A stretch of 64,000 bases of DNA from Candidatus Eisenbergiella merdigallinarum (GTDB lineage Bacteria; Bacillota; Clostridia; Lachnospirales; Lachnospiraceae), in assembly GCA_019119355.1 (NCBI GenBank), contig DWXE01000043.1, positions 87,277 to 151,276 on the forward strand. The letters run 5' to 3'. The position numbers and the translations under genes are program-made. Under the pieces are notes generated by a model. It was not told the origin of the DNA, did no database searches, and worked only from the letters and a program-made list of their open reading frames with translations. Positions 1 to 64,000 of this stretch are shown here, in pieces. Each line of letters opens with the position of its first letter. Positions within the stretch are counted from its first letter, which is position 1.

Positions 1-263
1 TGGATGACGTCGAATGTTCCCGCGCAAAACTCCTCTTCGATCACGGGATCCAGCCTGTCCGGGATTACGATCCCGCCGCACACTCCGGAAACCAGCGTCC
101 GGTAGCGGACGACTCCCTCTTCTTCCTCCATCCCTGCATAGGAGGGAGCGAAAACCGTCACTTCCTGTCCCAGATCCCTCAGCGCGCAGGCCAGCCGTTC
201 CACGGAAACCGGAACGCCGCCCACGAACGGTTTGTAATTGTTGGTCATCATCGCGATCCGCAT
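1..263 (-). CDS. Glycosyltransferase family 4 N-terminal part (truncated by window edge)
   Basis: Reverse-strand translation from ATG at 263: MRIAMMTNNYKPFVGGVPVSVERLACALRDLGQEVTVFAPSY..., typical GT4 N-terminus. Confidence 0.75.
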   Translation of the reverse strand, partial: MRIAMMTNNYKPFVGGVPVSVERLACALRDLGQEVTVFAPSYAGMEEEEGVVRYRTLVSGVCGGIVIPDRLDPVIEEEFCAGTFDVI

Positions 264-276
264 GGCGCGCCCCCCT

Positions 277-786
277 TTATCCGAAGTATTGAAACACCGC
301 ATCCCCCAGCAGATATCCCGCCCCCACAAAAAAGAAATTCCAGACCGCCACTCCCAGCACGGAGCTCAGCGTATATTTCCAGAAATCCATTTTCATCACG
401 CCCGCCGGAATGGAAATCAGCGTGCGCACCATGGGGATCAGCTTCGCGATGAAAATCCCGACGCATCCCCTCCTCCGGAGCAGGTCAAAGTTCCTGTCGA
501 TGGCCGCCCTGTGCCCGGGGAACTTTTTCAGATATTTTCCCAGGAAAAACTCCCCGCCCTTATAGCCCAGAAGGTAGAGGATCCAGCTTCCCGTCAGCCC
601 CGCCGCGATGGTGATCAGAAGCGCGGCCAGAAATCCGATCTTTCCCCGGGCCGCCCACACGCCCGCCAGGGGCATGATCACCCCGGCCGGAAAACCGGGC
701 ATATTCATGTATTCCAGAAGAACGATGACAAAAATGGCGATCGCCCCATATTGCGTAAAATACTGTACCAGAACATCCAGACTCAT
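277..786 (-). CDS. DedA/SNARE-associated family membrane protein
   Basis: MSLDVLVQYFTQYGAIAIFVIVLLEYMNMPGFPAGVIMPLAG...; DedA-like hydrophobic pattern; start chosen at internal Met. Confidence 0.8.
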   Translation of the reverse strand: MSLDVLVQYFTQYGAIAIFVIVLLEYMNMPGFPAGVIMPLAGVWAARGKIGFLAALLITIAAGLTGSWILYLLGYKGGEFFLGKYLKKFPGHRAAIDRNFDLLRRRGCVGIFIAKLIPMVRTLISIPAGVMKMDFWKYTLSSVLGVAVWNFFFVGAGYLLGDAVFQYFG

Positions 787-1004
787 ACAGCGTCCCTCCT
801 GATGAATGTGATTCCCGCGGGCTGCCTGCCCCGGGCATTTGACTTTTACAGTATATGCCACAAAAATGAAAAGGAAGGACAGGCAATTCGGAATCTTTTC
901 TTAAATTTTTCCGTCGATTCCGGGCAGCTTTCGCGGGAGCCGCCGGCTTTTCACGGGCCCCGGTCCGTGGTATACTGTTCAAAAACGGAGACGGAGGAAG
1001 GAAG

Positions 1005-1688
1005 ATGAGCATGACGATCATGGAAGCCATGGAGGTGCGGCACTCGGTGCGCCAATATACCGGGCAAAAAATACCGGATGAAATCGCCGGCCGGCTGAAG
1101 GAAGAGATCGCGGCCTGCAACGAAGAGAGCGGCCTGCACATCCAGCTGGTCACGGACGAGCCCAAAGCGTTCGGCAGCATGATGGCGCATTACGGAAAAT
1201 TCTCCGGCGTCAGAAACTACATCGCGCTGGTGGGGCCCAGATCCGGAAAGCTGGATGAGCTGTGCGGCTATTACGGGGAACGGCTCGTCCTGCTGGCTCA
1301 GGCCCTGGGGCTGAATACCTGCTGGGTGGCCATGACCTTTTCCAAAGGGGCCGCCAAAAAGCGGCTCTCGATAGCCGGCGGGGAGAAGCTCGTCATCGTG
1401 ATCTCCCTGGGCTACGGAGCCGTACAGGGCGTCCCCCACAAGTCCAAAAGGGCCGAAGATCTGGCTCCCGATTCCGGACAGGCCCCTGAATGGTTCCGGG
1501 CGGGCGTAGCGGCGGCCATGCTGGCCCCCACCGCCATGAACCAGCAGAAATTCCGCCTCACGCCCGGGGACGCGCGCGTCAGGGCTCAGTCCCTGGGCGG
1601 CTTCTGCTCGAAGATCGACCTCGGAATCGTCAAATACCACTTCGAACAGGGCTCCGGAAAGGGGCCGTCGATCTGGGCGGAGGGATGA
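1005..1688 (+). CDS. Nitroreductase family protein
   Basis: MEAMEVRHSVRQYTGQKIPDEI... and ...PTAMNQQKFRL...; nitroreductase-like FMN-binding signature. Confidence 0.85.
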   Translation: MSMTIMEAMEVRHSVRQYTGQKIPDEIAGRLKEEIAACNEESGLHIQLVTDEPKAFGSMMAHYGKFSGVRNYIALVGPRSGKLDELCGYYGERLVLLAQALGLNTCWVAMTFSKGAAKKRLSIAGGEKLVIVISLGYGAVQGVPHKSKRAEDLAPDSGQAPEWFRAGVAAAMLAPTAMNQQKFRLTPGDARVRAQSLGGFCSKIDLGIVKYHFEQGSGKGPSIWAEG

Positions 1689-1834
1689 TTTTCTCCGATT
1701 TCAAAAAGGATGGCCATCTTGACGTAAAAATAGCATATCGGTATAATACAGGAAAGCGGAATTCTCCGACAATCAGAAATTCGCTCGTGCGGTGCGTCTT
1801 TCCGCAGAGCATCGAACTGTACAGGGAGGCCATT

Positions 1835-2122
1835 ATGGCGTTTGACATGCAAAATTGTGCTTATGATCCCGAAACCGGACTGCCTCTGAATCGCGAATAT
1901 CTGGAACGCGGACTGCCTCCTTACCTTCAGACATCCATCAAACGGATGTGTGACTCCTGGTTCATCGAGGACAGCGGCCAAAAGGACTATCACTGGGATA
2001 TCGCCTGGTGCGAACTGAATGCAGACATTAACGCTGCGGAAACGGAGCAGGAAATTTCTTCTGAACAGGCCTGGTATCTGCGCGAAAAATATCTGAGAAT
2101 GAAACGGAATGATGAAATGTGA
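1835..2122 (+). CDS. Small hypothetical protein
   Basis: 95-aa ORF MAFDMQNCAYDPETGLPLNREYLERG..., ends just before a terminator-like hairpin. Confidence 0.5.
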   Translation: MAFDMQNCAYDPETGLPLNREYLERGLPPYLQTSIKRMCDSWFIEDSGQKDYHWDIAWCELNADINAAETEQEISSEQAWYLREKYLRMKRNDEM

Positions 2123-2200
2123 AAAAAGACCATATTGAAAGAACGCAAAGAACGAATTCTGGATTTTTCCTTTCAGAAACTCCTCAATCGGGCTCATTCA

Positions 2201-2254
2201 AAACCGGCGCAGCCAGGATGGATCGAATCCATCGCGGCTGCGCCGGTTTTTCTT
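2201..2254. terminator. Bidirectional terminator between convergent genes
   Basis: aaaccggcgcagcc ... ggctgcgccggttttt inverted repeat with T-run. Confidence 0.8.
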
Positions 2255-2274
2255 TTATTTATCATTCATTCGTT

Positions 2275-5200
2275 TTACAGATCCACGATTTCCGCATGGA
2301 ACTCCTGCAGGGATTTCACGGGGAGCTTGCCGTCGCGCTGCGTGGAACGGATGGCTTCCACCGTCGCCTTCGCTGCGGCCATGGTAGTGATATAGGGAAT
2401 CTTGTTTTTGATCGCCGCCTTGCGGATGTAGCTGTCGTCCGTAGCGCCCTTCTTGCCCAGAGGGGTGTTGACGATGAGCTGGATCTTGCCGTTGGTGATC
2501 TTGTCCAGAATGTTCGGACGCCCTTCGTTGATCTTACACACCTTCAGGGCAGGGATTCCGGCAGCCTCAATGCGGTCGCAGGTCCTTCCCGTGGCCATGA
2601 TCTCGAAACCGCAGTCGTAGAAGCCCTTCGCCACTTCCACCACTTCCGCCTTATCCCTGTCGTTGACGCTGATCAGCACGCAGCCCTTCGTGGGAATCTG
2701 GCTCTTGGCGCCTTCCTGCGCCTTATAAAACGCGTCGCCGAAGTCCGCGGACAGCCCCAGCACTTCCCCGGTGGAACGCATTTCGGGCCCCAGCACGGGA
2801 TCTACTTCCGGGAACATGTTGAACGGGAACACGGCCTCCTTTACGCCGTAATGGGAGAACTTCTTTTCCTTCAGCTCCGGCACCGGGCTCTTTCTGCCGG
2901 TAAAGGGCATGGTGATGATATCCGTAGCGATCTGAACCATGTTGATGCCGCATACCTTGGAAACCAGCGGCACGGTTCTGGAAGCGCGGGGGTTGGCTTC
3001 GATCACGAACACCTTTCCGTCCTCGATGGCGTACTGCATGTTCATCAGACCCACCACGTGCATCTCCGCCGCGATCTTCCTGGTGTAGTCCTTGATCGTG
3101 GAGATCTGCGCCTCCGTCAGCCCTCTGGGAGGGATGATGCAGGCCGAGTCGCCGGAATGGATTCCCGCCAGCTCGATGTGTTCCATCACGGAAGGAACGA
3201 AAACGTGCTCTCCGTCGCTGATGGCGTCCGCTTCGCACTCCGTCGCATGGTGCAGGAAACGGTCGATCAGAATCGGACGATCCGGGGTGACGCCCACCGC
3301 CTGCTGCATATAGAAAGTCAGCGCTTCGTCGTCGTAGACCACTTCCATGCCGCGGCCGCCCAGCACGTAGGACGGGCGCACCATCACGGGATAGCCGATC
3401 CTGTGGGCGACTTCCAGCGCTTCCTGCGCGTCCACGGCCATGCCCGCTTCCGGCATGGGAATTTCCAGCTTCTCCATCATGGCGCGGAACTGGTCCCTGT
3501 CCTCCGCCAGATCGATGGTCTCCGGCGTCGTTCCCAGGATGTTGACCCCGTATTTCTTCAGGTCGGCCGCCAGGTTCAGAGGCGTCTGCCCGCCGAACTG
3601 CGCGATGACGCCCACCGGCTTCTCCTTCCGGTAAATCGCCAGCACATCCTCCAGCGTCAGCGGCTCGAAGTACAGCTTGTCGGACGTATCGTAGTCCGTG
3701 GAAACCGTCTCGGGGTTGCAGTTGACGATGATGGTGGAAAATCCCAGCTTGCGCAGCGCTTTCGCCGCATGTACGCAGCAGTAGTCGAATTCGATGCCCT
3801 GTCCGATCCGGTTGGGGCCGCCGCCCAGGATCATCACCTTCTGGCGGCTGTCGTCCACCGGGCTCTCGTCCTTAATATGGTAGCTGGAATAGTAGTAGGC
3901 GGAATCCTTCGTGCTGCTGACGTGAACGCCTTCCCAGCCCTCCACGATGCCGTATCCTTCTCTGGCAGTGCGGATCTCTTCCTCCGTCACCTTCAGGATC
4001 TCGCTCAGATATTTATCGGAAAAACCGTCAAGCTTCGCCTGTCTTAAATCCGCTTCTTCCGGAACTCTTCCCTGGTATTTGGAGATCAGGGCTTCTTCCT
4101 CCTCCACCAGCTCCTTCATCTGCTGAATGAACCAGGTTTTCACCTTCGTCAGGTTGTAAATCTCCTCCACGGAAGCTCCCTTGCGCAGCGCTTCATACAT
4201 GATGAAATGCCGCTCGCTGGAAGGAGTCGCGAGCATGATAAGCAGCTCCTTTTTGCTCTTTTCGGCAAAATCCTTCACATGGCCCAGGCCGTAACGGCTC
4301 TTCTCCAGGGAACGGATGGCCTTCTGGAACGCTTCCTTATAGGTTTTGCCGATGCTCATCACCTCGCCCACGGCGCGCATCTGAGTGCCCAGTTTGTCCT
4401 CCACTCCCTTGAACTTCTCGAAGGCCCATCTGGCGAACTTGATCACCACATAGTCGCCGTCCGGAACGTACTTATCCAGCGTCCCGTATTTCCCGCAGGG
4501 GATCTCGTCCAGGGTCAGGCCGCTGGCCAGCATGGCGGATACCAGAGCGATGGGGAAACCGGTGGCCTTGCTGGCCAGTGCGGAAGAACGGGAAGTTCTG
4601 GGATTGATCTCGATGACGACGATCCTGCCGGATACCGGGTCATGGGCGAACTGCACATTGGTTCCGCCGATGACCTGGATGGCGTCCACGATCCGGTACG
4701 CCTGCTCCTGCAGCTTCTTCTGCACCTCTTCGGAAATCGTCAGCATGGGAGCGGAGCAGAAGGAATCGCCGGTGTGCACGCCGACGGGATCGATGTTCTC
4801 GATGAAGCATACCGTGATCATATTTCCCTTCGCGTCGCGCACCACTTCCAGCTCCAGCTCTTCCCAGCCCAGAATGGACTCTTCCACCAGCACCTGTCCC
4901 ACGAGGCTGGCCTGCAGCCCTCTGGCGCAGACGGTCTTGAGCTCTTCGCGGTTATAGACGAGGCCGCCGCCCGCGCCGCCCATGGTATATGCAGGGCGGA
5001 GCACCACCGGATAGCCCAGCCCGTCCGCGATGGAGAGGGCTTCTTCCACGGAGTAGGCCACATCGCTGCGGGCCATCTCCACGCCCAGGGAATTCATCGT
5101 ATTTTTAAACTCGATCCGGTCCTCGCCGCGCTCGATGGCATCCACCTGAACGCCGATAACCTTCACGTTGTACTTGTCCAGAACGCCTGCCTCCTGGAGC

Positions 5201-5499
5201 TCGGAGCACAGATTCAGCCCCGACTGGCCGCCGAGGTTCGGAAGCAGCGCATCCGGACGTTCCTTCTCGATGATCTGTTCCAGACGCTGCACGTTCAGAG
5301 GCTCGATATACGTGATATCCGCCGTATCCGGATCCGTCATGATCGTGGCCGGATTGGAATTCACCAGCACGATCTCGTATCCCAGATTTTTCAGCGCTTT
5401 GCACGCCTGTGTGCCGGAATAGTCGAACTCGCACGCCTGCCCGATGATGATCGGACCGGAACCGATAATCAGCACTTTGTGAATGTCTTGTCTCTTCAT
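2275..5499 (-). CDS. carB: Carbamoyl-phosphate synthase large subunit
   Basis: 1074-aa ORF with duplicated ATP-grasp halves: MKRQDIHKVLIIGSGPIIIGQACEFDYSGTQACKAL... Confidence 0.97.
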   Translation of the reverse strand: MKRQDIHKVLIIGSGPIIIGQACEFDYSGTQACKALKNLGYEIVLVNSNPATIMTDPDTADITYIEPLNVQRLEQIIEKERPDALLPNLGGQSGLNLCSELQEAGVLDKYNVKVIGVQVDAIERGEDRIEFKNTMNSLGVEMARSDVAYSVEEALSIADGLGYPVVLRPAYTMGGAGGGLVYNREELKTVCARGLQASLVGQVLVEESILGWEELELEVVRDAKGNMITVCFIENIDPVGVHTGDSFCSAPMLTISEEVQKKLQEQAYRIVDAIQVIGGTNVQFAHDPVSGRIVVIEINPRTSRSSALASKATGFPIALVSAMLASGLTLDEIPCGKYGTLDKYVPDGDYVVIKFARWAFEKFKGVEDKLGTQMRAVGEVMSIGKTYKEAFQKAIRSLEKSRYGLGHVKDFAEKSKKELLIMLATPSSERHFIMYEALRKGASVEEIYNLTKVKTWFIQQMKELVEEEEALISKYQGRVPEEADLRQAKLDGFSDKYLSEILKVTEEEIRTAREGYGIVEGWEGVHVSSTKDSAYYYSSYHIKDESPVDDSRQKVMILGGGPNRIGQGIEFDYCCVHAAKALRKLGFSTIIVNCNPETVSTDYDTSDKLYFEPLTLEDVLAIYRKEKPVGVIAQFGGQTPLNLAADLKKYGVNILGTTPETIDLAEDRDQFRAMMEKLEIPMPEAGMAVDAQEALEVAHRIGYPVMVRPSYVLGGRGMEVVYDDEALTFYMQQAVGVTPDRPILIDRFLHHATECEADAISDGEHVFVPSVMEHIELAGIHSGDSACIIPPRGLTEAQISTIKDYTRKIAAEMHVVGLMNMQYAIEDGKVFVIEANPRASRTVPLVSKVCGINMVQIATDIITMPFTGRKSPVPELKEKKFSHYGVKEAVFPFNMFPEVDPVLGPEMRSTGEVLGLSADFGDAFYKAQEGAKSQIPTKGCVLISVNDRDKAEVVEVAKGFYDCGFEIMATGRTCDRIEAAGIPALKVCKINEGRPNILDKITNGKIQLIVNTPLGKKGATDDSYIRKAAIKNKIPYITTMAAAKATVEAIRSTQRDGKLPVKSLQEFHAEIVDL

Positions 5500-5630
5500 A
5501 AATTCACCCGTTCATCCTTTCCTGATTCTACTGCTTTCTACCTTCTCCGGAGCGCATATTTTACCCACGCTCCCAAAAACCCGAGCTTATTCTAGCACAC
5601 TTCCCATGCCACGGCAATGCTAAATTTGCG

Positions 5631-5682
5631 AAAGACAGGCGTTCTCCCATCCTCATAAAAGGCGGAGAACCCCCTGTCTTTT
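5631..5682 (-). terminator. Rho-independent terminator candidate after the downstream GT2 gene
   Basis: aaagacagg ... cctgtctttt inverted repeat with internal gttctcc/ggagaac stem. Confidence 0.6.
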
Positions 5683-5703
5683 GCCCGCTTCCTCCTCCCG
5701 CGG

Positions 5704-6780
5704 TTACAGCTTCCACTTCTCCCGGAAATACTTCCGGTTCAGGGCCACGTAGCGGTCTTTGGGTTTGTACGTGGCGGCCTTTTCGTTGTAGCGAAACGCT
5801 TTCTGATGGTTGCCGAGCCTGTCGTAACACATGCACAGGCCGATGCTGGGCAGATATCCGTAGCAGTCCTCCTCGATAAAGCCGCCGGAGCGTTCCTTTT
5901 TTCCCGCGTCCAGCGCCCTTTCATACCAGTAAATGGACTGTCCCAGGAGGTTCGCGTTGAGAAACATGGCTCCCAGGTCGCAGCAGGTCTCGGCCCGGGG
6001 CGCGTCGTAGCAGAAGCTCTCGAACAGGGCCCCGTAGGCTCCCTTCACATCCCCCAGCTTCCGCCTGCAGGCCGCCAGAAGCCTGCAGGCGTCGATCCGG
6101 TTTTCCAGAAAGCTGTCCTCTTCCTGCAAAAACGTCTCGAACGCCCTTATTGCCTCCTTCCATTTTCCGTGATAATACAGCTCCCTCCCGTAATAAAACT
6201 GCTCCCTGGGCCCGAACGCTTCCTGGGCCATAAGCATCTTTTCGTAGATGCGCAGGTTCCTGTCCGCATCTGACGGACGGTTCTTCTTATGATAGATGCA
6301 GGCGTCCGCGTAAAAAACAGTTCCGGCCGGCGCGATGGCCTCGTGCACGCGCCCCTGCCAGAAGAATTTCCCGTCGTTTTTGAGGATCCTTTCCCTGTAA
6401 TAAAAAAAGACCGGTTTTCCCTCCTCGTCGAACGCCGTGGCATAGCGCACCATCACCACGTCCACCTGCTGCGTCATTCCCGCCTTGAGACACCGCAGCT
6501 TCTTCTGCTCTTCCTCCGGAATGACGTCGTCCGCGTCCAGCCACATGCAGTATTCCTTCGTGGCTTTGGAAAAGGATTCGTTTCTGGCCGCGCCGAAATC
6601 GTCCTTCCACTCGTAATCGTAAATCCGGTCGGTGAACCTGGAGGCGATTTCCTTCGTCCGGTCCGAAGAGCCGGTATCCACGATGACGATCTCGTCCGCG
6701 ATCCCTTCCACGCAGGAAAGGCACCTCTCCAGGGTGTCCTCCTCGTTCTTTACGATCATACAAAGGCTTATTGTAATCAT
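5704..6780 (-). CDS. Glycosyltransferase family 2 with C-terminal TPR-like region
   Basis: MITISLCMIVKNEEDTLERCLSCVEGIADEIVIVDTGSSDRTKEIA...; CMWLDADDV motif. Confidence 0.9.
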   Translation of the reverse strand: MITISLCMIVKNEEDTLERCLSCVEGIADEIVIVDTGSSDRTKEIASRFTDRIYDYEWKDDFGAARNESFSKATKEYCMWLDADDVIPEEEQKKLRCLKAGMTQQVDVVMVRYATAFDEEGKPVFFYYRERILKNDGKFFWQGRVHEAIAPAGTVFYADACIYHKKNRPSDADRNLRIYEKMLMAQEAFGPREQFYYGRELYYHGKWKEAIRAFETFLQEEDSFLENRIDACRLLAACRRKLGDVKGAYGALFESFCYDAPRAETCCDLGAMFLNANLLGQSIYWYERALDAGKKERSGGFIEEDCYGYLPSIGLCMCYDRLGNHQKAFRYNEKAATYKPKDRYVALNRKYFREKWKL

Positions 6781-6860
6781 CCTGCCCTTTGATTCCCTTT
6801 TCTTTTACCATATGCAAAATCCCGCCTCACGGTTTCGTCCCGCGTCGGCCCGCTGAGAAG

Positions 6861-6951
6861 TTATAAATATGGCGTCTGTAATTCCGACAATCGCTTTTTT
6901 CAGTTCTCCGAAACGAATGGGGTCTTTGATACACAGTTCATAAATAATCTG
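6861..6951 (-). pseudogene. Fragment of an HxlR-type winged-helix regulator
   Basis: Reverse-strand reading FQIIYELCIKDPIRFGELKKAIVGITDAIF resembles the HxlR core (..RFGELKRAL.GIS..); no start or C-terminus. Confidence 0.55.
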
Positions 6952-7073
6952 AAAGCTGTGCGCCCGGACACTTTACGATAAGGACGGTTCGCCCCATGTG
7001 CGAGTAGACGAGTACATGAAACATCACCTGCAAAATAAACTTATCCGGGCCATTCTAAAGGACATCCCATAAG
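6952..7073 (+). pseudogene. C-terminal fragment of an unidentified protein
   Basis: In-frame reading KLCARTLYDKDGSPHVRVDEYMKHHLQNKLIRAILKDIP* with no start; abuts the HxlR fragment. Confidence 0.35.
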
Positions 7074-7126
7074 AAAACGCCGGACGCGGCGGCCTGCTGG
7101 CCCTGCGCCCGGCGCTTTCTTATGGG
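7066..7126. terminator. Strong stem-loop/terminator
   Basis: cccataagaaaacgccgg ... ccggcgctttcttatggg, 18-bp arms with one G-T. Confidence 0.75.
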
Positions 7127-7162
7127 GATTTTACCTGCCTAAATGCGTAGAATATACTCGTT

Positions 7163-8098
7163 TTATTCATCCTTATTTTCATCCACAGGCATTTCTCCCA
7201 TATGCTCTGGAATGGCAGCCGCGTCCTCCACAATATCCGTTACGAGCTGGCGGAAGTCATTGGCGTTTTGAGCGGTAATCACCGGCTTGCCGGTGGTTTC
7301 TTCAATCTCTTTCCGGGTGTTTCCGGCAATCGAGCCGCCTTTTTGTGCCACTTTCTGATTTTCAGAAAAAGTAGCAGGCTTTACAGTTTTAGAAATCTCC
7401 GTTGTGGTTGCCTCTGCAAGCATTGTCAAAACGAGTTCCAGATCGCTCATATTATCACGGAGGTTTTCTTTTTTCAAGCCTTTCAGTTTTTTATATTGTC
7501 GTGTCGTCATACCAGACCAGGCGCGGGAAATCTCGTCTGTTAAGATAGCGTATTCCTTGCCTTTCTCCACGCCGCGCCGTTTCCACTCGTCTGTAAGCTC
7601 GTTGCGGATACGGATTGCCAAAAGACGCTGGTGCACCCATTCCTCGGAATATCCTTTTTTCAAATAGGTTTCCAGCGCCCGGTCAATGGTCTGTTCCGGG
7701 TCAATGGTTTCCTCAATCCGTTCCCGGCCCACCATTGCCAGCCATGCCTTGAACGGTTCGGCTTTTGGTGAGGGAATAGACTGGATGATACGCAAAAGCT
7801 GTTCCGTATTGGCAACGTCGGTTTTATATTTTTTTCCATCGGAGGACAGCATCTTCAGTTGTACGATTTTCTCGTACAACTCAACGGCACCCTCCTTTTT
7901 CAGTTTCCGCTTTAAGTCACTCCAATACCGGCGCGGATTTTCAGTGCCAGTTAAAACCGCAATCACATCCACGATGGAAAAATACCATTCTTCCTGTTCT
8001 TCATCCCACGCAGTACGGATTTTCTTATCTTCAAACAACTGGATAGCGTCATTGTTCTGCAATTCTCCCATGAGTATGTACCTCTCTTTCGCTGGCAT
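7163..8098 (-). CDS. Bro-N domain protein (phage antirepressor / DinD-like family)
   Basis: IQLFEDKKIRTAWDEEQEEWYFSIVDVIAVLTGTENPRRYWSDLKRKLKKEG... plus GGSIAGNTRKEIEETTGKPVIT tail. Confidence 0.85.
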   Translation of the reverse strand: MPAKERYILMGELQNNDAIQLFEDKKIRTAWDEEQEEWYFSIVDVIAVLTGTENPRRYWSDLKRKLKKEGAVELYEKIVQLKMLSSDGKKYKTDVANTEQLLRIIQSIPSPKAEPFKAWLAMVGRERIEETIDPEQTIDRALETYLKKGYSEEWVHQRLLAIRIRNELTDEWKRRGVEKGKEYAILTDEISRAWSGMTTRQYKKLKGLKKENLRDNMSDLELVLTMLAEATTTEISKTVKPATFSENQKVAQKGGSIAGNTRKEIEETTGKPVITAQNANDFRQLVTDIVEDAAAIPEHMGEMPVDENKDE

Positions 8099-8404
8099 AG
8101 TTTTAGTTTACCTTATCGAAAATGCTGGAAAATCCCGAAGTGATGGGCTATACCGGCACATAAGAACTTCTAAAGAGATAATCGAAAATCTATCAAACTA
8201 TTATTCAAATACTACGCACTCCACATGGGGCGTGACCGCAGCCTGAGAAGTGGTGGAGCTGAATCTTTACAAGGTGAGGAAGACCACCGGCAATATCAAA
8301 ACGCGGAAGGCTTTCACCGTGTCCTGCGTGGCAAAGGACACATTGGCCCAATGCGATTATCCTGCTACGGTTTCCGGGAGGAAATGCCCGTCATTCCAAA
8401 GGAA

Positions 8405-8428
8405 CAGCCCCGCCATAAGACGGGGCTG
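8405..8428 (+). terminator. Stem-loop terminator candidate
   Basis: cagccccg ccataaga cggggctg followed by caatatttt. Confidence 0.6.
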
Positions 8429-8464
8429 CAATATTTTCGCGTCAGGCTGCGCCGGCGCCGAAAA

Positions 8465-9490
8465 TCAGTTGAATCCGAAAAACTTCTGACAGATTTTATA
8501 TCCTTCTACGGAAATCCAGCGTCCCGTCTTTCCCGGGAGGTTCATGCAGTTGCCCAGAAGACCGTACCGCAGTTTCCGGTAAAGGGATCTGTCCTTCTGT
8601 TTGATATACTCCAGCAGCGCCTTCTTTTTGTCCAGCGCTTCCTGCGTATCGGCCCGGATCAAAAGGATGGATGAGATGGTGGTGATAATGTCCAGATAGC
8701 TGAGCATATAGCGGTTCATCCTCCTGTTGGCCATCAGAACCCCCTTCTTTTCCACATAATAATCCACCATGATCTGATTGACCCTGATCTGCTGGTCGAT
8801 CCTGCCGATCATCACCTTTTCGTTGACGGACTGGTCGGAACGGCCGATATAATAGCGGTAGAAGTTCACGTCCATATAATACATGTTGCGGACGTAGGGA
8901 AGGGGCTCGAACACGTAAATGTTATCCACGTAGAACGTGTGCTCCGGAAGGTGCAGCCCGCATTCCCGAAGGAGCTTCGTCCGGTAGATCACCGAGTGCA
9001 TCAGGATATACTGCCCCTTCATGAAATGGCCCACTTCATCCCAGGTGAAGATCCTGCCCTGGGGGAGGGGATGGCGGTAGCGCATAACCTTCTTCCTCTT
9101 CTCCCCTTCCTTTTCATACACGAAATTGCTGATCATCAGATCCAGCGTCTGCCCGCCTCCGGCCAGCTCCCGGAGCTTGTCCAGAATTTCCAGATAGGCG
9201 TCGTCCTTCACCCAGTCGTCGCTGTCCACCACCTTGAAAAACAGGCCGCTGGCGTTCTCGATTCCCGTGTTCACCGCGGAACCGTGGCCGCCGTTCTCCT
9301 TGTGGATCGCCCGGACGATGGTGGGATATCTGGACTCGTAGTCGTCCGCGATCTCCGCAGTCCTGTCCGAAGAACCGTCGTCCACGATGAGGATCTCCAC
9401 ATCCTCCCCTCCGATGAGCAGCGATTCAATGCACTTTTCCATGTAATTCTGTGAGTTATAGCACGGAATTGCAATCGAAAGCAGTTTCAT
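8465..9490 (-). CDS. Glycosyltransferase family 2
   Basis: MKLLSIAIPCYNSQNYMEKCIESLLIGGEDVEILIVDDGSSDRTAEIADDY... Confidence 0.92.
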   Translation of the reverse strand: MKLLSIAIPCYNSQNYMEKCIESLLIGGEDVEILIVDDGSSDRTAEIADDYESRYPTIVRAIHKENGGHGSAVNTGIENASGLFFKVVDSDDWVKDDAYLEILDKLRELAGGGQTLDLMISNFVYEKEGEKRKKVMRYRHPLPQGRIFTWDEVGHFMKGQYILMHSVIYRTKLLRECGLHLPEHTFYVDNIYVFEPLPYVRNMYYMDVNFYRYYIGRSDQSVNEKVMIGRIDQQIRVNQIMVDYYVEKKGVLMANRRMNRYMLSYLDIITTISSILLIRADTQEALDKKKALLEYIKQKDRSLYRKLRYGLLGNCMNLPGKTGRWISVEGYKICQKFFGFN

Positions 9491-11307
9491 TTCCTTTTTC
9501 CTCCCATTTTTCCCTGTTCCATTCTATCTCTGCCCGTCCGGATGCTCAGACAGGCCGTATAAGCCGCGAAAGCGGACGGGATCGGATATTTCTCCCCGAT
9601 CTCCTCCGGCTGCGCGAAAAGAAGGCCGTTTTCCTTCCCCAAAGGCTCCAGCCCGTCCACCAGCGCCAGATACCCCGTCATTTCCCATTCCCTGTGGGTA
9701 AAAATATGCCGGGAATCCGCCTGCTTCTCCAGGCGTATCGCGCGCACGCCCTGGCTTTTCAGCCAGGCCACCACCTCTTCCTGCGCCAGATGTCCGTCCA
9801 GGCAGGGAAATTCATACAGGCCGGCCAGCAGTCCCCGGTCCGGCCGCTTCCGGATCGCCACGCGGTTCTCGTCCCGGATCAGGAGCACCGTCTTCTTCTC
9901 CGCCTTCCGCGCCTTTTTGGCGCTCTTTTTCGGATAGTCCGCCTGCCTGCCGTCGCGCTTTGCCAGGCAGGCCGACCGCCAGGGACATTTTTCGCAGAGC
10001 GGAGCCCCGTTCGGCAGGCAGACGGTGGCGCCCAGCTCCATCAGCGCCTGATTGAAGTCCCCGGGCCTGTCCGCCGGCATGATCGAAAGCAGCTCCTGAC
10101 CGATCCGGCGCTTTACGGAAGGGTCCGCGATATCCCCTTCGTCCTCCGTCAGGCGGGCGATGATCCGCAGCACGTTGCCGTCCACCGCCGGTGCCGGCTG
10201 GCCGAAGGCGATGGAAGCGATGGCCCCTGCGGTATAGCTGCCGATGCCGGCGAGCTTCTGCAAAGACTCATAGTCCCCCGGCATCCGCCCGCCGTACTCT
10301 TCCATAATCTGAACCGCGGCCCTGTGAAGATTCCTCACCCGGCTGTAATATCCCAGCCCTTCCCACAGCTTCAGCAGCGTATCCTCATCCGCCTCCGCCA
10401 GGGACGCGATATCCGGAAGCCTCTCCATAAACCGGTTGAAATACGGTTTCACCGCCTCCACCCGGGTCTGCTGGAGCATCACTTCCGAAACCCAGACGCG
10501 GTAAGGGGTAACGTCTTCCCGCCAGGGAAGCTTCCTCCTGCACTCATCATACCATGACAGCAGCGGTTCGGCAACGCCGGAGCCGGATGCGTCCAAAAGC
10601 AGCAGCCTGCCCGGCTCCAGGCAGACCGGCACGGGATCTTCCAGCTCCATGCACCCCGGCTCCACACGGCAGTCCCAGGCGACGGCCTTCACGCCGGCCT
10701 CCCTGGCCCGCAGGAGTTCTTCCCCGAACGCCGGGTGCATCTCCCAGTTCGGCACGAAACGGCGGACTCCCTTCATCTGGATCACGAACAGCACATAGCA
10801 CTCGTACCCTTCCTTCGCCGCCTGCGCCAGCTCCCGAACATGCCTGACCGCGCGTTCGGAGGGGGCGTCGGGAAACAGCGCCGTCCTCTGGCGCTCCAGC
10901 GTGACCCCCTTCACCTCGATCAGGATCTTTCTGTCCCCCGCCTCCGCGTAAAAATCGAAACGGGAACTGCCATAGACGGTTTCCGGACGGATCTTCGTGA
11001 GCCCTTTCCAGTAGCGGCCCGACCGGAGGAACTCCAGAACTGCCCGGTTGGGCGCGGCGGAATCCATGTTGATGAGCAGATCCCCCTTCTCCACGGCCAC
11101 CAGATCCCAGGCCGTCTTCCTCGCAGGGTTTTCTCCCTTCGCCAGATAGACCCTGGCCCCGGGGACCAGCAGTTCCCTGCACCTTCCGGTATTCTTTACG
11201 TGCACCGTTTCCGTCCCGCGCACGTCCCCCTGCTGTATTTCCACCTGCGCGATAAACCGGTTTGGCCTGCTCAAAAACCGCCCCGGGATGATCTGCCCGT
11301 ATTCCAT
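9487..11307 (-). CDS. Fusion protein: N-terminal SfsA-type nuclease domain + C-terminal MutY A/G-specific adenine glycosylase
   Basis: Single 606-aa ORF: MEYGQIIPGRFLSRPNRFIAQVEI...LIEVKGVTLER (SfsA) then LPWRED...VSEVMLQQTRVE...AVDGNVLRIIARL...CLPNGAPLCEKCPWRSAC (MutY). Confidence 0.93.
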   Translation of the reverse strand: MEYGQIIPGRFLSRPNRFIAQVEIQQGDVRGTETVHVKNTGRCRELLVPGARVYLAKGENPARKTAWDLVAVEKGDLLINMDSAAPNRAVLEFLRSGRYWKGLTKIRPETVYGSSRFDFYAEAGDRKILIEVKGVTLERQRTALFPDAPSERAVRHVRELAQAAKEGYECYVLFVIQMKGVRRFVPNWEMHPAFGEELLRAREAGVKAVAWDCRVEPGCMELEDPVPVCLEPGRLLLLDASGSGVAEPLLSWYDECRRKLPWREDVTPYRVWVSEVMLQQTRVEAVKPYFNRFMERLPDIASLAEADEDTLLKLWEGLGYYSRVRNLHRAAVQIMEEYGGRMPGDYESLQKLAGIGSYTAGAIASIAFGQPAPAVDGNVLRIIARLTEDEGDIADPSVKRRIGQELLSIMPADRPGDFNQALMELGATVCLPNGAPLCEKCPWRSACLAKRDGRQADYPKKSAKKARKAEKKTVLLIRDENRVAIRKRPDRGLLAGLYEFPCLDGHLAQEEVVAWLKSQGVRAIRLEKQADSRHIFTHREWEMTGYLALVDGLEPLGKENGLLFAQPEEIGEKYPIPSAFAAYTACLSIRTGRDRMEQGKMGGKRK

Positions 11308-11352
11308 CGCCTTCGCTCCAATCGCATTTTTGTCCGTCCGAAAAGCCGCGCT

Positions 11353-11985
11353 CTACCGGAGCCGGTTGCACTCGTACCGTTCCAGCGTCAGAAGGCAGTT
11401 CTTCAACGCCTCATACTGCTCCTCCAGGCTTCCCTCGGACAGCTCCAGATCCAGGGAAACCGCCATGGTGTTGAGCATCTTTTGGTCCGCCCGGCCCGCC
11501 AGCTGGTCGAAGACCTCCAGCTTCTTTTCGTAGCTGTCCGCCTCCAGAAACGCCAGCAGCCCGGGATCCAGCTCAAACGCTTCCTCATCCGCCGCCGGCC
11601 CGGCTCCCTCCGGCGCCGTCCCCGGCTTCGCTTCTTCCCGTTCTGACGGCTCTCCGGCCGGTTTGAGCTGGGCGTCCGGCCCGGCCGAGGCCCCGGCTTC
11701 CTCAGAAGGCGGCACGGGCGTGCCGGCAGCGGGAGCCCCGGCCAGCGTCCCGGCTTCCGGAATCAGCGTAAAGCGATACCGGTCCTGCGCTTCGGAGTAT
11801 TTTTCACGATCGACCTCTCCCAGAAACAGGGACAGAGGCCTGGCGTACACCGGATAATCCCCGTACAGCCCCTGATAGACCACCAGCTGCTCCCCCGTCT
11901 CCGCGTGCTGTGCCAGCGTCACGATCCGATAAAGATTTCCCTTGAAGTGCCGATAAATTTCTCCCTGTCCGGGGATCCGTCTCAT
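11353..11985 (-). CDS. DUF1653 domain protein
   Basis: GEIYRHFKGNLYRIVTLAQHAETGEQLVVYQGLYGDYPVYARPLSLFLGEVDREKY. Confidence 0.85.
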   Translation of the reverse strand: MRRIPGQGEIYRHFKGNLYRIVTLAQHAETGEQLVVYQGLYGDYPVYARPLSLFLGEVDREKYSEAQDRYRFTLIPEAGTLAGAPAAGTPVPPSEEAGASAGPDAQLKPAGEPSEREEAKPGTAPEGAGPAADEEAFELDPGLLAFLEADSYEKKLEVFDQLAGRADQKMLNTMAVSLDLELSEGSLEEQYEALKNCLLTLERYECNRLR

Positions 11986-12098
11986 ATTAGCTCCTCCTGC
12001 ATCCGTCTCCCGGCCCGGCCGCCGATTCCGGCGGCCGAAAGGCCGCGTCCGTTTTCTATACGCCTTAGTATACCCCGAAAGCGCAAAACTGTCATGCC

Positions 12099-14165
12099 CT
12101 ATTTTTCGTCCCTGGCCGGCCTCGTATCCATCTCCAGCACCAGCTCCCCGCCGGCCACGATCTCCTCATGGGTCAGAAACGGCCTTGCCAGCGGTTTCCC
12201 GTTGAGGATGGCCGAACGGATATACCGCTTTCCGTCGCCCGCGCCCAGGCTGACGATCCGGAAGACCTTTCCTTTCCCCACCTGGAGTTCCGCCCGGTCG
12301 AACAGCGGCGTCCCAAGGGCGTATTCCGCCTTTCCCGGGCAGACGGGATAGAAGCCCAGCGCGGAAAAGACGAACCAGCTGGACATGGCCCCGCCGTCCT
12401 CGTCCCCGCAGATGCCCGTGGGGGAATCCGTAAACCAGATGTCCATCAGCTCCCGCAGCTTCTTCTGCGCCTTCCAGGGCGCGCCGTAATAGTCGTACAG
12501 ATAGGGAATGTGAAACGACGGTTCGTTTCCCATGGCGAACTGCCCCATCAGCCCGGTGGAATCCGGAAACTGTCCCAGATAGACGTACTTGCTCTCGGGC
12601 CACCGAAAGCCTTCCCGAAAGAGCTGATCCAGCCGCGCCACGGCGGCCTCCTTTCCTCCCATCAGCTCCGCCAGCCCCTCCGGATCGTGGAACACCGACC
12701 AGGTGTAGGTCCAGGTGTTGTTTTCGGTGGTGTAATCCCTTCCGCCCATGCCGCCGGAAAACTTCGGATCGAAATCCTCCACCCAGTTGCCCCGGCTGTC
12801 CTTCGGGGACATCCAGCCGTTTTCCGGGTTGTAGAGGTTGCGGTAATTCTGGCTCCTCTTCGTAAAGATCCGGCAGTCCTCTTCCTTTCCCAGATGCTCT
12901 GCCAGACGGGCCGCGCACCAGTCGTCGTAGGCGTGCTCCAGGGTGACGGCCACAGCCTGCCGGCGCTCGAAGGTCTTTCCGCTCTCGCAGGTTTCCTCTT
13001 CCCCTTTGGCCAGGGCGGGGAAATAGCCCCGCTCCTGATAGCACAGATCCGGCGCTTCCAGGGGTTTATCGCAGCACCAGGGGAACATGCTCTGCTCCAT
13101 GGCGTTTTTGCGGATCCCTTCGTAGGCGGTGGCGTAATCCGCCTCCACCCCCTTTGCCAGCGCGTCCGCGAACAGCGCCGCCGCGTGGAACCCGATCATC
13201 ACCGGCAGATCTCCCGTCAGGCCCGGGAAGCAGGGCATCAGGCCGCTCTGCTCGTACATCCGGTTGTAGCTCTCCAGAATGTCCCTGTGGCGTCCGGGAT
13301 CCAGCAGAAGCTGCAGCGGGTGCATGCAGCGGAAGGTGTCCCAGAGCCCGTCCCCGGTATAAAAGACGCCGTCGTGCACCTTCCTGTCATAGCCGCTGAA
13401 ATACTGTCCGTGTTCCGTGTAGTCGGTCATGCGCATGAAGGAACGGAACAGGGCGGTATAGTAAACGGTCTTCTTCTCCTCCGTATTCCCTTCCACCCGC
13501 GCTCTGGAAAGCTGGTCGTCCCAGATCCGCTTCGCCTCGGATGCGATCCGTTCGAAGTCCTTCCCCGCCGTCTCCTTCTCCAGGCTCTCCGCCGCTTTTT
13601 CGAAGGAAATATACGACACGGCCCCCATGACGCAGGCGTCGGAGGGCGCGGAGAGGATCCAGCGCCCCTGCTCCCGGGACAAAACCCGCGCCCCTTCCGG
13701 CATCCGGATCAGCACGTACTGGAAGACCGGATCCGACGGGTCACCTTCCGGCATCCGCACCCGGATCAGGCCGCCGTCCTCCGACGCTTCCCCTCCTTCA
13801 AAATCCAGGCGCAGCCCGTCCGCTCCGGCAAAACGATGCGCGTACACGTGGGCCGTCACCGTGGAGGCCGCCGTAATCCCGTGCTCCTCCAGCTCCGCCT
13901 CCATCCGGTAGCACTTAAAATCCTCCCGGCTGTGATCCAGCGCGTTTTCGAAATCGCCGCCCCTGCCCGGCATCACAGAGACCAGCCCCAGGGGATAGCC
14001 CAGGATCCTGTCGTTGCAGTAATAGTCCCCGCAGTCTTTGACCACGGGCGTGCTTCTGGCCATTCCGTAGGGCAGCATGACCTCCGGCCTGGTGGAAGCC
14101 AGCATGTGGGAAATCGTTCCGATATAAGGGTTTACATAATCCGCAGGTGTTTTCATCTTCTCCAT
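12099..14165 (-). CDS. GH92 family glycoside hydrolase (alpha-mannosidase)
   Basis: DYVNPYIGTISHMLASTRPEVMLPYGMAR...; GICGDEDGGAMSSWFVFSALGFYPVCPG signature. Confidence 0.93.
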   Translation of the reverse strand: MEKMKTPADYVNPYIGTISHMLASTRPEVMLPYGMARSTPVVKDCGDYYCNDRILGYPLGLVSVMPGRGGDFENALDHSREDFKCYRMEAELEEHGITAASTVTAHVYAHRFAGADGLRLDFEGGEASEDGGLIRVRMPEGDPSDPVFQYVLIRMPEGARVLSREQGRWILSAPSDACVMGAVSYISFEKAAESLEKETAGKDFERIASEAKRIWDDQLSRARVEGNTEEKKTVYYTALFRSFMRMTDYTEHGQYFSGYDRKVHDGVFYTGDGLWDTFRCMHPLQLLLDPGRHRDILESYNRMYEQSGLMPCFPGLTGDLPVMIGFHAAALFADALAKGVEADYATAYEGIRKNAMEQSMFPWCCDKPLEAPDLCYQERGYFPALAKGEEETCESGKTFERRQAVAVTLEHAYDDWCAARLAEHLGKEEDCRIFTKRSQNYRNLYNPENGWMSPKDSRGNWVEDFDPKFSGGMGGRDYTTENNTWTYTWSVFHDPEGLAELMGGKEAAVARLDQLFREGFRWPESKYVYLGQFPDSTGLMGQFAMGNEPSFHIPYLYDYYGAPWKAQKKLRELMDIWFTDSPTGICGDEDGGAMSSWFVFSALGFYPVCPGKAEYALGTPLFDRAELQVGKGKVFRIVSLGAGDGKRYIRSAILNGKPLARPFLTHEEIVAGGELVLEMDTRPARDEK

Positions 14166-14256
14166 CGCTCCGTTTCCGGCGTGCGCTCCGACGCCATATT
14201 TACACTCCCAATTATAATGACGCCGGCGCTGCCGCGCAACCCCGGCGCGACAACAA

Positions 14257-14287
14257 GTATGACCGGAAAGGAACTTTCCCGTCGTAC
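14257..14287. repeat. 31-nt palindromic element, diverged copy
   Basis: GTATGACCGGAAAG-GAA-CTTTCCCGTCGTAC, 12/14 arm pairing; related to 43674-43704. Confidence 0.6.
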
Positions 14288-14345
14288 AAAAAACCCGCGG
14301 CGCGGGCCCGGGCTGCCGTCAGCCTGTGCCTGTGCCGCGGGCCCT
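14288..14345 (-). terminator. Terminator candidate after accDA
   Basis: cccgcggcgc ... gtgccgcggg stem; minus-strand 3' flank is a T-run (aaaaaa on +). Confidence 0.6.
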
Positions 14346-14384
14346 TTTGTCGGAGCGCTCCGCGCAAATCGATTGTCGTCTGTT

Positions 14385-16247
14385 TTACATGTTCCGGAAC
14401 CGTTCGTAGCGCTGCCGGGCCAGCTCCTCCCCGGAGAGCCGCAGATAGCGGGACAGGAATTCCCCCAGCATCTCCTTCATGTCGCCGGCGATCTTTTCCA
14501 CGTGCTTTTTCTCCGCGGGCTCCTCTTCCGGGATGACGCGCTCGATCAGCCCCATCTCCTTTAAGTCCGCGGCCGTGATCTTCATCACCTCCGCCGCCTT
14601 CTGAGCCAGGCGGCTGTCCTTCCAGAGGATGCTGGCGAACCCTTCCGGCGACAGGATGGAATAACTCGCGTTTTCCATCATCCAGACTTCGTTGGCCACG
14701 GCCAGGGCCAGGGCGCCGCCGCTGCCCCCCTCCCCGATCAGGATGGAGAGCACGGGAACCTTCATGTCAGCCATTTCGAACAGGTTGCGGGCGATGGCCT
14801 CCCCCTGTCCCCGTTCCTCGGCCTCCATGCCGCAGAACGCGCCCGGGGTATCCACGAAGCAGACGATGGGACGGCCGAATTTCTCCGCCTGCTTCATCAG
14901 GCGAAGGGCCTTCCTGTATCCGTCCGGAGAGGGCATTCCGAAGTTGCGCACCTGGTTTTCCTTCGCGCTGCGCCCCTTCTCCTGACCGATGACGGTGACC
15001 GGGATCCCCTCCTGGCGCGTCCCGTCCTGCTGCCCCTTCGGATAAAAGGTGGCGAGCCCGGCGATCACCGCTCCGTCGTCCTTAAAATACCGGTCGCCGT
15101 GCAGCTCGTAAAAATCCGGGAACAGCGCCTGAATGTAATCGCTGGCCACGGGCCGCTTCGGGCTTCTGGAAAGGGTCACGATGTCCCAGGCGCTGCGCCC
15201 CTTCTCCTCCGGCCCAGCCTCCTTCCCGGCGTCCGGGGCAGCATCGGGACCGCCCTGCAATCCCCGCTTTTCTCCGGAACCGGGCTGCTCCGCTGCGGAC
15301 AGCGGCACGACGGGCGATGCGGACGGCGGCACCTCGTTCGATGCGGCAGCCGGCACGGATCCTGCCTTCTGCGCGGCCCTGTCGTGAAACGAAAGGATCC
15401 TGGACAGCTCTTCCCTCATCTGAGGGCGCTTCACGATCCGGTCCACGAAACCGTGCTCCAGCAGAAATTCCGCCCGCTGGAACCCTTCCGGCAGCTTCTG
15501 GCCGATGGTCTGCTCGATGACCCTGGGCCCGGCGAAGCCGATCAGCGCCCCGGGTTCCGCCAGGATGATATCCCCCAGCATGGCGAAGCTGGCCGTCACG
15601 CCCCCGGTGGTGGGGTCCGTCAGCACGCTGACGTAAAGAAGGCCCGCTTCGTGGTGTCTTTTCAGGGCCGCCGCGGTTTTGGCCATCTGCATCAGGGAAA
15701 CGAGCCCCTCCTGCATCCGGGCTCCTCCCGAGCAGGCGAACAGGATCACCGGCAGCTTCTCCCGGGTAGCCCGCTCCACCGCCAGCGCGATCTTCTCGCC
15801 CACATTGTGCCCCATGCTGCTCATCAGAAACCGGGAGTCGCAGACGCCGATCACCGCAGGCTGCCCTTCGATGGTCCCCTTTCCGGTGACCACGGCTTCG
15901 TCCAGCCCCGTCCTCTCCCTGGAGGATTCCAGCTTCTTTTCATAGCCCGGGAAATCCAGCGGGTTGACGAAGGGCATGGTCTCTTCAAATTCTACGAATG
16001 AGCCCTCGTCCAGCACCTGCTCCAGCCGCTTTCTGGCGGGGACCCTGAAATAAGCGTGGCATTTGGGGCAGATATAGAACTGCTGCCGCACGTCCTCCGC
16101 ATAAATCGGCCTCCCGCACTGATTGCATTTCTTCCACATGCCTTCCGGAACGTTGGGCTTTTCCCCTTCCGGCGCTTTTCTGGCCTGCTGCGCCTGATGC
16201 ACCTCTCCGATCAGCGTATAGGTTTTCTTGAACATTCCCTGAAGCAT
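14385..16247 (-). CDS. Fused acetyl-CoA carboxylase carboxyltransferase beta-alpha (AccD-AccA)
   Basis: [34 protein letters not shown] (AccD zinc ribbon) ... [45 protein letters not shown] (AccA) in one 620-aa ORF. Confidence 0.95.
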
Positions 16248-16257
16248 CTTCTATCTC

Positions 16258-17610
16258 CTATTCTGCGAGCTGCGGAAAATGGGCCGGGATGAAATCCGTG
16301 CTCACGTTGCCTTCCACGTAATCCCTGCACCCCAGAATTTCAAACTGAAAATCGATGTTCGTGTCGATCCCCTCGATCACCAGCTCGCCCAGTGCGGAGC
16401 GCATCTTGGCGATGGCGGAGGGCCGGTCCTTATCCCGCACGATCAGCTTCAGCAGCATGGAATCGTAGTGGGCGGGAACCGTATATCCGCTGTAGACGGC
16501 AGTATCCACCCGCACGCAGCGGCCTCCGGGCAGATGAACGTTGGTGATCTTCCCCGGGCAGGGCATGAACTTCCTTTCCGGGTTCTCCGCGTTGATCCTG
16601 CATTCGATGGCGTGGCCGCGGATCACCACGTCCTCCTGGGCAAAGGAAAGCCTTTCTCCCGCCGCGATCCGGATCTGCTCCCGGATCAGGTCCAGATCCG
16701 TCACCGCCTCCGTCACGGGATGCTCCACCTGGATGCGGGTATTCATCTCCATGAAATAGAAGTTTTGATCCTGATCCAGCAAAAATTCGATGGTGCCCGC
16801 GTTCACATAGCCCACCGCCTTCGCGGCGCGCACCGCGGTCTCCCCCATGCGCTCTCTGAGTTCCTCCGAAATAGCGCTGCAGGGGGATTCCTCCAGCAGC
16901 TTCTGATGGCGTCTCTGGATGGAGCAGTCCCGCTCCCCCAGATGCACCACGTTGCCGTGGCTGTCGGCCAGGATCTGGAACTCGATGTGCCTGGGGTTTC
17001 TCACGTAGCGCTCCAGATACATGGCGCTGTCGGAAAACCCTTTTTCCGCTTCCAGCTGGGCGTTTTTAAAGTTCTGCAAAAAGTCCTCTTCGCCCTCGGA
17101 AAGGCGCATCCCCTTTCCGCCGCCGCCGGCGCTGGCCTTGATCATGACGGGGAAGCCGATCTCCCTGGCCGCTTCCAGCGCCTCCTTCGCGTCGTAAAAG
17201 GGCGTTTTGCTGCCGGGCACCACGGGCACCCCTGCCTCCGTCATGGTCCTTCTGGCCTCCGACTTGTTTCCCATCTTCTCGATGAGCTCCGCGTCCGGAC
17301 CGATGAAGGCGATGTTGCATTTTCCGCAAAGCGCGGCGAAGCGCGCGTTCTCAGACAAAAATCCGAATCCGGGATGAATCGCCTGGGCCCCGGTAGCCAC
17401 AGCCGCGCTCAAAATCCGCTCCATATCCAGATAGCTCTCCGAAGAAGGGGCGGGGCCGATGCAGATGGCCTCGTCCGCCAGCATCGTGTGCAGCGCCTCC
17501 CGGTCCGCTTCGGAATAGACGGCCACCGTCTGAATCCCCATCTCGCGGCAGGCGCGGATGATGCGCACTGCGATTTCCCCTCTGTTGGCGATCAGAATCT
17601 TTTTAAACAT
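16258..17610 (-). CDS. accC: Biotin carboxylase
   Basis: [41 protein letters not shown]... Confidence 0.96.
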
Positions 17611-17621
17611 TTTTCCGTCCC

Positions 17622-18119
17622 TCAACCGATGGAAAACAGCGGCTGGCCGTACTCCACCACCTGCCCGTTTTCCACGAGAATCTCCTTCACCACGCCGTCT
17701 CTGTCGCAGGTCACCTCGTTCATCAGCTTCATGGCTTCGATGATGCCGATCACCTGCCCCTTCTTCACCGGATCCCCGACCCTGACAAAGGGATCCTCCT
17801 CCGGCGAGGGCGCGTTATAAAACATGCCCACCAACGGAGCCTTGATGAGGGATGCCTCATCCGGGGCTGCCCCCGCTGCCGGCGCTTTCGCCGTCTCCTC
17901 CGGCTGCCGCTCTTCGCCCCGGTTCTCCTGTTCCGGCTGCGGCGCGCTTTGAACCTGAGCGCCGGTCTCCTGGCGCACATCCTCTTTTTCCGGCAGAACG
18001 CGTTCCTTTTTGATCACGATCCGCTTCCCGTTTTCTTCCAGCTCCAGACAGGTGAGACCGTGCCTGGAAAAAGTCTGGATCAGCTCGTTGACTTCCTGCA
18101 TGTTCATCGTAAAATCCAC
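17622..18119 (-). CDS. accB: Biotin carboxyl carrier protein
   Basis: C-terminal biotinyl motif [30 protein letters not shown]. Confidence 0.95.
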
Positions 18120-18145
18120 CTTTCCGCCCGCTATATTCTTCTACT

Positions 18146-18167
18146 TTCAAATATTTTGAATCTCAAA
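18146..18167 (-). promoter_or_regulatory. FabT-like operator pair in acc promoter
   Basis: TTTGA-ATC-TCAAA (18155-18167) and TTCAAA-TAT-TTTGAA (18146-18160), overlapping palindromes. Confidence 0.6.
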
Positions 18168-18175
18168 CTATATCC

Positions 18176-18204
18176 ACTATAATGACTCAACCTTCTTTTG
18201 TCAA
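18176..18204 (-). promoter_or_regulatory. SigmaA-type promoter of accB-accC-accDA
   Basis: Minus strand TTGACA (18199-18204) - 17 nt - TATAGT (18176-18181). Confidence 0.75.
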
Positions 18205-18462
18205 GTGGGAGCTTGCTCACGAAGCTGCATTTTGTCGCATGCGCCTATAGGGCGGACGCCCGACATGAATCATTTGACGGATGGCTTGGCTGAATTGTTA
18301 CGATCTGCCGCGAACCGGCAACGGTTCTGCCGCATCAACTGGCCTGCTCAAAAAAATACAAAATGGTACTTTTTCTCAAGCCAGTTTTGTGTATACTGTG
18401 TGTATGGAAAATAGTTGAGGCCGAATCGTTTCCAAAACTACATGATTATGAGGTGACCCGTT

Positions 18463-19065
18463 ATGAAAAATGAAAAGATACAGAAACTCGTGCTGACCGG
18501 CGTTTTCGCCGCCCTTTCCTACGTGATCTTCACCTTCCTTCAGTTCAAGATCCCGCTTCCCGGAGGGGACGCCACTTCCATCCATCTGGGCAACGCGGTC
18601 TGCGTGCTGGGGGCCCTGATCCTGGGCGGCTTCTACGGAGGGCTGGCCGGCGCCATCGGGATGACCATCGGAGACCTTCTGGACCCCGTCTACGTCGTCT
18701 ACGCGCCCAAAACCTTTTTGCTCAAGCTGTGCATCGGCCTCATCGCCGGGCTCATCGCCCACCGGCTGGGCCGCATCACGCACCGGACCGACCGGAAGGC
18801 CATCGGCAAATGGGTTCTTCTGGCAGCGCTGGGCGGGCTTTTGTTCAACACCGTCTTCGATCCCCTGGTGGGCTACCTGTATAAGCTGCTCGTCCTCGGA
18901 AAGCCGGCGGCGCAGATCGCCCTCACCTGGAATATCCTCTCCACCAGCATCAACACGGTCATTTCCACCGTCGTATCCGTGGTGGTCTATATGGCCCTGC
19001 TGCCTTCGCTGAAAAAAGCCGGACTGTTCTTTACTATCGGGAAAGAAAAGAGTAAAATGGACTAA
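18463..19065 (+). CDS. ECF transporter S-component (probable B6-vitamer type, by context)
   Basis: MKNEKIQKLVLTGVFAALSYVIFTFLQFKIPLPGGDATSIHLGNAVCVLGALILGGFYGGLAGAIG...; followed by pyridoxamine kinase. Confidence 0.85.
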   Translation: MKNEKIQKLVLTGVFAALSYVIFTFLQFKIPLPGGDATSIHLGNAVCVLGALILGGFYGGLAGAIGMTIGDLLDPVYVVYAPKTFLLKLCIGLIAGLIAHRLGRITHRTDRKAIGKWVLLAALGGLLFNTVFDPLVGYLYKLLVLGKPAAQIALTWNILSTSINTVISTVVSVVVYMALLPSLKKAGLFFTIGKEKSKMD

Positions 19066-19106
19066 AGCGCGGTTTGCGCCATCCATTCGAAAGGAGATTT
19101 CCCCTC

Positions 19107-19988
19107 ATGAATTACCGGATTCCGCCCAGGGTTGCCATGTTCAACAGCTTCGCAGGGTACGGGCGCTGCTCCACCACGGAAGCGGTCCCCATTTTGAGCG
19201 CCATGAGGGTGCAGGCCTGCCCTGTCCCCACCGCTGTTTATTCCAACCACACCGGATTCCCTTCCTATTATTGTCATGATTTTACCGGGCAGCTCCCAGA
19301 CTATCTGAGCCAGTGGGAGCGGCTCGGTCTCGCGTTTGACGGAATTTATGTGGGCCTGCTGGGGCAGAAGGAGCAGATCCCCGTGGTGGCGGATTTCATC
19401 CGGCAGCAGAGGCAGCGCGGATGCCCTCTGGTCCTCATCGATCCCATCATGGGAGATCACGGGAACACCTATCGCCCCGTGAGCCCCGAATACTGCGAAG
19501 AGATCAAAGAGCTCGTCCGGCTGGCCGATATCATCACGCCCAACATCACCGAGGCGTGCCTGCTCACCGGCGTCCGCTACAAGGACAACGGATGGCGCCA
19601 GGAGGAGCTCGTGGATATCTGCGAAAAGCTGCACGCTTTCGGCCCCGACAAGATAGCCGTGACGGGCCTGCAGCGCCGTTCCCCCCAGGGCTATTACGAC
19701 AGCTTCATCAACTTCGTCTCCCAGCGCCGTCCCGAAAGCGGCTCCCTGGAGACCACCAGCACCGTCACCCGCACCGCCGGCCCCTCCAGGCACGGCACCG
19801 GGGATATTTTCGCAGCCATCGTCGCGGGCGACGCGGTAAGAGGGGAAGATTTCGTCGCGTCCGTGGAAAAGGCCGCTTCGTTCATCAGCCTGTGCATCCA
19901 CGCGTCGGACGAGCTGGGCATCCCGGAATCCGACGGCATCTGCTTCGAGAATTTTCTGGACGCCCTCATCCCCCGGGACGAATCCTGA
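19107..19988 (+). CDS. Pyridoxamine/pyridoxal kinase family
   Basis: RVAMFNSFAGYGRCSTTEAVPILSAMRVQACPVPTAVYSNHTGFPSYYCHDFTG...; DPIMGDHGNTY; RBS aaaggag. Confidence 0.9.
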   Translation: MNYRIPPRVAMFNSFAGYGRCSTTEAVPILSAMRVQACPVPTAVYSNHTGFPSYYCHDFTGQLPDYLSQWERLGLAFDGIYVGLLGQKEQIPVVADFIRQQRQRGCPLVLIDPIMGDHGNTYRPVSPEYCEEIKELVRLADIITPNITEACLLTGVRYKDNGWRQEELVDICEKLHAFGPDKIAVTGLQRRSPQGYYDSFINFVSQRRPESGSLETTSTVTRTAGPSRHGTGDIFAAIVAGDAVRGEDFVASVEKAASFISLCIHASDELGIPESDGICFENFLDALIPRDES

Positions 19989-20039
19989 AGGAGGAAGCAC
20001 GTCTCACAGAGGGAGCGTGTCTCATGGAACAGGCTCGTC

Positions 20040-20738
20040 TCACTCTTCCTCCGCCATCCGGTAGCCCACTCCGATCTCCGTATGGATATACCGGGGTTCG
20101 GCCGGATTCTGTTCCAGCTTGCGGCGGATATTGGCCATATTGACGCGCAGAATCCGGTTGTTGTCGTCCATATAGGGGCCCCACACGTGGGAGATGATGG
20201 CGTCGTAGGTCACCACCCTTCCGGCGTTGGCCGCCAGAAAGGCCACGATCTTATACTCCACCTGCGTCAGGTGGACTTCCTCTCCGTTTACCCGGACCGC
20301 TCTTTTGCCGAAATCCAGCTGCAGCCCTCCGGTGATGAAGACGTTCTCCGCCTTCGTCTGTCCGGACGCGGCCCCGTGGCGCAGGGCGGTACGGATCCGC
20401 GCCATCAGCTCCGGGGAGCCCACCGGCTTGGTGATGTAGTCGTCCGCGCCCAGATCCAGGGCCTCCACCTTCTCCTTCTCCTGATTTCTGGCCGAGAGCA
20501 CGATGATAGGCATCCCGGACCATTCCCTCACCTTCCGGATGACTTCCATCCCGTCCAGATCCGGAAGCCCCAGATCCAGCAAAATGAGATCCGGACAAAG
20601 GGAGGCGGCCAGCGCCAGCCCTTCCTTTCCCAAACGCGTGCTCACCGCCTTATACTCCTGGGCCTTCAGGCTCGTGGCGATGAAATCCGCGATATTTTCT
20701 TCATCTTCTATGATCAGTACCGTCGCTTTTGTCTGCAT
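20040..20738 (-). CDS. OmpR-family response regulator, KdpE-like
   Basis: MQTKATVLIIEDEENIADFIATSLKAQEYKAVST...; winged-helix C-terminus. Confidence 0.88.
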   Translation of the reverse strand: MQTKATVLIIEDEENIADFIATSLKAQEYKAVSTRLGKEGLALAASLCPDLILLDLGLPDLDGMEVIRKVREWSGMPIIVLSARNQEKEKVEALDLGADDYITKPVGSPELMARIRTALRHGAASGQTKAENVFITGGLQLDFGKRAVRVNGEEVHLTQVEYKIVAFLAANAGRVVTYDAIISHVWGPYMDDNNRILRVNMANIRRKLEQNPAEPRYIHTEIGVGYRMAEEE

Positions 20739-20757
20739 CGTTTCCTCCGAATTCCTC

Positions 20758-21861
20758 TCATTCTCCCGGCAGCGTGAAACGGATTTCCGCCCCGCCGCCG
20801 TGATTGCGCGCCTCGATGGTCCCGCCGTGAGCCGTGATAATGGTCTTGCAAATGGACAGCCCGATGCCCATCCCCCGGTAGCTGTCCGCCTCCCCGCTTC
20901 CCGTGGAAGCCTCGCCGTCGAAAATGGTCTTCAGCCGGTCCGGCTCGATCCCCGTACCGTAGTCCTTCACGCAAAAGACCGCGGAACTCCCCTCCGTTCC
21001 GGCATACAGCTCCATCTCCCGTTCGCTGTGAGCGTGATAGAAGGCGTTCTCCATCAGGTTGATGAGCACCTGTTCGATGAGCATGGCGTCCATGGGAACC
21101 ATGATGAATTCATCCGGCAGGCTGACCTTCACCTTCGCCTCCGGGATCCTCTTTTTAAACCGGCGCACTGCTTCCGCCATCACCTCTTCCACCGGCTCCA
21201 GCGATTTGTTCACGCTGGCCGAATCGTCCCGGATCCTCGTCACCGTCAGAAGGTTTTCCACCATATTCAAAAGCCAGTTGGCGTCCTCCCCGATGTGCCT
21301 GACCATATCCCTCTTCTTGTCCTCGGAAAGGAAGGCCTCGTTTTCCAGATAGGAGCTGCTGGCGCCGATGATCCCGGTCAGGGGCGTGCGCAGGTCGTGG
21401 GACACGGCCCTCAAAAGGTTCGCGCGCATCCTCTCCTTTTCCGCCTCCATCAGCTTCTTCTCCTGGCTGGCCAGAATGCCCGACTGCTGCTTCGTATAGG
21501 AGGTCACGGCGCTGACGGCCACCGCGATGACGAGCATGCAAAAGAAGGTCACCGGATACCCCTTCATGGAAAAATCCCAGCAGAAATAGGGGTAGGTAAA
21601 CAGGTAGTTGACGCATCCCACGCTGACCATGGCGGCCACGATCCCGGGCACGTACCCCCGGGTGAACCGGGGGATAAAAATCAGCGCCACCGTGTAAAAC
21701 ATCACGATGTTCACCGACCCTTCCGACAGCATGTGATACAGCCCGGCCACCGCCGTCACCCCGGCCAGGATCGCCGTCGTCACCAGCGTATTCTTCCAGG
21801 TGATCTCCCACTTTTCCCGCCACCAGTTCCCGTTGCGGAATTTTTCCATCATCGCCCTCAT
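20758..21861 (-). CDS. Sensor histidine kinase, KdpD C-terminal-like (DUF4118-type membrane region)
   Basis: FTYPYFCWDFSMKGYPVTFFCMLVIAVAVSAVTSYTKQQ...LLRAVSHDLRTPLTGIIGASSSYLE. Confidence 0.88.
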   Translation of the reverse strand: MRAMMEKFRNGNWWREKWEITWKNTLVTTAILAGVTAVAGLYHMLSEGSVNIVMFYTVALIFIPRFTRGYVPGIVAAMVSVGCVNYLFTYPYFCWDFSMKGYPVTFFCMLVIAVAVSAVTSYTKQQSGILASQEKKLMEAEKERMRANLLRAVSHDLRTPLTGIIGASSSYLENEAFLSEDKKRDMVRHIGEDANWLLNMVENLLTVTRIRDDSASVNKSLEPVEEVMAEAVRRFKKRIPEAKVKVSLPDEFIMVPMDAMLIEQVLINLMENAFYHAHSEREMELYAGTEGSSAVFCVKDYGTGIEPDRLKTIFDGEASTGSGEADSYRGMGIGLSICKTIITAHGGTIEARNHGGGAEIRFTLPGE

Positions 21862-22004
21862 CCTTTCCGGGGCGCCCGCCCCCGGCCGTATCCGCGCTCG
21901 CTGTCCGTTGCCCGGCAAATGTCCGCCCATGCGAGCATGGCGGTCGCTTGCCGGGCTTATCGCGCAAAACAGGGCTGCCGCATCGCTGCTACAGCCCCAT
22001 TCCC

Positions 22005-22508
22005 TCAGTCGTTTATAATCACCCGTTCGATCCGTCCGATGTAGAGCCTGTGGAAATCCTTCTGGGGATACCACTTCTCCACCACCGACCGGTCGCAGAA
22101 AGAACTCTCTTCCATGGGGCCGGCGAACTGCTTTCTGCAGATGAGCGTCATCCGGCTCTCCGAAAAGACCGGCGCTCCGTCCACGATCCGCTCCGTCAGG
22201 CCGCATGCCGCGATTTTGTCCTCGTCCCTGCCGGAGACCGTCCCCATGTGGTTCATGATCTCCCGCTTATCCTCCGGCATAATTCCCAGGGAAAAGGTGT
22301 CCGCCCGGTCCAGAAACGTCCTGGTATAACGCTGGGGACGGACTACGAGGAAGGCGGAGGGCTTTCCCCACATCACGCCCAGGGCTCCCCAGCTGGCCGT
22401 CATGGCGTTGCTCTTCTCCCCGTCGCTGGCCGCCGCCAGCAGCCACTGGTTCCCGATCAGGTCAAAAACGTTATCCGGAAGCTCTTCCGGTCTGATTTCC
22501 CTTGCCAT
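22005..22508 (-). CDS. Flavin reductase-like domain protein
   Basis: NAMTASWGALGVMWGKPSAFLVVRPQRYTRTFLDRADTFSLGI. Confidence 0.85.
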   Translation of the reverse strand: MAREIRPEELPDNVFDLIGNQWLLAAASDGEKSNAMTASWGALGVMWGKPSAFLVVRPQRYTRTFLDRADTFSLGIMPEDKREIMNHMGTVSGRDEDKIAACGLTERIVDGAPVFSESRMTLICRKQFAGPMEESSFCDRSVVEKWYPQKDFHRLYIGRIERVIIND

Positions 22509-22526
22509 CGCGCATCCCTCCTGCTG

Positions 22527-22736
22527 TCAGTCCACAATTCCGTCATCCTCCGGAATGATCACCGAAAGGATGAAGTATAAAATCAATCCCAAAAATCCCG
22601 CTCCCGCGATCAGGCTGATCACCACATAGAGCACCCGGATCACCGTGGGGTCGATCCCCGTATACGTGCCGAGCCCGCCGCAAACGCCGCAGACCATCCG
22701 GTTGGATGTAGAACGGTACAGTTTCTTCTGACTCAT
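22527..22736 (-). CDS. PspC domain protein
   Basis: MSQKKLYRSTSNRMVCGVCGGLGTYTGIDPTVIRVLYVVISLIAGAGFLGLILYFILSVIIPE. Confidence 0.93.
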   Translation of the reverse strand: MSQKKLYRSTSNRMVCGVCGGLGTYTGIDPTVIRVLYVVISLIAGAGFLGLILYFILSVIIPEDDGIVD

Positions 22737-22785
22737 CTTCTTTGCCTCACTTTCTGCGGGACGGTTTGAAACCGCCCGCTCTATC

Positions 22786-23799
22786 TTAACGCGATTTCCA
22801 CAAAATTTCAATACTGCCCATGGAGGATTCCAGCTTCATTTTCCTGTCCGAACCGTTTTCCACTGTTTTTTCCCGGTCGAGTCCGGAATAATCCCGATCT
22901 CCCACGGTAATATTTCCCATATCCGTTTTGATCTCGTAGTTGAAATCGTCTTCCTCTTCCGCCAGGGTCATGAGGATGCTTCCCATATCCGTGGATGCCG
23001 TCACGTTTCCGGATACGCTTCCCGACAGCTCCACGCTCCCCAGGTCCGACGTCGCGCAGACGTCTTTTCCGTCAAACTCTTCCACCAGAATGCTCCCCAG
23101 ATCCGTGTCGGCCTCCAGCCAGCCCGCATTCAGCTCCCCGATTTCGATGGAACCCAGATCGGATTCCAGAGAGACCTCTCCGGCCTCCAGCCGGTCCGCG
23201 GAAATGTTTCCCAATCCCGCGGACAGCTCCGCCGTCTCCCAGGCCGCTCCCTCCGGGACCGTCAGCACCAGCTTTCTTTCGCCGTTCTTAAATACCTCCT
23301 TTTTCCTGCCCACATCCCGAAGGCGGAGCGCGCCGTCCTTCACATAGCACTGGATCCGGCTCACGTTATGCCCCTCCAGAGAAATGGTATCGCCTTCCCC
23401 CTCCACGATCTCCAGGGCGTGAATGCCCAGCTCCACCTCCAGGTCGCAGGGAAGCGCCCCGTCCCAGATCACGGTATCGCCGAAATCGCCGTCGAAAATT
23501 TTCTCGCCGTCCTCAGCCTCTTCCCCGATCCATGTGGAAGCGCTGCTCCAAAAAGGCAGGTCCAGCCAGCCGCCTTCCGCTCCGTCTTCGATCGCATCCC
23601 CCAGCTCCTCCAGGGAATCCTCCAGAAATCCCAGTCCCGGCAGATTGGAGACGCCGTACCAGGGAAAACGCAGCCGTCCGTGATGGACTTCGAACTGTCC
23701 GTTCCCGCCCGCGGCGGCCCCGATCCCAAAAAGGACCACCCCCGCCGCGATGCATCCGGCAGCCGCAAAGAGCGCTCTTTTCGTTCCCTTTTTCATCAT
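22786..23799 (-). CDS. DUF4097 family beta-strand repeat protein (putative adhesin/envelope)
   Basis: Repeats of the form ...LESDLGSIEIGELNAGWLEADTDLGSILVEEFDGKDVCATSDLGSVELSGSVSGNVTASTDMGSI. Confidence 0.85.
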   Translation of the reverse strand: MMKKGTKRALFAAAGCIAAGVVLFGIGAAAGGNGQFEVHHGRLRFPWYGVSNLPGLGFLEDSLEELGDAIEDGAEGGWLDLPFWSSASTWIGEEAEDGEKIFDGDFGDTVIWDGALPCDLEVELGIHALEIVEGEGDTISLEGHNVSRIQCYVKDGALRLRDVGRKKEVFKNGERKLVLTVPEGAAWETAELSAGLGNISADRLEAGEVSLESDLGSIEIGELNAGWLEADTDLGSILVEEFDGKDVCATSDLGSVELSGSVSGNVTASTDMGSILMTLAEEEDDFNYEIKTDMGNITVGDRDYSGLDREKTVENGSDRKMKLESSMGSIEILWKSR

Positions 23800-24518
23800 C
23801 CTCTCCCTCCTTTTTTACGAAACAGGCCTCCGCAGAAATCCGCCGCCTTCCGGCAGGCGTTTGGGAACAGCTTCCCCAGCAAAAAGACGAGGAGCATGGT
23901 CAGCAGAATGCCGCATCCCACCGTGATCAGGCTCGCCCCGATCCCCATCAGGGCGCCCGCGGGGAACAAAAACAGATCCGCTAGGGATTCGAAGAAAGCG
24001 ACGGCTCCCACCGCGATGAAGATCACGCCCAGCAGCAAAAAGACCAGAATCAGCGGGATAAAGACAGCGGCCAGAACCACTGCGACGATTCCCAGCGCCA
24101 GGGCCACCGGCAAGATGACGGGGGAAGCCAGGATGCAGAGGATGACGATCAGGGCCACGGTCCCGCCGCTCATGCCCCGCTTCTTTCCTCCGGTCCGATA
24201 CCTGCGTCCGTAATCCCTTCCTCCTTCCTTCCGGGCAGCTCCCCTTTGGGAGATCACTTCGTTTTCCCTTTCCTTCGGTTCCCGGCTGTATCCCTCTTCG
24301 GAAAACCCGCCCCGCTCCGGGTCGCCTTCCCGCAGGCCCTCCCGGATGGACTGCGCCAGTTCCTCCGGCGTTCCCAGCGCCTCCAGAACCTCTTCCTCGT
24401 TCTCCACGCCGGCGTCGTTCAGATAATCGTTATAATACTGGATGGCTTCCCTTCGTTCGCTTTCCGGAAGATCGGAAAGCAGAAGCTCCACCCTCTTCAT
24501 GAAATCAATCCTGTTCAT
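23796..24518 (-). CDS. DUF1700 family membrane protein
   Basis: MNRIDFMKRVELLLSDLPESERREAIQYYNDYLNDAGVENEEEVLEALGTPEELAQSI. Confidence 0.9.
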   Translation of the reverse strand: MNRIDFMKRVELLLSDLPESERREAIQYYNDYLNDAGVENEEEVLEALGTPEELAQSIREGLREGDPERGGFSEEGYSREPKERENEVISQRGAARKEGGRDYGRRYRTGGKKRGMSGGTVALIVILCILASPVILPVALALGIVAVVLAAVFIPLILVFLLLGVIFIAVGAVAFFESLADLFLFPAGALMGIGASLITVGCGILLTMLLVFLLGKLFPNACRKAADFCGGLFRKKGGRG

Positions 24519-24838
24519 ATTCCGCGTCCTCCCTCGAACATGCCCGTAATCTTCTCCGAATAGCGCTCCCATTCCGCCCTGTACAGACGAAGCTGCGCGC
24601 TGCCCCGGGCCGTTATCCTGTAATATCTCCGGTTGCGGCCTCCGCATTCCATGTCGTAAACCTCCAGGCAATCATCCTTCTGCAACCTCCGCAAAACCGG
24701 ATACAGCGTGGACTCCGACAGATCGATGGCCTGCCGCACTTCCTGGGTGATCTTGTACCCGTATGTTCCCTCCGGTTCCCGGGAGACAACGGCCAGCACG
24801 ATGGCGTCCAGCAGCGCTGAACCCGTATTGAATACCAT
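24515..24838 (-). CDS. PadR family transcriptional regulator
   Basis: LDAIVLAVVSREPEGTYGYKITQEVRQAIDLSESTLYPVLRRLQKDDCLEVYDMECGGRNRRYYRIT. Confidence 0.95.
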   Translation of the reverse strand: MVFNTGSALLDAIVLAVVSREPEGTYGYKITQEVRQAIDLSESTLYPVLRRLQKDDCLEVYDMECGGRNRRYYRITARGSAQLRLYRAEWERYSEKITGMFEGGRGI

Positions 24839-24879
24839 GTACGCTCGCTCCCTTCTCTCATTCCTCTTCCCTCGGTTTC

Positions 24880-24945
24880 ATATCATATAATACTATACAA
24901 TGTATAATATTGTTTACAGCTATAATATATATCATATAATATTAT
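24880..24945. promoter_or_regulatory. Promoter/operator region of the padR operon
   Basis: Direct repeats ATATCATATAATA(C/T)TAT at 24880-24896 and 24929-24945 plus palindrome TATACAATGTATA. Confidence 0.5.
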
Positions 24946-25008
24946 CTGTCAACGATTATTTCCGAAAGGATTTCTAAAGATTTTCCGGCGTATTTCCTAT
25001 CGTATAAA

Positions 25009-25049
25009 AACCGCCCCGCAACTGGGCATCGGCCAGTTGCGGGGCGGTT
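25009..25049 (-). terminator. Rho-independent terminator after lipoprotein gene
   Basis: Perfect 17-bp arms aaccgccccgcaactgg/ccagttgcggggcggtt, minus-strand T-run. Confidence 0.9.
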
Positions 25050-25060
25050 CCTGTCAAAAA

Positions 25061-25642
25061 TCATTCCGAAATATTGAATTCCCTGATCCCGATGGCTCCG
25101 CTGTCCTCCATTTCCAGAATCACGAAATTTTTATCGTCGCCTACGGTCATCTTTCCGCCTTCGATCTTCTGCTTTCTGACGTCGCAGTTTTCCACGGCTT
25201 TCAGCAGCGCGTCCGTATAGAGCGCGTCCAGGCCGAGCTTTTCCAGATCCTCTTCCGATTTCAGGACCGTCTCCTCGCCCTTTTGGCGCACGGTCACGGG
25301 AAAGGCGCACAGGCTGGCCAGATATTCCGTCGTCAGCCCTGTGGTGATTTCCATCTGCACGGTCTCTCCCATGGACCAGAAAAGAGCGGTGTCCAGATCG
25401 GAGTCTTCCAGGGATTCCTCCGGCTCACTGGATGCGGCTTCCGATCCGGTTTCCGCAGCTTCCATCCCTTCCGCCGTTTCCTCTCCTTCCGAAGCCCGCT
25501 CCGTTTCTTCCGTCACAACCGCGCTCTCCGTCCTCTCCTTCGGATCCGCCTGCGCCGCGCCTCCGAATCCTCCGGGCAGCGCGCAGGCCGTCAGCTGCGC
25601 CGCAGCCAGAAGCCCTGCCGCCAGTGCTGTAAGTTTTTTCAT
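25061..25642 (-). CDS. Putative lipoprotein, unknown function
   Basis: Signal peptide with lipobox-like LTAC, Glu/Ser-rich linker, conserved-looking C-terminal domain. Confidence 0.7.
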   Translation of the reverse strand: MKKLTALAAGLLAAAQLTACALPGGFGGAAQADPKERTESAVVTEETERASEGEETAEGMEAAETGSEAASSEPEESLEDSDLDTALFWSMGETVQMEITTGLTTEYLASLCAFPVTVRQKGEETVLKSEEDLEKLGLDALYTDALLKAVENCDVRKQKIEGGKMTVGDDKNFVILEMEDSGAIGIREFNISE

Positions 25643-25749
25643 GATATGTCCTCCTTTTGAATCAATCCTTTCGGGGAACGCCCCCGCTTTTCTTATTCTG
25701 TCAGATTCATCTGAAGGTTTCCCTTATGATTTCTTAAACTTTCTTAAGG

Positions 25750-27351
25750 TCAGGGCAGCGCTTCCTCCCACAGGGGAAAGGTGAGCAAAAATTCCGTCTT
25801 TTTCCCCGCGGAAGGAGTCTTTTCCAGGCGGATCTCCCCGCCGTGGAGGCGGACGATTTCCCTGACGATGGAAAGCCCCAGGCCGGAGCCGTGCTCTTTT
25901 CCTCTGGAAACGTCGCCGGTGACGAAGGGGGAGAAAAGGCTGTCCTGCAGCTCAGGCGGAATCCCCCTGCCGTCGTCCCCGATGCGCAGCGCAGCACGGT
26001 TCTCCTCCCGTCCGGCTTCCACGAAGAGGGTCGTTCCCTCCGGATTGTATTTCAGCGCGTTGTTCACCAGGTTGTCCAAAACCCGGCCGAACAGCTCCTG
26101 ATCCAGACCGCACCAGACCGGTTCCGCCGGGATGGACGCTTTCAGGAAATAGCCGCGCAGCTCCAGCTCCTGATATCTGCCGGCGAAATAATCTCGCACC
26201 TCGCCGCACAGGTCCGACCGCTCCGTTTTCACCCGCATTCCGGGATGCTCCAGCCTGCTGTACTCGTGGAAGGACTGCAGCAGATCCCCCAGCCGGACGG
26301 CCCGCTTCGCGATCACGTCCAGGTAATTCTGCCGCTGCGCCTCCGGCACCATGCCGTCCCGCAGGGCGCAGGCATAGCCGGAAATGACCGTAACCGGCGT
26401 CTTCAAATCGTGGGAAAGATCCGCGAACAGGCGCCGCTTTTCCCGGTCCAGGCGCTGCCGCTCCCGCTCGCTCTCCTCCAGCTGCCGTTCCAGCTCCAGG
26501 AAATTCCGGGCGATCTGGGAAAATTCTTCCGGCCCCCGGTAGGTCTCCAGCTCCCCGCGGCTTCCCTCCGGAAAGGAGAGGATGGCCTCGTTGAGCGGCT
26601 GCAGCAGCTTTTTCGTCCGCCTGTCCAGCCACCGGATGCAAACCAGCGCGGCCGCCAGATAGACCGGGATGAAGACCCATTTCAGCACGCCGAAGGCCGC
26701 ATAAGCTTCCCGGTATTCCCGTGCTCCGGTTTGCTGCATCCAGAACACCATGCGCCGCTCTTCCCCGTTTTCGTCCGTCCAGTCATGCTTCCAGATCCTG
26801 CGCCCGCTCCCGTCCCGGCCTCTGAGGTATCCGATCTCCCGTTCCGAAAAGGAGGAGCAATCCGGAAACAGCGTCCCCGACAGCCGCTTCCCCGCTTCAT
26901 CCAGCAGCATATATCCGGTGATGGAAGGCTCCCCGCCCTCCCGGACGTCCGCTTCCGCGATCAGCCAGAAGCCGTTTTCGGATTCCTCCGGAAGCTTCGC
27001 CGCATAATAGCGGCGGCCGGAGCGAAAATCCGGGATAAAATCCGTCCCGGCAAACTTCTCGTTCCAGCCGCCTTCTTCAAACATACACCTTCCGTCCGAA
27101 TCGAAGATGACCGCTCCGGATCCCCTTCCCAGATAACGCTCCGCATTCAGGTTCCGATACGCCCCGTCCCGGGCGCTTTCGGCCCGCCGGATCAACCCTT
27201 CCGGATCGGTCACGGGGGCCAGGTGGCGCTGCCAGGCCGTAAAACCCAGATACAGCAGCGACATCACCGCCAGATTCAGCGCCGTAAAAAATACGTAATT
27301 GGACGCCAGAAAACGAAACAGGCTTCTCTTTTTGTGCACGTTATTCTCCAT
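25750..27351 (-). CDS. Sensor histidine kinase
   Basis: LFADLSHDLKTPVTVISGYACALRDG...; ATPase motifs GDDGRGIPPE, GSGLGLSIVREIV. Confidence 0.93.
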   Translation of the reverse strand: MENNVHKKRSLFRFLASNYVFFTALNLAVMSLLYLGFTAWQRHLAPVTDPEGLIRRAESARDGAYRNLNAERYLGRGSGAVIFDSDGRCMFEEGGWNEKFAGTDFIPDFRSGRRYYAAKLPEESENGFWLIAEADVREGGEPSITGYMLLDEAGKRLSGTLFPDCSSFSEREIGYLRGRDGSGRRIWKHDWTDENGEERRMVFWMQQTGAREYREAYAAFGVLKWVFIPVYLAAALVCIRWLDRRTKKLLQPLNEAILSFPEGSRGELETYRGPEEFSQIARNFLELERQLEESERERQRLDREKRRLFADLSHDLKTPVTVISGYACALRDGMVPEAQRQNYLDVIAKRAVRLGDLLQSFHEYSRLEHPGMRVKTERSDLCGEVRDYFAGRYQELELRGYFLKASIPAEPVWCGLDQELFGRVLDNLVNNALKYNPEGTTLFVEAGREENRAALRIGDDGRGIPPELQDSLFSPFVTGDVSRGKEHGSGLGLSIVREIVRLHGGEIRLEKTPSAGKKTEFLLTFPLWEEALP

Positions 27352-28066
27352 CTTCCATTTTGTAACCGAGCCCTCTGACCGTGATGATATATCGGGGGTT
27401 TTTCGGATCGTCCTCGATCTTCTCCCGCAGCTTCGAAATATGCACCATCATCGTCTGATCGTCGCTCTCCGTATATTCTCCGTTTATGCTCTCGTAGATC
27501 TGCGCCCTGGTGTACACCCGGCCCGGCGCCTTCATCAGCTTCCATAAAATGCGGTATTCCGTAGGGGTCAGCGGCACCGCCCTGCCGTCTTTGGACAGGC
27601 TCATTTCCCCGGGATTCAGGCAGAGACGGCCCAGCCTGAGCTTTTCCCCGTCGCTTTTGGCGCCCTTTCCGCCGCCCAGCTCATAAAACCGCCGCAGATT
27701 GGCCTGGATGCGCGCCACCACTTCCATGGGGTTGAAGGGCTTGGTCAGATAATCGTCCGCGCCCAGGTTCAGCCCCAGGATCCTGTCGTAATCCTCCCCT
27801 CTGGCGGACAGGATCAGGATGGGGATATTGCTCACGGCCCGGATCCTGCGGGTCAGCTCGTATCCGTCCATCCGCGGCATCATCACGTCCAGCAGGGCCA
27901 GATGCACCTTCTCCCGCCGTACGATCCCCAGCGCGTCCGCCCCGTTGTCCGCGGCCAGAACGCGGAACCCGCTGTTTTTCAGGTACAGGCTCAGGAGGGA
28001 AACGATATCCTCGTCGTCCTCCGCGATCAAAATCGTATATTCCACCGCGCTCTCCCCTTTCTGCAT
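27341..28066 (-). CDS. OmpR-family response regulator
   Basis: YTILIAEDDEDIVSLLSLYLKNSGFRVLAADNG...; C-terminal winged helix. Confidence 0.93.
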   Translation of the reverse strand: MQKGESAVEYTILIAEDDEDIVSLLSLYLKNSGFRVLAADNGADALGIVRREKVHLALLDVMMPRMDGYELTRRIRAVSNIPILILSARGEDYDRILGLNLGADDYLTKPFNPMEVVARIQANLRRFYELGGGKGAKSDGEKLRLGRLCLNPGEMSLSKDGRAVPLTPTEYRILWKLMKAPGRVYTRAQIYESINGEYTESDDQTMMVHISKLREKIEDDPKNPRYIITVRGLGYKMEDGE

Positions 28067-28130
28067 TTCCGCCGTCCGGCGTCCCGGCCCTCCGTGCAGG
28101 CCGTCATCCGGCCCCCGGGCAGGCCCGCCG

Positions 28131-29423
28131 TCAATCCGCGCAGGCGCCGTCCCCGGCCTTCACCGTCAGCCCGCACATGGACAGCACGAATTCCACGAAC
28201 ATGGCGTTGGACCAGGAGAACCACTCCCGGGTAAACCGGTCCGGATCGTCCTTGTGGAATCCCTCGTGCACCAGATTGGTGCCCGCGTCCGTGCGCTCGA
28301 AGTAATCCAGCAGCCGCTCCTTTTCCTGCGCGTCGGCGCTGGTCATTCCCTGGATGGACAGGGCGATGTGCCAGATGTAATCTTCCGGCGTATGAGGGCT
28401 CCCGATCCCTTTTGCAACTTTTCCTTCATAATAGTAAGGATTTGCATCGGAAAGCATCATCCTTCTGGTGTTGAGATAGGTCTGATCGGTATTCTTACAG
28501 TAATGGAAGTAGGGCATGGACAAAAGGCTGGGCACGTTGGCGTCGTCCATGATATGGCGGTTGCCCCTGCCGTCCACCTCGTAGACGTAGACCCTGCCGT
28601 ACTCTTCTGTTTCCATGGTCCCGAAGGTCTCGATCCCGTTCTGAATCTGTTCTCTGAGCTCTTTTGCCTCCGCGAGGAACGCGTCCTCCTGATAGAACGT
28701 CTCCAGAATTTCCGCCAGGTAATCCAGCACCACCACGGCAAACATGTTGGACGGCACCAGATAACCGTACACGCATCTGTCGTCGCTGGGCCGGAATCCC
28801 GACCAGGTCATCCCCGTGAAGGAGACAGGATTCCCCTTTCCGCCGCAGGGAAGGGTGTCCGTTTCCACGCAGTCCAGGCGTTCGAAGGTATAGGGGGACT
28901 GCTCCCCGTGACGCTGCTCCGTCTTCCACAGCTCTACGATGGCCCTGGCCGCCTGCAGAAACAGCCCGTCGAACTGCGCCGTCCTGCCGGTATTCTTCCA
29001 GTAAAGATAAGCCAACTGAACCGGATAGCACAGGGAGTCGATCTCGTACTTCCTCTCCCAGATATCCGCTTTCATTTCCGTCAGATCCTTCTGATGGCCC
29101 GCGCCGTTTTCCTCCTCGTTGAAGGCGTTGGCATAAGGATCCCGCAGGATGCACTGAAACTGTTTCTTCATCACCCCTTCGATGATCCCGGCCACCCGTT
29201 CGTTTTCCGAGGCCACGAGCAGATACGGCCTCAGCTGGTTGGTGCTGTCCCGAAGCCACATGGCCGGGATATCCCCGGTGAGCATGAAAGCCGTGCCGTC
29301 TTCGGGGTGCAGATGCACCGTCTTCTCCAGCGTGTCCTGATAGCAGTTTTCGAACATGGCCACGATTTTGGGCCTGTGGGCCATCTTCTCCTTCACCAGC
29401 TGCAATACCTGTTTTTCCGTCAT
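28131..29423 (-). CDS. GH125 family glycoside hydrolase (exo-alpha-1,6-mannosidase)
   Basis: ENCYQDTLEKTVHLHPEDGTAFMLTGDIPAMWLRDSTNQLRPYL; PSLLSMPYFHYCKNTDQTYLNTRRMMLS. Confidence 0.92.
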   Translation of the reverse strand: MTEKQVLQLVKEKMAHRPKIVAMFENCYQDTLEKTVHLHPEDGTAFMLTGDIPAMWLRDSTNQLRPYLLVASENERVAGIIEGVMKKQFQCILRDPYANAFNEEENGAGHQKDLTEMKADIWERKYEIDSLCYPVQLAYLYWKNTGRTAQFDGLFLQAARAIVELWKTEQRHGEQSPYTFERLDCVETDTLPCGGKGNPVSFTGMTWSGFRPSDDRCVYGYLVPSNMFAVVVLDYLAEILETFYQEDAFLAEAKELREQIQNGIETFGTMETEEYGRVYVYEVDGRGNRHIMDDANVPSLLSMPYFHYCKNTDQTYLNTRRMMLSDANPYYYEGKVAKGIGSPHTPEDYIWHIALSIQGMTSADAQEKERLLDYFERTDAGTNLVHEGFHKDDPDRFTREWFSWSNAMFVEFVLSMCGLTVKAGDGACAD

Positions 29424-29905
29424 TGTCCTTCCTCCTCCTGCCAGCCTTTGCATACGTCCACCCACGCCCGGGCGCCGGCGCAGCGCTCCAGTTCTTCGGG
29501 CGTCAGCTCCACGGCGCTGTTATCGCTGCCGCAGGCCGGAAATACCGTTTCAAACCTCTTTAAGGAAACATCCAGATAGACCGGGATCCCTTCGTTGATC
29601 CCGAAGGGGCATACGCCGCCCACTCCGTGTCCCACCGCCGGCTCCACCTCTTCGAAGGAGAGCATTCTGGCCTTTTTCCCGAACTGATGGCGGTATCTGG
29701 CGTTATCGATTTTGGCGTCGCCCGCCGTCACCAGCAAAATCACCTGATCCTCCAGCCAGAGGGACAGGGTTTTCGCAATCCGCTTTCCTTCCACTCCAAC
29801 CGCCAGAGCAGCCAGCTCCACCGTGGCGGAGGAAACCGGAAATTCCCGGATGCGGCCCTGCATCCCCAACGCTTCCAGATGCGCCCGCGCTCTTTGAATC
29901 GACAT
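29420..29905 (-). CDS. YbaK/EbsC-type aminoacyl-tRNA deacylase family
   Basis: GVEGKRIAKTLSLWLEDQVILLVTAGDAKIDNARYRHQFGKKARMLSFEEVEPAVGHGVGGVCPFG. Confidence 0.9.
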   Translation of the reverse strand: MSIQRARAHLEALGMQGRIREFPVSSATVELAALAVGVEGKRIAKTLSLWLEDQVILLVTAGDAKIDNARYRHQFGKKARMLSFEEVEPAVGHGVGGVCPFGINEGIPVYLDVSLKRFETVFPACGSDNSAVELTPEELERCAGARAWVDVCKGWQEEEGQ

Positions 29906-29922
29906 CTTACACAAAGTCCTTC

Positions 29923-30498
29923 CTATGCTTTCTTTTTTTGCGGCCCAAAACTTCGGATGAGCCGGAATACTCCCGCTGTTTCCAGCACCTTCAGCGTCAG
30001 ATAGAGAAGCAGCGAATTGACGGGCCACATGACCATGTTTTTCACGAAACGGGCCGGCGCCATAACGAAAAACCCGTTCCCGTACACCTGGGAGAGCCAG
30101 AGCGTCCCCAGCCCCACGTTGATGGCCAGCGCCACGATGAGCTTCGCCGTCAGGATCCTCCAGAGCCGCACGGGCCTTTTATAGAAAAAGCACCCGTACA
30201 CCAGCCCCGCCAGAAAGGAATTCAGGGTGAGCCCCGGAATCCAGGCGCCGGTGGGGTGGACGATCAGCTTTAAGATGTCCATCATGCCCGAAAAGACGCA
30301 GCCCACCGCGGGGCCGAACAAAAAGTCCACCACCTCGTTGGGCAGGCCGGAGAAGCCGATCTTGATGTAGTCCCCCAGCTGAATGGAAAAGGATCCCAGA
30401 ATGAACGCCAGAGCCGCAAAAAGGCCGCACGCCGTGATGGTGCGGACATTTTTGAACTCCCGCGCGGAATCCGAGAAAAAGGTTGCTGCTTTCTTCAT
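29923..30498 (-). CDS. folT: Folate-family ECF transporter S-component (FolT-like)
   Basis: VRTITACGLFAALAFILGSFSIQLGDYIKIGFSGLPNEVVDFLFGPAVGCVFSGMMDILK; preceded by THF riboswitch. Confidence 0.88.
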   Translation of the reverse strand: MKKAATFFSDSAREFKNVRTITACGLFAALAFILGSFSIQLGDYIKIGFSGLPNEVVDFLFGPAVGCVFSGMMDILKLIVHPTGAWIPGLTLNSFLAGLVYGCFFYKRPVRLWRILTAKLIVALAINVGLGTLWLSQVYGNGFFVMAPARFVKNMVMWPVNSLLLYLTLKVLETAGVFRLIRSFGPQKKKA

Positions 30499-30559
30499 GG
30501 AATACCTCCTTCTACAGACATCCGGCCGCAAAAGGAGACGATGATTCCTATCTTCTGCT

Positions 30560-30659
30560 GCAGCGAGATGCGGTCCCCATACCGCAAGCGCGAAGCGCTT
30601 TTCGTCCCGCCGGCAACTCTCTGTCCGAAGGGCACTTAACGCATGAAGACCTACTCTGC
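30560..30659 (-). ncRNA. Tetrahydrofolate (THF, folT motif) riboswitch
   Basis: GCAGAGUAGGUC..AUGCGUUAAGUGCCC...GGGGACCGCAUCUCGCUGC; GAGUAG and GCGUUAAGUG blocks, GGUC/GACC and GCAG/CUGC pairings. Confidence 0.9.
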
Positions 30660-30756
30660 AATGTAATATAATATGACCTCACTATTATAACAGCGGCCCG
30701 CCCAAACCGCAAGGGCCAGTCCGCGTACAGGCCGCGCGCGGTCCGGCCGCGGGCCT

Positions 30757-32520
30757 CTACTGCGCGAACTGGCTGTTGTAGAGCTGCGCGTAAAATCCGT
30801 CCTGCGCCAGCAGCTGATCGTGCCTGCCCTGCTCGATGATCTTCCCGTCCTTCATCACCAGGATGCAGTCCGCCTCCCGGATGGTGGACAGGCGATGGGC
30901 CACGATGAAGCTGGTCCGCCCCTCCATCAGCCTGGCGAAAGCGTTCTGGATCTTCAGCTCCGTCCGGGTGTCGATGGAGGAGGTGGCCTCGTCCAGAATC
31001 AGCATGGGCGGGCTACACAGCATGACCCTGGAAATGCACAGGAGCTGTTTCTGGCCCTGGGAAAGGCTGCCCCCGTCCTCCCCGATGACGGTATCGTAAC
31101 CGTTGGGCAGTCGCCGGATGAAGCTGTGAGCGTGGCAGGCTTTGGCCGCCGCCTCCACCTCCTCCTGCGTAGCGTCCGGTTTCCCCACGGCGATGTTGTC
31201 CCGGATGGTGCCGCAGCGCAGCCAGGTCTCCTGCAACACCATGCCGTAACCCGCCCGCAGGCTCTCCCTGGTGAGGCGGCGGATATCGGTGCCCTCCACC
31301 CGGATCTCTCCCCCGCATACGTCGTAAAAGCGCATGAGCAGGTTGATCACCGTAGTTTTACCGCAGCCGGTGGGGCCCACGATGGCGATCCGCTGGCCGG
31401 GGCGGACGGACAGGTTCAGGTTTTCGATCAGGCGCTGATCGGGCGCATAGGAAAAGGATACGTCCTTCAGCTCCACCTCTCCCTTCACATCCCGCAAAAC
31501 CCTGGCGTCCGCCGGTTCCGGGACCTGGGGCTCCTCTTCGATCAGCTCGAAGACCCGGCCCGCGCAGGCGATGGCGTTCTGGAGCTCCGTCACCACCCCG
31601 GAGATCTCGTTGAACGGTTTGGTGTACTGGTTGGCGTAGCTCAGAAAGCTGGTCAACTGCCCCACGCTCAGATGGCCGGAAAGGGCGGCAAACGCCCCGG
31701 CGATCCCCACTCCGGTATACACCAGGCTGTTGACGAACCTGGTGGCCGGATTGGTGATGGAGGAGAAGAAAATGGCCTGCAGGGAGTATTTCTGCAGCCG
31801 TTCATTGATCCCGTCGAACCGCTCCAGCGCCTCCTTTTCCTGTCCGAAGGCCTGCACCACCTTCTGGTTGCCGATCATCTCGTCGATCAGGGCCGTCTGC
31901 TCCCCGCGGGCTTCGGACTGCCTGCGGAACATCTGAAACGTCCGCTTCGCGATAAAGGAGGCCACCAGCAGGGAGACCGGCGTGACGAACAGCACCACCA
32001 TGGTGATCCCCACGTTGACGCTGAGCATGAAGCCCAGGGTTCCGAAGATGGTGATCACGCCGGTGAACAGCTGGGTGAAGCCCATCAAAAGCCCGTCCGA
32101 AAACTGATCCACATCTGCGATGACCCGGCTGACGATCTCGCCGTGGGCGTGCCCGTCGATGTATTTCAGGGGGAGGATTTCGATTTTGGCGAAAGCCTCG
32201 TTGCGGATATCCCGGACGATCTGGTAGGTCATCTTATTGTTGCAGACGTTCATCACCCACTGGGCCAGAGCGGTCACCGCGATGAGAACGCCCATCTTTT
32301 TCAGGACGGAAAAGATCCCCGCGAAATCCACCCGGCCCGGGCCCAGCAGGCAGTCCACGCCGTCCCCGATGAGCAGGGGGAGGTACAGGGTGGAAGCCAC
32401 GGTGACCGCCGCCAGCACTGCGGACAGCCCCAGATAAAACCAGTAGCGCCTCATGTAGCGCAGCACCTTTTTCAGGATTTCGATCTGTCTGGCATCCAGC
32501 TTTTTCGCCGTTTTGGCCAT
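30757..32520 (-). CDS. ABC exporter (permease-ATPase), half-transporter
   Basis: MAKTAKKLDARQIEILKKVLRYMRRYWFYLG...; VGPTGCGKTTVINLL; LSQGQKQLLCISRVM. Confidence 0.95.
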   Translation of the reverse strand: MAKTAKKLDARQIEILKKVLRYMRRYWFYLGLSAVLAAVTVASTLYLPLLIGDGVDCLLGPGRVDFAGIFSVLKKMGVLIAVTALAQWVMNVCNNKMTYQIVRDIRNEAFAKIEILPLKYIDGHAHGEIVSRVIADVDQFSDGLLMGFTQLFTGVITIFGTLGFMLSVNVGITMVVLFVTPVSLLVASFIAKRTFQMFRRQSEARGEQTALIDEMIGNQKVVQAFGQEKEALERFDGINERLQKYSLQAIFFSSITNPATRFVNSLVYTGVGIAGAFAALSGHLSVGQLTSFLSYANQYTKPFNEISGVVTELQNAIACAGRVFELIEEEPQVPEPADARVLRDVKGEVELKDVSFSYAPDQRLIENLNLSVRPGQRIAIVGPTGCGKTTVINLLMRFYDVCGGEIRVEGTDIRRLTRESLRAGYGMVLQETWLRCGTIRDNIAVGKPDATQEEVEAAAKACHAHSFIRRLPNGYDTVIGEDGGSLSQGQKQLLCISRVMLCSPPMLILDEATSSIDTRTELKIQNAFARLMEGRTSFIVAHRLSTIREADCILVMKDGKIIEQGRHDQLLAQDGFYAQLYNSQFAQ

Positions 32521-32521
32521 C

Positions 32522-34261
32522 TCACTTCTCCCCCTTTCCCGATTGCTTCCTGAATTGCGAATCGTAAATTTCCTGATACACGGGGCAGCTTTCCAGCAGC
32601 TGTTCATGGGTACCCATTCCGGCCACTTCCCCGTCGTCCAGCACCACGATCCGGTCCGCGTGCATGATGGAGGACGTCCGCTGGGAAACGATGAACGTGA
32701 CGGGCTTCTCCTTCATTCCGGCGATGGCCCGGCGCAGGGCCGCGTCCGTGGCGAAGTCCAGCGCCGACGCGCTGTCGTCCAGGATGAGCACCTCCGGCCT
32801 GCGGATCAGGGCCCGTGCGATGGTCAGGCGCTGGCGCTGGCCGCCGGAAAGATTTTTCCCGCCCTGGGACACCGGGGCGGACAGCCCGCCCTCCTTCTTC
32901 TCCACGAATTCCCTGGCCTGGGCCACGGTCAGGGCCTCCCACATCTCCTCTTCGGTGGCGTCCGGCTTTCCCCAGCGCAGGTTATCCGCGATGGTGTCCG
33001 CAAACAGCACCGCCTTCTGGGGCACGATGCCGATCTTTTGGCGGAGCGCTTCCGGCGCGTAGTCCTTCACGTTTTTCCCGTCGTAGAGCACCGCCCCCCT
33101 GGTGGCGTCGTAGAAGCGGGGGATCAGGTTCACCAGGCTGGTTTTCCCGGAACCGGTGCCGCCGATGATGCCCACGGTCTCTCCGGTGGATGCCCGGAAG
33201 CTGACGTCCGTCAAAGATTCGTTGCCCGCGCCGGCGTAGGTCAGCCCCACCCCCTGGAATTCCACGCAGTGGGACGCTTCCCCTCCCTGTTCCGGGGAAT
33301 ATTCCCCGGGGATCAGGCTGTTTTGCACCTCGAACACGCTCTGGATCCGGTTACCGCAGGCGATGGCTTTGGTCACCGTGATGATCAGGTTCGCCAGCTT
33401 CACCAGCTCCACCAGGATCTGCGACATGTAGTTGACCAGCGCCACCACCGCGCCCTGGGTGATGGCCCCGCTCTCCACCCGCACGGCCCCGCTGTAGAGC
33501 AGCGCCACGATGGCGCCGTTTACGATCACATAGGTGATGGGGTTCATCAGGCCGGAAATGCGCCCCACGAACTTCTGCAGCCCGGTGAGCCTCTCGTTCT
33601 CCGCCTGAAAACGCGCCTTCTCCTCCCGCTCCTTGTTGAAGGCCCGGATGACCCGGACGCCGGACAGATTTTCCCGCGTCAGCCGCAGCACCCCGTCCAG
33701 CGCCGACTGCACCTTTTTATACAACGGCATGGTCCAGAGCATGATGCCGAACACCACGACGGACAGCAGAGGGATGGCCACCACGAAGATCCATGCCGAA
33801 GGAGCGTCCACCGTAAAGGCCATGATCATTGCCCCGAACACGATGAAGGGGGAGCGCAAAAACAGCCGCAGCACCAGATTGACGCCGGACTGCACCTGAT
33901 TGATGTCGCTGGTCATCCGGGTGATCAGCGTGGAGGTGCCCACGGTGTCCATCTCCGTATAGGACAGCCCCTGAATATGGGAAAAGAGGGCGTGGCGCAG
34001 GCGGGTGGAAAATCCCGTGGCCGCCCTGGCCGCGAAAAACTGGGCGGTGATGGAGCAGACCAGCCCGATGATTCCCAGCGCGATCAAAAGCAGGCACATC
34101 TGGACGATGTATCCCCGGTCCCCCCGCGCGATCCCCGTATCGATGACCGCCGCCATCACCAGCGGCACGAACAGCTCGAACAGGGCCTCCAGCATCTTGA
34201 ACAGGGGCGCCAGAACCGTTTCCTTTTCGTATCCCTTCAAATAGACCAAAAGCTTTTTCAC
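32522..34261 (-). CDS. ABC exporter (permease-ATPase), partner half-transporter
   Basis: MKKLLVYLKGYEKETVLAPLFKMLEALFELFVPLVMAAVID...; GGTGSGKTSLVNLIPR; LSGGQRQRLTIARAL. Confidence 0.95.
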   Translation of the reverse strand: MKKLLVYLKGYEKETVLAPLFKMLEALFELFVPLVMAAVIDTGIARGDRGYIVQMCLLLIALGIIGLVCSITAQFFAARAATGFSTRLRHALFSHIQGLSYTEMDTVGTSTLITRMTSDINQVQSGVNLVLRLFLRSPFIVFGAMIMAFTVDAPSAWIFVVAIPLLSVVVFGIMLWTMPLYKKVQSALDGVLRLTRENLSGVRVIRAFNKEREEKARFQAENERLTGLQKFVGRISGLMNPITYVIVNGAIVALLYSGAVRVESGAITQGAVVALVNYMSQILVELVKLANLIITVTKAIACGNRIQSVFEVQNSLIPGEYSPEQGGEASHCVEFQGVGLTYAGAGNESLTDVSFRASTGETVGIIGGTGSGKTSLVNLIPRFYDATRGAVLYDGKNVKDYAPEALRQKIGIVPQKAVLFADTIADNLRWGKPDATEEEMWEALTVAQAREFVEKKEGGLSAPVSQGGKNLSGGQRQRLTIARALIRRPEVLILDDSASALDFATDAALRRAIAGMKEKPVTFIVSQRTSSIMHADRIVVLDDGEVAGMGTHEQLLESCPVYQEIYDSQFRKQSGKGEK

Positions 34262-34980
34262 AGTCGTTCTCCTTCTCCCAGCAGTTCCTTTAATTCCGTC
34301 AGGCTGCGGATCTCATAGTCCGGGCGGGCGCCGGTTCCGTTTTCCTTTCCCTCCGGGTTGAACCAGCAGGCGTCCAGCCCGGCCAGGTTGGCCCCCAGGA
34401 TATCGGAGGTCAGAGAATCCCCCACCAGAAGCACCTGGGACGGAGCCAGATCCCCTCCGATTTTCTGAAAGCACCGGTCGAAAAACTCCTTTTTTGGCTT
34501 CTGATATCCGATCTCCTCGGATATGAACAGATCCGTCATGTACCGTTCGATGTCCGCCATGCGCAGGCGGTTCCTCTGCACCGCGGCGAACCCGTTGGTC
34601 ACTACATAGAGGGGATACCGGGCCGCCAGGAATTCCAGCACCTCCCTGGCGCAGGGGATGAGTTCATGCCCCTCAGCCAGAAACCGCTCGTAATCCTTTT
34701 CCGCCGCCAGGCCGTCCCCCGAAAAGCCGATCTTTTCGAAGGTCAGCCCGAACCGGCCCTCCCGGATGCTGTCCTTTTCAATCTCTCCCCGCTCGAAGGC
34801 CTTCCAGAGCCCCTCGTTGACGGCGCTGTAAATCCGGTACTCCCTTTCCGTCACCGCGGCGCCTGCCGCCGCCATGGCCGAAAAAAAGGCGCTCTTCTCC
34901 GCCGCGGCAAAATCCAGAAAGGTACCGTCCATGTCAAGAAACAACGCTCTGTATTTCACTTCTTCCTCCCGGAATCCCAT
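34258..34980 (-). CDS. HAD hydrolase, YjjG-like nucleotidase family
   Basis: YRALFLDMDGTFLDF...YPLYVVTNGFAAVQRNRL...LLVGDSLTSDILGANLAGLDACWFNPEG. Confidence 0.9.
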   Translation of the reverse strand: MGFREEEVKYRALFLDMDGTFLDFAAAEKSAFFSAMAAAGAAVTEREYRIYSAVNEGLWKAFERGEIEKDSIREGRFGLTFEKIGFSGDGLAAEKDYERFLAEGHELIPCAREVLEFLAARYPLYVVTNGFAAVQRNRLRMADIERYMTDLFISEEIGYQKPKKEFFDRCFQKIGGDLAPSQVLLVGDSLTSDILGANLAGLDACWFNPEGKENGTGARPDYEIRSLTELKELLGEGERL

Positions 34981-35009
34981 CCCGTTTTCCAGTCTTTTAT
35001 CGTCGGTTT

Positions 35010-35594
35010 TTATGGAAAATTGCCCTCCCGGCGGTTCGGGCAGTCTTTCCGGCTGCACCCGGAGCAGACGGAGGCGCAGGCCGCCCGCGGATCCGCGCTC
35101 AGCTCCAGCCTCATCGCCAGGCTCTTTTTGGGGATCAGGCAAAAGCCCCGGTTGCAGCGGATCCCTTCGGCTCCCAGACGGGCCAGCTCCGCGGGCATGT
35201 CCTCCGGCAAAAGCGCGGGATCCTCTCCAAAAAAACGGTACCGGGCTACGCGCAGCCCGGCATGTTCCCAAATCCATTCGTTCATCCGCCCGCAGGCGGA
35301 ACGCATCAGCTCGTCGGCCAGAACCTCCGCCATATAGCATTCCAGCAGCCGGTCCTTCCTTCCGTATTCCTCCTGCAGGGCGTCCACCCCCGCCCCCAGG
35401 GTCAGGGCCGCAGCGGCCTGTCCTCTTCCGGCGTCCATGCGGATCCAGAACCGCGCCCCCTGACGGGCCGCGCCTTCCACGTCCCGTCCCACCTGCGCCA
35501 GGAGATCCCGGTCCTCAGGAAGGAAATGATACTGTTTTTCCGCGGCGTCCACCAGCTCCCCGCTGACGGCCAGCTCCAGAGCGATTCCCGTCAT
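35010..35594 (-). CDS. Hypothetical protein, Cys-rich C-terminus; weak resemblance to MetH activation-domain-like proteins
   Basis: ...CNRGFCLIPKKSLAMRLELSADPRAACASVCSGCSRKDCPNRREG. Confidence 0.45.
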   Translation of the reverse strand: MTGIALELAVSGELVDAAEKQYHFLPEDRDLLAQVGRDVEGAARQGARFWIRMDAGRGQAAAALTLGAGVDALQEEYGRKDRLLECYMAEVLADELMRSACGRMNEWIWEHAGLRVARYRFFGEDPALLPEDMPAELARLGAEGIRCNRGFCLIPKKSLAMRLELSADPRAACASVCSGCSRKDCPNRREGNFP

Positions 35595-36307
35595 GGGCGC
35601 TCCCGCAGGATCTTTGCGAAATATCCCATGTGGGAAACCGGCTCTCCCGCCGCGTACAGGTGAGAGGTATCCCCCACCATCTGACAGCGGAAATACGCCT
35701 CCTTCTCCCGGACCTCCTCCGCGGAGACCACCGTGACGGAGGAGGGCGCCAGAAACATGCCGTGGATGAGGTTCACCGGGGAAATGTTGAGCAGGTGCGA
35801 CAGGATGAAAAACGTGACTCCCATGTGGCAGAACAGCACCACCGTGTCCTCGTTGTGCCGCTCTGCGCGGTACATCTTCCCGTCCCGCACATAGCCGTGG
35901 CCCTGCAAAATCCCGTCGATACCCGCGCAGACCCGGGCGTATTCCTCCTTCACCCTTCCCGTGCGCATCAGGTCCGTCTCCGCGAAGGTATCCACGCTCT
36001 GAAGCCCGGGCACCTTCGTCCAGTACGCCGGCCAGAGATCCCAGGGCAGCCGTTCCTTCCCGGTTTCCGGATCCGTCACCGGCGCATCGAATTCCCGCAG
36101 CCAGTCGCAGACGACGGCCTCTCTGCCGCACTTTTCCAGCGAAAGCGACGCCGTATCCCGGGCCCTTCCCAGGGGGGAACAGTAAAATTCGTCCACTTCC
36201 CAGCGCCTCACGCGCTCCGCCAGAGCCGCCGCTTCCCTCCAGCCCTTTTCCGTCAGGCTGTCCCGTTCGTAGTCCGGCTCCGCATGTCTGATGAAAATCA
36301 GCCTCAT
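35591..36307 (-). CDS. Histidine phosphatase (phosphoglycerate mutase-like) family
   Basis: MRLIFIRHAEPDYERDSLTEKGWREAAALAERVRR. Confidence 0.92.
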   Translation of the reverse strand: MRLIFIRHAEPDYERDSLTEKGWREAAALAERVRRWEVDEFYCSPLGRARDTASLSLEKCGREAVVCDWLREFDAPVTDPETGKERLPWDLWPAYWTKVPGLQSVDTFAETDLMRTGRVKEEYARVCAGIDGILQGHGYVRDGKMYRAERHNEDTVVLFCHMGVTFFILSHLLNISPVNLIHGMFLAPSSVTVVSAEEVREKEAYFRCQMVGDTSHLYAAGEPVSHMGYFAKILRERP

Positions 36308-37197
36308 TTCTCTTCTCCCAAAATCTCGATGGTATATTCCGCCTCGAAGGTCTCCTTCGCCGCCAGCTCGTTTCCCCACTCCCGCTGCTGCAGGGTGCCG
36401 GTGAAATTCATGTGATCGCAGCGCCCGTACCAGGGCTCGATGCAGATGAAGGGCGCGTTCTTCTTCGGAACGGACCAGACACCGAACAGCGGGGCGTCGA
36501 AGGTCACCTCCACATAGGGCTTTTTGTCCGGCGTGCACAGGGAAACCCGCTGGGTCTGGCGGTTCTCCAGCACCAGCGCATCCCCGTCGAACAGATTCTC
36601 CGCCACCTTCAGATAGCCGTCCTCCAGCGGATAGGAAACCAGCTCGTCCGTGGCCAGCCCGTCGGCGTTGATGGTCCTGCTGACGATCTCCTCCTTCTTC
36701 GTGTCAAAACGGATGTAATAGTCGCTCTGCTTCTCCCCCTTTTTCATCGGACAGACGAATCCCGGATGTCCTCCGATGGAAAAATACATGGTCTCCGAGC
36801 CGGTGTTGATCACCCTCCAGCGCACCTTCACCTTCTGCCCTTCCACGCTGTATCCGATTTCCAGCCGGAAGGGGAAGGGGAATCTGCGGATCGTCTCCAC
36901 GCTGGAGGAAAGCCCGAACCACGCCTCGTTCTGTTTCAGGGAAATCAGCTCGAACTCCATGTCCCGCGCGAAGCCGTGCTGGGACAGGTTGTAGATATGC
37001 CCGTTGTGGCGGACTTCCTTATTTTTGTAATTGCCCACCAGAGGAAACAGCACCGGCGAAATGCGCTTCCAGTATTCCGGATCCCCGTTCCACATGTACT
37101 CCTGTCCCGTGGTGCAATCCCGCAGAGAGATCAGCTCCGCCCCCAGCGACCTGATTCTCAGGGACAGTTTCCCGCTCTTAATCGTGTACATTCCCAT
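36304..37197 (-). CDS. Aldose 1-epimerase family protein
   Basis: LSLRIRSLGAELISLRDCTTGQEYMWNGDPEYWKRISPVLFPLVGN; GHPGFVCP. Confidence 0.92.
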   Translation of the reverse strand: MGMYTIKSGKLSLRIRSLGAELISLRDCTTGQEYMWNGDPEYWKRISPVLFPLVGNYKNKEVRHNGHIYNLSQHGFARDMEFELISLKQNEAWFGLSSSVETIRRFPFPFRLEIGYSVEGQKVKVRWRVINTGSETMYFSIGGHPGFVCPMKKGEKQSDYYIRFDTKKEEIVSRTINADGLATDELVSYPLEDGYLKVAENLFDGDALVLENRQTQRVSLCTPDKKPYVEVTFDAPLFGVWSVPKKNAPFICIEPWYGRCDHMNFTGTLQQREWGNELAAKETFEAEYTIEILGEEK

Positions 37198-37264
37198 ATT
37201 TTTTGCTCCTCCCCGGGCAAATCACCCATTTTATATCAAGTATACCCTGTACAGACCGAAAAAT

Positions 37265-37789
37265 CTACTTTTTTCTTCCCCGCTCCCACCGCGAAAAGCA
37301 GAAGGCGAAGAGGCAGTAGCCGCCCATGGAGCCCACGCAGTTGAGCAGAATATCGTCCACGTCGAAGGCGCCGAAATTCGTGATCAGCTGAAAGATCTCG
37401 ATGGAGCATACCAGCAGGAACGAGTCGAGCAAAAGCACCGGCCACTTCCTGCTGCCCCTGTGCAGAAACGGCAGCAAAAACCCGAACGGCACGAAGCAGA
37501 AAATATTCCCGAACAGGTTTTCGAAGCTGTTGAGCCGCCCCCAGTAGCGGATATACATGTCGATGGTCTTAAACAGGGTGAAGTTCGCGGTATCCAGCCC
37601 TTCCAGGATCACTTCCTTCGTCCAGGAGGACGTGATCTGTGCCAGCTCGGACAGCGGGTATTTAAAGACGATGACCTTCATCAGCGCGAGCAGATAGAAA
37701 AAGAACACAACCCGGAGGATCCATACCGTCTTCCGGGCGCTCTCATCCTCCGAAAAGAGGCTGTGTCCCATGGCTTTCCAGAACTTCAT
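37265..37789 (-). CDS. VanZ family protein
   Basis: NLFGNIFCFVPFGFLLPFL...LVCSIEIFQLITNFGAFDVDDILLNCVGSMGGY. Confidence 0.92.
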   Translation of the reverse strand: MKFWKAMGHSLFSEDESARKTVWILRVVFFFYLLALMKVIVFKYPLSELAQITSSWTKEVILEGLDTANFTLFKTIDMYIRYWGRLNSFENLFGNIFCFVPFGFLLPFLHRGSRKWPVLLLDSFLLVCSIEIFQLITNFGAFDVDDILLNCVGSMGGYCLFAFCFSRWERGRKK

Positions 37790-37800
37790 ATCCAAACCTT

Positions 37801-38553
37801 TCAATCATAATACACTTCCATCAGCATAAGCCCCCGGGCCGGAACCAGCGGGCCGGCCTGCTGCCGGTCCTTCCCGGCCAGCACCCGTTTCACGTCGCCC
37901 GGCGCCCTCTTCGACAGGCCCACTTCCAGGAGCGTTCCCGTCAGGATCCGCACCATATGGTACAAAAAACCGTCCCCGGTGTAGGTGAAGCGGATTTCCT
38001 CCCCCTCCCGTTCGATCCGGATCTTCTCGATGGTGCGCACCGTGGATTTTTTCCCCTTTTTCGCGGAGGTAAAGGCGGCGAAATCGTGGGTTCCCTCCAG
38101 GAACGAAGCCGCCAGAGCCATGGAAGCCACGTCCAGGGGCTCTTCGACCTGATGGATGAACTTCCGGCGAAACACGTTGGGGGTGCGGCTGTTCCATACC
38201 CGGTAGCAGTAGGTCTTCCCCCTGGCGTTGTACCTGGCGTGAAAGCGGGGAGCCGCTTCCTGACAGGAGACCACCGCCACGTCCTCCGGCAGATACCGGT
38301 TCATGGTCTCCATCAGCTCCCCGGGCGAAAGCTCCGTATCCATGCGGAAGTTCGCCGCCTGCCCCAGGGCGTGAACGCCGGCGTCCGTCCTGCCGGAAGC
38401 GCAGATTTCCACCGGGGCGCCCGCGATTTTTTCCAGAAGGGCCTCGAACTTCGCCTGCAGGGTATTGGCGCTGCTCCCGCCGCCCTGGCGCTGCCATCCC
38501 TGGTAGCGCGTGCCCTCATACTGAATGACGATCTTAAAATTGCGCGCGCTCAC
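37801..38553 (-). CDS. truA: tRNA pseudouridine(38-40) synthase
   Basis: KIVIQYEGTRYQGWQRQ...ASGRTDAGVHALGQAANF. Confidence 0.96.
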   Translation of the reverse strand: MSARNFKIVIQYEGTRYQGWQRQGGGSSANTLQAKFEALLEKIAGAPVEICASGRTDAGVHALGQAANFRMDTELSPGELMETMNRYLPEDVAVVSCQEAAPRFHARYNARGKTYCYRVWNSRTPNVFRRKFIHQVEEPLDVASMALAASFLEGTHDFAAFTSAKKGKKSTVRTIEKIRIEREGEEIRFTYTGDGFLYHMVRILTGTLLEVGLSKRAPGDVKRVLAGKDRQQAGPLVPARGLMLMEVYYD

Positions 38554-39536
38554 AGGACCTCCCAGGGATTTTCCTTCCCGTCCATCACCAGCCTGCAGCC
38601 GGTCAGAGAGTCCCGGATCACCGTTTTGACCTCTTCGTCTGTATAGAAGGCCATGTGGTGGGAAACGGTCACGTTGGGGAAGCTGCGCAGCAGGGCCAGC
38701 TCCCGGTTTTTCAGGATATGGTTCTTATGGTCGTAATAATACAGGCCGAACTCGTTCTCCACCACGTCCAGCCCGGCGGCGCCCACCTTGCCGCTCTCCA
38801 GGGCGGCGATCAGCGCACCCGAATCGATGAGCCCTCCCCTGGCCGTATTGACGATCACCACCCCGTCCTTCATGGCGGACAGGCTCTTTTCGTCGATGAG
38901 ATGGAAATTGTCCCCGGAGAGGGGCGCGTGCAGGGTGATCACGTCCGCCCGCTTCCACATTTCCTCCAGGGAAACGTACTCCGCCAGCTCTTTCACCTCT
39001 TCGCTTTCAAAAAGATCGTTGGCCAGGATTTCGCAGCCGAAGCCCGACAGGTTCCGGATCACCGTGCGCCCGATGCGGCCCGTTCCGACGACGCCCACGG
39101 TCAGGTCCTTTAATTCCCTTCCCTGAATCCCGTCCAGCGTGTAGTCCTGAAGCTGCGTCCGCTGCATGATCCGCTTCATCCTGCGGATGCTCATCAGGAT
39201 CAGCATCACCGCGTAATCCGCCACGCCGTGCGGGCCGTAGGGCGCGTTTCCCACCCGGATGCCGAATTCCCTGGCGGCCTTCATGTCGATATGGTCGTAG
39301 CCGATGGTCCTGGTCACCAGATATTTGACCCCGCGGAAAGCGAAGGCCGCCATCAGCTCCCGGTCGATGGGGGAGGTGATGATGTCCACGCATTCGCAGC
39401 CTTCGGCCAGACATGCGTTGTCCAGATCCGGGGCGTCCGGGCAGGTGACGAGACCGATCCCCAGCTCCCGGGCATATGTTTCAAACCATTCCGCCTCGTC
39501 AAAGGGACGGAGATTGTAAACCGCAACTTTTCCCAT
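38550..39536 (-). CDS. D-2-hydroxyacid / D-lactate dehydrogenase family
   Basis: VKYLVTRTIGYDHIDMKAAREFGIRVGNAPYGPHGVADYAV...VGVVGTGRIGRTVIRNL. Confidence 0.93.
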   Translation of the reverse strand: MGKVAVYNLRPFDEAEWFETYARELGIGLVTCPDAPDLDNACLAEGCECVDIITSPIDRELMAAFAFRGVKYLVTRTIGYDHIDMKAAREFGIRVGNAPYGPHGVADYAVMLILMSIRRMKRIMQRTQLQDYTLDGIQGRELKDLTVGVVGTGRIGRTVIRNLSGFGCEILANDLFESEEVKELAEYVSLEEMWKRADVITLHAPLSGDNFHLIDEKSLSAMKDGVVIVNTARGGLIDSGALIAALESGKVGAAGLDVVENEFGLYYYDHKNHILKNRELALLRSFPNVTVSHHMAFYTDEEVKTVIRDSLTGCRLVMDGKENPWEVL

Positions 39537-40687
39537 CAGGGTTCCTCCTTTTTATCCTCTTCCGTCAGCCGGCGGAACCGGTTGAATCCGCGGATCAGAA
39601 TCTTCAGGCTGTCGATGGTGGTGGAGAAGAATCCGGCCTGATACATGTTCGCCAGGATGATCCCCAGCGGCACGGCCAGGATCATACCCCCGACGCCGCC
39701 CACCTTATAGCCGATGAACAGAAGAAACAGGGTGGGGATGGCCGGCACGCCGATGGAATCCCCCACGATTTTGGGCTGGATCAGCTGGCGGGCCAGCTGC
39801 CCCACGCCCCAGATGATCAAAAGCCCCACCGCCATTTTGTAATCGCCGCCCAGAATCTTGATCACCGCCCAGGGCACCAGCACGGTCCCCGTGCCGAATA
39901 CCGGGAAGAAATCCAGCACCGCGATGCCCAAAGCGATGATCAGGGCGTACTCGATCCCCAGGATCAGGAAGCCGATCACCAGCAGGAAGTACATCCAGAT
40001 TCCGATCTTAAACTGCGCTCTGAAATATCCCCCCACCGCGCTCATCATGCTGCCGTACATCAGGGACCATTTTTCTCGGAATCCGGCCGGCACGTATTTG
40101 TGCAGGGTGTGGATCACTTCTTCCCGCTCCGCCACGAAAAAGTAGGAGGAGAGCAGGCACATGATGACGCTGATGAAGATCGAAGGGATGTTCCGCGCGA
40201 AGTTCCCCACCGCCGAAACGGTGGGCGTGCTCAGCTCGTTGGCCACCCCGCTCAAAAAACCGTTCAGGCCGTCCATGAGGCCCGCCAGCTGCTCCTCCAG
40301 ATTTGCCGGGAGATAGCGCCCCAGCCCCGTCAGCGCCTTTCCGGCGTTGCCCACGTCCTCCTCCAGCGCGCGCCAGATGTCGGGGAGTTCATGGACGAAG
40401 CCCACGGCCTCCCGCACCAGGATCGAACCGATCCAGTAGCCCGCGCCGATCACCAGCGCGATGGCCGCGATGATGACGATGGCGGAGCCCGCCTTCCTCC
40501 GGATGCGGATTTTTTCATCCAGAAAGCGGACCAGCGGATTGGCGATCAGGGCGATGATCCAGCCCACCACAAAGGGCATGAAAAAGCCCACCACCCGCGG
40601 CACCACGAACAGGACGAACAGAAGGGCGGCCAGGGCCGTCAGCAGGTTCAGACACACTTTGACATATTTTTTCGCGGAACGGTTCAT
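39536..40687 (-). CDS. AI-2E family transporter
   Basis: Multi-TM; VLVPWAVIKILGGDYKMAVGLLIIWGVGQLARQLIQPKIVGDSIGVPAIPTLFLLFIGYKVGG. Confidence 0.9.
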   Translation of the reverse strand: MNRSAKKYVKVCLNLLTALAALLFVLFVVPRVVGFFMPFVVGWIIALIANPLVRFLDEKIRIRRKAGSAIVIIAAIALVIGAGYWIGSILVREAVGFVHELPDIWRALEEDVGNAGKALTGLGRYLPANLEEQLAGLMDGLNGFLSGVANELSTPTVSAVGNFARNIPSIFISVIMCLLSSYFFVAEREEVIHTLHKYVPAGFREKWSLMYGSMMSAVGGYFRAQFKIGIWMYFLLVIGFLILGIEYALIIALGIAVLDFFPVFGTGTVLVPWAVIKILGGDYKMAVGLLIIWGVGQLARQLIQPKIVGDSIGVPAIPTLFLLFIGYKVGGVGGMILAVPLGIILANMYQAGFFSTTIDSLKILIRGFNRFRRLTEEDKKEEP

Positions 40688-41283
40688 GGCTTTTCTTCCT
40701 CCGGCAAAAGGCCGTCCAGCACGCCGTATATTTCCTCCCGCCCCTGTTTGGAAAGGGAGGAAAAGGGGATCACGACCGTTCCCTTTTCCGCCTGCAGGCC
40801 GTCCCGGATGGCCTTCACATGTTTCGCCACCTGGCTGCGGTTGATCTTATCCAGCTTCGTGGCGATGATGATGGGATGATACCCGTAGTGCAGCATCCAG
40901 CGATACATCTCCCGGTCGTTGGCGGAGGGGTCGTGCCGGATATCAACCAGCAGAAAGACCGCTTTGAGCTGCTTCGAGCCGTGAAGATAGCGTTCGATCA
41001 TCTTCCCCCACTGGGCCTTCACCTGCTCGTTGGCCTTCGCATAGCCGTATCCCGGCAGATCCACCAGATAAAACCGGCCGTTGACGTTGTAAAAATTGAT
41101 GGTCTGGGTCTTCCCCGGCTGGGAGGAGGTCCGGGCCAGGCTCTTGCGGTTCATCACCGCGTTGATCAGAGAGGACTTCCCCACATTGCTCCTGCCCGCA
41201 AAGGCGATTTCCGGCAGTTCATTCTCCGGCAGCCGGCTGGTCACCCCGCACACCGTCTCCAGATTCACCGTTTTGATTACCAT
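40684..41283 (-). CDS. ysxC: Ribosome biogenesis GTPase YihA/YsxC/EngB
   Basis: LPEIAFAGRSNVGKSSLINAVMNRKSLARTSSQPGKTQTINFYNVNGRFYLVDLPGYGYA. Confidence 0.96.
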   Translation of the reverse strand: MVIKTVNLETVCGVTSRLPENELPEIAFAGRSNVGKSSLINAVMNRKSLARTSSQPGKTQTINFYNVNGRFYLVDLPGYGYAKANEQVKAQWGKMIERYLHGSKQLKAVFLLVDIRHDPSANDREMYRWMLHYGYHPIIIATKLDKINRSQVAKHVKAIRDGLQAEKGTVVIPFSSLSKQGREEIYGVLDGLLPEEEKP

Positions 41284-43615
41284 AAGCGCCCATCTCTCCT
41301 TCCCCGTTTACAAACGCGTGTCGGATCACATCATCCATGGTTTCCACAAAAAGGATTTCCAGCCCGGATTTGATTTCTCCGGGGACCTCTTCCACATCCG
41401 GCCTGTTCTTCTCCGGCACCAGCACAGTGCGCATTCCCGCCGTCTTCGCGGCCAGGATCTTTTCCTTGAGCCCGCCGATGGGCAGCACCCGGCCGCGCAG
41501 GGTGATCTCCCCGGTCATGGCCACGTCCGCCCGCACCGGGATTTTCGTCAGTGCGGACAAGAGCGCAGTCGCCATGGTAATCCCGGCGGAGGGGCCGTCC
41601 TTGGGCACCGCCCCCTCCGGGATGTGGATGTGGAAATCGCTGTTCTGAAATGTTTCCTGTGAAATCCCGTATTTTTCGCTGACCGAGCGGATGTAGCTGA
41701 TCCCGGCCAGTGCGGATTCCTTCATCACATCCCCCAGCTGTCCGGTGAGCTCCACCTCGCCCTTGCCGGGCATGATGTTCACCTCGATCTGCAGCGTCTC
41801 TCCGCCCACGCTGGTCCAGGCCAGCCCCCGGACGATCCCGACCTCGTCCGATTTATTGGCCCGGATGGAATTGTACCGGCGTTTTCCCAGATAGCGCTCC
41901 AGATTCCGCGCGCTCACCCGGACACAGCTCCTGTCCTTCTGCAAAATCTCCCTGGCGGCCTTCCGGCAGATCTCGCCGATCTTCCTTTCCAGCTCGCGCA
42001 CGCCCGCCTCCCTGGTATAGGAAGCGATGACCTCTTTCAGGGCGCTGTCCGACAGGATCAGCTTTCCGCCGTCCATCCCGTTTTTCTTCAGCTGTTTGTC
42101 CAGCAAATGTTCTTTGGCGATATGAAATTTTTCATTGGCCGTATAGCTGGTCACCTCGATCACTTCCATCCGGTCCAGAAGGGGCCGGGGAATGGTCTCC
42201 GTGGTGTTGGCCGTGGCGATGAAGAGCACTTCGGACAGATCCAGGGGGATCTCGATGTAATGATCCCGGAAATGGCTGTTCTGCTCGCTGTCCAGTACCT
42301 CCAGCAGGGCGGAGGACGTATCCCCCTTATAATCGCTGGACACCTTGTCGATCTCGTCCAGAAGCATCAGCGGGTTCTTCACCCCCGCCTGCTTTAAGCC
42401 CGCGGCGATCCGTCCGGGCATGGCGCCCACATAGGTCCTCCTGTGGCCGCGGATTTCCGCCTCATCCCGCACGCCGCCCAGGCAGATGCGGACGTACTTC
42501 TTGTTCAGGGCTTCCGCCACGCTTCTGGCGATGGAAGTCTTTCCCGTGCCGGGAGGACCCACCAGGCAGATGATGGGGCTGTCCCCGCACTTCGTCAGGG
42601 CCCGGACCGCCAAAAACTCCAACATCCGCTCCTTCACCTGCTCGAGCCCGTAATGATCCCGCTCCAGAATCCGCTCCGCCCGGGACACGTCCGTATTGTC
42701 TTTGGAGGCCCTGTTCCAGGGCAGTTCCAGAAGGGTCTGAATATATCCCCGCTCCACGCTGGACTCCGCGCTGTTGCTCCCGAGGTTTTTAAACCGGGCG
42801 ATCTCCCGGGCGATCTTCTCCTTCACCTCTTTGGGCGCTTTCAGAGCATCCAGCTGGCTCTCGAACTGGGCGCCTTCGGACAGATCATCCTCCCCCAGCT
42901 CCTGCTGGATATAGCGGAGCTGTTCTCTCAGGATATAGTCCTTCTGGTTTTTGTCCACCCGCTCCTTCACCTTTTCCGCCAGATCCGCGCGGATCTTCGC
43001 CACTTCGATCTCGTCGGACAAAATCCCGGCCAGCACTTCATAGCGCTCCGAAACGTCCAGCGCGTCCAGCACTTTCTGCTTCAGGGTATAGTCCACGGGC
43101 ATGCTCTCCACGATCTGATCCAGCAGATGCCCCAGGCTGTGGATCTCGTCCATGTGCCGAAGGAGCGTTCTCCCGGTTCTGGGATAGATGCGGCAGTATT
43201 CGGCGAACAGCTCCCGGATGTTCCGGCTCATGGCCTCTTCTTCGTTGAAATTCTCTATTTTTCCGATGTCCTGCGCCTCTTCCACCTCGGCGCAGAGCCA
43301 GGCGGTTTCCTCCGGCGAAAATCCGTGCAGAATTCCCCGGGAGATCCCCTCCACCATCACGCGCACCAGGTTGTCGGGCAGCTTCGTCACCTGCCTGACC
43401 CGGGCGATACAGCCCACCCGGTAGACGTCGTCCTGCTGAGGCGCTTCCGTTTCAGGCCGCTTCTGGGCCACCAGAAACACCCTCTGATCGTCGCACATGG
43501 CCTGTTCCACCGCCTGAATGGACTTTTCGCGGCTCAGATCAAAATGTATCATCATATCCGGCAGGATGGTCATCCCCCGCAGGGCCACCGCCGGCATCCT
43601 CTCTCGCATTTCCAT
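41219..43615 (-). CDS. lon: Endopeptidase La (Lon protease)
   Basis: VGPPGTGKTSIARSVAEALNKKYVRICLGGVRDEAEIRGHRRTYVGAMPGRI; PKDGPSAGITMATALLSAL. Confidence 0.97.
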   Translation of the reverse strand: MEMRERMPAVALRGMTILPDMMIHFDLSREKSIQAVEQAMCDDQRVFLVAQKRPETEAPQQDDVYRVGCIARVRQVTKLPDNLVRVMVEGISRGILHGFSPEETAWLCAEVEEAQDIGKIENFNEEEAMSRNIRELFAEYCRIYPRTGRTLLRHMDEIHSLGHLLDQIVESMPVDYTLKQKVLDALDVSERYEVLAGILSDEIEVAKIRADLAEKVKERVDKNQKDYILREQLRYIQQELGEDDLSEGAQFESQLDALKAPKEVKEKIAREIARFKNLGSNSAESSVERGYIQTLLELPWNRASKDNTDVSRAERILERDHYGLEQVKERMLEFLAVRALTKCGDSPIICLVGPPGTGKTSIARSVAEALNKKYVRICLGGVRDEAEIRGHRRTYVGAMPGRIAAGLKQAGVKNPLMLLDEIDKVSSDYKGDTSSALLEVLDSEQNSHFRDHYIEIPLDLSEVLFIATANTTETIPRPLLDRMEVIEVTSYTANEKFHIAKEHLLDKQLKKNGMDGGKLILSDSALKEVIASYTREAGVRELERKIGEICRKAAREILQKDRSCVRVSARNLERYLGKRRYNSIRANKSDEVGIVRGLAWTSVGGETLQIEVNIMPGKGEVELTGQLGDVMKESALAGISYIRSVSEKYGISQETFQNSDFHIHIPEGAVPKDGPSAGITMATALLSALTKIPVRADVAMTGEITLRGRVLPIGGLKEKILAAKTAGMRTVLVPEKNRPDVEEVPGEIKSGLEILFVETMDDVIRHAFVNGEGEMGAYGNQNGESGDGVRGDQPAAGE

Positions 43616-43634
43616 AAAAACTCCGTTAAAAAAT

Positions 43635-43666
43635 CAGACGCCCGCCCTGTTCGGGCAGAGCGTCTG
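43635..43666 (-). terminator. Stem-loop 3' of the clpX hairpin cluster
   Basis: cagacgcccgccctg ttcgggcagagcgtctg inverted repeat. Confidence 0.5.
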
Positions 43667-43673
43667 TTCATTT

Positions 43674-43704
43674 ATGCGACAGGAAAGTTCCTTTCCTGTC
43701 GCAT
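43674..43704. repeat. 31-nt perfect palindromic element
   Basis: ATGCGACAGGAAAG-TTC-CTTTCCTGTCGCAT, 14/14 arm pairing. Confidence 0.85.
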
Positions 43705-43787
43705 AAAAACCTCCGTTGGATCGCACTGCGACGGAAAAGAGAATGTCGCTTGCGCGACCCGTCGCACAGGCAATTTTTAATTGCCGG

Positions 43788-43811
43788 GAGAATCCCGCAA
43801 GCGGGATTCTC
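43788..43811 (-). terminator. Hairpin at clpX stop codon
   Basis: gagaatcccgc aa gcgggattctc, 11-bp perfect arms; overlaps the clpX TGA. Confidence 0.6.
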
Positions 43812-45084
43812 ATTTCGCCTCTTTGAATCCTTCCAAAAGCCCCTGCTTTTCCTTCCGGACCACCATGGGCTGGCTCGTGCCTTCCACCGCTTCCCTGGTG
43901 ACGATGCACTGGGTGATGGCGGGATCCGAAGGGATCTGGTACATGATGTCCATCATCGCCTTCTCCATGATGGAACGCAGCCCTCTGGCCCCCGTCTTTC
44001 TCTCCAGGGCCTTGTCGGCGATGGCTTCCACCGCCTCCCGTTCGAAGGTCAGCTTCACGTGATCGTAGCCGAACAGCTTCTGATACTGCTTGATCAGAGC
44101 GCTCTTTGGCTCCGTCAGAATCCGGATCAGCGCCTCCCGGTCCAGTCCCTTTAAGGAAACGTTGATCGGCACCCTTCCCACGAATTCGGGGATCAGGCCG
44201 TACTTGACCAGATCCTGAGGGGTCACTTCCGCATACAGCTCCGTGGCCGACCGGTCCGCGTTGGAGGTGATCTCCGCGTTGAAACCGATGCTCTTCCTGT
44301 CCAGCCGCGCTTCCACGATCCGGTCGATGCCGTCGAACGCGCCGCCGCAGATGAAGAGGATATTCGTGGTATCGATGGGGATCAGCTCCTGCTGCGGGTG
44401 CTTGCGCCCTCCCTGGGGCGGCACGCTGGCAACGGTGCCCTCCACGATCTTCAAAAGAGCCTGCTGCACGCCCTCCCCGGACACATCCCGGGTGATGGAC
44501 ACGTTCTCGCTCTTTTTGGTAATCTTGTCGATCTCGTCGATGTAGACGATGCCCAGCTGGGCTCTCTCCACATCGTAGTCCGCGGCCTGGATGAGCTTTA
44601 AGAGGATGTTTTCCACGTCCTCGCCCACATAGCCCGCCTCGGTCAGGGTAGTGGCGTCCGCGATGGCGAAGGGCACGTTGATGATTTTTGCCAGGGTCTG
44701 GGCCAGATAGGTCTTGCCGCTCCCCGTAGGCCCCAGCATGAGGATGTTGGACTTCTGCAGCTCCACATCGTCGCTGTCATCCCGCGCCATCACGCGCTTG
44801 TAGTGGTTGTAAACCGCCACGGACAGCACTTTTTTCGCCTCTTCCTGGCCGATCACGTAATCGTCCAAAAACTCCTTGATCTGCGCCGGCTTCAGCAGTT
44901 TGATCTGCATGGGTTCCAGCCCCTGATTTTCTTCATCCTCTTCTTCGATGATTTCCGCGCAGATATCCACGCACTCATCGCAGATATACACGCCGTCAGG
45001 CCCCGCAATCAGCTTGTGGACCTGATCCTGCGTCTTATGGCAAAACGAACATCTCACCTGATCTTCAGAATTTCTGCCTGCCAT
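43810..45084 (-). CDS. clpX: ATP-dependent Clp protease ATP-binding subunit ClpX
   Basis: [39 protein letters not shown]...[20 protein letters not shown]. Confidence 0.98.
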
Positions 45085-45102
45085 TCTTTACTCCTGTCTG
45101 TT

Positions 45103-45699
45103 TTACTTGAGCGAATCCTCATGAGAGGAAATGACCATGTCGATCAGCCCGTATTCCTTCGCTTCCTCGGCGGTCTTCCAGTTGTCCCTCTCCGTGTCGG
45201 CCGCGATCACGTCGTACTCTTTCCCAGTATTCTCCGCCATGATCCGGTTCATTCGCTCTTTGATCTTCAAAATATGCTTCGCGTTGATCTCGATATCCGT
45301 CGCCTGTCCCTGGGCGCCGCCCAGAGGCTGGTGGATCATGATCTCCGCGTTGGGCAGCGCCATGCGCTTGCCCTTCGTGCCGCCCGCCAGCAGGAACGCG
45401 CCCATGCTGGCCGCCATGCCGATGCAGATGGTGGACACATCGCATTTGATATATTTCATCGTATCGTAGATCGCCATCCCGGCGGAAATCGATCCGCCCG
45501 GGCTGTTGATATACAGATGGATATCCTTATCCGGATCTTCCGACTCCAGGAAAAGAAGCTGCGCCACCACCAGGCTGGCGGTGGTATCGTTGACCTCTTC
45601 CCCGAGGAAGATGATCCTCTCCTTCAGCAATCTGGAAAAAATATCGTAAGAACGTTCCCCCCGGCTCGTCTGCTCTATGACATAAGGCACCAAACTCAT
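45103..45699 (-). CDS. clpP: ATP-dependent Clp protease proteolytic subunit
   Basis: [38 protein letters not shown]...[21 protein letters not shown]. Confidence 0.98.
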
Positions 45700-45764
45700 T
45701 CTGTAAACCTCGCTTTCACCGCCGATACGCGGTCAGTCATGCGGTTTTCTGAATCCGCCGAAAA

Positions 45765-47057
45765 TCACTCGTCCTTTTCTCTGGATTCTGCCACCACAAA
45801 TTCTACGGCCTTGCGGACAGCCAGATCTTCCATGATCTGCTTCCTGCCCTGCTCGCCCATCATATCCTTCACCTTATCCGCTTCCAGCTGATACATCTTC
45901 GCCATTCTTTCGATCTCGGCATCGTACTCTTCTTCGGAAGCAGCGATGTTCTCAGCGGCCGCAACGGCTTCCAGCACCAGTCTGGACTTGATCCTGCTCT
46001 CCGCCTGAGGCTTCATCTGCTCCATCATCTTATCGAAGGTCATGCCCGTGAACTGGAAGTACTGCTCGATGGACAGGCCCTGCATCTGCAGCCTCTGCGC
46101 GAAATCGTCCACCAGCTGTCTCTGCTGGGTCTCCACCATCGCCTCGGGAATCTCCATCTGAGCCCCGTCGATGATGGCCTGGATCACGGCGTCTTCCTTC
46201 GCCGCCTTCGCGTCCTCTTCCTTCTTCTCCGTCAGTTTCTTGCGAATGTCTTCCTTATATTCAGCCAGCGTCTCGAATTCGGAAACTTCTCCCGCGAATT
46301 CGTCGTTGAGCTCGGGCAGCTGCTTCTCCTTGATCTCCTTCACGGCGACCTGGAAAACGGCGGGCTTTCCGGCCAGCTCCGGCGCATGGTAATTCTCCGG
46401 GAAGGTCACGTTCACCTCGCAGGACTCCCCTGCGTTTTTCCCGATGAGCTGCTCCTCGAAGGTGTCGATAAAGGAATGGGAACCGATGACCAGGTTGTGG
46501 TTTTCCCCTTTGCCGCCTTCAAACGCGATGCCGTCCACAAACCCTTCATAATCGATCACCGCGGTATCCCCGTCCTGCACGGGCCGCCCTTCCACGGTCA
46601 CGGTTCTGGCGTTGTTCTCGCGCTGCTGCTGGAGGTCCGCGTCGATTTCCTCATCCGTCACCGTCACGTCCGCCTTCTCCACTTCGATTCCCTTATAGGC
46701 GCCCAGCGTCACTTCGGGCTTCAGCGCCACCTCGGCCGTGAAGATGAAAGGCTTTCCCTCTTCGATCTGGCTCACGTCGATCTTCGGGGAAGAAACGATG
46801 GTCTCTTCGCACTCCTCCAGAGCCTTCTCGTACGCTTCGGGGATGATCTCGTTGGCGGCATCTTCATAGAAAACGCCCTTGCCGTACATCTGCTCGATCA
46901 TCTTTCTGGGCACCTTGCCCTTTCTGAAGCCGGGAACGGAAATCTTTCCCTTATTTTTCTGATATGCGCTCTCCACCGCTTTGGAAAACTCTTCCGCGGA
47001 AACCTCGATGGTCAGCTTCGCCATGTTCTTTTCGAGCTTTTCTACCTGTAAACTCAT
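45765..47057 (-). CDS. tig: Trigger factor
   Basis: KLTIEVSAEEFSKAVESAYQKNKGKISVPGFRKGKVPRKMIEQMYG. Confidence 0.97.
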   Translation of the reverse strand: MSLQVEKLEKNMAKLTIEVSAEEFSKAVESAYQKNKGKISVPGFRKGKVPRKMIEQMYGKGVFYEDAANEIIPEAYEKALEECEETIVSSPKIDVSQIEEGKPFIFTAEVALKPEVTLGAYKGIEVEKADVTVTDEEIDADLQQQRENNARTVTVEGRPVQDGDTAVIDYEGFVDGIAFEGGKGENHNLVIGSHSFIDTFEEQLIGKNAGESCEVNVTFPENYHAPELAGKPAVFQVAVKEIKEKQLPELNDEFAGEVSEFETLAEYKEDIRKKLTEKKEEDAKAAKEDAVIQAIIDGAQMEIPEAMVETQQRQLVDDFAQRLQMQGLSIEQYFQFTGMTFDKMMEQMKPQAESRIKSRLVLEAVAAAENIAASEEEYDAEIERMAKMYQLEADKVKDMMGEQGRKQIMEDLAVRKAVEFVVAESREKDE

Positions 47058-47288
47058 GTGTTAATCCTCCTCGTATTCCTTTTGTCCAGGACAACTATCC
47101 TTCTGGCATAATGTCCGCCTCAGTCGTTTTTTCATATTCGGTTAACCGTAATTCCCGAAGAAAAGCAGGGCAGACCCACAGTCATTGTACGATTATAGCA
47201 TAAATGTCTTTAAAATACTAGCATTTTTTCGAGCATTGTTCTATACTTTTCCCTGTACGAATTTTACCGTTTACAGGAGGAAATGACT

Positions 47289-47855
47289 ATGAACAGCAAA
47301 ACCAAAAAGCTGGCGCAGACGGCCCTTCTTCTGGCGATCTGCCTGCTGAGCCAGTATTTCAAAAATCTGAGCGTCTATATCACGGGCCCCGTCATCAACG
47401 CCTGCCTGATCCTCTGCGCCCTGACCGCAGGGCTGCCCTGGGCAGCCATCCTCTGCGTGGTCACTCCCATCACCGCGTTTTTCATCGCGGGTTCCCCCAT
47501 CATGGCCGGGATTCCCCTGATGTTCCCCGCCATCATGGCCGGCAACTTCATCCTGACCTTTTTCGCCTGGTTTTTTGAAAAGAAAACGCGCCTGCGCTTC
47601 CGCCTTCCCGTCGGCCTCATGGCGGGCAGCGTCTTAAAGGGGCTCTTCATGGGCCTCGTCATCGTCGGCGTGCTGCTCCCCGCCTTCGGGAACAACATCG
47701 CCTCCCATCTGCCCAAACCCGAAGCGTTAAACGGCGTGCTGGCCACCGCCCGGACGACGTTCTCCGTAACCCAGCTGATCACCGCCCTCATCGGCAGCCT
47801 TCTGGCCTGGATCATCTGGACCCCTCTGAAAAAATATCTGAAAAACGAAGGCTGA
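47289..47855 (+). CDS. ECF transporter S-component-like membrane protein, substrate unknown
   Basis: QTALLLAICLLSQYFKNLSVYITGPVINACLILCALTAGLPWAAILCVVTPITAFFIAG...; RBS caggagg. Confidence 0.7.
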   Translation: MNSKTKKLAQTALLLAICLLSQYFKNLSVYITGPVINACLILCALTAGLPWAAILCVVTPITAFFIAGSPIMAGIPLMFPAIMAGNFILTFFAWFFEKKTRLRFRLPVGLMAGSVLKGLFMGLVIVGVLLPAFGNNIASHLPKPEALNGVLATARTTFSVTQLITALIGSLLAWIIWTPLKKYLKNEG

Positions 47856-48099
47856 TTTCGTACCAGAATCTACCATAATAATTCCTTTTTTGCCGAACAT
47901 ACTAAGGTCAGATAAGTGATCACGACAGGCGCGAAGCGTTCAAGGGCAGCTGCAGAGCCGCAGGACGATCCAGCGCCGTCAGCCCCTCAGGCAGGCTGGC
48001 AGGTCGGCGCTTATCCTGCGGCTGCGGGCAGATTTCGCTCCGTCCGCGGTCCAAAAACAAACCAGACGACAAATCAGTATGTTACGGAGGTGAACGACA

Positions 48100-48306
48100 A
48101 TGGCTAGTTCTTCTGGCAGATCCAATCGGGTAGAAGTTCCCGAAGCGAAAGCCGCTATGGACAGATTCAAGACCGAGGTCGCTTCTGAGTTAGGCGTAAA
48201 CCTGAAAGAAGGATACAACGGCGACCTGACTTCCCGCGAAGCAGGTTCCATCGGCGGAGAAATGGTCCGCAGAATGATCAAGAAGCAGGAAGAGGAAATG
48301 AAATAA
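48100..48306 (+). CDS. Alpha/beta-type small acid-soluble spore protein
   Basis: NRVEVPEAKAAMDRFKTEVASELGVNLKEGYNGDLTSREAGSIGGEMVRRMI. Confidence 0.96.
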   Translation: MASSSGRSNRVEVPEAKAAMDRFKTEVASELGVNLKEGYNGDLTSREAGSIGGEMVRRMIKKQEEEMK

Positions 48307-48324
48307 GCCTCCCTGCAAAGAAAG

Positions 48325-48357
48325 GGCTGCTGCACTAGCGTGCAGCAGCCTCTTTTT
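48325..48357. terminator. Rho-independent terminator after SASP gene
   Basis: ggctgctgcac tagc gtgcagcagcc tctttttt; also overlaps 3' end of convergent CBS gene. Confidence 0.9.
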
Positions 48358-48784
48358 TCGCCCCGGAAGGGGTCATACTCTCCTTTTTCCTGCGCCCGGC
48401 CAGGTAATGGATCACATCCCTGCGGGTCACGATGCCGATGAAAACCTTGTCGTCGTCCACCACGGGCACGAAGTTCTGGACGGCCACCTTATCCATCAGC
48501 CCTTCCATATCCACGTTGATATGTACCGGCTTGTTGTCCCTGCTGCGCCGGATCTCCATCACGGAAATATCCTCCATCTCGTGCAGCCTGGGGAAGTCCA
48601 GCTCCTTTAAGCCCCACAGGACGTCGCCGTCCGTCAGCGTGCCGATGTACCGGCCGTCCACGGAAAGCAGGGGCACGGCCGCGTATCCGTGATACTCCAT
48701 CTTCTCCACCGCCTGCCGCAGCGTATCGTCCTCCCTGACATAGGAGACCTCGCTCTTGGGCGTTAAAAAAAACAAAATATTCAT
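48335..48784 (-). CDS. CBS domain pair protein
   Basis: EDDTLRQAVEKMEYHGYAAVPLLSVDGRYIGTLTDGDVLW...FVPVVDDDKVFIGIVTRRDVIHYL. Confidence 0.92.
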   Translation of the reverse strand: MNILFFLTPKSEVSYVREDDTLRQAVEKMEYHGYAAVPLLSVDGRYIGTLTDGDVLWGLKELDFPRLHEMEDISVMEIRRSRDNKPVHINVDMEGLMDKVAVQNFVPVVDDDKVFIGIVTRRDVIHYLAGRRKKESMTPSGAKKEAAAR

Positions 48785-48789
48785 TTTTA

Positions 48790-49341
48790 CTACCTTTCGT
48801 ACACAATGCTCTCGGCCAGCGCATCCGCTGCAGCCCTGGAAATCAGCTTTTCCACGATGATCAGCCCGAAGGGAATCGCGCATCCCATCCCCCGGCCGGT
48901 GATGACGTTTCCGTCCGCCACGGCCGCTTCGGAAAGGACCGTCGCCCCGGTCAGCTCCCCTTCAAAGGACGGATAGCAGACAGCCTCCCTCCCCTTCAGA
49001 TATCCCCTGTGCCCGAATACGGAGGGCGCGGCGCAGATGGCGGCGATCCATTTGCCCGCCGCATAAAACCGGTCCAGCTCCTCCATCAGCGAAGCGCACC
49101 CTTCCAGATTCCTCGTGCCGGGCATCCCGCCCGGCAGGATGAGCATATCCAGCTGCCCGAAGTCCACCTCCGTAAGAAGAGCGTCCATCTTCACGCAAAT
49201 CCCGTGAGAACCGGCGACGCTTCCCTCTCCCGTCACCGAAATCATCTGAATCTCCACGCCGGCCCTCCGGCACAGATCCACCACGGTGAGCGCTTCTATC
49301 TCCTCATATCCTTCCGCGAAAAAAATACCTGCTTTTGCCAT
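48790..49341 (-). CDS. DJ-1/PfpI family protein
   Basis: MAKAGIFFAEGYEEIEALTVVDLCRRAGVEIQMIS...IAAICAAPSVFGHRGYLKGR. Confidence 0.93.
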   Translation of the reverse strand: MAKAGIFFAEGYEEIEALTVVDLCRRAGVEIQMISVTGEGSVAGSHGICVKMDALLTEVDFGQLDMLILPGGMPGTRNLEGCASLMEELDRFYAAGKWIAAICAAPSVFGHRGYLKGREAVCYPSFEGELTGATVLSEAAVADGNVITGRGMGCAIPFGLIIVEKLISRAAADALAESIVYER

Positions 49342-49535
49342 AAAAACTCCTTTTTCCCGCGCGCGCATCCTACCCGCGCGCGCATCGGTATGACGCTTTG
49401 TTTCCCTCTAATATTACCAGATATCGGGGGCGCTTGAAAGGGAAAAAATATGAATTATTTCTAAATATTTGTAAATATGAACCCCGATATGCTACAATAC
49501 TGCCAAGGCGATTCCGCCGCGAAAGGAGCGTTCCC

Positions 49536-50009
49536 ATGGAAATCGAACGAAAATTTCTCATAAAAAAACTGCCCGCGGATCTGGACCGTTATCCGGTCCA
49601 CTCCATCGAGCAGGCTTATCTGAACACGGACCCGGTGATCCGCATCCGCAGGGAAGACGATCTCTATTATCTGACCTGGAAGGGAAAGGGGCTGATGGTC
49701 CGGGAAGAGTATAACCTCCCCTTAAACCGCCCTTCCTACGAACATCTTCTGAAAAAAGCGGACGGGGCCGCGATCACCAAGCGAAGATACCGGATCCCCT
49801 GCCCCCCGTATACCGTGGAGCTGGACGTTTTCGCCCCGCCCTTCTCTCCCCTGGTCATGGCGGAAGTGGAGTTTCCGGACGAGGAGAGCGCCAACGCCTT
49901 CCTGCCCCCGGACTGGTTCGGCCCGGAGGTGACGCGGGATCCCGCCTATCACAACTCCGCCTTAAGCCGGACGGGCCGCTGCCCCGAATCCTTTTCCCTC
50001 CGGGGCTGA
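49536..50009 (+). CDS. CYTH domain protein
   Basis: MEIERKFLIKKLPADLDRYPVHSIEQAYLNTDPVIRIRREDD. Confidence 0.93.
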   Translation: MEIERKFLIKKLPADLDRYPVHSIEQAYLNTDPVIRIRREDDLYYLTWKGKGLMVREEYNLPLNRPSYEHLLKKADGAAITKRRYRIPCPPYTVELDVFAPPFSPLVMAEVEFPDEESANAFLPPDWFGPEVTRDPAYHNSALSRTGRCPESFSLRG

Positions 50010-50096
50010 GCGCGGCCTCTTCGTTCCTCCCCTGTCCCAGGGCCTTTCGGGCCCGCGGCGGCCGCGCCCGCTTCGCCCCGAAAACAGCAGCTTTGG

Positions 50097-50130
50097 AAAC
50101 CGCAGCCCCGGCGGCCGGGGCTGCGGTTTT
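50097..50130. terminator. Bidirectional terminator
   Basis: aaaccgcagccccgg cgg ccggggctgcggttt perfect 15-bp arms between convergent genes. Confidence 0.88.
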
Positions 50131-50134
50131 CGGT

Positions 50135-51604
50135 TCAGCGCATGTACAATTCCGTCATTTCCCGCATCTCTTCGGCCAGCGCGTCCGTCAGCTGGCCTTT
50201 TGTCAGCCTCCATTTCCAGTTGTCCCCCAGGGTGGAGGGGAAATTGATCCGGGCCTCCCTCCCCAGCTCCAGCCAGTCCTGGATCGGGATCACCGCCGTG
50301 TCCGCGGCGGAGGAAAAGGCGGCCGCGATCATGCCCCGGGGCACTTCGTTCCCCCGTTTCACCCGGAGATAGCGGCGGATGAAACGCTTCGCCTTCTGCC
50401 CCTGTTCCTCATACCAGGCCAGGGTGGTCTGGTTGTCGTGGGTTCCCGTGTAGACGATGCAGTTTTTCTCATAATTGTGGGGCAGATATTCGCTGTCCGC
50501 GCCGTCGAAAGCGAACTGCAGCACCTTCATGCCCGGGAATCCCGTCCGTTTGATCAGCCGGCGCACCGGAGGCGTGATCACGCCCAGATCCTCCGCGATC
50601 ACGGCCCGTTTCCCCAGCTTTTTCTTCATCGCCGCGAACAGATCGTAATCCGGCCCCTTTTCCCAGTGGCCGTTGACAGCCGTCTTATCCCCATACGGGA
50701 TGGAAAAATAGGCTTCGAATCCCCGGAAGTGGTCGATGCGGACCACATCGTAGAGCCGGCTGCAGAAATCCAGCCGGGAAAGCCACCAGGCGTATCCGGT
50801 CTCTCTATGATAGTCCCAGTCGTAAAGCGGGTTTCCCCACAGCTGTCCGGTGGCGGAAAAAGCGTCCGGCGGCACCCCTGCCACCGCTTTGGGCAGACGG
50901 TCCTCCTCCAGGCAGAACAGCTCCGGATGGGCCCAGGTATCCGCGCTGTCGTAGGCCACATAGATGGGGATGTCGCCGACGATGGAAATCCCGTTGTCGT
51001 TGGCGTATGCCTTCAGCGCCGTCCACTGCTCCCAGAACAGGAACTGAAGGAACTTCCAGAACACAATCTCCTCCTCCAGCTCCTTTTTGCACCGTTCCAG
51101 CGCCGCTTCCTCCCGCATTCTCAGCGGCTTTTCCCACTCCACGAAGGCCGCGCCCCCATGGCTGTCCTTGAGCGCCATGAAGAGGGCGTAATCGGAGAGC
51201 CACCGGTCGTTTTCTTCGCAGAAGGCGGCGAAGTCCGGATCCTGCCGGATTCCGCTGCGCTCGCAGGCCAGCTTCAGGAGGGGGAAGCGGTTGAAATACA
51301 TCTTTTCGTAGTCCACATAGGCTTCGCTTCCGCCCCAGTCCGTTTCCTCACATTCTTTTGCAGTCAGCCAGCCCTTTTCGATCAGCGTTTCCAGATCGAT
51401 CAGATACGGATTGCCCGCGAACGTGGAGAAGGACTGATAGGGGGAATCCCCGTATCCGGTGGGACCCAGGGGCAGAATCTGCCATAGCTTCTGCCCCGCC
51501 TTTTTCAAAAAATCCACAAATTCGTACGCTTCCCGGGAAAAGGTTCCGATCCCGTAACGGGACGGGATCGAGGTCACCGGGAGCAATACCCCGCTCTTTC
51601 TCAT
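50135..51604 (-). CDS. malQ: 4-alpha-glucanotransferase
   Basis: [70 protein letters not shown]. Confidence 0.97.
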
Positions 51605-53940
51605 CCCAGCCGATTGCCTCCGTCTTCGCTCTCCTTCAGCTTCCAGATATCCCGGTTGTATTCCCGGATGGTCCGGTCGGAGGAGAAGAAACCGGATTTC
51701 GCGATATTTGTCAGCATCATCCGCTTCCACTTCGCCCGGTCCTCGAAATCCGCGATCATGCGGTCCTTCGTCCGGATGTAGTCCTCCAGATCCAGAAGGG
51801 TCATGAACCAGTCCTTGTTCAGCAGCTCGTCATGCAGCCGCTTTAAGTTTTCCTCATGGCCTGCCGCCAGCGCCTGTTCGCTCACGATGAAGTCCACGGC
51901 TTCTTTGATCGCCGGGCTCTTCTTATAATATTGCTTCGAAACGTAGTCCGCCTTTTCATAATGTTCGATCACCTGCTCGCTGCTCTGGCCGAACATATAG
52001 ATGTTGTCGTCTCCCACCAGTTCGTGAATCTCCACGTTGGCGCCGTCCGCCGTGCCCAGCGTCACCGCCCCGTTGAGCATGAACTTCATATTGCCCGTGC
52101 CGGACGCTTCCTTGGAAGCCAGGGAAATCTGCTCCGAAATATCGCAGGCGGGAATCAGCTTTTCCGCGTAGCTGACGTTATAGTTCTCCGTCATCACCAC
52201 CTGCATGAAATCCTTCACGTCCGGATCGTTGTTCACGATCTCCTGCAGCACCAGAAGGAGATGGATGATATCCTGCGCGATCACGTATGCGGGCGCCGCT
52301 TTCGCCCCGAACAAAAAGGTGATGGGGCGGACGGGCTTTTTGCCGCCCTTGATCTCCAGGTATTTGTGGATGATATACAGGGCGTTCATCTGCTGGCGCT
52401 TATACTCGTGCAGCCGCTTGATCTGAATGTCGAAAATCGAATCCGGATTGATCACAACGCCTTCCTTTTCGGCGATGTAAGCGCAGAGCTCCCTCTTCTT
52501 GCAGCGCTTGACCTCCTCCAGGCGGTCCAGAAATTCCCCGTCGTCCGAAAAGGCCAGCAGCTTTTCCAGCTCATCCGCATCGGTCCTGTAGCCGTCTCCG
52601 ATGGCCTCGGAAATCAGCGCCGCCAGCTCCCGGTTGCAGGACAGAAGCCATCTGCGGAAGGTGATGCCGTTTGTCTTGTTGTTGAACTTCTCCGGATAGA
52701 TCCCGTAGAAGGAATGCAGCTCCGTATTCTTCAGGATTTCCGTGTGGATCGCAGCAACGCCGTTGACGGAAAACCCGTAGTGGATATCCATGCGGGCCAT
52801 GTGCACCAGGTCGTTCTCATCGATGATCTGCACTTCGGGATCGTCGTATTTTTCCGCCACCCGGTCCGCCAGCTCCCGGATGATGGGCACCAGCTGGGGA
52901 ACCGCTTTTTCCAGCCACTCCAGAGGCCATTTTTCCAGCGCCTCCGCCAGAATGGTGTGGTTGGTGTAGGCGCAGGTGCGGCTCACCACCTCGATGGCCT
53001 CGTCCATGGTAAACGCCTTGTCGTTGACCAGGATGCGGATCAGCTCCGGAATGATCATGGAAGGATGGGTATCGTTGATCTGGATCACCGCGTGATCGTA
53101 CATCCTGCGCAGATCGTACTGCTTCTCCTTCATTTCCTTCAAAATCAGCTGCGCGGCGTTGCTGACCATGAAATACTGCTGATAGATGCGCAGCAGCTTG
53201 CCCGCTTCGTCGGAATCGTCCGGGTACAAAAACAGGGTCAGATTTTTCCCGACGGCATCCTTATCGAAGGAGATCCCTTCCTCCACCAGGCTTTCGTCCA
53301 CGCCCTCCAGATCGAAAAGGCGCAGCTTGTTCACGCCGCTGTCATAGCCGATCACGTCGATATCATAGAGCCGGGAAGTCACTTTCTTTTCCCCGAAATA
53401 CACGTTGAAGGTCACGTCCGTTTTGTTCAGCCAGGAGTCCTCCTCCATCCACCCGTCCTTTTCGGCGGTCTGCAGCCGGTCCCGGAATACCTGCCGGAAC
53501 AGGCCGAAATGGTAATTCAGGCCGATCCCCTCTCCGGGAAGGCCCAGGGTGGCGATGGAGTCCATGAAGCAGGCGGCCAGACGGCCCAGGCCGCCGTTGC
53601 CCAGCGAGGGTTCCGGCTCTACCTCCTCGATGCGGGACAGATCTCTCCCCTTGCTCTTCAAAATTTCATCCACCTTATCGTAGATCCCCAGGTTGATCAG
53701 GTTGTTGGACAGCAGCTTGCCGATGAGAAACTCCGCCGAAATATAGTAGACTTTCTTGTCCCCGTCGTTGGGCACGGTGGCGTCCGTCAGCCCCTTGACC
53801 AGATACAGCAGGGCCACGTAAATCTGTTCGTCCGACGCGTCCTGCACGGTGCGGTCGAACAGCCGCTTCGTCAGCGCTTCCAGCTCCATATCGATTCTCT
53901 GCTCCAGGATTTCTCTCTGGATCGTCTCTTCCACTCTCAC
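51601..53940 (-). CDS. glgP: Glycogen/maltodextrin phosphorylase
   Basis: [23 protein letters not shown]...[28 protein letters not shown]. Confidence 0.97.
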
Positions 53941-54005
53941 TTCAAACCTCCGTTCTGCCGCACTCCGGCGGCCCTTTGCGGGACAAATCCCAAATCGTCA
54001 TCCAA

Positions 54006-54998
54006 CTATCTGATGATATCCTGGTACTTCATCCGGACCAGCTCGTAGTCCAGAACCAGGTTTCTCCCTTCCGCGCCTCCCATGAGGCGTTCTGCTTCCT
54101 CCACCGCGGCGGCGGAAATCCTGAAAAAATCCTGCCTGACGGTATTCATCTGCTTTCCCGCGTAGCCCATCAGCGCGATTCCGTCGAAGCCGCAGACCGG
54201 ATGGAATACGTCCATCTCCATCAGCGCCCGCATGGCCCCGATGGCCATCAGGTCCGACGCGCAGACGAAGACGTCCGTCTCCTTTTCGTGAAGGAACGTC
54301 AGCTCCCGCGCCTTCCGCTCGCTGAAATCCCCGTACACCACATTCAGCTCGAGATCCAGTTCTCCGGCCAGATCCCGAATGCCGCGGATGCGCTCCCAGG
54401 TCACATAGGAGTCCTTCCTTCCGGCGATGTAAAGGACCCTCCTGCAGTTCTCATTTTCCAGAATCGTCTTTCTGGCCACGTCGTACTGCGCCTTCCGCTG
54501 GTCGATCCACACCGAGGACGTGTTCCTGTCAAAAAAAGGGGCGTCCACCACCACCGTCTTAAATTCGCCGCTTTCGATCAGCGCCTTCCAGAACGGATCT
54601 TCCCGCTCCATCCCGTAGACGATGATTCCCTCGATGCTCTGCGCTTTCAGGTAGTTTACGACTTCCGCGGTCCCCTTATCCTTCAGCATGGAAAAAAACA
54701 GGGTGATCACGTCCATGTTCAGCTCCCGCGCCCGGTGAATGGCCCCCGCCAGATACTGCAGGTCGATCTCATCCACCGCAGCCGTACCCTCCTCCAGATT
54801 CAGAAGAAAAGCCACACGCCCCGACTTTCCGGACGACAGCGCCGCCGCGATGGCGTTCGGGGTAAAGTTCAGCTCCTCTATGGCTTCGTTCACCCGCTCC
54901 CGCGTCCTGTCGCTGACGCCCGCGTATCCGTTTAAGACCTTCGATACCGTGGAAATCGCCACCCCGGCCCTCCTGGCCACATCCTTAATGGAAGCCAC
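54006..54998 (-). CDS. LacI family transcriptional regulator
   Basis: MASIKDVARRAGVAISTVSKVLNGYAGVSDRTRERVNEAIEELNFTPNAIAAAL. Confidence 0.96.
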   Translation of the reverse strand: MASIKDVARRAGVAISTVSKVLNGYAGVSDRTRERVNEAIEELNFTPNAIAAALSSGKSGRVAFLLNLEEGTAAVDEIDLQYLAGAIHRARELNMDVITLFFSMLKDKGTAEVVNYLKAQSIEGIIVYGMEREDPFWKALIESGEFKTVVVDAPFFDRNTSSVWIDQRKAQYDVARKTILENENCRRVLYIAGRKDSYVTWERIRGIRDLAGELDLELNVVYGDFSERKARELTFLHEKETDVFVCASDLMAIGAMRALMEMDVFHPVCGFDGIALMGYAGKQMNTVRQDFFRISAAAVEEAERLMGGAEGRNLVLDYELVRMKYQDIIR

Positions 54999-55066
54999 GC
55001 CTTCTCCCTCCCTTCCGGATTTTTCGATAAACTTGCAAATTCGGGGAAATCCCCATTGACGGAAAT

Positions 55067-55119
55067 AGAAAACGTTTTCCGTACGCTGTCAGCATAGTAC
55101 GGAAAACGTTTTCTGTCAA
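55067..55119 (-). promoter_or_regulatory. LacI-regulated promoter: -35/-10 plus two operators
   Basis: Minus strand TTGACA-17 nt-TATGCT; GAAAACGTTTTC in the spacer and again downstream; 18-bp perfect inverted repeat. Confidence 0.85.
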
Positions 55120-55182
55120 GTGCCCTCCTGTAATTTTCTAAAATGATTGTGTAAAATCTGTTTTCATATTATTTCCCCGTCC

Positions 55183-55850
55183 TATGGCTCTATGTAACGC
55201 TGTCTGGCCTGTCCGTCCCGGTACAGCGCATAGACGAAATTCGCCGCGCCGTAGATGAGAAGGTACCGGCGGCAAAGGCATACCCGTTCATGAGCAGCCC
55301 CGGGGAAACGATGGGCACGATGCCCGTCATGAAGGACAGCGAAAACAGCAGAAGATCCAATGCCCGGCGCTTGCGGGAACGCCGCACGGAAAAGCTGCGC
55401 CTCAAAACGGAGAATGCCGTGTTCAAAAAGAATATGCCTACGATCAGGTTGGTCACATGAAGCACCAGATTCAGCACGGCTGTCAGACGCTTCCTCCAAC
55501 GAGATGCTGCCTCCCTCTTCGGGCGAGGGGACGATCCCGGCCAGATCGAAATATGTAATTTCCGAAAAAATCAGGTTGTCCAGCACCGGGCAGGGCCGGA
55601 GCATATTGCCGTTGAAGGGCTGATTGTCGTGATAGCCCATGAACAACGGGGAGCGGTAGGCTTCCAGAAGCGTCTTCTCCCGGATGTTGGAATCGGAGTA
55701 GTGAATGAAGGCGCAGGGTTCTATATCGCCGCCGGCGTTGATGTGGCAATAGTTTCTGCCGCCGGCAATGCAGCCGCCAACGTATTCTCCGTCGTTCCAG
55801 AAATCTATCGTAAACAGGGGCTTCCCTCATATGAGCAAAATTCTCCGTTT
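55183..55850 (-). pseudogene. C-terminal remnant of a radical SAM protein fused/shifted into a membrane-protein remnant
   Basis: Reverse reading PLFTIDFWNDGEYVGGCIAGGRNYCHINAGGDIEPCAFIHYSDSNIREKTLLEAYRSPLFMGYHDNQPFNGNMLRPCPVLDN preceded by an in-frame stop, then unrelated hydrophobic segment in another frame. Confidence 0.75.
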
Positions 55851-55939
55851 CTGTTCTTTGTCCATGCCTTCCTGTTTAGGGCTATCTGTTTCCCGACGGC
55901 CCCAGAATATTTGATTCAAATTCAGCCCTGACATACTTT

Positions 55940-57400
55940 CTACTCTTCCGGGAACTGTGTTCCAGCAACATATCTGGTATTTCTTGCATTTCCTTCTTTC
56001 ATCAAAACTGACTTCTTAACCATACTTCCGAGCAGGCCTCTTGCACGCCGTTCTTTCACATTCAATAATTCAGCAACAACGGAGGTTGTACAAAAACCAT
56101 TTTTGCGGACATACTTCTCAATTTGTAATTCCTGATTCAAATCCGGCAATGCGGCAGTGCCGGATTGTGCCGGATTGCCGGATTGTGCCGGATCCTCCGT
56201 GACTCTGCCCATATTTTGACCTGTTTTAACCACTTTCCGATAGAAAACCACCCGGAAACCGTCGCCAAATTCCTCAATGGCCGGTTCTTTTAGCCCATAC
56301 TCCGCGCAACTGCTACGAATCCGTCCAAGGCCGGTTCCCCACGCTTCAATGATCTTCATGTAGTAGAATGCCTCGGAAATCGCCGCATTCCGGCACTTTG
56401 ACCTGCCGGATAGCGCCGCTTCCATATCCAGGCCTCCGTACAGCGTTCCCGGAGAGACGATTTCAACCCGATCATCGTAAATGGAAACCTGCATGGCAGA
56501 ATCATCCAGATACGACCGATGTGTAACGCCGTTGACAATTGCTTCCCGCACCGCCAACACCGGCAGCTCATAATAATCCCGGCGTACAATACCGTTAATT
56601 TCCGCGCTCAGATTGATATGTCGCTTTACAAACTGATATGCTTCTTCAATTTGCTCGTAGATCGGACCGGTATATTCCCGTCGGTCAATGAAAACCGCAC
56701 GGTCAACGCCCTTAAAAAGAGCACATTGAATTTTCGCATAACGTACTTTGTTTACCGTCATCAAGTTAAAGGCATGGGTCGGCGCATAGTCACGCCCCAG
56801 CCGGCACAAAAGCCCCATATCCTCCAGCTTTTCGACGGTCATGTCGTGAATTCCCGCTTTTTCTTCCTCAGTCTTGCAGGCGGAAAGAGCCACTTCTTTC
56901 ATAGCGGCGCAGAGTTTATGCGCAGCATCCTCGTCATACTCCATTCCGATCTCCTGAAGGGTGTCGTAGTAAATGCCCTGTCCCTCCAGTTCCAACGCCT
57001 GAAGCCGTCTTGCATCCGCTGCACGACTGCTGCCATTGATGCGAATATAAGCGGATCTCTCTTTTCCCATTGACTTGATATAGTACGGCCGAAATTTACC
57101 CGGCACCACATCAATGATCAAAATCGTTTTTCCTTCCAACGTCTGCGCCGTAATGTTAGTCTCGATCTGCGGGGTACAGGCGTCCGAAATCATATTGGTA
57201 ATGTCGTCTGACAAACGGAACGGATTCACATCACCGATTCCATAGACAATGTTGGTAATATCCTCGATGCCAAGGATGACCTTTCCGCCGGTGCAGTTGG
57301 CAAATGCGATAATATCCTTCAGGAATCTCTCGCGCTTCTTCGGAATTTCTCTTTTGAATTCGATGTTCTTCCCTTCACCGAAATATGCTTTCTCAGCCAT
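55940..57400 (-). CDS. AlbA_2/Schlafen-type putative ATP-binding transcriptional regulator-like protein
   Basis: FGEGKNIEFKREIPKKRERFLKDIIAFANCTGGKVILGIED...LPVLAVREAIVNGVTHRSYL...IEAWGTGLGRI. Confidence 0.9.
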   Translation of the reverse strand: MAEKAYFGEGKNIEFKREIPKKRERFLKDIIAFANCTGGKVILGIEDITNIVYGIGDVNPFRLSDDITNMISDACTPQIETNITAQTLEGKTILIIDVVPGKFRPYYIKSMGKERSAYIRINGSSRAADARRLQALELEGQGIYYDTLQEIGMEYDEDAAHKLCAAMKEVALSACKTEEEKAGIHDMTVEKLEDMGLLCRLGRDYAPTHAFNLMTVNKVRYAKIQCALFKGVDRAVFIDRREYTGPIYEQIEEAYQFVKRHINLSAEINGIVRRDYYELPVLAVREAIVNGVTHRSYLDDSAMQVSIYDDRVEIVSPGTLYGGLDMEAALSGRSKCRNAAISEAFYYMKIIEAWGTGLGRIRSSCAEYGLKEPAIEEFGDGFRVVFYRKVVKTGQNMGRVTEDPAQSGNPAQSGTAALPDLNQELQIEKYVRKNGFCTTSVVAELLNVKERRARGLLGSMVKKSVLMKEGNARNTRYVAGTQFPEE

Positions 57401-57576
57401 CTGATTACCTCACAAATCGATTCTTAATTTTCGTCGCATTCACGTAAACCCTTTTCAGCCATGCGCAAAACAGGCTATAAAATCTCATTTAACAGTATAC
57501 TATAGTGATTCGCGGAACTCAATCAATAATGCCGGATTGCTCGCACTTTTTGCCCAAATACTAAATTTTTCAAAAG

Positions 57577-57605
57577 AATGAGCCCGCCAGAAGGCGAGCT
57601 CATTC
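57577..57605 (-). terminator. Terminator after hydrogenase gene
   Basis: gaatgagc..cgcc agaa ggcg agctcattc stem-loop, minus-strand downstream AT-rich. Confidence 0.65.
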
Positions 57606-57618
57606 AAATTTAATTCTC

Positions 57619-59076
57619 TTATCTGTGCATGGAGAAGGAATCCAGATCGTAGTTCTTCAGATTCTCGTGAACTCCTCTGTTGTCCGCCTCGCCGATGAGC
57701 TTATCGCGGTCTTTCTTCGCCGCCTGCGCAGCCTTGTGATGGCTGGGGCCGCCCACGCAGCCGCCTTCACAGATCATTCCCTCGATGAAGTCTTCCGGCA
57801 GTTTGCCGATCTTGAGCAGGGTCAGGGCGCGCTTGCACTCCGCGATGCCGCTACATCTGGCCACCTTGATATCGGTGTTCTCTCCGGTCTCCTTCAGGCA
57901 TTCCAGAACCGCTTCCGTCACGCCGCCGCCGTTGCCGAACCGTTTGCCGAACACGCTGGCCTCCTGGCTGGTATTGGCTTCAGGCTCCAGTTCCACTCCC
58001 TTCGCGCGCATGATGGCGCGAATTTCACCGAAGGTCAGAACATAGTCCGCATTGCCCTCGATATCGTGGCCGTGAGCCTCGGACTTCTTCGCGATGCAGG
58101 GCCCGACGAACACGGTAACCGTCTCCGGATCCTTCGCCTTGAGCATTCTGGATACGGCGCACATCGGGGAAACGGTGGTGGAGATATTGCCGGCCACTTC
58201 CGGGAAGTGCTTTCTGATGTAGTTGACGAACGCAGGGCAGCAGGAGGTCGTCATCTTCTTGCCTTCCTTGAAGCCTTCCGCCCATTCGGCGGCCTCGAAC
58301 GCCGCGGTCAGGTCTCCGCCGAGCCCCACTTCCACGAAGTCCGCAAAGCCGACTTTCTTCATCGCCGTTCTCCAGCTGGCCATGGTGATGTCGGGACCGA
58401 ACTGGCCTTCCCCTGCGGGAGCCAGCATGGCTACGACTTTTTTGCCGTCGCGGATCGCGTTGACCACGCTCACCACGTCCGTCTTGGATGCGATCGCTCC
58501 GAAGGGGCAGCTGTGGATGCACTGTCCGCACTGAATGCACTTGGCCTCATCGATCTGGCACACCTCGTGCTCGTCCATGGTGATGGCGCTCACAGGACAG
58601 CTCTTCATGCAGGGCCTCTGGATCTTCACGATTGCGGAATACGCGCAGGCATCCGCGCACTTGCCGCAGGACTTACACTTATTCGGATCGATGTGGGAAC
58701 GTCCGCCGGCGATGGTGATCGCTCCGAAATGGCAGGCCTGGCGGCAGGACTTCGCAAGGCAGCCCTGGCACAGATCCGTTACCACATATCCGGAAGAAAT
58801 CGGACATTCTTCACATGCCGAGTTGATGACCTGAACGATGTTGTTGCTCTCTTTATTCCCGGGGCATTTCCCCTCCGCAAGTCTGACTCTCTGTCTGATG
58901 ATCTCGCGTTCCTTATAAACACAGCAGCGGAAACGCGCCTCAGGGCCCGGGATCATTTCAAAGGGGATATTATCTTTCTTCTCTTCCAGCTCGCCCGCAA
59001 ACGCCTGCTTCGCCACTTCCGTAAGCACTTCGTGCTTGATGTTCATAATGGTAGCGTCATCCGATACTTTACCCAT
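57619..59076 (-). CDS. Monomeric [FeFe] hydrogenase (group B-like) with N-terminal ferredoxin-type clusters
   Basis: Multiple CxxCxxCxxxC clusters; H-cluster motifs TSCCPAFVNYI, VGPCIAKKSEA, CEGGCVGGPSHH. Confidence 0.9.
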   Translation of the reverse strand: MGKVSDDATIMNIKHEVLTEVAKQAFAGELEEKKDNIPFEMIPGPEARFRCCVYKEREIIRQRVRLAEGKCPGNKESNNIVQVINSACEECPISSGYVVTDLCQGCLAKSCRQACHFGAITIAGGRSHIDPNKCKSCGKCADACAYSAIVKIQRPCMKSCPVSAITMDEHEVCQIDEAKCIQCGQCIHSCPFGAIASKTDVVSVVNAIRDGKKVVAMLAPAGEGQFGPDITMASWRTAMKKVGFADFVEVGLGGDLTAAFEAAEWAEGFKEGKKMTTSCCPAFVNYIRKHFPEVAGNISTTVSPMCAVSRMLKAKDPETVTVFVGPCIAKKSEAHGHDIEGNADYVLTFGEIRAIMRAKGVELEPEANTSQEASVFGKRFGNGGGVTEAVLECLKETGENTDIKVARCSGIAECKRALTLLKIGKLPEDFIEGMICEGGCVGGPSHHKAAQAAKKDRDKLIGEADNRGVHENLKNYDLDSFSMHR

Positions 59077-59126
59077 ATTTCTCTTTATCCTCTTTCCTGA
59101 AATTCTCCAATCTGAGATACATATGA

Positions 59127-59190
59127 CATACGCGCCGGACATCGGACCGAAAAGCCCTTTTGGGGCTTTCCGGTTCAGCCGACGCGTATG
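59127..59190 (-). terminator. Terminator after nifJ
   Basis: Nested hairpin: outer catacgcg/cgcgtatg, inner aaagccc-ttt-tggggcttt. Confidence 0.75.
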
Positions 59191-59226
59191 GTTTTACCGA
59201 AATGACTGTTTCAGATCGCAGTCAGA

Positions 59227-62200
59227 TCAGTCGTTGCCGTACAGGGTCTGCAGTTTCTGCAGATAATCGTATCTTTCCTTCGCGTTTTCAGCAGCCTGAT
59301 CCTGCAGACGGGCAGCCTTCTCAGCATCCTTCAGGGCCAGGGAAGCGTATCTCACCTCGCCGCCGATGAATTCCTTGAAGTCTTTGGTAGGAGCCTTGCT
59401 GTCCACGACGAACTTCTTGTCCGCAGCGGGATTGAAGCGGAACAGATGCCAGTAACCGGACTCTACCGCCAGTTTCTCTTCGGTCTGAGCCTTGCTCATG
59501 CCCTTCTTGATGCCGTGGTTGATGCAGGGAGCATAAGCGATGATCAGGGAAGGTCCCGGATAAGCTTCCGCTTCCGCGATCGCCTTCACGGTCTGGTTGT
59601 AGTCAGCGCCCATGGCGATCTGAGCCACATATACATAGCCGTAGCTCATGGCGATGCCTGCCAGATCCTTCTGCTTCACTTCCTTACCGCCTGCAGCGAA
59701 CTGCGCAACCGCGCCGGTAGGAGTCGCTTTGGATGCCTGGCCGCCGGTGTTGGAATACACCTCGGTATTGAATACCATCACGTTGATATCCTGGCCGCTC
59801 GCCAGCACGTGGTCCACGCCGCCGAAGCCGATATCGTAAGCCCATCCGTCGCCGCCGAAGATCCACTGGGATTTCTTGGACAGGAAGTCTTTGTTCTTCA
59901 CGATATCCTTGCAGGTATCGCAGTCTTTGCCTTCCAGCGCAGCAACCAGATGATCGGTCGCCTGACCGTTGGTCACGCCGCTGTTGAATGTATCCAGGTA
60001 TTCCTGGCAGGCAGCTTTCACGGCCTCGTCGTCGGAAGAAGCCAGAACCGCTTCCACCTTCTCCTTCAGGCCGCCTCTGAGCGCGTTCTGCGCCAGCAGC
60101 ATACCCATACCGAACTCGGCGTTGTCCTCGAACAGGGAGTTATCCCATGCGGGGCCTCTGCCGGCTTTGTTCACGGTGTAAGGGGTGCTCGGAGAGGAGT
60201 TGCCCCAGATGGAGGAACATCCGGTCGCGTTGGCGATGTACATTCTGTCGCCGAACAGCTGAGTGATCAGCTTCGCATAAGGGGTCTCGCCGCATCCCGC
60301 ACAGGCTCCGGAGAACTCAAGCAGAGGCTGCTTGAACTGGGAACCCTTCACGGTGGTTTCCTTGAATTTTTCCAGAACTTCGGGCTTCTCAGGCAGCGAC
60401 TGGCCATAGGCAAACAGCGCTTCCTTGGAAAGCTGGGTCTCGAGAGGAGCCATGGTCAGCGCCTTCTCGCCTCTCATACCGGGACATACGTTCGCGCAGG
60501 AGCCGCAGCCGGTACAGTCGAGAACGGATACGGAAACCGCGAACTTCTTGCCGGGCATACCAGTCATATCCAGAGCCTGGGTACCTTCGGGAGCGTTCGC
60601 CAGCTCTTCTTCCGTCATGACCACAGGGCGGATAACCGCGTGAGGGCAGACATAGGAGCAGAAGTTACACTGGATACACTTGGTGGAATCCCAGACGGGA
60701 ACGTTAACCGCGATACCTCTCTTCTCGTAAGCGGAGGAACCGGAAGGAGTGGAGCCGTCCACGTAATCCTTGAACGCGGATACGGGCAGCGTATTGCCTT
60801 CCTGAGCGCTTACCTTGGTCTGAATGTTGTTGACGAAATTCACAACGTCTTCTCTGCCGTCGGTCACGACCTTGTAGTCCAGACCTTCGTCTTCGCAGTT
60901 CTTCCAGCTCTCGGGAACGTCAACCTTGACAACGCCCTTCGCGCCGGCATCGATGGCAGCCCAGTTCTTGTCGACAACATCCTGGCCCTTACGTCCGTAG
61001 GTCGCCTTCGCAGCGGCCTTCATCAGCTCGTTCGCCTTCTCGGAAGGAATGATTCCGGTCAGCTCGAAGAATGCGGACTGCAGGATCGTGTTGATACGGG
61101 TGGGGCCCATTCCGGTCTCGATACCGATCTTCACGCCGTCGATGGTGTAGAAGTTGATGTTGTGATCCGCGATGAATTTCTTCATCTGGCCGGGCAGATG
61201 CCTGTCCAGCTCTTCCTGTGTCCAGGAGCAGTTGAGCAGGAAGGTGCCGCCGTCCACCAGTTCCTGAACCATGTTGTACTTGCGCACATACGCAGGGTTG
61301 TGGCAGGCCACGAAGTTCGCCTGGCGGATGAGGTAAGTGGATTTAATCTTCTTATGTCCGAAACGCAGGTGGGACATGGTCACACCGCCGGATTTCTTGG
61401 AGTCGTAATCGAAGTACGCCTGCGCATACATATCGGTGTTGTCGCCGATGATCTTGATGGAGTTCTTGTTCGCGCCTACGGTGCCGTCCGCGCCCAGACC
61501 CCAGAACTTGCAGTTCGTGGTTCCTTCGGGGGTGGTAACCAGCTCAGCGCCCAGCTTCAGGGACAGATTCGTCACATCGTCTTCGATACCGATGGTGAAT
61601 TTCTGTTTCTCCGTATTGTTGTATACGGCGACGATCTGAGCGGGGGTGGTGTCCTTGGAGCCCAGACCGTAACGGCCGGTGTAAACCGGAACGGAATCGA
61701 ACCTGGATCCCTTCAGGGCTGCGACTACATCCAGATACAGGGGCTCGCCCTGCGCTCCGGGCTCTTTCGTCCTGTCGAGAACGGTGATCTTCTTCACGGT
61801 CTCAGGAATGGCATCGATCAGGGCATCCGCGCAGAAAGGTCTGTACAGACGAACCTTAACGACGCCGACCTTCGCGCCTTCGGTCTTCACCAGATAGTCG
61901 ATGGTCTCTTCGATGGTGTCGTTTACGGAACCCATGGCAACGATCACGTGCTCCGCATCCGCCGCGCCGTAGTAGTTGAACAGTTTATAATCGGTGCCGA
62001 TCTTCTCGTTGACCTTGTCCATGTACATCTGAACGATTTCGGGAAGGGCATCGTAATAAGGGTTGCTCGCCTCTCTCGCCTGGAAGAAGATATCCGGGTT
62101 CTGAGCGGAACCTCTCTGGCAGGGATGATTCGGGTTGAGCGCATGCTTCCGGAACGCGTCGATGGCGTCCATATCGGTCATTTCCTTCAGATCTTCATAA

Positions 62201-62760
62201 TCCCAGGTCTCGATCTTCTGGATCTCATGGGAGGTACGGAAACCGTCGAAGAAGTTGATGAACGGAATGCTTCCCTTAATGGCTGCGAGATGTGCAACAG
62301 GGGTCAGGTCCATGACTTCCTGCACGCTGCTTTCGCACAGCATCGCACATCCGGTCTGACGACATGCATATACGTCGGAATGATCGCCGAAAATGCTCAG
62401 CGCATGGCTGGCAATGGCTCTCGCGGACACGTTGAACACGCCGGGAAGCTGTTCGCCTGCGATCTTGTACAGATTGGGGATCATCAGGAGCAGACCCTGG
62501 GATGCCGTATAGGTCGTCGTCAGGGCGCCCGCCGCCAGAGAACCGTGAACGGCGCCCGCCGCACCAGCCTCAGACTGCATTTCCGTGATCTTCACGGTCT
62601 GTCCGAACATATTCTTTCTGTCTGCTGTCGCCCATTCGTCCGTAGCTTCCGCCATCGGAGAGGAAGGGGTAATCGGATAGATCGCCGCTACATCGGTAAA
62701 TGCGTATGACGCATGGGCCGCTGCATGGTTACCATCCATGGTTTTCATTTTCCTAGCCAT
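59227..62760 (-). CDS. nifJ: Pyruvate:ferredoxin (flavodoxin) oxidoreductase
   Basis: MARKMKTMDGNHAAAHASYAFTDVAAIYPITPSSPMAEATDEWA...; CIQCNFCSYVCPHAVIRP; CTGCGSCANVCPG. Confidence 0.98.
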   Translation of the reverse strand: MARKMKTMDGNHAAAHASYAFTDVAAIYPITPSSPMAEATDEWATADRKNMFGQTVKITEMQSEAGAAGAVHGSLAAGALTTTYTASQGLLLMIPNLYKIAGEQLPGVFNVSARAIASHALSIFGDHSDVYACRQTGCAMLCESSVQEVMDLTPVAHLAAIKGSIPFINFFDGFRTSHEIQKIETWDYEDLKEMTDMDAIDAFRKHALNPNHPCQRGSAQNPDIFFQAREASNPYYDALPEIVQMYMDKVNEKIGTDYKLFNYYGAADAEHVIVAMGSVNDTIEETIDYLVKTEGAKVGVVKVRLYRPFCADALIDAIPETVKKITVLDRTKEPGAQGEPLYLDVVAALKGSRFDSVPVYTGRYGLGSKDTTPAQIVAVYNNTEKQKFTIGIEDDVTNLSLKLGAELVTTPEGTTNCKFWGLGADGTVGANKNSIKIIGDNTDMYAQAYFDYDSKKSGGVTMSHLRFGHKKIKSTYLIRQANFVACHNPAYVRKYNMVQELVDGGTFLLNCSWTQEELDRHLPGQMKKFIADHNINFYTIDGVKIGIETGMGPTRINTILQSAFFELTGIIPSEKANELMKAAAKATYGRKGQDVVDKNWAAIDAGAKGVVKVDVPESWKNCEDEGLDYKVVTDGREDVVNFVNNIQTKVSAQEGNTLPVSAFKDYVDGSTPSGSSAYEKRGIAVNVPVWDSTKCIQCNFCSYVCPHAVIRPVVMTEEELANAPEGTQALDMTGMPGKKFAVSVSVLDCTGCGSCANVCPGMRGEKALTMAPLETQLSKEALFAYGQSLPEKPEVLEKFKETTVKGSQFKQPLLEFSGACAGCGETPYAKLITQLFGDRMYIANATGCSSIWGNSSPSTPYTVNKAGRGPAWDNSLFEDNAEFGMGMLLAQNALRGGLKEKVEAVLASSDDEAVKAACQEYLDTFNSGVTNGQATDHLVAALEGKDCDTCKDIVKNKDFLSKKSQWIFGGDGWAYDIGFGGVDHVLASGQDINVMVFNTEVYSNTGGQASKATPTGAVAQFAAGGKEVKQKDLAGIAMSYGYVYVAQIAMGADYNQTVKAIAEAEAYPGPSLIIAYAPCINHGIKKGMSKAQTEEKLAVESGYWHLFRFNPAADKKFVVDSKAPTKDFKEFIGGEVRYASLALKDAEKAARLQDQAAENAKERYDYLQKLQTLYGND

Positions 62761-62798
62761 AAAAAATCATCCTTTCTTATGTTTTTTCGATATTCAAT

Positions 62799-62865
62799 AT
62801 TATACATCCTCGGCACTTTCTATAGGCATACATTTTTTATATGGAATTCATGTATTTTTTCATAT
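62799..62865 (-). promoter_or_regulatory. Candidate nifJ promoter with upstream direct repeats
   Basis: -10 TATAAT at 62799-62804, poor -35; direct repeats CATACATTTTTT-ATAT / CATGTATTTTTTCATAT 22 bp apart. Confidence 0.5.
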
Positions 62866-63009
62866 TACATATTGCAGTTTTTTGGCGAAAAAGCTATGAT
62901 AAAAGCGGGTTTGCGGGATCGATTTGAATCCCGCCGCCAAATCGCAGGGAATGTACAAAATGAGATACATTCCGCCCCGCCAGGCCGCGAAAGAAAGGAA
63001 AGAGAGTGT

Positions 63010-63930
63010 ATGAATCCCAACGTTCTCCGTTATGCCATAGAAGTGGAACGGTGCCGCTCCATCACCAGGGCAGCCCGCCAGCTGTTCGTCAGCCAGCCGA
63101 ACTTAAGCCGCGACATCCGGGATCTGGAAGAAGAAATCGGGTTTTCCCTGTTCACCAGGAGCTCCAGGGGCGTTGTCCCCACGGAAAAAGGGCGGGAATT
63201 CCTCCTGCTGGCCCGGAAGGCGGTTCAGCAGTTTCAGGCGCTGGAAGCGTTCTGTTCCCATGAGGATAAGGACCGCCTGCAGCTGGAAATCTGCGTTCCG
63301 AAATCCCCCGGATTTTCGGCCTCCTTCGGCCAGTTTCTGTCCCGGTACGGCAGGGGGCGCACCCTGTCCGTGGACTACCGCGAAACCGGCGCGCTGGAGG
63401 CCCTGCAAAACGTTTCCATGCGCTGCTGTCACATGGCCGTCATCCGGATCTTCCGGCGGCACAGGGAAGCGTTGATCGCCCTGCTCCGCCAGAAGGAGCT
63501 CGCTTTCGAATCCCTTCAGGAATTCGAAGAACGGGCCGTTTTTTCCGACCGCCATCCCCTGGCTTCGGAACAGTCCCTGACCGAAGATATGCTGGAGAAA
63601 TTTCCGGAAATCGTCTGCGAGGACGCCTCCCTCGCCGCCTATTTCAACGAACCTGCCGCGGAGGGAAACGCCCGGGGGATCATCCGCGTGCAGGAGCACG
63701 GCAGCCTGCTGGATCTCCTCTCCCGGATTTCCGGTTCCTTCGCCTTCCTTCCTCCCCTTCCCGAACCGTTTCTCTCCGAACGCCATCTGGTCGCCAGGCC
63801 CGTTTCGGGGCCGTCCCGCGCCATGACAGATCTGGCGATCTACCCGGAGGATTCCCGCCTGACCCGGGCGGAGGAACAGTTTTTGAAACAGGTGAGGCTG
63901 GATATTTCCCGCACCCGGCGGGAGGAATAA
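63010..63930 (+). CDS. LysR family transcriptional regulator
   Basis: MNPNVLRYAIEVERCRSITRAARQLFVSQPNLSRDIRDLEEEIGFSLFTRSSRGVVPTEKG. Confidence 0.96.
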   Translation: MNPNVLRYAIEVERCRSITRAARQLFVSQPNLSRDIRDLEEEIGFSLFTRSSRGVVPTEKGREFLLLARKAVQQFQALEAFCSHEDKDRLQLEICVPKSPGFSASFGQFLSRYGRGRTLSVDYRETGALEALQNVSMRCCHMAVIRIFRRHREALIALLRQKELAFESLQEFEERAVFSDRHPLASEQSLTEDMLEKFPEIVCEDASLAAYFNEPAAEGNARGIIRVQEHGSLLDLLSRISGSFAFLPPLPEPFLSERHLVARPVSGPSRAMTDLAIYPEDSRLTRAEEQFLKQVRLDISRTRREE

Positions 63931-64000
63931 ACGGCGGGAAGCAGCAAAACCGGCTGCCGCAGAGGACGATCGAAAGCGCCGGCCAGCGGGAAAAAAATAC

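Follow-up and report, generated by a model that had tools for sequence, protein, structure and literature searches.

A conserved single-chain fusion of SfsA and MutY in Lachnospiraceae

Background

SfsA has been known since early Escherichia coli genetics; its structures have been solved and a nuclease site has been predicted, and to our knowledge a function on which all agree is still missing for the family. MutY excises adenine opposite 8-oxoguanine (8-oxoG), leaving an abasic site in a strand that is not cut.

The window analysed here is a stretch of 64,000 nucleotides from Candidatus Eisenbergiella merdigallinarum (assembly GCA_019119355.1, contig DWXE01000043.1, positions 87,277 to 151,276 of the forward strand), and it carries one gene in which the two families are joined. 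PMC1189080 presents SfsA as a predicted PD-(D/E)XK nuclease with an OB-fold, gives its motif as ID-EVK, and cites Takeda et al. 2001 for non-specific DNA binding by E. coli SfsA. Nuclease activity of SfsA is treated below as a prediction from homology, fold, and PDB entries. No report of a nuclease assay on SfsA was found in the titles and abstracts of the literature searched, and no description of an SfsA-MutY fusion was found in that literature (subscription journals and preprints lay outside its coverage). Within that coverage, the SfsA-MutY protein is a new combination of domains from two known families, and it is well conserved.

Fusion gene and domain structure

The initial annotation described an uninterrupted open reading frame of 606 amino acids at 9487-11307. 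The frame is open as described, and its strand was corrected to minus; the plus strand is not open over this interval and has a stop codon inside it. The gene, its domains, and its immediate neighbors are as follows.

9487..11307, minus strand: SfsA-MutY fusion gene, 606 aa; ATG at 11307, stop codon at 9489-9487
11068..11274, minus strand: SfsA N-terminal OB-fold domain, residues 12-80 (Pfam PF17746, 1.9e-24)
10657..11055, minus strand: SfsA PD-(D/E)XK nuclease-like domain, residues 85-217 (Pfam PF03749, 7.3e-45)
10573..10617, minus strand: short junction, predicted to be helical, at about residues 231-245; model confidence is lowest at 240-242
9790..10572, minus strand: MutY catalytic part, residues 246-506, reaching past the glycosylase into the NUDIX region (TIGR01084 match)
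9556..9891, minus strand: MutY NUDIX-like C-terminal domain, residues 473-584, with the FTH motif (F536, H538) (Pfam PF14815, 2e-24)
8465..9490, minus strand: GT2 glycosyltransferase; its start overlaps the fusion stop by 4 nt, and it is kept as the downstream neighbor of mutY in many relatives
11353..11985, minus strand: DUF1653 protein, 45 nt upstream of the fusion; kept as the upstream neighbor in many relatives

Both halves of the single chain passed their NCBIfam equivalog cut-offs, with 169.3 bits against 126.5 for sfsA (TIGR00230) and 329.5 bits against 286.5 for mutY (TIGR01084). Pfam matches were obtained to SfsA_N (12-80), SfsA (85-217), HhH-GPD (273-396), HHH (338-366), and NUDIX_4 (473-584). 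These results bear out the initial description of a complete SfsA joined to a complete MutY. An in-frame ATG at M220 could act as an internal start for a MutY-only product.

In the SfsA half, D118, E131, and K133 make up the D...ExK motif of the PD-(D/E)XK site. These three residues never varied in the alignment, which held 78 fusions, 23 adjacent genes, 53 separate genes, and 54 SfsAs from outside the family; close to fifty positions were invariant in the SfsA part of a 68-row alignment. In the MutY half, the motifs are EVMLQQT (E275), VDGN (D376), and C430-x7-C438-x2-C441-x5-C447. The catalytic Glu, the Asp, the cysteine motif, and the NUDIX-like C-terminus named in the initial annotation are all present and constant among the relatives: E275, Y358, D376, N378, the four cysteines (430/438/441/447), F536, and H538 were unchanged in 77/77 fusions, and the four Fe-S cysteines were constant in all rows of the alignment.

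An AlphaFold model of the fusion, built with 68 sequences, had a mean pLDDT of 92.4 and a pTM of 0.77, with two well-formed parts and a weak segment at residues 240-242. The SfsA half of the model matched E. coli SfsA (4dap) with a TMt of 0.92 and the P. furiosus SfsA-DNA structure (4dav) with 0.89, and the MutY half matched MutY-DNA complexes with a TMt of about 0.86. With the SfsA domain as Foldseek query, matches other than SfsA were marginal (EndoMS 5gke, E about 1e-3, TM 0.31) and were set aside. Although each domain was modeled with confidence, their relative orientation is left unclaimed, since the linker is weak, the pTM is 0.77, and the inter-domain error was not given. In most fusions the first MutY helix (PLLxWYD) begins within about ten residues of the last SfsA strand (VPVxL), and the segment from G205 to R263 spans 50-54 residues. 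In a few lineages the linker is longer by up to about 50 low-complexity residues, and thus a rigid geometry between the halves is not required.

Neighboring genes

In relatives, the order is often DUF1653, 5'-nucleotidase, sfsA-mutY, GT2, and, further on, SHMT; the window is without the 5'-nucleotidase gene. This PF06189 gene is commonly found immediately before sfsA-mutY (for example at loci L034, L042, L070, L080, L084, L103, and L293), at a median gap of about 18 nt (38 loci). Elsewhere in the window and on the same minus strand are a GH92 enzyme of 688 aa (12099-14165), whose N-terminal domain matches the Pfam N-domain profile over only about half its length, and a 311-aa BRO-N protein (7163-8098) between two glycosyltransferase genes; the BRO-N domain is frequent in phage-related genes.

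A second single-chain protein is encoded at 14385-16247 (minus strand). Its 620 residues comprise an AccD-like part with a zinc ribbon followed by AccA, the carboxyltransferase subunits of acetyl-CoA carboxylase. A 484-aa fusion of SfsA to a HAD hydrolase was found elsewhere in the class, in another family (L255:449-1900). With AccD-AccA in the window and SfsA-HAD in the class, fusion of neighbors is not rare here, and it does not by itself imply a common reaction.

Distribution of the fusion

The family was scanned with one genome per genus (299 genera); it was recognized as Lachnospiraceae by its named relatives (among them Eisenbergiella, Parablautia, Acetatifactor, and Robinsoniella). SfsA was found in 155 genera, MutY (counted at E <= 1e-50) in 213, and both in 125. 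The two were fused in 34 genera, the fused state being scored as one long frame across both parts, with at least one of the 34 (G113) reaching a contig end. Another 18 genera had sfsA directly followed by mutY on the same strand. Both genes were apart or not seen together in 73 genera, a count in which adjacency was partly judged from contig coordinates, a small number of pairs may be lost at contig ends, and the MutY position is not listed for a few genera. SfsA alone occurred in 30 genera, MutY alone in 88, and neither in 56. The 86 genera without a MutY match at E <= 1e-50 include nearly complete genomes, so MutY loss is common in the family.

The raw odds ratio for co-occurrence of SfsA and MutY over the 299 genera was 2.65 (p = 2e-4, with relatedness ignored). 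Joint presence is built into this value for the fused and adjacent genera; once they are removed the counts are 73/30/88/56 and the association is much weaker. Co-occurrence was therefore dropped as evidence for coupling.

The architecture was confirmed in relatives, far beyond what chance would give, by 77 further distinct full or near-full fusions; those in the 68-row alignment share 51-65% identity with the window protein. Several lie on long contigs or in complete genomes, and cultured strains (Eisenbergiella porci and Parablautia) are represented. Outside the family, no SfsA-MutY fusion occurred among the SfsA matches listed in the order and class scans, and MutY was found within about 1.4 kb at none of the 56 SfsA loci fetched.

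Only one SfsA, the fused copy, was found in the window genome, and no second MutY above the family cut-off was found there or in any of the ten fused genomes tested. The window assembly consists of 46 contigs and is about 90% complete, which lends something to the view of an artefact, in which a sequencing indel or faulty binning merged separate genes. That explanation has a negligible probability: the 77 other fusions, among them those of complete genomes and cultured strains, hold one frame across the junction, and both parts retain their motifs. The case foreseen in the initial annotation, in which relatives carry separate genes and the frame results from an indel, is thereby excluded, as the relatives include fused, adjacent, and separate states.

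Phylogeny and origin

The adjacent pairs represent probable precursor states of the fusion. Several have a single in-frame stop codon between the two frames, and others overlap or lie up to about 150-180 nt apart. In the SfsA tree, 77 of the 78 fusions fell into one clade of 86 rows (SH-aLRT 93), together with four adjacent and five other SfsAs. The MutY tree contained a 21-row fused group (SH-aLRT 100) set among adjacent and separate genes, which splits the fusions. AU tests did not reject a single fusion clade (p-AU 0.42 without L121 and 0.17 with it). The two trees disagree, and the AU tests reject neither one origin nor several.

A search for fusion-specific residues singled out only S150, A153, and V157. 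The first two belong to the FPDAPSERA-x2-H motif (residues 145-156), in which T150/G153 (FPDAPTERG) has changed to S150/A153 in 75 of the 78 fusions. The S/A pair also occurs in 8 unfused SfsAs of the family (4 adjacent, 4 separate) and in 2 from another family, and it is missing in 3 fusions; it thus marks a lineage and not the fusion. Two SfsAs from another family of the same order (L157 and L166) carry S150/A153, lie inside the fused SfsA clade, and have no MutY nearby; the SfsA half may have reached them by horizontal transfer. The L121 fusion has T/G at 150/153, its linker is long and repetitive, and its SfsA belongs to another clade, which makes a second independent fusion likely. The favored history has one fusion event in a large lineage to which the window belongs and, probably, at least one further independent event.

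Within the fused lineage there are also MutY-only genes, with the DUF1653 or 5'-nucleotidase gene directly upstream and SfsA missing. These point to loss of the SfsA half and retention of MutY in close relatives.

Discussion

The reading favored here, at a probability of about two in three, is that the protein is genuinely bifunctional and derived from two neighboring operon genes, with each half keeping its own task and the gain lying in equal amounts and tethering. In an ancestor within the family, sfsA would have been placed directly upstream of mutY, after which the sfsA stop codon would have been lost and the halves joined through a linker of about ten residues. The MutY half would excise adenine opposite 8-oxoG as ordinary MutY does, and the SfsA half would be an OB-fold DNA-binding, metal-dependent PD-(D/E)XK nuclease that retains its ancestral task. 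The join would then mainly provide equal amounts and tethering of two DNA-acting enzymes. This reading is preferred since AP endonucleases are present in the fused genomes, SfsA and MutY are each common alone, and SfsA-HAD and AccD-AccA provide comparable fusions. As to why the halves are joined, the odds are about even that co-expression and tethering of independent functions were the reason, and some other reason is improbable. Persistence in so many genera might not be expected from co-expression alone, which counts against the favored reading.

The main competing explanation is that the two halves carry out successive steps of one repair event, with the SfsA nuclease acting on the product of MutY, either the abasic site opposite 8-oxoG or the surrounding DNA. 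It has several points in its favor, in that the active sites of both halves are invariant in all fusions, DNA binding is common to the two families (there is a DNA-bound structure of P. furiosus SfsA, and the structures matched by MutY are complexes with DNA), most fusions have a short linker, and the fused SfsA lineage shares S150/A153 in an otherwise near-universal motif; moreover, MutY is expected to leave its abasic site uncut, so that a partner nuclease is chemically plausible. Against it, Nfo and XthA are both encoded in every fused genome checked. SfsA is therefore not needed to open the abasic site, and a role of the SfsA half as a substitute AP endonuclease is not supported in those genomes. 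The coupled step is further weakened by the 30 genera with SfsA and no MutY and the 88 with the reverse, by the MutY-only genes of the fused lineage that have no SfsA upstream, by linkers that are up to about 50 residues longer, and by the S/A variant being found in 8 unfused SfsAs of the family and 2 from another and missing from 3 fusions. A coupled repair step is accordingly rated unlikely, both as a reading of the protein and as the reason for the join, and it is doubtful that the SfsA domain is a dedicated second 8-oxoG repair enzyme that incises or trims DNA where the attached MutY has left an abasic site. The suggestion in the initial annotation that a repair intermediate or oxidised nucleic acid is the target of SfsA is possible but gained no support from any of the analyses: Nfo and XthA are present, many genera have SfsA or MutY alone, MutY survives loss of the SfsA half in the fused lineage, and SfsA is also fused to an unrelated HAD hydrolase.

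Non-specific DNA binding by E. coli SfsA (Takeda et al. 2001, as cited in PMC1189080) would suit an SfsA half that is a mere DNA-binding tether for MutY and whose nuclease site is vestigial. Drift would be expected in such a site, whereas D118, E131, K133, and many other SfsA positions are constant in 78 fusions, and this explanation is considered very improbable.

The conserved fusion is a good experimental handle on SfsA as an orphan nuclease. A single-chain SfsA-MutY that is the sole MutY of the fused gut bacteria checked permits a cheap and concrete test of a DNA-repair role for SfsA. If the halves cooperate, an orphan nuclease family gains a pathway, and if SfsA were to work at the abasic site made by MutY, the SfsA family would have its first defined physiological substrate. 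If the halves are independent, the protein is a clean example of operon neighbors fused without shared chemistry, and a caution on Rosetta-stone inference.

Comparison with known systems

Three described or observed arrangements are closest to the fusion. With MutY (TIGR01084; G. stearothermophilus MutY, PDB 1rrq/1rrs/6u7t) it shares the catalytic Glu and Asp, the HhH motif, the four Fe-S cysteines, and a NUDIX_4 domain with F-x-H; it differs in bearing an SfsA extension of about 236 residues at the N terminus and in its Fe-S spacing of C-x7-C-x2-C-x5-C, one residue more than in the aligned MutY chain. With SfsA (TIGR00230, PF17746 and PF03749; 4dap and 4dav) it has in common the OB-fold N-domain, the D...ExK residues, and the FPDxx-x-x-R-x-x-x-H motif, whereas the C terminus of its SfsA part continues into MutY and, in the main fused lineage, residues 150 and 153 are S/A and not the T/G of most other SfsAs. 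The adjacent sfsA-mutY pairs of 18 other genera (e.g., Robinsoniella peoriensis, L094) have the same gene order and strand, often only a few nucleotides or one stop codon apart; those pairs make two polypeptides, and the fusion makes one.
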